IMG/VR virus record: IMGVR_UViG_3300045912_000931
Location: 1 to 20,774 of that record
DNA from: a virus
Direction: 5' to 3' (one strand)
Length of the DNA stretch: 20,774 bases
Under the pieces are notes generated by a model. It was not told the origin of the DNA. It worked only from the letters and a program-made list of their open reading frames with translations, and made no database searches. The translations under genes were made by a program, and so were the position numbers. Shown piece after piece: positions 1-20,774 of the stretch. Positions within the stretch are counted from its first letter, which is position 1, and every line of letters starts with the position of its first letter.

Positions 1-675
1 TCATCGCCGCCCCCGCTTCCAGTCATCGATGCGGGCGTAGATCGCGACTGCGATGCCGGCGAGGGCCACGGCGATGAACACCCCGCGCAGCGTGTCGAGG
101 TAGGGCACGAGCGGCAGTATGGCCGACTGCGTTTCGGTGAGGACAGTCTGGGCCACCTCGACGCCGGCCGCGCCCACGGTCGCGACGCCCGCCGCACCGC
201 TACCCTTCAGGGTGCGGCTCTCGGCCAGCGCCTCGCGCGCGGGCGGCGTCTCCACGGCAAAGGCCGCCTCGCGGACCGGAAAGCGCTCGCCCCACATCCG
301 CGCAGGCCCGAGATCGATGTGCATGAAGCCCGAACGCGGATAGAAGCCGAAGCCCTTGAAGCCAACCGCGCGGGCCGCTGCCTCGAAGGCTACGGGATCG
401 TGGTTCGTCATGGCGATGTCGAAGGCCGTGCCATCGAGATGCTTCGAGCGCGCCGCTCCGCCGACGGCGCGGTTGTGCGCCGGGCTGCGGTAGGCCGAGC
501 GAACGATCAGCGGCTTGCCCAGCCGATCGCGAAGGGCTTGCAGCTTGTCGAGCGCACCTTCGTGGAGGCGCAGCGATCCGGTGCCCCGGCAGGCAATCTC
601 GGCCGGCGAGAAATTCTTCCAGCGCCAGGAGCGCTCGGGCACATCGCGCCAGTGGTTGAAGGTGGTGGTTGTCAT
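1..675 (-). CDS. Peptidase M15-family endolysin with C-terminal membrane segment
   Basis: The 224-residue product matches the Peptidase_M15_3 type of zinc D-Ala-D-Ala carboxypeptidases used by phages as endolysins to cut peptidoglycan cross-links. Visible zinc-site motifs are SKHLDGTAFD, giving His79 and Asp86, and GFMHIDLG, giving His119. The catalytic domain covers about residues 10-125. A linker rich in Ala and Val follows, then a single hydrophobic stretch at about 198-214 and a basic tail ending in KRGRR. That layout implies a C-terminal membrane anchor, which is less usual than a soluble endolysin. The ATG at 675 has GGAG about eight bases upstream. The stop codon is the first triplet of the window, so the gene is complete. 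It is the last gene of the late block, directly downstream of an intrinsic terminator. The family call is firm; the lysis role is inferred from position. Confidence 0.9.
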   Translation of the reverse strand: MTTTTFNHWRDVPERSWRWKNFSPAEIACRGTGSLRLHEGALDKLQALRDRLGKPLIVRSAYRSPAHNRAVGGAARSKHLDGTAFDIAMTNHDPVAFEAAARAVGFKGFGFYPRSGFMHIDLGPARMWGERFPVREAAFAVETPPAREALAESRTLKGSGAAGVATVGAAGVEVAQTVLTETQSAILPLVPYLDTLRGVFIAVALAGIAVAIYARIDDWKRGRR

Positions 676-692
676 GGGTGGTCTCCGGGCAC

Positions 693-715
693 AAAAAAAC
701 CCGCCAAGCGGCGGG
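693..715 (-). terminator. Rho-independent terminator upstream of the endolysin gene
   Basis: On the minus strand a perfect six-base-pair stem (CCCGCC/GGCGGG at 700-705 and 710-715) with a four-base loop is followed directly by seven T residues (693-699). This is a textbook intrinsic terminator. It lies after the DUF6127 gene and only 17 bases before the endolysin ATG, so it should end or attenuate late transcription just ahead of the lysis enzyme. Transcripts reading through it, or a promoter not seen here, would be needed to express the endolysin. Confidence 0.85.
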
Positions 716-743
716 CTGGTGGGTGGACGATCGGAAGCGCCGG

Positions 744-1034
744 TCAGGGGCCGTTGCCGAACAGCTTCAGCTTGATGGCGATGCCGGCGAGGAGCGCGAG
801 CAGGATGCCGGTGGTGATGATGCGAACGGCGGTCTGCACGGCCGTCTGCCTGGCCAGCCGAAACCCGGCCAGTAGCGATCGCAGATCGCGGATGTCCTCG
901 GCCGCATCCGTCCCGTCGAGCCCGACCTCATGCAGAGCGCGACGCGCGCCGGTCTCGGCGGCACGTTCGAGCAGCGCCTCGAACTCGTCGCTCGGTAGGC
1001 TGATCAGCCTGCCGGTGTCGCGTTTTCGGTCCAA
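744..1034 (-). CDS. DUF6127-like small membrane protein
   Basis: This 96-residue protein has a charged N-terminal half and one hydrophobic segment at about residues 71-89 (ITTGILLALLAGIAIKL), so it is predicted to be a one-pass membrane protein with a long cytoplasmic N-terminus. The opening RDTGRLISLPSDEFEALLERAA resembles DUF6127 proteins from alphaproteobacterial prophages. No ATG is available; the TTG at 1034 is chosen because GAGGA sits about eight bases upstream. The gene lies 23 bases after the fibre gene and just before the terminator and endolysin. The lysis-end position and membrane segment make a holin- or lysis-accessory role possible, but nothing in the sequence proves it. Confidence 0.75.
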   Translation of the reverse strand: MDRKRDTGRLISLPSDEFEALLERAAETGARRALHEVGLDGTDAAEDIRDLRSLLAGFRLARQTAVQTAVRIITTGILLALLAGIAIKLKLFGNGP

Positions 1035-1057
1035 GGGTGCGGTCCTCGGCCGGTGCT

Positions 1058-2356
1058 TCAGACGACCAGCGTGCCGGCAAGCGTAAAGCCGATATCGGTC
1101 AGGGTTGCGTCCGGCGTTGCGGGGGCGACGACGCTGAGGACGTCACCCGGCTCCAGCATGGTTTCGGTGGCAGCGATGAAATCGGCGACGGTTCCGGCCG
1201 CGGCGAAGCGCATGGTGGCGAAGCTCGTGCCGTTTCGGCGGATGTCGAAGTCCGTCTGCGCAGTGGCCGCCGCTCCCGCGACGCCCTGACTGCCGGCAAG
1301 ATCGACCTTCATCCGCGTGCGGCGGGCGACGGGCACGCGCAGGAGTACCTCGTCGGCGCTCGGCTGGCCCATCTTGAACCCAGTCAGATCAGCCGGCGGG
1401 TCGGCGGCATCCTGAGTTTCGACCACCTCAATGGCGAACCAGGTACGCGCCCCGGCGAGGATGGAGTTCCAGTTATTGTTGGTGAAGTTCACCCGGAGCT
1501 GGAAGTAATCCCCCTCGACCACCGGCAGCACCGCCGTGAACGTCGAGAAGTCATTGTTGGTGTAGCCGGACGAGCCTTGGCGCACGGTGTAGGGCGCGCA
1601 GCCCGGCACCTCTCCCGAACCGTTCTTGTCGAAGTTGAGAAAGACGCCGCCGGTGGTGGCGCTCGCCTTCATGGCGATAGAGCCGAGAAGCCTGACCTTG
1701 GTGATGCCTGAGCCAGCAGGGATCGTCAGACGCTCGGGCGTCCCTCCGGCCCAGAAGCCTTCGCTGTCATAGACGGATGCCTGCCATGGGATCAGGATCG
1801 GCGGGCTGACTGTGGCGATGTCGGTCGAGCGCTGAACGAGGGCGCCCCGAAACGGCAGCAGCGCCCGCTGGAAGATGCCGACGCCTCCGGCCGACCATAC
1901 CGCGCCGTCGAACTGAAGCACGTCGCTGGCGACAGCGCCGCCAGCGGAAACGTCGGTCAGGTCGTTCAGCGTGCCTGCGCCGCCGCCGACCCCGAAGAGA
2001 TCGCTGCCATTGCCCTGCACCAGCACGGTGGCGCCGGGCACGATGATGACCTCCGCGCCCGAACCCGCGTACTTGGGCCGGACCTCCTGGCCGCCGCCGG
2101 TCGCATTGCGAATCGCGAGCCGGCGATGGTTGGCCGGGAGCGTCAAGACGCGCGCAGCCGTCAGCGTGCCGGTCAACACGATCAGGCCGTTGCGGTTGGC
2201 TTGCGCGCTGGTCAGCGTCACGTTGGCGTCGGCCATAGCCAGCGACAACGCCCGGTTCATGGCATTGTCGAGAGCATCGACCGCGTCGTTGATCGTGACC
2301 TCCTTCTGGTTCTGGGCCGCGGCGACATGGGTCACGGCCAGATTGGGGCTGGGCAT
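1058..2356 (-). CDS. Tail fibre / receptor-binding-type protein with C1q-like domain
   Basis: This 432-residue protein is built like a phage fibre. The N-terminus contains AAAQNQKEVTINDAVDALD, a pattern seen in DUF2793-type phage proteins, and would attach to the tail tip. Residues 50-123 look like a beta-rich decorated shaft. Residues 130-154 hold a collar motif (LNDLTDV followed by a D-G-x-x-W end) common in fibres. About 168-315 is a compact beta domain resembling C1q/TNF-like receptor-binding heads, and 325-432 is another beta-rich domain. The start overlaps the stop of the upstream baseplate gene as TGATG, so the two are probably co-translated. No enzyme motif is visible. A fibre role is strongly suggested by order and composition; the receptor is unknown. 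Confidence 0.75.
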   Translation of the reverse strand: MPSPNLAVTHVAAAQNQKEVTINDAVDALDNAMNRALSLAMADANVTLTSAQANRNGLIVLTGTLTAARVLTLPANHRRLAIRNATGGGQEVRPKYAGSGAEVIIVPGATVLVQGNGSDLFGVGGGAGTLNDLTDVSAGGAVASDVLQFDGAVWSAGGVGIFQRALLPFRGALVQRSTDIATVSPPILIPWQASVYDSEGFWAGGTPERLTIPAGSGITKVRLLGSIAMKASATTGGVFLNFDKNGSGEVPGCAPYTVRQGSSGYTNNDFSTFTAVLPVVEGDYFQLRVNFTNNNWNSILAGARTWFAIEVVETQDAADPPADLTGFKMGQPSADEVLLRVPVARRTRMKVDLAGSQGVAGAAATAQTDFDIRRNGTSFATMRFAAAGTVADFIAATETMLEPGDVLSVVAPATPDATLTDIGFTLAGTLVV

Positions 2357-5300
2357 CAGGTAACCTCCAAGGTGACGGCGCGCGGGAAGCCGCGACCCGC
2401 GATCGCGCTCAGTTGATGGACGGCGACCGAAAGCTCCATGGGCACGGCGCCGAAGTCGGTCAGGATGTCGGCATTGGCGTAGACGACACTGGGGCTTACC
2501 GAGTTGAGCGTGCGCTTCACCGCACCGCCGGGACCATCGAGGATGTCGACCTCATAGGCCTCGCTGGCCTCGCCGAGCGGGACGAGCCCGGTCCCGTCCT
2601 TCAGCTCGCCGCCAATACGCGTGCGACGGATCCAGGAGAGCGTGATGTTCGCCGGGCTGCCGGTCTTCACGGCGCGAACGTTCCACGGCGCATAGGACTT
2701 GAGGTCCCGGCCAGAGTGGCTCTGAACGATCGTCTCGCCATCCTCGAACAGCGTGCCGAAGCCGACGGCACGCCAGGACCGCGGCAGTCCGAGATCGCCG
2801 AGCGCCGTGACCAGCGTCTCGACATCGTCGGGATCGATCAGCGCGAACAGCTCGCCCGGTCCATGTCCGTCCACGTACACGTCCGTGCCGCGCCGCCCGC
2901 GTAGCAGACCGTTGAGTGTGTAGGAGCCATCCGGGTTCAGCGTGACATCGCGGAACTGGATGATCTCGGGCTCGCCATTGGCCTTCAGCACGAGGGCTGC
3001 ATTGGCGCCATTGACGAACGCCTCTTGCGTGACGCTCTCCAGCCGCTCGCCACCGGTGGTCATGAAGACGGTGAGGCTGTTGTCCTCGTCGGTGCCGAAC
3101 GGCGAGCGAGGCGCGCCCAGCGCATTCGCCGTGGCGCCCCAGGCCGCCTCGCTCAAAGCCCGCCCGACCTGCGCCCATGCGGAACCATCGGCGCTGCGAT
3201 AGAGGGCAGCGCCCGGCCAGCCGGGACCGCCGAACCCCGCCATCAGATAGTAGATCCGCGAGCCCGCGCCGCCCGCGTCGTCGACATCACGCAGGAGCGG
3301 CAGGTCAGGCAGGATCAGCCGCGTCGCGGCGTTCGCGCCCACCAGCTGGATGGGTTTGCCCGAGCCGCCATCGGCGACGACCGAGGAGACATAGGTGGCG
3401 GCGGTCTCCGAGACGCCCTTCACCGCGAGTGAGAAATCCGCACCGACATCGAGCCGGTTGATCCGCGTCCGGAAGGTCGAGCCGGCTGCGAACACCACAT
3501 CCACCACGTCGGTCGGATCGAGCCGCAGCCAGTCTGGCGGCAGTTCGACTTCATAGGCGCTGCGCTCGATCCAGGCGCTGTAGAGGGTCTTGGCGGCGAT
3601 GCGCTTGGCGGTGGTGGCGTCGATCGCGAGCGCCAGCTCGAGGCTCGCCTGGTTGCGCGAATGCATGGTGGGGAGCGGCAGCGATGCACGCTTCTCGCTC
3701 TGCGTGCCTTGGCTGTAGTCGGCGTCGCGGTCCATGTAGACCACGGCGACGCGCTCTGGCAGTTCGACTTCCTGTGTGCGCCGCTCGCGCCAGCTCTCGC
3801 CTGTCTGGCTGTCGAGAGGCACGAGGTATTCGGCCGGGATCGCAGCGACCGGTGCGCGTCCGCGGCTGCGGAAGCGAAGCGTGTCGTCGCTTTCGGCGGC
3901 GTCGAAGAAATAGGCCTGCGCCAGCGGCTCGATCGCGCCGCGCACGGTGGTCTGCCGCCCGATCACATAGCCCGGAACGGACACCCCGAGCTCCGCGACG
4001 TCGATGTCGGCCAAGCCCAGCCCGGCGCGTCCACAGAGGTCGGCGACGATAGAGGACAGCGCCTCACCCTCGCCACCGCCGCGATTGACGAACAGCCGCG
4101 CCCAGCCGCTACTGCCGCGAACGAGATGAGTGTCGGTGACGGCGTCGTAGACCTGCGCGCCCTGCTCGCTGACCGCGCCCGGCCAGATCTCGTTGAGCAC
4201 GATGGCGCCCGTCGCCGTGTCGAGCTGGATGACGCGCGTCGAGCGCATCAGCGTCCAGCGATGGCCCCGCAAGCGGCTTTGTCCGAAGAATGGACCCTCA
4301 TAATTGATCTTGTGCGGGACCGCCGTCTTCCAGACGATGCCGGTGTCGGCGCGCCACTTAATCGCATAGATCGTCCCGGCCGAGCCGCCGTTCGACATCG
4401 TGATCTGGAAGATGACGCTGTCGTCGGTGGTGTCGTAGGTCAGTCCGCCCGCATCGCTGTAGAACCCCGTCGCGCCAGCTTCGATCTGCGCAGGCGTGAA
4501 GCTCACCACTTTCTCGAAGGTGACCCCGAGCGACTGGCCGGTGAGGCCATCATACTGCGCGAAGGCCGAAACCCGGATCCGGTAGAGCCCGAGGCTGGTG
4601 TGGTTCAGACTGCTCGACGTCGCGCTCGCCAGGATCCAGCCATCGCCATAACCCTCGCCGACGGCGCCGCCGATTGCGCCCCGAACGCGCGATTCCGTTA
4701 CCGTCTGGCCGGCGCCCCAAACGTAGCCCATGCTGTCGGCGCGCAGCAGGCCGATGTCGTTGAAGAGCGAGCCGGTCAGCAGGAAATCGGCCCGACCGGA
4801 TGGCCCGTAGGCCGAGATCATTCCCATCCAGGTCGTCGTCACGAAGCGGGTCGTGGTGTTGGAAAGGCCGGTGCTGGTGAAGCCGAAGCGGCCCACTTCT
4901 TTCAGCGCATTCGGCTCGACCCGGATGATCGGCCGCGAGTTGCCCGAGCCGACGGTCAGGTAAAGGTGACCGTCCTCGCCGCAGAACAGCGTGTTCGGGA
5001 AATTGTTGGGCGTGACGGCCGCAACGTCCGTCATCCGCGCCTGGCGGTCCTCCGCCATCGTGCGCAGATTGAAACGTCGGATGCCGGCGGCTTCGGCGTT
5101 GCTGCTCGACGAGACGAAGTAGCCGTAGCCGCGTCGCCAATCGATGGCGAGGTCGCTGATCTGGTAGGACCCGAAATAGCCGCCTTCGCCCGTCGTGATG
5201 AAGTCCAGGAGCTGATAGGGCTGCTGCGCGGCGCGCCGATAGGTGATTTCCGCCGTGATGTTCGGGATGCGATTGCCGAAGTCGGCGAGCGCCAGATCCT

Positions 5301-5868
5301 CGAACACGATCACGCAGAGCCCGCGATGCGCCGGCGCACGGCCTGCGCCGACATGGATCTCGATCAGTGGATCGGGCAGCTGGGTCTCGCTGCCGCGATG
5401 CAAGCGGAAGCGCAGATTGGGTTTGGCGACGTCGGGGCTCGATCCGGTCTTGTCGTAGATCAGCTTGCCGTCGGCCCAGATGCGCAGCACGTCCTCGGCC
5501 GGGCCCTCGCCGAAGCTGAGCGCGAAAGACGCGAAATAGGAATAGCTGATCGATGTCTGGGTGCTGCGCCCGCCGCCGCCCTTGCCGCCGGAGCGGGTGC
5601 GGGTGACGTTCTGCTGTTCGCGAATGCCCGACGACCAGATCATGTTGCCGGCCATGCGTAGCGTGCCGTAGCCGATCGGGATCGATGCGCCGTAGGCGGA
5701 GGACGAGACGGTCAGATCGCCGAGCCGCGGACCCTCGGTGGTGACGTTCTGCCCCTTGGCGGGAAACAGCAGGCTGCCGACGACGGAGCCCACCAGCCAG
5801 CCGGCTTGCCAGCCGAGACCGACGGCGGAGCCGAGTGCGGCCCCGCCCACTGCAACGAGAATGGCCAT
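2356..5868 (-). CDS. Large baseplate/tail-tip protein (GTA gp15 'megatron'-like)
   Basis: This 1170-residue protein is the central tail-tip protein and matches the phage tail protein class that includes GTA gene 15. Residues 3-35 are glycine-rich and hydrophobic, as at the N-terminus of this family. A GxGTLRMAGNMIW segment lies at about 66-78, and a Gly/Ser/Arg loop at 90-106. Residues 215-595 form a long beta-rich region with repeating aromatic strands such as GHLYLTVGSG and GYVWGAG, suggesting a propeller-like insertion. The family core resumes near 600 (EALSSIVADLCGRAGLG) and ends with RGRRGTDVYV and fibronectin-like beta segments. It follows the NlpC/P60 gene by six bases, and its TGATG stop/start junction leads into the fibre gene. 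In the Rhodobacter GTA the equivalent protein forms the tip that contacts the host envelope. The insertion's function is unknown. Confidence 0.85.
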   Translation of the reverse strand: MAILVAVGGAALGSAVGLGWQAGWLVGSVVGSLLFPAKGQNVTTEGPRLGDLTVSSSAYGASIPIGYGTLRMAGNMIWSSGIREQQNVTRTRSGGKGGGGRSTQTSISYSYFASFALSFGEGPAEDVLRIWADGKLIYDKTGSSPDVAKPNLRFRLHRGSETQLPDPLIEIHVGAGRAPAHRGLCVIVFEDLALADFGNRIPNITAEITYRRAAQQPYQLLDFITTGEGGYFGSYQISDLAIDWRRGYGYFVSSSSNAEAAGIRRFNLRTMAEDRQARMTDVAAVTPNNFPNTLFCGEDGHLYLTVGSGNSRPIIRVEPNALKEVGRFGFTSTGLSNTTTRFVTTTWMGMISAYGPSGRADFLLTGSLFNDIGLLRADSMGYVWGAGQTVTESRVRGAIGGAVGEGYGDGWILASATSSSLNHTSLGLYRIRVSAFAQYDGLTGQSLGVTFEKVVSFTPAQIEAGATGFYSDAGGLTYDTTDDSVIFQITMSNGGSAGTIYAIKWRADTGIVWKTAVPHKINYEGPFFGQSRLRGHRWTLMRSTRVIQLDTATGAIVLNEIWPGAVSEQGAQVYDAVTDTHLVRGSSGWARLFVNRGGGEGEALSSIVADLCGRAGLGLADIDVAELGVSVPGYVIGRQTTVRGAIEPLAQAYFFDAAESDDTLRFRSRGRAPVAAIPAEYLVPLDSQTGESWRERRTQEVELPERVAVVYMDRDADYSQGTQSEKRASLPLPTMHSRNQASLELALAIDATTAKRIAAKTLYSAWIERSAYEVELPPDWLRLDPTDVVDVVFAAGSTFRTRINRLDVGADFSLAVKGVSETAATYVSSVVADGGSGKPIQLVGANAATRLILPDLPLLRDVDDAGGAGSRIYYLMAGFGGPGWPGAALYRSADGSAWAQVGRALSEAAWGATANALGAPRSPFGTDEDNSLTVFMTTGGERLESVTQEAFVNGANAALVLKANGEPEIIQFRDVTLNPDGSYTLNGLLRGRRGTDVYVDGHGPGELFALIDPDDVETLVTALGDLGLPRSWRAVGFGTLFEDGETIVQSHSGRDLKSYAPWNVRAVKTGSPANITLSWIRRTRIGGELKDGTGLVPLGEASEAYEVDILDGPGGAVKRTLNSVSPSVVYANADILTDFGAVPMELSVAVHQLSAIAGRGFPRAVTLEVT

Positions 5869-5874
5869 GAGAGT

Positions 5875-6309
5875 TCAGTGTCCGGGATGGCGAAAGCGAA
5901 AGGCAAACTTGACCTTGGCTGGCCACTCGCTGGCATAGGGCTCTTCGATCACCTGCCGGCGCGTCGCATGGGCGTGCAGCAGATGGGGATGGCCGAGCCG
6001 CTCGGTCAGGAAGCCGCAATGGCAGGGATAGGCCTGATCGGCGAAGACGAGCACGTCACCGGGCTGGGCCTCAGGGATGGCGACGCCGTCCATGTTGGAC
6101 CGGAAATGCTCAACGAAACCCTGTCCCTGAGCGCGGCGGCTGTAGCCGGTGCTGTCATAGTCAGACAGGTGCAGCGCATGTGCGACGCAGACCACCAACC
6201 CGACGCAGTCGATGCCGGAGCGCGTCCGCCCCTGATGTCGCCAGGGCACGCCGAGCCAGCCGCGCGCTTCTGCGACGATCCTCTCAGGGATGATGATCTC
6301 AGCGGGCAT
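5875..6309 (-). CDS. NlpC/P60 family tail-tip peptidase
   Basis: This 144-residue protein is a cysteine peptidase of the NlpC/P60 family, the type encoded as gene 14 in the Rhodobacter GTA, where it sits in the tail tip and helps cross peptidoglycan. The family signature is clear: WRHQGRTRSGIDCVGL places the nucleophile at Cys35; His97 in CHCGFL is the likely base; and His112 or His114 in LLHAHAT is the likely third polar residue. The length is normal for the family. Its ATG lies inside the 3' end of the hub gene (11-base overlap), and the next gene begins six bases after its stop, so it is embedded in the tail-tip operon. This catalytic domain is intact. Confidence 0.92.
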   Translation of the reverse strand: MPAEIIIPERIVAEARGWLGVPWRHQGRTRSGIDCVGLVVCVAHALHLSDYDSTGYSRRAQGQGFVEHFRSNMDGVAIPEAQPGDVLVFADQAYPCHCGFLTERLGHPHLLHAHATRRQVIEEPYASEWPAKVKFAFRFRHPGH

Positions 6310-7879
6310 CGGGATAGCTCATCATGGCGTCCTGCCCCGGCACGTAGGGCTCGCCGCGGAAGTTGAGGACGTTGGCAAAGCGGGCGATGCAGGTGTCGAG
6401 GCGCTTGTCGCAGCCGGGATGGATGCGGAAGAGGTCGCCAATCTCGATCGCGTAGCCCATGGGCAGGAAGAGCTCGACCTGGCCCGTCGCCTGCGTCCAG
6501 GCCTTCACCTCGATCGAGCGTCCGGTATTCGGCCCACTCTCCCAGGTCAGCACGCCACCGGCGAACCAGCCGTCGACCGCGCGGGGCTCATCGACCGATG
6601 CCGTGAACACCGCCCGGTCGACGACATCGGTGACGATGCCGGCCCGGCTCCAGGACTCCATGGCCTCGAAGACAGCCGAGCCGTCGGTGGTCTGCTGGCC
6701 CGCCGTGATGTCGTAGACCGGCTGGTCAGCGGCTGTCGTGCCCGCACTGACGCAGCTGTAGATGCGATCCTCGAACACGGCGGCCGTGCCAACGCCCGTT
6801 GTGGTGTCAGTGAAGAAACCGCTGACAGCGTCGAGCGCAGCGTTGCACACCGAGCCGCTGATCCTTATGCCGTTGAAGATCACGCGCAGCTCCCGGGTCG
6901 CCGACGGGACCAGCGCGTCCGCGACCTGACGGTGCGCCCAGACGCCAGTCAGCGCCTCATTGCCGGTGTCGAGCGGTGTGGCCAGCACAGCGCCCAATTC
7001 ATCGAGCAACTGCACGCGCAGCCGTCCCTGATCGACGGTGTTGCCGCCGCCATTGGCCCGCCATCCGCCGACGGTCAGGCGGTAGTCGCCGGCATCGAGG
7101 ATGTCGGCATCGAGGACATCGGCGAGATCGACGGTCTGGCGCAGCTCGAAGCTGGCGACACTGCCGCCTTCGAGGAAGTGCGTGCCGGTCTTTGGCCCGA
7201 GCGCGCCGCTCGTGGTCTTGGCGGCTGCCGAGCCGGATGCCACGGTCCAGCCGGAGAGATTACCGGCATCGAAGCCGGGGTTGACGAAGGGAATGCCGAT
7301 CGTCGTGAGCGCCGATGAGGTTCGTACTCGGACGGTATCGCCGACGGCATAGGACGTCGAACGCTGGATCTCAGGCGGGTGGATCGGCACCTTGCAACGC
7401 GGGTCGCCGAGATCGGCGCGGCATTCCGGGCTGTAAAGCTCGCCGATGCGCTGGGAGAGCGCCTGCATCATGCCGCGCAGCTCGGTGCGGAAGACGCCCT
7501 GCTCGGTCAGCACCACCTCGCCAAACCAGCCACGCCGCATGCGAAGCGCGCCCATGGACGGATCGGCCCAGTTGACGAGAAAAATGCGCACTTCGGCCTG
7601 ATCGAACAGACCGGCGCGCAGCTCCTCTTCGGTGATGGCGACGCTGTCGAACACGCCCTCGACGTCGAGATTATCGACGCTGAGACTCGCATCGTTGGCG
7701 ATCGCCGTGCGCGAGTAACCCGAGCTCGCCTTGTAGACATCGCCGTCGAAGACGAGATCGCGATCGTGGTCCGTGAAGAAGAACTCCCGGCCATCCACGC
7801 GGGTGATGCGCCAGCAGGTGGCGAGCGTGGTCACCGGCCCCGCCAGGTGGGTGGCGAGCGCTGTCGATGTTGACTTCAT
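6299..7879 (-). CDS. Tail hub protein, DUF2163/BR0599 family, with inserted beta domain
   Basis: This 526-residue protein has the DUF2163 N-terminal region (residues 1-165, with FFTDHDRDLVFDG) and the BR0599 C-terminal region (about 405-526). It corresponds to GTA gene 13, the tail hub, whose published structure holds an iron-sulfur cluster bound by four cysteines. Four matching cysteines are visible: Cys153 and Cys162 in PECRADLGDPRCKV, and Cys490 and Cys497 in PGCDKRLDTCIARF. The protein is much longer than the roughly 300 residues usual for the family. The extra is mainly residues 195-357, a jelly-roll-like beta domain beginning VNPGFDAGNLSGWTV that resembles carbohydrate-binding modules. 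The ATG at 7879 overlaps the distal tail gene stop as ATGA. The open frame continues further upstream, but only as shadow of the preceding gene. Confidence 0.88.
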   Translation of the reverse strand: MKSTSTALATHLAGPVTTLATCWRITRVDGREFFFTDHDRDLVFDGDVYKASSGYSRTAIANDASLSVDNLDVEGVFDSVAITEEELRAGLFDQAEVRIFLVNWADPSMGALRMRRGWFGEVVLTEQGVFRTELRGMMQALSQRIGELYSPECRADLGDPRCKVPIHPPEIQRSTSYAVGDTVRVRTSSALTTIGIPFVNPGFDAGNLSGWTVASGSAAAKTTSGALGPKTGTHFLEGGSVASFELRQTVDLADVLDADILDAGDYRLTVGGWRANGGGNTVDQGRLRVQLLDELGAVLATPLDTGNEALTGVWAHRQVADALVPSATRELRVIFNGIRISGSVCNAALDAVSGFFTDTTTGVGTAAVFEDRIYSCVSAGTTAADQPVYDITAGQQTTDGSAVFEAMESWSRAGIVTDVVDRAVFTASVDEPRAVDGWFAGGVLTWESGPNTGRSIEVKAWTQATGQVELFLPMGYAIEIGDLFRIHPGCDKRLDTCIARFANVLNFRGEPYVPGQDAMMSYPDAR

Positions 7880-8478
7880 GGGCGGATCTCCAGCACCGGG
7901 ATCTGGCCCCAGCTGCCGAGCTGATAGGTCTCGATGGTGATGTCCATCTGGTCGCTGTCGAAGCGGACCGGCACGTCGAACTCGAAATCCGCCGTCACTT
8001 GAACACCGGACGCAGGCGCGGTCGTGAAGGTCACGAGCCCTGTCGCCGTGTTCACTGTCCAGCCCGACACCGCCTCGACGCCGTCGCGGTAGATCTTGAC
8101 CGTGCCAGGGACAGGCTTGGCGATGATGCGGCTCTCGATCTCGCCCCCGCTCGCATAGCGCCTGACGAGCTGGAAGGTCTTGTTGGCGCCATCGCCGACG
8201 CCCAGCACCTGCGCGAATGCCTGGTAGTCGGTCCAGTCCTTGAGGCGGAAGCCATAGGCGCGGCCCTTGCGGGCGCGGAAAAAAGCGATCAGCGCCGCGA
8301 CCTGTTCCCGCTTCTTGAGGCCATGCGCGACGTTCCATTTGCCCCGCGCATCGGCCCAGTTCGCGTTGCGCCGTTCATGGCCCGACACCGTGGTCACGAC
8401 CGTCGTCGAATAGCCCGGCCCGCCGGACGCCCCGTAGGAGATGTCGGGCGGGAACTGCACCTCATGAAATCCGCTCAT
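7876..8478 (-). CDS. Distal tail protein, DUF2460/TIGR02217 family (GTA gp12-like)
   Basis: This 200-residue protein matches the DUF2460/TIGR02217 family. The Rhodobacter GTA member (gene 12) is the distal tail protein ring that joins the tail tube to the hub. Recognisable segments are the opening FHEVQFPPDISYGASGGPGY, the central FFRARKGRAYGFRLKDWTDY and the closing VPVRFDSDQMDI. The length is typical and there is no break. The ATG at 8478 is 11 bases beyond the tape-measure stop, and the stop overlaps the hub start as ATGA. The position between tape measure and hub is exactly that expected of a distal tail protein, so family and role agree. Confidence 0.92.
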   Translation of the reverse strand: MSGFHEVQFPPDISYGASGGPGYSTTVVTTVSGHERRNANWADARGKWNVAHGLKKREQVAALIAFFRARKGRAYGFRLKDWTDYQAFAQVLGVGDGANKTFQLVRRYASGGEIESRIIAKPVPGTVKIYRDGVEAVSGWTVNTATGLVTFTTAPASGVQVTADFEFDVPVRFDSDQMDITIETYQLGSWGQIPVLEIRP

Positions 8479-8489
8479 CTGTCGATCCG

Positions 8490-10986
8490 TCAGAGATTGC
8501 GCCGCGCCCGTTCCATGGCGCGGGCGGCGTCAGCCGCGATCTGGCCTTGCGCGTAGCGGAAGCTGTTCGCGTCAGGCGTCGAGATGTTCATCACGACATT
8601 GACGGGCGGGCGCGTGTCGCGGGCCGAGCCCATCGCGGCGAGCTGGGAGCGCGACAGCACCATCTCGCCCCGCTGCAGGATGGCGGGCACCTCGTCGGCA
8701 CGCAGTCCCGCCATGCCGCCGCCATGCAGGCGTGGCGCGCCGGCAAAGGCGAGCGCCGGTACGAGCCGCTGCGGCGCGGGCGCACCGACGATGCCGCCCG
8801 CATGGAAGATGCCCGACAGGATGCCGCCACCGCCGCCGAACAGATTGCCGAAGATCCCGCCGCCGCTCCCCATGCCGCCGAGCGCGTTGGCGAGCGGCCC
8901 GAGGATCGCCGAGCGCAGCGCGATGCGGGTGATGTCGGCCAGGATGCTGTCGGCGAGCGCCTTGAAGTCGAACTTGCCGGGTCGTCACGAACTTGGCGAC
9001 GGCGTCCTCGGCCGACCGAAAGGCGCTGGTGAGCGCATTGCCGAGGCCCTTGCCCCAGTTCGCGGCTTCTTCCGCGTAGCGCGCGAGTTCGTCCCTTACG
9101 GCCGCCCAACCAGTTGCGGCCTCGTCAGCCGCCGACTTGATCTCCCGACCGGCTTCGCGGCTGGCTGCAGCGGCACGTCCGGCCGAGCCTCTGGCGCCCG
9201 CTCCATCACCTGCCTCATCGCCACTGCCGCCACCGATCGCGCCGAACGCGGTGTCAAGTCGCTCCGTCGCGGCAGCAGCCTCATCGATCTGGGTGTTCGC
9301 TCCAGCCATCGCCTCGCGGAGGGCGGCGACCGACTCCAGCGGCGCGCCGGCAAGTTCACCAAGCGCATTCGCCGTTTCACGGGCGCTCTCGGCCGCGCGA
9401 CGGGCATCCTCCGCGAAGGCGGAGAATCCGAGATCCGGAACGCGAAATGCATCGGTCTCGAAGGCGGCCGCAAAAGCATCGCGCGCAGCCGCACCAGCGC
9501 CTTCGGCGGCGCCCGCGAACTGGTTTTCGATCCGGCCAAGATCGATATCCGGAACGAGTCTGATTTCGGTCTCGATGCCGATCGCTGAAAGCGCGGCGCC
9601 AATCCCCCGCACCAGGCCGTTGATGCCGCGCGTGGCGCCGTTCAGCATCCATTCGACGGCGGCGATCAGCGCATTGGCCGCTCGGATCGTGAAGTCGCCG
9701 ATCGCTGCCGGGAGTCGACTCCAAATCGCCACCATGGCGTCGAACGCGCCCTGGAAGACGTTGACGGTCCGATTGCCGAAAGCGACGACGGCATCGAGGG
9801 CGCCTTGCAGCGCGTCGGCGACGTTCGCCTGAATGCCGAGCCAGGCTGCGGCAATCCGGTTCTTCAGCACCTCGGCGAGCAGACCGATCCGGTCCCACAC
9901 TTCACGCGCCACATCGCCCAGCAGATTGAGCGCCGCGCCGAAGCCGCCAGTCGCCTGCACGAGCCGCCCGAACTGATAGATCAGCTCACCCGCCGCCACG
10001 ACCAGCGCGCCGATCCCGGTGCGGATGATCGCCCCGCGCAGGAAAACGAGCGCAGTGGCAAGACCACGCACCGAGACGGCAGCTACCACCATGCTGGCGA
10101 CGAAGCGCCCCGCCATGAGCCCGACGAAGGCGGTGGCGATCGAGGCAAGCCGTCCGAGATTGTCGAACAGAAGCCGAATGGCCTGCCCGAGCGGACCGGT
10201 CGTGCGTGAGATCGCGGCCAGCGCATCAGCAACGGCTTCGAGCGCCGGCGCGGCGGCGACAGCCAGTTGGTTCGACAGGCCGCGCCAGATCAGACCGAGG
10301 CGAGAGATAGCGTCATTGGTACGCTCGATCTGAGCCGCGTCCTGTTGCGACACCACGACCCCGAAGTCCCGCACGTCCTGTGTCGCCGTCCTGAGTGTCG
10401 CCGTGTCGATGCGCAGGAAGGTGAGCGCGGCGCGGTCGCCGAAGAGCTGGGAGGCGACCGCCGCACGCTCGGCCTCGGGCACGTAACGGGCGAGAGCCTC
10501 CTGGATGGCGGCGATGCGCTTGTCGAGGGGAAGGCGCTGCAGTTCCTGAGAGGTCAGCCTGAGACGTTCGAGCGCACCGACCGCGGCTCCGGTTCCGGCT
10601 GCTACCTGGCTGAGACGCCGGGTCAGTTGGATCGTCGCCTGCTCGATTTCGCCCATGGACACGCCGGCAAGATCGCCGGCGCGCTCCAGCACCTGGATGC
10701 TCTCGACGGTGGTGCCGAGCGAAGCGGCGAGCTTGGCCTGATTGTCGATCACCTGCAGGCCGGAGCGGATCATCGCCGCTGCGCCCGCTGCAAACGCCGC
10801 CGCCGCCGCAGCCGCTGCTATCTGGAGCCGGCGATAGAAGGCGGCGACGCGCGTGTTGGCGGCATCCATTTCGCGCGACAGCCGGCGCATGCCCTGTTCA
10901 CCCGCATCGCCGATGCCCTGCAGCTCGGCGCGCACCTCACGGACGCCGACGACGGCCAGGCGCACGGAGACGCGTTTCTCAGCCAT
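8490..10986 (-). pseudogene. Tail tape measure protein, split by a single-base frameshift
   Basis: The gene encodes an alanine-rich, largely helical tape measure protein, which sets tail length and is ejected with the DNA. The N-terminus (MAEKRVSVRLAVVGVREVRA) and the coiled region around residues 20-60 are typical of tape measures from alphaproteobacterial phages. Hydrophobic helices follow at about 55-75 and 290-350. The frame runs well to KFVTT near 8982, then becomes Arg/Pro-rich noise. The true continuation GKFDFKALADSILAD starts one base away and runs to 8490, ending in a glycine-rich stretch and a VNVVMNISTPD-type C-terminal domain. Dropping one C:G pair from the run at 8979-8981 gives an intact 831-residue product. 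Without correction, translation stops at 8572 with a scrambled C-terminus. The start overlaps the upstream chaperone extension by eight bases. Confidence 0.85.
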
Positions 10987-11308
10987 CCTGTTCAGCCCTT
11001 ACTTGCGCGTTAAGGCCGCGCACCATCATTGCCTCGATATCCGGCAAGAGCTCCGCGCAGATGAGTGTGTTGAGCCCGAGTGCCTCAGCGACCGCGAGGG
11101 CCGCGGTCATGTCGAACCCCAGGACTGCGCCAGGGATGGCACGCAACTGGCCGGTGAGCCGCAAGGCGAGATCCCAGACCTGCCAGCCTTCGAGGGTATG
11201 GGGGCGGTTCAGGACGGCGGGGCACTCGGCACAAGTGCCGCGACAGGATCGGCAATACTGGTCGCCCCCGCTGAAATGCCACTCGGCAAGGGCGCGGAGC
11301 CTTTTTTT
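10979..11308 (-). CDS. Tail assembly chaperone T-like extension (read by frameshift)
   Basis: Downstream of the A7 run, a second frame carries clear coding signs for about 109 residues. First comes a four-cysteine cluster (YCRSCRGTCAECP, spacing C-x2-C-x3-C-x2-C), then NRPHTLEGWQVWDLALRL, then a helical segment ending before the tape-measure start. No ATG, GTG or TTG occurs in this frame between the A7 run and the cysteine cluster, so independent initiation is unlikely. Fusion to the upstream reading frame by ribosomal slippage is the natural model, as for the T part of lambda gpGT. From the frame that enters the A7 run the shift needed is -2 (or +1), giving a product of about 222 residues. 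The stop overlaps the tape-measure ATG region. The cysteine set may bind zinc; that is inference. Confidence 0.6.
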   Translation of the reverse strand, partial: KKRLRALAEWHFSGGDQYCRSCRGTCAECPAVLNRPHTLEGWQVWDLALRLTGQLRAIPGAVLGFDMTAALAVAEALGLNTLICAELLPDIEAMMVRGLNAQVRAEQDG

Positions 11309-11645
11309 CCGCTTCCAGCAGCAGACCCTTCGAGACGTAGCGCAGCTGGAAGGCCTCGAAGAGCGGCAGGATATCGAGGAGGGCATCGATCCCCTCCGGC
11401 GAGACCGGCACAGGGTTGCCGTCGGCATCGCCGACGCCCTCCCAGTCCTCGACCACGAGCCGCGCCAGCGCCTTGGCCATGGCGACCGCTATGGTCTCGT
11501 TGGAGGCTCCTTCGGGCAGGCTGGTGACGGTCGGATCGCTGCGCGCCGCCGCCATGAGTGCGGTGGTGAGCGGCCCGAGGTGCAGGCGCACGCCGTGGCC
11601 GAGATCGAGCCAGCGCGGCTCGCGGGAAAGATCGAGACGGATCAT
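11085..11645 (-). CDS. Tail assembly chaperone, G-like N-terminal part
   Basis: The ATG at 11645, with GAGGA seven bases upstream, opens a helical acidic protein (MIRLDLSREPRWLDLGHGVR, then LARLVVEDWEGVGDADGNPV and IDALLDILPLFEAFQLRYV) lying between tail tube and tape measure, the place of lambda genes G/T. The first 114 residues look genuine. After the run of seven A (11302-11308) the literal frame becomes Arg/Pro-rich and continues to 11085, which looks like noise. A -1 shift at the run gives a 30-residue tail (starting GSAPLPSGISAGAT) ending at 11209, similar to the normal C-terminus I recall for this family, for a total of 145 residues, close to lambda gpG. A -2 shift enters the cysteine-rich extension. 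G proteins guide tail tube polymerisation around the tape measure; the role here is inferred from context. Confidence 0.7.
   Translation of the reverse strand: MIRLDLSREPRWLDLGHGVRLHLGPLTTALMAAARSDPTVTSLPEGASNETIAVAMAKALARLVVEDWEGVGDADGNPVPVSPEGIDALLDILPLFEAFQLRYVSKGLLLEAEKKAPRPCRVAFQRGRPVLPILSRHLCRVPRRPEPPPYPRRLAGLGSRLAAHRPVACHPWRSPGVRHDRGPRGR
11302..11308 (-). other. A7 slippery run / frameshift site in the tail chaperone gene
   Basis: On the minus strand the codons GCG GAA AAA AAG GCT contain seven consecutive A residues. The phase gives A-AAA-AAG, the same heptamer and phase as the E. coli dnaX slippery site. Both lysine tRNAs can re-pair after a slip of one or two bases, because every shifted codon is still AAA. 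A -1 slip leads to a short tail and stop at 11209; a -2 slip leads to the cysteine-rich extension. A single missing A (ancestral A8) would explain the same pattern, because A8 would put the short tail in frame and make the extension reachable by an ordinary -1 slip. Confidence 0.6.
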
Positions 11646-11655
11646 GGATGCATCC

Positions 11656-12927
11656 TCATGCGTAGCTGGTGACGTCGTTCAGGAGATGGGCGCGCAGCAT
11701 GGTGCCCTCGCTGTCGTCGAAGGCGGCGCGCCAGTCGAAGCTCGCCTCGACCCCGCCAGGACCGGAGACGGCGTATTTGGGCTTGGGCAGGAAGACACGC
11801 GGCAGCTCGAACCGCAGCGCGTAGCCTTCGGGGAAGGTGAAGCCGTAATCGAGTGCGACGGGATCGCCATTGGCGGCCTCGGCGACCAGCGTCGCGCCGT
11901 CGAAGCGCACCGACATCGAGCCTTCGGAGGACGCGAAGGTGGGGTCCGCCGCCTCGATCTTGCCGTCCTCGCGGATCACCCGCACCCTTTCGAGATTGTT
12001 CGAGAAGGTGAGACTGCCGCCGGTGACACCTGCCAGCGCCGATCCGCCACGCCTGATGAAGCCGCGCCCCTGGCTGAAGCGGCGCAGCGAGAAAGCGTCA
12101 GGACTCCCATCGACGGTGGCGGCGAAGCGCTCCTCGCCCTGCGCCACCAGCTGCAGCCGGGCGTTGGCCGGGCCTTCCTGGCCCATCTCGAAATTGATGC
12201 TCTCCATCACCGTGCCGAGGTGGCGGAAGAAGACCGGCGTCGTGAGCTTGGGGTGGCCGATCTCGATCGTGTAGCTCGGGATGTCGTCGGCGCCGCTCTC
12301 CCAGACATGGGCGTAGCCGCCGCCGGTCAGCGTCGGCGCCGAACCTGCCGCGGCAGAGGCGGAAATCGTGAAGGCGTTCCCGGTCGGTCCGGCGACATCG
12401 AACACGATCACGAGCGCCTGGGTGCTGGTCGGCCGGGAATAGGTGCATTTGGCGATCTCTGCATCGGCCGAGGCGTTGAGATCGTCGACCAGCTGATCGA
12501 CGGTCTGGGTGACGGTCGCCTGGATCTCGGTCTCGTTGCCCGAGGGCGTCCCGGAGACGAACGTCCAGACGGTACCATTGAGCGCGATCGTGTCGCTGGG
12601 CGACGGATTGGCCGCGAAGGCGATCGAGCCGGAGGCGTTCACCGACGTCGTCACGGGATCGCCGAACAGGCCGGTCAGCCAGAAGCCGGTGCCACGCAGG
12701 TCGAACGGGATATCGATCTGCCCCTCATCGGTGATGAGGCCGCGATAGGGATCCTGCGCGTTGCGCCCGCGTCCCAGCAGCGGGTCATCGCCGAGCGGCT
12801 GGGCCGAGGACAGGTCTGTCGACTTGAAGTCGAGGCTCCGGTAGCCGGACAGCGGAGCCACGCCGTAACTCGCCTCGCGGCAAGCCTTCAGCGTGGCGTC
12901 CGCGCCGTAAGCGCGCACCTTGGGCAT
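11656..12927 (-). CDS. Phage tail tube protein (Phage_tube_2-like)
   Basis: This 423-residue beta-rich protein resembles the major tail tube proteins of alphaproteobacterial siphoviruses. It opens with KVRAYGADATLKACREASYGVAP and DIPFDLRGTGFWLTGLFGDP, typical of that family. Residues about 100-200 form an extra module (SDTIALNGTVWTFVSG, then VDQLVDDLNASADAEIAKCTYS) found in many longer tail tube proteins and probably displayed on the outside of the tube. The tube fold resumes after 210 (YTIEIGHPKLTTPVFFRHLG) and continues to the C-terminus. The ATG at 12927 has CAGGAG six bases upstream, a strong site consistent with a protein needed in many copies. It lies between the tail terminator-like and chaperone genes, the normal place for a tube gene. 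Confidence 0.82.
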   Translation of the reverse strand: MPKVRAYGADATLKACREASYGVAPLSGYRSLDFKSTDLSSAQPLGDDPLLGRGRNAQDPYRGLITDEGQIDIPFDLRGTGFWLTGLFGDPVTTSVNASGSIAFAANPSPSDTIALNGTVWTFVSGTPSGNETEIQATVTQTVDQLVDDLNASADAEIAKCTYSRPTSTQALVIVFDVAGPTGNAFTISASAAAGSAPTLTGGGYAHVWESGADDIPSYTIEIGHPKLTTPVFFRHLGTVMESINFEMGQEGPANARLQLVAQGEERFAATVDGSPDAFSLRRFSQGRGFIRRGGSALAGVTGGSLTFSNNLERVRVIREDGKIEAADPTFASSEGSMSVRFDGATLVAEAANGDPVALDYGFTFPEGYALRFELPRVFLPKPKYAVSGPGGVEASFDWRAAFDDSEGTMLRAHLLNDVTSYA

Positions 12928-12949
12928 GGATAACTCCTGTTCTTGAGGA

Positions 12950-13381
12950 TCAGTCGGTGAGCGGATCGCTCACCAGGTATTCGACCGTGACGACGAGCCG
13001 GGCAGTCAGGACCGGGACTGCGCCCTCGATCGCCAGCGCCCCGGTCTCGGGCGCCGACGGCGTCAGGTTCTCGGCGAGGCTGCCGAGCGAAGGATCGATC
13101 CTGAGCGCCATTCCGATCGATCCGAGAAGCGCATCAAGCGCTGCCTCGCCGCCGCCCGTCGGATCGTTGGGCACATAGACCTCGAGCTCGACCCTGTGTG
13201 CGTAGAACTCCGTTCGTGGATTGAGCGTCACGTCCGGCTCGCCGGGATCACCGTCGCGCAGGATGACGAGACCGGCTGCCGGCACCTTTTCCGGCAGGAC
13301 CTCGTTGCGACGCACGTTCGCCGCGAGCGCGGATTCGAGGGTCGAAAAGAGCAATGTGAGAATGTCTTCACGCCGGGACAT
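12950..13381 (-). CDS. Tail terminator-like protein (gpU-type position)
   Basis: This 143-residue protein opens with MSRREDILTLLFSTLESAL, contains a beta-rich middle (RVELEVYVPN) and ends in TARLVVTVEYLVSDPLTD. Proteins like it precede the tail tube gene in many alphaproteobacterial prophages and have sometimes been labelled acyl-CoA transferase, for which no motif is visible here. By size, fold pattern and position it is best read as the tail terminator or completion protein that caps the tube and joins it to the head, like lambda gpU. Its start overlaps the stop of the DUF6441 gene as TGATG. The exact family assignment is by resemblance and order only. Confidence 0.65.
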   Translation of the reverse strand: MSRREDILTLLFSTLESALAANVRRNEVLPEKVPAAGLVILRDGDPGEPDVTLNPRTEFYAHRVELEVYVPNDPTGGGEAALDALLGSIGMALRIDPSLGSLAENLTPSAPETGALAIEGAVPVLTARLVVTVEYLVSDPLTD

Positions 13382-14040
13382 CAGCGGCTCCTCTCATCGC
13401 CGGAAAACCAGTTGCGCGTGACGAGGCCGGGCAAGCGATCCACCCAGCGCTCCGCAGCGGATGCGACATCGAGCCGTTTGCGGACCGACACCTGCGGCAC
13501 CAGAATGAAGATCGGCACCGTCACAAGGCCCCGCCCGCTGCGCAGCGCGGCGGCGCTGGCTCCGGCGTATCCGCCGCGCTTGCCGGTTCGAGCCCGCATA
13601 TTGTCCGCGACGAGCAGAGAGGCGGCATTGCGGCGATAGACGAAGCGCAGCCGCTGTCCTGTTCGCCGCTCCCATCCGCCAGGGGTGATCTTGCGGCCGC
13701 CATCGCCAAAGCGTCCGGCGGCAGCCGTGGGGATGGCCAGAAAGAAGCCGTTCTTCGAGCGGATGGTGGCGCCGTCTTCGTAAATGCGAATGATGCCCGG
13801 CGCTTTTGACCAGACAAGCCCCGCTGCGCTGATGCTGGCCTGCCCCCTGGGGAAGAGCTCGGACCGCCAGGTCCGGGCCAGCCGGGACCCGAGCCCTGCA
13901 TTGGTGACTTGCGTCCTGAGCTCGGTCTTGAGCCCCTCGGTCGCCTCGCCGACGTCTTTCGACACGGCCCGTTCGGCGGCCCTGACCTCCTCGGCCATGA
14001 TGCGCCCGAGGTCGCCAATGATGGTCGCGGACAGTCTCAT
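13381..14040 (-). CDS. DUF6441 family phage protein (neck/minor tail)
   Basis: This 219-residue basic protein starts at the ATG at 14040 (MRLSATIIGDLGRIMAEEVR), which overlaps the previous gene's stop as ATGA. The open frame continues upstream to 14397, but that part is Arg-rich shadow of the head-tail joining gene, so the internal ATG is chosen. Segments such as GLKTELRTQVTNAGLGSRLA, AGLVWSKAPGIIRIYEDGAT, KNGFFLAIPTAAAG and ITPGGWERRTGQRLRFVYRR match the DUF6441 family of alphaproteobacterial prophages. In position it takes the slot of HK97 gp10 or lambda gpZ, proteins that finish the tail so it can bind the head. That role is inferred; the family itself is uncharacterised as far as I know. 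Confidence 0.8.
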   Translation of the reverse strand: MRLSATIIGDLGRIMAEEVRAAERAVSKDVGEATEGLKTELRTQVTNAGLGSRLARTWRSELFPRGQASISAAGLVWSKAPGIIRIYEDGATIRSKNGFFLAIPTAAAGRFGDGGRKITPGGWERRTGQRLRFVYRRNAASLLVADNMRARTGKRGGYAGASAAALRSGRGLVTVPIFILVPQVSVRKRLDVASAAERWVDRLPGLVTRNWFSGDERSR

Positions 14041-14348
14041 GCACTGCGAAGCTCCGCCGTCCAGATCAGGCGCTCGGCGTCGCGCAATGGCTCCCCCTGC
14101 ACGACATAGGGCTCGCCCCCGATCTCGAAGGCGTCGCCGCTGAAGAGGGTGGGCGCATCGGCGACGCGGATGTCGACGACGGTCGTCTCCGCGTGGAGGC
14201 GCGTTTCCGCGAAGTCGGACACCCTGTCGGGACGCCGTACGACGATCCGAACCGGCACGGTGATGCCATTCGATGGCGTGAAGGTGGCGTCCCGCGCCAT
14301 ATTGGGATCGGCGAACAGGGTATCGAAGGCGGCCGCGATGGCCGACAT
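14037..14348 (-). CDS. Head-tail joining protein (lambda gpFII-like)
   Basis: This 103-residue protein opens with MSAIAAAFDTLFADPNMARD and has a beta-rich C-terminal half (TTVVDIRVADAPTLFSGDAF, then GGEPYVVQGEPLRDAERLIW). Size, the pattern of an N-terminal helix followed by a small beta barrel, and position after the capsid cement gene all fit the lambda gpFII / phage head-tail attachment class, which forms the ring between connector and tail. Its start codon abuts the DUF2190 stop (the ATG at 14348 shares a base with that TGA), and its stop overlaps the DUF6441 start as ATGA. Assignment rests on resemblance to proteins annotated as head-tail joining in related prophages. Confidence 0.72.
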   Translation of the reverse strand: MSAIAAAFDTLFADPNMARDATFTPSNGITVPVRIVVRRPDRVSDFAETRLHAETTVVDIRVADAPTLFSGDAFEIGGEPYVVQGEPLRDAERLIWTAELRSA

Positions 14349-14683
14349 CAGAAGCTGCCGTTGAGGCGAACGCGCCCCACGACGTCACCCGCGCCATTTG
14401 CCACGGCCTCGGTCGCCACCCCGATGAGCGTGTTGCTCGTCGCGGTCTTGGTGGCCTCCTTGTTGGTGTTGTCCCAATAGACCTTGTCGCCGACGACCCA
14501 GGCCTGCGAGGCGACCTTCTTCAGATCGAACACGCCGACGAGGGCCGCTTCGACCGTCTCGGCGTTCGCGGCATCCCCGGCGGCGACGCCGAAGACAGAG
14601 CCGACGAGCAGGCCATCGCCGGAGACAACGGCATAAGGCGCGGTCAGGGTGATGGTGTTGCCGGGCTGCACATAGTTTTTCAT
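14348..14683 (-). CDS. Capsid cement / decoration protein, DUF2190 family
   Basis: This 111-residue protein (MKNYVQPGNTITLTAPYAVV, then GDGLLVGSVFGVAAGDAA and GDKVYWDNTNKEATKTAT, ending VVGRVRLNGSF) is a clear DUF2190 member. Proteins of this small all-beta family sit on the outside of capsids and stabilise them, and are found beside major capsid genes. The length is normal. The ATG at 14683 has AAAGGA eight bases upstream. It follows the protease-capsid fusion across 82 bases that contain a strong hairpin, so its transcript level may be set separately from the capsid. Its stop overlaps the head-tail joining gene start. Confidence 0.9.
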   Translation of the reverse strand: MKNYVQPGNTITLTAPYAVVSGDGLLVGSVFGVAAGDAANAETVEAALVGVFDLKKVASQAWVVGDKVYWDNTNKEATKTATSNTLIGVATEAVANGAGDVVGRVRLNGSF

Positions 14684-14709
14684 CGCGCGTTCCTTTCGCG
14701 GAAAAGGGA

Positions 14710-14733
14710 ACGGGCGGCATGTTTGCCGCCCGT
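14710..14733 (-). terminator. Terminator-like hairpin after the major capsid gene
   Basis: On the minus strand a perfect ten-base-pair inverted repeat (ACGGGCGGCA and TGCCGCCCGT) encloses a four-base AACA loop and is followed by TCCCTTTTCC. The stem is very GC-rich and the tract after it is only partly T, so it may be a weak terminator or a 3'-end stabiliser of capsid mRNA. It is the longest non-coding gap between genes inside the structural block. Confidence 0.6.
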
Positions 14734-14765
14734 CAACAGGGTTCAGTGGTCAGGGGTGACCGGGC

Positions 14766-16808
14766 CTATGCGCCCGGGTTCTTGTAGAGGCCGCGCCAGT
14801 CGATGGCCTTGGCGCCGAAGTCGAGGCGGCACTTGATCTCGACGCCGTCGACGTCGAAGCCGTTGCGCGTCTCGACGTAAGCGCCCTGCTGACCTTCGAG
14901 ATAGGCGTACTCGATCGTGTCGATCTGGTTCGGACTGGCCGCCAGATACCAGGCGGTTTCGCTGGCGGCATCGAGCCGCGGCTCGCTGATCGGGGCGAGT
15001 GTCCGGATCGACTGCGGGACGACGCTCGCGGTCGCGGCGGGCACGAGGTTCTGGGCGACCAGCTGCTCGGCCTTCAGTTCCAGCGAGGCGGGCACGATCA
15101 GGAAGGCAGGACGGACGTTCAGCACCGTCTTCTTGTCGAGGCCCGTCTGCTTGGCCATCGCGGCGCGGGCGGCACCGACCGCATCGACCGCGAGTGCCGC
15201 GCCGGTGCCTGCGAGGTTCTTGTGGTTGGCGTGAAACAGCGCGTTGCCGTCGGCCATGGCCGGGTTGGCGGTGATGATCCCCCAGACCACATCGCTTTCG
15301 AGCTGCGCGATGGAGTTGCCATACATCGCCGGGATCCGGGTGAAGGCGTCGAGATCGTCGTTGATCAGCGTCTGGCGGGTGATCGCGACCACCCGGCCAT
15401 AGGTCTTGACCTTGTAGCTCTCCTTCGACTCGCCGAGCGTGCCGCGCTTGAACTCGCCGCTTTCGCCCACCTCCAGCAGTTGCGGGGCTTCGCCAAGCTG
15501 GACCCGGTGCATCGCCTTGAAGTCGGTCGCGAGCACCTGGCGGCAGAACAGCATGAAGGTGCGAGGATAGGCCTCGTAGGCCTGCCGCAGGGTCTTGTTG
15601 GTGACGGCGGACAGGATCTCGGGGAAGTCCGAGGTGGAATGCAGCGCGCGCGTCGCCACCTCGTCGCGCGACAGGCCGCGCATGTTCACCCCGGCATTGC
15701 CGAGGCTTTCGCGGGCGAGTTCGAGCAGGGTCATGCCGCGGTACTGGCGCGCGGCATCCTCCAGCTGGAAGAGCGTCGGGCTGTAGCGGTGCAGGAGCGC
15801 ATTCGCCACCGCGTCGCGGCGAGTGATGCGCTCGTCGTGGCCACCGAGCGGGACCGACACCTGGCTGAACGTACGGGTGTCGTCCGACTTCGCGGCGACC
15901 TGATCGAGGATCAGGCGGCGGGACTCGTCGACGCTGATGCCGCGCTTGACCAGATCCTCGGCGAAGCCGCGCTCAAGGTTCAATCGGCCTGCCAGATCGT
16001 AAATGGTGGAGACGCGCTCGCGCTCGGTATCGCGGGCCCGGCTGACGAGAGCGTCGGCGTTCTCGGTGGCCGCGTGGGTCGCCTCGGGCTTCGGAGCCTT
16101 CGGCTGCGCGCGGGTTTCGCTGGTGCGGTCCTTCGGTTCCGTCATGGGCGTGGTCTCCTCGGTCGCGACCGTCGTGGTCGTCTGCTCGGCGGCATCAGCT
16201 GCCGGGGTCTTGGGCTGGTCGGTCATCGGGATGGGTCCTTTCATGGTGGAAGGGGCGTCCCGGCGGTGAAGGACGCAATCGTGAAGCGGGGATTGGTTAC
16301 GGAAGCCGGCCGCCGGATCGGCGCCGACCGCTACGGCGGAGACCTCGAAAGGGGTCCAGTCGACGGCACGCCAGAGTTCGCGGGCGGCTTCCGGTTTTGA
16401 GACCTCGAAGCGGTGGACCTGGTAGCCGATGGAGACCGCCCGGATATGGCCGGCCTGGATGTCGCGCCAGATCGGTTCGACATCTGCGCGCTCTGACAGA
16501 CGCACCAGCGCAATGCCCCGGCCGTTCTCGATCCGCGCCGATCCCGGCACGACCGAGCCGATCACCGCGTCGAGCTCGGTCAGTTCGTGCACCGTCAGGA
16601 AGGGCGCCCCGGCGTTCAGCCGTTCGAGCCGGACGTGCGCCGGGTCGAGGCTCAGTTCCTCGTCATAAGGCTCGCCGAAGAAGGTCGCGCGGCGAATGCG
16701 TGCGCCAGCCGACCAGACCACCTCGACGGTGCGGGCCTCTCCATCGGCTGTGTTCGGCGCAAGCTCCGCCACCCGGCGCATGGCCGGCAGTTCGATCATC
16801 GTGTCCAT
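14766..16808 (-). CDS. Prohead protease / major capsid protein fusion
   Basis: This 680-residue protein joins two head functions. Residues 1-170 are an HK97-type prohead protease (peptidase S78/U35): His74 in LTVHELTELD, Ser126 in IRAVSIGYQV and Glu155 in TPFEVSAVAVGAD form the expected catalytic set. Residues 175-250 are a Thr/Pro/Ala/Lys-rich flexible linker, and 250-320 are a helical scaffold-like segment. About 330-680 are the major capsid domain of the type found in protease/capsid fusions (LLELARESLG, then MHRVQLGEAP and DVVWGIITANPAMADGNALF). The protease presumably cuts within the linker during maturation. The ATG at 16808 has an AGGA site. In-frame ATGs at 16226 (AAAGGA) and 16145 (GGAG) also have ribosome binding sites and could yield capsid without protease. 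It follows the portal gene closely. Confidence 0.9.
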   Translation of the reverse strand: MDTMIELPAMRRVAELAPNTADGEARTVEVVWSAGARIRRATFFGEPYDEELSLDPAHVRLERLNAGAPFLTVHELTELDAVIGSVVPGSARIENGRGIALVRLSERADVEPIWRDIQAGHIRAVSIGYQVHRFEVSKPEAARELWRAVDWTPFEVSAVAVGADPAAGFRNQSPLHDCVLHRRDAPSTMKGPIPMTDQPKTPAADAAEQTTTTVATEETTPMTEPKDRTSETRAQPKAPKPEATHAATENADALVSRARDTERERVSTIYDLAGRLNLERGFAEDLVKRGISVDESRRLILDQVAAKSDDTRTFSQVSVPLGGHDERITRRDAVANALLHRYSPTLFQLEDAARQYRGMTLLELARESLGNAGVNMRGLSRDEVATRALHSTSDFPEILSAVTNKTLRQAYEAYPRTFMLFCRQVLATDFKAMHRVQLGEAPQLLEVGESGEFKRGTLGESKESYKVKTYGRVVAITRQTLINDDLDAFTRIPAMYGNSIAQLESDVVWGIITANPAMADGNALFHANHKNLAGTGAALAVDAVGAARAAMAKQTGLDKKTVLNVRPAFLIVPASLELKAEQLVAQNLVPAATASVVPQSIRTLAPISEPRLDAASETAWYLAASPNQIDTIEYAYLEGQQGAYVETRNGFDVDGVEIKCRLDFGAKAIDWRGLYKNPGA
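16145..16158 (-). promoter_or_regulatory. Possible internal ribosome binding site and start for free capsid protein
   Basis: Within the linker of the protease-capsid fusion, GGAG (complement of 16155-16158) stands nine bases before an in-frame ATG at 16145, codon 222. A second candidate lies upstream: AAAGGA (16236-16241) nine bases before the ATG at 16226, codon 195. Starting at either would omit the protease domain and keep the scaffold-like segment plus the capsid. The sites are seen in the sequence; their use is inference. Confidence 0.4.
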
Positions 16809-16823
16809 GGGAAATCCTGAAGG

Positions 16824-18329
16824 TCAGTCGTTGGGGGCCGGAGGCGTGTCACCGTCGGCAGTCAGATCGTTCGTCTGCGCGCTGCCGGTCTTGGTGACGC
16901 GCCTCGGATCGCTGTCGAGCACCAGGCCGAGCGCGTCGAGCTTGGCGTTGGTCGCCGCGATCTCGGCCAGCACGGCGTCGGGGTTGCGGCCCTGTTTCGC
17001 AATCACCTCGGCCAGCGTCATCGTGCCCGAGCGGATCGACAGCAGGTTCGCCATCGCATCCTTCTGAGGATCGACGGCCTCGAACTTCGGCGGCGACCAT
17101 TCGACCGGCACATCCGGTGTCCGGATCTGCCCAGCTGCCCATGCGGCCTCGGTGAACCAGCGCCAGACCGGCGCGCAGAACATCGGGATGAACAGCTGCC
17201 ACTGCACGGCGTCGATCTGGCGGCGGAACTCGACCAGACCCGCCCGGATCGAGGAATAGTTCACCTGGCTGAGATCCCCGGTCAGCAGTTCGTAGGGCAC
17301 GCGGAACCCGGCCGAGATCGTGTGCAGACTCGCGCGCTTGTATTCGCCATAGCCGCCCGTGGCGGACGGCTGGTTGAAGCGGATGTCCTTACCGCCCCGC
17401 GCATAGGCGATCAGCCCCGGCTCGAACTGCTCGACCCGGTTGCCATCGGCATCGACCACGGAAGGCGCGATGCCCTGCTGCGCCTCGTCGTCGCCGAACA
17501 CGATGGCGGTGACGCAGGCTTCCGTCTTCTTGCGGACCAGTTCGGCCACCTCGTAGTCGTCGAGGTCCCGCAAGCTGCGGATCACCGGTGCACCCCAGGG
17601 AACGCCGCGCGCCTGCGTGCGCTGTTTTTCATAGACGTGCGCGATGTCCGTCGCCGGAACCGGCCGACTGTCGAGCCCACCGCGCAGCGCTCCGTAGGTG
17701 TCGCCCGGATGCTCGGTATGGAGCCAGTAGGCCTGGCGCTTGCCGACAGGGTCGAACTCGATCCCCTGCACGAAGCGGCCCGCGCCGATGGCGCCGGATT
17801 TGGTGGCGTCCAGGAAGTCCGCCTCCAGCACCTGAAGCTGCAGGGGCACCGGCAACCCATCCGCCGCCCGACGCAAGCGGCGGCGCACCAGCACTTCGCC
17901 CGCCTCGACCATCTCGCGGCAGACCAGCGTTTGCATCCCGTAGAAGTCGAGCTGGCCATCAGCGTCGCAATCTTCCGTCCAGCGCTCGAAGAGGGCATCC
18001 ACCTTCCTGTCCAGCGTGTCGTCGCCACTCGCAGCGCGCGGCATGATGCCCGCGCCGATGATGTTGTTGACCAGCACCGCGACGGCCTTGGCCGCATGCG
18101 GGTTGTTGCGCACAAGATCGCGCATCCGGTCGCGCAGAAGCGCCCCTGCGACGCCGATCTCGGTGTCGGCCGAGGATCCCGGCGCGCGCCAGCCGTCGGT
18201 GCGCCGCCCGCGCGCGGCGCCGTCATAGCCGCGCGTCAGGGTCTCGAAGGCCTGGCGGGCCATCACACGGCGGGCCGCCATGCGCGGGGCCACCGTTGCG
18301 ATGGCGTGATCGAACCAGTTCGCCGACAT
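16824..18329 (-). CDS. Phage portal protein, lambda gpB family
   Basis: This protein of about 501 residues is a lambda-type portal, the dodecameric ring through which DNA enters and leaves the head. Family segments are plain: RMRDLVRNNPHAAKAVAVLV and NNIIGAGIMPR near the N-terminus, LVCREMVEAGEVLVRRRLR, then VPLQLQVLEADFLD, AYWLHTEHPGD, and GDLSQVNYSSIRAGLVEFRR toward the C-terminus. Length is close to lambda gpB. The ATG at 18329 overlaps the connector gene stop as TGATG; a GTG one codon earlier is possible but gives no better spacing. The C-terminal 40 residues are acidic and loose. The frame is unbroken, so this part of the head module is intact. Confidence 0.93.
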   Translation of the reverse strand: MSANWFDHAIATVAPRMAARRVMARQAFETLTRGYDGAARGRRTDGWRAPGSSADTEIGVAGALLRDRMRDLVRNNPHAAKAVAVLVNNIIGAGIMPRAASGDDTLDRKVDALFERWTEDCDADGQLDFYGMQTLVCREMVEAGEVLVRRRLRRAADGLPVPLQLQVLEADFLDATKSGAIGAGRFVQGIEFDPVGKRQAYWLHTEHPGDTYGALRGGLDSRPVPATDIAHVYEKQRTQARGVPWGAPVIRSLRDLDDYEVAELVRKKTEACVTAIVFGDDEAQQGIAPSVVDADGNRVEQFEPGLIAYARGGKDIRFNQPSATGGYGEYKRASLHTISAGFRVPYELLTGDLSQVNYSSIRAGLVEFRRQIDAVQWQLFIPMFCAPVWRWFTEAAWAAGQIRTPDVPVEWSPPKFEAVDPQKDAMANLLSIRSGTMTLAEVIAKQGRNPDAVLAEIAATNAKLDALGLVLDSDPRRVTKTGSAQTNDLTADGDTPPAPND

Positions 18330-18538
18330 CACCGGTCCCCGCGCGAGAAGCCTGCAAGTCCAGCCACCGGCAGAGGCCGCATGGTTCCCGCGATGGCGCG
18401 TTCGATGGTTCGGATGCGCGCCAGAAGATCCTCGGCCGAGCCGTAGTCGACTGACTTGCCGTCATAGCTGACCCGGGTCGTGCCGCTGGCATAGGCGCGG
18501 CGCAGGGCGGACAGCTCGCTTTCCGTCCAATCGGCCAT
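18329..18538 (-). CDS. gpW-like head-tail connector protein
   Basis: The ATG at 18538 gives a 69-residue protein (MADWTESELSALRRAYASGT, then VSYDGKSVDYGSAEDLLARI) that resembles lambda gpW in size, in the helix-hairpin-helix layout and in its place between large terminase and portal. In lambda, gpW adds to the portal to stabilise packaged DNA and create the binding site for gpFII. The start is chosen over the ATG three codons upstream because it forms a TGATG overlap with the terminase stop, the same junction used repeatedly in this operon. The stop overlaps the portal start the same way. Confidence 0.85.
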   Translation of the reverse strand: MADWTESELSALRRAYASGTTRVSYDGKSVDYGSAEDLLARIRTIERAIAGTMRPLPVAGLAGFSRGDR

Positions 18539-20557
18539 CAGAACCATCCTTCACGCCGCCCGAGCCAGTCCGATCGCCGCTTGGTCTGCGGCGCGGGCCT
18601 TTGCCTGTTGATCTGCCCCGCCGGATCGGCGGGCGCATTCGTGACCCCGAGCTGATCCTCGAGGTCGCGCCATTTCTCGTCGGTCCACCGATCCGCGCCT
18701 GCGATCCAGGCGGCGGCGCGGGCGTAGACCCGGCAATCCAGCGCCTCGTTACGCTCGCGCAGCTTCTGCCATTCGAGCCGCGCGAAGCCGCGCTTGGTGC
18801 GCACCGTCACCAGCTGCTCGCCCACGAACTGCTTCAGCCATTCGTTCTCGACCCAGTGCGGCAGATGCACCGAACCGGGCGGGAACGCGGCGCCGTCGGC
18901 CAGATCCTCCTCGGTCGGCCGTTCCAGCCGCAGGAAGCGGTAGGTCTCGGCCTTGAAGGTCGACACCGCCACGGTCCAGAGCCGGGCCCCGCGCCGCAGG
19001 CGTTTGCCCGCGTCGGTCGCGTCGACATAGGTCGGGCCCGACACCGGGCTCGAACGGTTGAACCCTTCGACGCCCTTCACGGGCGCCACCTGCGCGAACC
19101 CTTGCGCCCGCGCCCAGGAATAGACCGCCGGGGCCTCGTAGCCGGTGTCGATGGCGAGCCGCGCGATCCGCAGATGCGCGCCGCGTTCATGCGGCCAGAA
19201 CCGGTCCAGCAGTGCGGTCAGGTCGCCCCAGGCCTCATGCCGGTCGGGCCCGCCCTCGATCCACGACGTGTTCGACGAGCCAGCTTTCCAGCCCGCGGCC
19301 CCAGGCCCAGACATCGACCTCGATGCGGTCCTTCTGAACGTCGGCCCCTGCGGTCAGGAACAGCCCGCCCGCAGGGACGATGCCTGCTTTCCAGCGCTCG
19401 CGCCGGTCATAGAGCCGCTGCCAGTCCGGTGCCTCGCCGGTCTCGACCCAGGTCTCGCCAAGGATCGTGTTTCGGAACGCCTTGATCGCCTCGTCCGAAC
19501 GCTGGGCCGCCTCCCAGTTGCGTGCGATCCGCTCCCAACTCAGCCAGCCCACCGGCGAATAGAGCGCCGACAGGTGAAAGCCGATGGTGGTCGGATCGGC
19601 GGCAACGGCGGTCGCCCGCCATTCGCCCGCCTCCAGCATCGCCGTCTTGTGGTGCTCGGCGATGGCGCCGTCGCAGCCCTCGCAAGTGTAGGCGGCCGTC
19701 TCCGGCCGACCCTTGTCCCAGCGCAGCCGTTCGAACTTGAGCCATTGCCGATGGCCGCAATGCGGGCACGGCATGAAGAACCGGCGCTGGTCTGAAGCTT
19801 CATATTCCCGTTCGATCCGGCTGAGGCCCCGGATCGTCGGGGTCGAGACCAGGAAGACCTTGCGCCGGTGCGCGAAGGTCAGGGATCGCGCCTCGGCCAG
19901 CGTGACGGGATCGCCTTCCTCGTCGGCAGAGCCCGGATAGGCATCGACCTCGTCGAGGAAAAGGTAGCGCGCCGGCGTCGAGCGCAGCCCGACGGCAGAG
20001 TTCGCCCCGGTCATGATCAGGATGCCGCCCGCAAATTCCTTGGATAGCATGGTGTTGCCGGCGTCGCGCGAGCGGGCGGGCTTCACGCGCATCCGCAGTT
20101 CCGCGCTCTCGTCGATCAGCGGGTCGATCCGCTGGCGCGAGTTGCGTTTCGCCAATTCCACGGTCGGCTGGACCGCGAGCATCGGCCCCGGCGCCTGATG
20201 GATCGCGAAGCCGATCCAGTTGTTCCCGGCCTCGGTCGCGCCGACCTGCGCGGCCTTCATGAAGACGATGCGCTGCACCGCCGCTCCCGGCGAGAGCGCA
20301 TCCATGATGTCGCGCATGTAGGGGGTGCGAGCGGTGCGGTACCGGCCGGGCTCGGCCGACGCACGGCCCGACAGCATTCGGTGCCGGTCCGCCCATTGCG
20401 AGACGGTCAGGTCCGGATCGGGCCGCATCCCGGCGCCCCAGGCGCGCAGGAGGTCAGCGACGCCGTCGAAGTCGGTCAGGTCATCGGACGGCTCACTGTC
20501 TCGCTCAGCGGAATTCCGGCCGGACCTCGGCGAGTTCGTCGAGGTGGGCGCGTACAT
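18538..20557 (-). pseudogene. Phage terminase large subunit (GpA family), frameshifted
   Basis: This is a GpA-type terminase that cuts concatemeric DNA and pumps it into the prohead. The ATPase half is complete: Walker A-like KAAQVGATEAG (near 20226-20262), Walker B LFLDEVDAYPG (near 19935-19970) and the coupling motif VSTPT. A four-cysteine zinc site follows (CPHCGH near 19755-19775 and CEGC near 19675-19690). The nuclease half starts with GADVQKDRIEVDVWAWGRG, then the frame is lost at 19261-19262. The correct continuation (IEGGPDRHEAWGDLTALLDR, with a second acidic site in AIDTGY) is one base away and runs to 18538. Removing one base restores 672 residues, normal for the family. As sequenced, the product stops at 19235 without most of the nuclease. 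The ATG at 20557, with GGAG upstream, overlaps the preceding gene by 53 bases. Confidence 0.88.
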
Positions 20558-20675
20558 GGGTCTCCAGAGCCTTCTGCATCTCGGCCGCCTCCACACCGAG
20601 CTCCGCCGCCATCAGCGCCGCCGCGCGGGACGGCCAATTGACCCATGATACCAACTCCCTGTAAGGGTGACTCAC
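20505..20675 (-). pseudogene. Probable small terminase remnant, 5' end lost
   Basis: The frame ending at 20505 holds a conserved-looking helical segment (VNWPSRAAALMAAELGVEAA, then MQKALETHVRAHLDELAEV) that resembles the C-terminal end of phage terminase small subunits, and it directly precedes the large terminase as such a gene should. Only about 45 residues look native. The frame continues upstream, but that DNA belongs to what appears to be an insertion sequence reading the other way, so the original N-terminal DNA-binding part is missing. A GTG at 20675 with AGAGGA eight bases upstream could start a 56-residue product; ATG codons further upstream (20738) lie inside the presumed element. 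The identification is by position and resemblance, hence moderate confidence. It could instead be a short intact gene of unknown role. Confidence 0.5.
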
Positions 20676-20774
20676 GGGGGGGATTCCTCTGGCGGCGTGG
20701 ATGTGATTCATCATGGCGACCAGAAGGAGGTTTGCCATGGCTGCGCCGATTGCCCTGCGCCCCGATTTCACCGC
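20651..20774 (+). mobile_element. Left end of a probable IS630-family insertion sequence (partial)
   Basis: From about 20650 the sequence stops looking like phage DNA and holds a short non-coding leader with small inverted motifs (CCCTGTAAGGG and GTGACTCAC), then a plus-strand gene start. IS630 elements insert at TA; TA dinucleotides at 20649-20650 and 20662-20663 are candidate edges. The exact end cannot be fixed because the other terminus lies outside the window. Opposite orientation to all phage genes, and the loss of the neighbouring terminase gene's 5' end, support an insertion. Confidence 0.45.
20737..20774 (+). CDS. N-terminus of probable IS630-family transposase (cut by window edge)
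   Basis: This is the only convincing plus-strand gene start in the window. A near-perfect Shine-Dalgarno sequence (AAGGAGG at 20724-20730) stands six bases before the ATG at 20737. The 12 complete codons visible read MAAPIALRPDFT, which resembles the opening of IS630-family transposases from alphaproteobacteria, where a short leader precedes a helix-turn-helix domain and a DDE catalytic domain. Only the first residues are inside the window, so the family call rests on a short match plus the inserted-element context. It could be another gene with a similar start. Confidence 0.5.
   Translation, partial: MAAPIALRPDFT

Follow-up and report, generated by a model that had tools for sequence, protein, structure and literature searches.

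The tail assembly chaperone gene in the 20,774-nucleotide stretch of viral DNA analysed here (the window) very probably carries an ordinary -1 frameshift site that has recently suffered a one-base lesion, and not an evolved -1/-2 signal, as judged by comparison with its homologues. The lesion itself is probably a sequence or assembly error. In relatives, the short chaperone lies in frame, and the long Cys4/DUF7697 protein is reached only through a -1 relation at A_AAA_AAC. The window copy is one base short at this slip site. Two other essential genes of the contig each carry a lone indel that breaks their frame as well, which suggests that the -2, three-frame geometry is a recent lesion. We assign the locus, from its sequence, to the G/GT-type tail assembly chaperones; its family of tailed phages occurs mainly in alphaproteobacteria.

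Reading frames of the chaperone locus

The chaperone gene lies on the minus strand between the tail tube protein gene upstream (11656-12927, minus strand; PF18906 Phage_tube_2, 6.5e-46) and the tape-measure ORF (8572-10986, minus strand). Its conserved G-like part (11309-11645) matches the tail assembly chaperone family phrog_313 (9e-17) and ends at an A7 slip run (plus-strand T7, 11302-11308), one of just two A/T runs of at least 7 in a window of 67.7% G+C. The minus strand reads ...CTG CTG GAA GCG GAA AAA AAG GCT CCG CGC... at this point, and the G-like frame enters the run as GAA AAA AAG, bearing out the in-phase slippery A_AAA_AAG described by the first-pass annotation of this DNA.

Three frames can be read beyond the run, each much as that annotation had them. 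The literal ORF (11085-11645, 186 aa) has an Arg/Pro-rich end, dismissed earlier as noise. The -1 frame runs for 30 codons from 11301 to a stop at 11209. The third frame (YCRSCRGTCAEC; 10979-11301) encodes C-x2-C-x3-C-x2-C followed by DUF7697, matches PF24752/DUF7697 (5e-23) and phrog_11212 (8e-27), and stays open as far as 10979, so that it overlaps the beginning of the tape-measure ORF at 10986. It contains no ATG, GTG or TTG between the A7 run and the first cysteine, as had been reported, and one ATG farther upstream at 11428, within G. In the window this Cys frame stands at -2/+1 of the G frame, and the -1 relation is absent from this copy. A blastn search of the region against named phages gave no match. 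Elsewhere in the window, the ORF at 14766-16808 (680 aa) has a capsid domain only at residues 368-677, and the half before it could be a prohead protease fused to the capsid protein.

The slip site in related loci

Protein searches recovered 80 viral and 75 genome loci, and four further scans added others. The Cys frame lies at -1 from the G frame in 149 of the 151 loci of the first set in which both halves were located. In the extended set this relation, together with an in-phase XXXYYYZ heptamer, is found at 203 of roughly 205 distinct loci, the exceptions being the window and locus L085. The motifs at the -1 loci are A_AAA_AAC (197), G_GGA_AAC (5) and A_AAA_AAA (1), and locus L049 keeps the -1 relation at A_AAA_AAG. 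The common motif has in places been swapped for other -1 motifs (G_GGA_AAC, A_AAA_AAA), which shows that what is kept is the -1 relation.

All ten closest relatives read GAAAAAAACG at the slip site, where the A7 run is followed by C; in the window, GG follows directly. Aligned with them, the window is one base short immediately after A7, between 11301 and 11302, and the base is present in 10 of 10. This missing base makes the frame relation appear as -2/+1, and it also turns the relatives' ordinary 0-frame ending into what looks like a -1 tail in the window (11209-11301). That ending has 30 residues in most loci and a single residue in 23, so it is no constrained domain. The earlier proposal that the run supports both -1 and -2 slips, yielding a short and a long chaperone, is therefore not supported, the homologues having plain -1 sites and the tail being their in-frame ending; nor is -2 borne out as the evolved relation between the frames.

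The competing suggestion, that a base was lost from an ordinary -1 site, stands in its main part; its A8 origin does not hold as the simplest history and was set aside, every one of the ten nearest relatives having A7C. The lost base was more simply a C than an eighth A, because those relatives have A7C and not A8. A change from C to A followed by loss of one A could also have produced the window sequence, and an A8 slip site with the -1 relation exists in a distant phage, Nostoc phage Nsp-JY21 (L159). Two separate chaperone ORFs are annotated in that phage (L159:2166-2863), with the long form unannotated. In locus L120 (L120:90-110), the Glu codon at the start of the run has become TAA, a change that would cut the chaperone short there.

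The first-pass annotation had held that homologues with an in-frame non-repetitive codon there and no conservation of the cysteine frame would reduce the site to a sequencing or mutational indel. The alignment does expose an indel, yet conservation of the cysteine frame is strong. Between the window and its relatives, dN/dS is 0.08-0.18 in the Cys frame, similar to the G part (0.05-0.17 against ten relatives), and exceeds 1 in the literal and short-tail frames, neither of which is conserved as protein. Values are likewise low for the tape-measure protein on either side of its own break and for the large terminase against its close relatives. The low Cys-frame dN/dS indicates that the long form was under selection until very recently. 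As for how this form is reached, the Cys frame has no ATG, GTG or TTG between its upstream stop and the first cysteine in 142 of 206 loci, pointing to frameshifting rather than re-initiation; internal initiation of the Cys ORF was ruled out on these grounds.

A stem-loop downstream of the slip site

An RNAalifold consensus places a conserved stem-loop 7 nt after the heptamer in the relatives, and the same hairpin appears in the window's fold (11263-11294, minus strand; arms 11283-11294 and 11263-11274). It is a presumed frameshift stimulator, and stem-loop and slip site together presumably form a complete canonical -1 cassette. Across 160 distinct sequences, 95% of cells pair in the stem; sliding one arm lowers this to 42-59%. 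The middle Gly of the GGG(D) stretch is encoded by GGG in 138 of 153 Gly codons, compared with 16% elsewhere in the frame, and the opposite Leu uses only CTC or CTT, though CTG is the commonest Leu codon elsewhere. Such synonymous choices suggest a constraint from RNA pairing and not from the protein.

Support for the stem-loop comes mainly from codon choice and the slid controls, as two-sided covariation is scarce. RNAalifold counted zero two-sided compensatory changes among 30 sequences; a C-G to G-C change is found in 3 loci, and both sides of the outermost pair change in distant loci whose arms read GGCCC/GGGCC (L304 and L305 among them). Single-sequence folding gives the window (-0.1) and L004 unremarkable z-scores, strong ones being confined to some relatives (L126, -4.2; L149, -3.6). 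An Rfam search with the stem-loop returned no match.

Three frame breaks in one contig

A census of reading phase along the window turned up three persistent single-base shifts unique to it and no more, all inside genes; relatives' contigs have 0-3 such shifts each, counted whether inside genes or not. Besides the loss in the chaperone (-1 near 11301, against 10 of 10 relatives), there is a one-base insertion in the tape-measure gene (+1 near 8979, within 8979-8983, against 10 of 10) and another in the large terminase gene (+1 near 19261, within 19255-19265, against both of the two relatives covering the site). The true tape-measure C-terminus consequently lies in another frame (ORF 8490-8873), and family models split accordingly. 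The terminase (18538-20596, minus strand) is divided into two ORFs, 19235-20596 and 18538-19314, with positions 1-113 of its GpA_nuclease domain (PF20454) in one ORF and 111-293 in the next. Neither of these two breaks has a slip signal, and no nonsense codons were seen in the window frames compared. It is simpler to trace all three lone breaks to a single cause, whether a damaged copy or consensus error, than to invoke an evolved signal at one.

Discussion

A rival reading is an evolved dual-slip site. From the G frame, a -1 slip would give the short tail and a -2 slip the long Cys4 form, the three frames and the in-phase A_AAA_AAG are as described, and -2 pairing is possible with both Lys tRNAs able to re-pair on AAA within A7. 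Shifts of -2 are used by phage Mu and arteriviruses (PMC5009743), and arteriviruses have a dual -2/-1 site (PMC6675879). We nevertheless consider it extremely improbable that this site evolved for dual slippage. A scan for the GA7GG pattern returned L313 alone, which is the same contig as L049 and keeps the -1 relation; no second locus with the window's geometry was found; neither the default frame nor the -1 tail shows conservation as protein; and the contig holds two other lone frame breaks.

Other one-base-short sites do occur in the family, as A6C, one A short, in six further loci (L085 and L314-L318), most of which look otherwise intact and carry no other tell-tale damage. L314 is a decayed prophage copy: it has three frame shifts, and a nonsense codon (WQV*) interrupts its Cys frame. 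Two sister contigs, L316 (1240) and L317 (reverse strand, 4582), both have A6C; they share 90% identity, no frame break separates them, and their Cys frame is purified (dN/dS of about 0.2). Their A6C may be inherited, or may be a parallel homopolymer error. Long homopolymers favour sequencing errors as well as genuine slippage. When the one-base-short label is placed on a tree of 195 loci, its 7 rows require 6 changes, a count as low in 33 of 500 shuffles; the label is thus mostly scattered, and an inherited one-base-short clade was rejected as not significantly clustered. The -2/+1 relation is confined to the window and the A6 variants and is not conserved among relatives.

These variants bear on whether the window's deletion is real. 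It might be a genuine one-base deletion tolerated in a living phage because slippage on A7, either ribosomal -2 or by an RNA polymerase adding an A, still yields enough long form. The recurrence of A6C, including in the sister pair, speaks for this, but the window's tape-measure and terminase genes are also broken where there is no slip site, and the one-base-short loci are scattered on the tree; we regard such a tolerated deletion as very unlikely. It is likewise very unlikely that the one-base-short sites as a group (A7GG in the window; A6C in L085 and L315-L318, above all in L316/L317) are real, inherited and functional. If they were, the family could replace -1 by -2/+1 ribosomal shifting, or by transcriptional slippage, at one and the same site and keep its long chaperone. 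A genuine lesion, in a prophage or phage that is decaying or defective, is possible, if doubtful: three frame breaks in 20.8 kb would fit, and other family members have decayed (L314, and L120 with its stop just before the run), but the compared frames hold no nonsense codons, substitutions look strongly purified, and all three changes are single-base, like consensus errors. An ordinary -1 site that has lost one base, probably through sequence or assembly error, is the reading that we prefer.

For intact relatives, the anatomy of the locus suggests that a minority of ribosomes would slip -1 at A_AAA_AAC to make a long GT-like form, which in turn would help the tube to assemble on the tape measure. 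AlphaFold predicts the Cys4 and DUF7697 extension with confidence (pLDDT 92) as a domain made up largely of helices. Searches of the PDB by sequence and by fold with the Cys domain gave nothing usable; fold matches among viral proteins are weak (E 0.08-1), and several are tape-measure chaperones, which is consistent with a T-like role. DUF7697 and phrog_11212 are, to our knowledge, listed without function, and our literature search found no paper naming DUF7697. The loci compared here indicate that DUF7697 (PF24752) and phrog_11212, at 10979-11140 in the window, form the C-terminal portion of a tail assembly chaperone made by -1 frameshifting. The mechanism is already known; the new details, as far as we found, are the stem-loop and the link to DUF7697.

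These findings remove a false claim of -1/-2 slippage. Additionally, the cassette of stem-loop and slip site, spread over some 200 loci, mostly in alphaproteobacterial phages and prophages, is useful for annotation because gene callers split or miss the long form, as in the Nostoc phage. Contigs with broken frames, like the window, need flagging before they are used to infer slip geometry.

Depending on lineage, the chaperone locus of tailed phages relies on a -1, -2 or +1 shift, with lambda G/GT as the model (PMC5009743). The loci described here resemble lambda G/GT in the position of the gene between tube and tape measure, in a short G and a long -1 form produced at an XXXYYYZ heptamer, and in an extension that has no start of its own. 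They differ from it in their A_AAA_AAC motif, conserved downstream stem-loop and Cys4/DUF7697 extension, and the window copy differs further in its -2/+1 relation. That literal relation matches the -2 chaperone frameshift of phage Mu (cited in PMC5009743), unlike the -1 of the relatives. Arterivirus nsp2, with its -2/-1 dual frameshifting (PMC6675879), provides a precedent for a three-outcome slip site, but the animal-virus site is conserved across its group, whereas nothing comparable is conserved at the phage locus; a dual site of that kind would have each of its three frames conserved, and here dN/dS is above 1 in both the literal and the short-tail frame. A closer counterpart is Rhodobacter phage RcKemmy (MW677517; cluster RcC, PMC8601537), whose genes 15 and 16 are a homologous chaperone pair, annotated as a chaperone and a joined (frameshifted) chaperone CDS. 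RcKemmy shares the -1 relation and a stem-loop in the matching position, and differs in its heptamer, G_GGA_AAC, and in an extension of about 52% identity.
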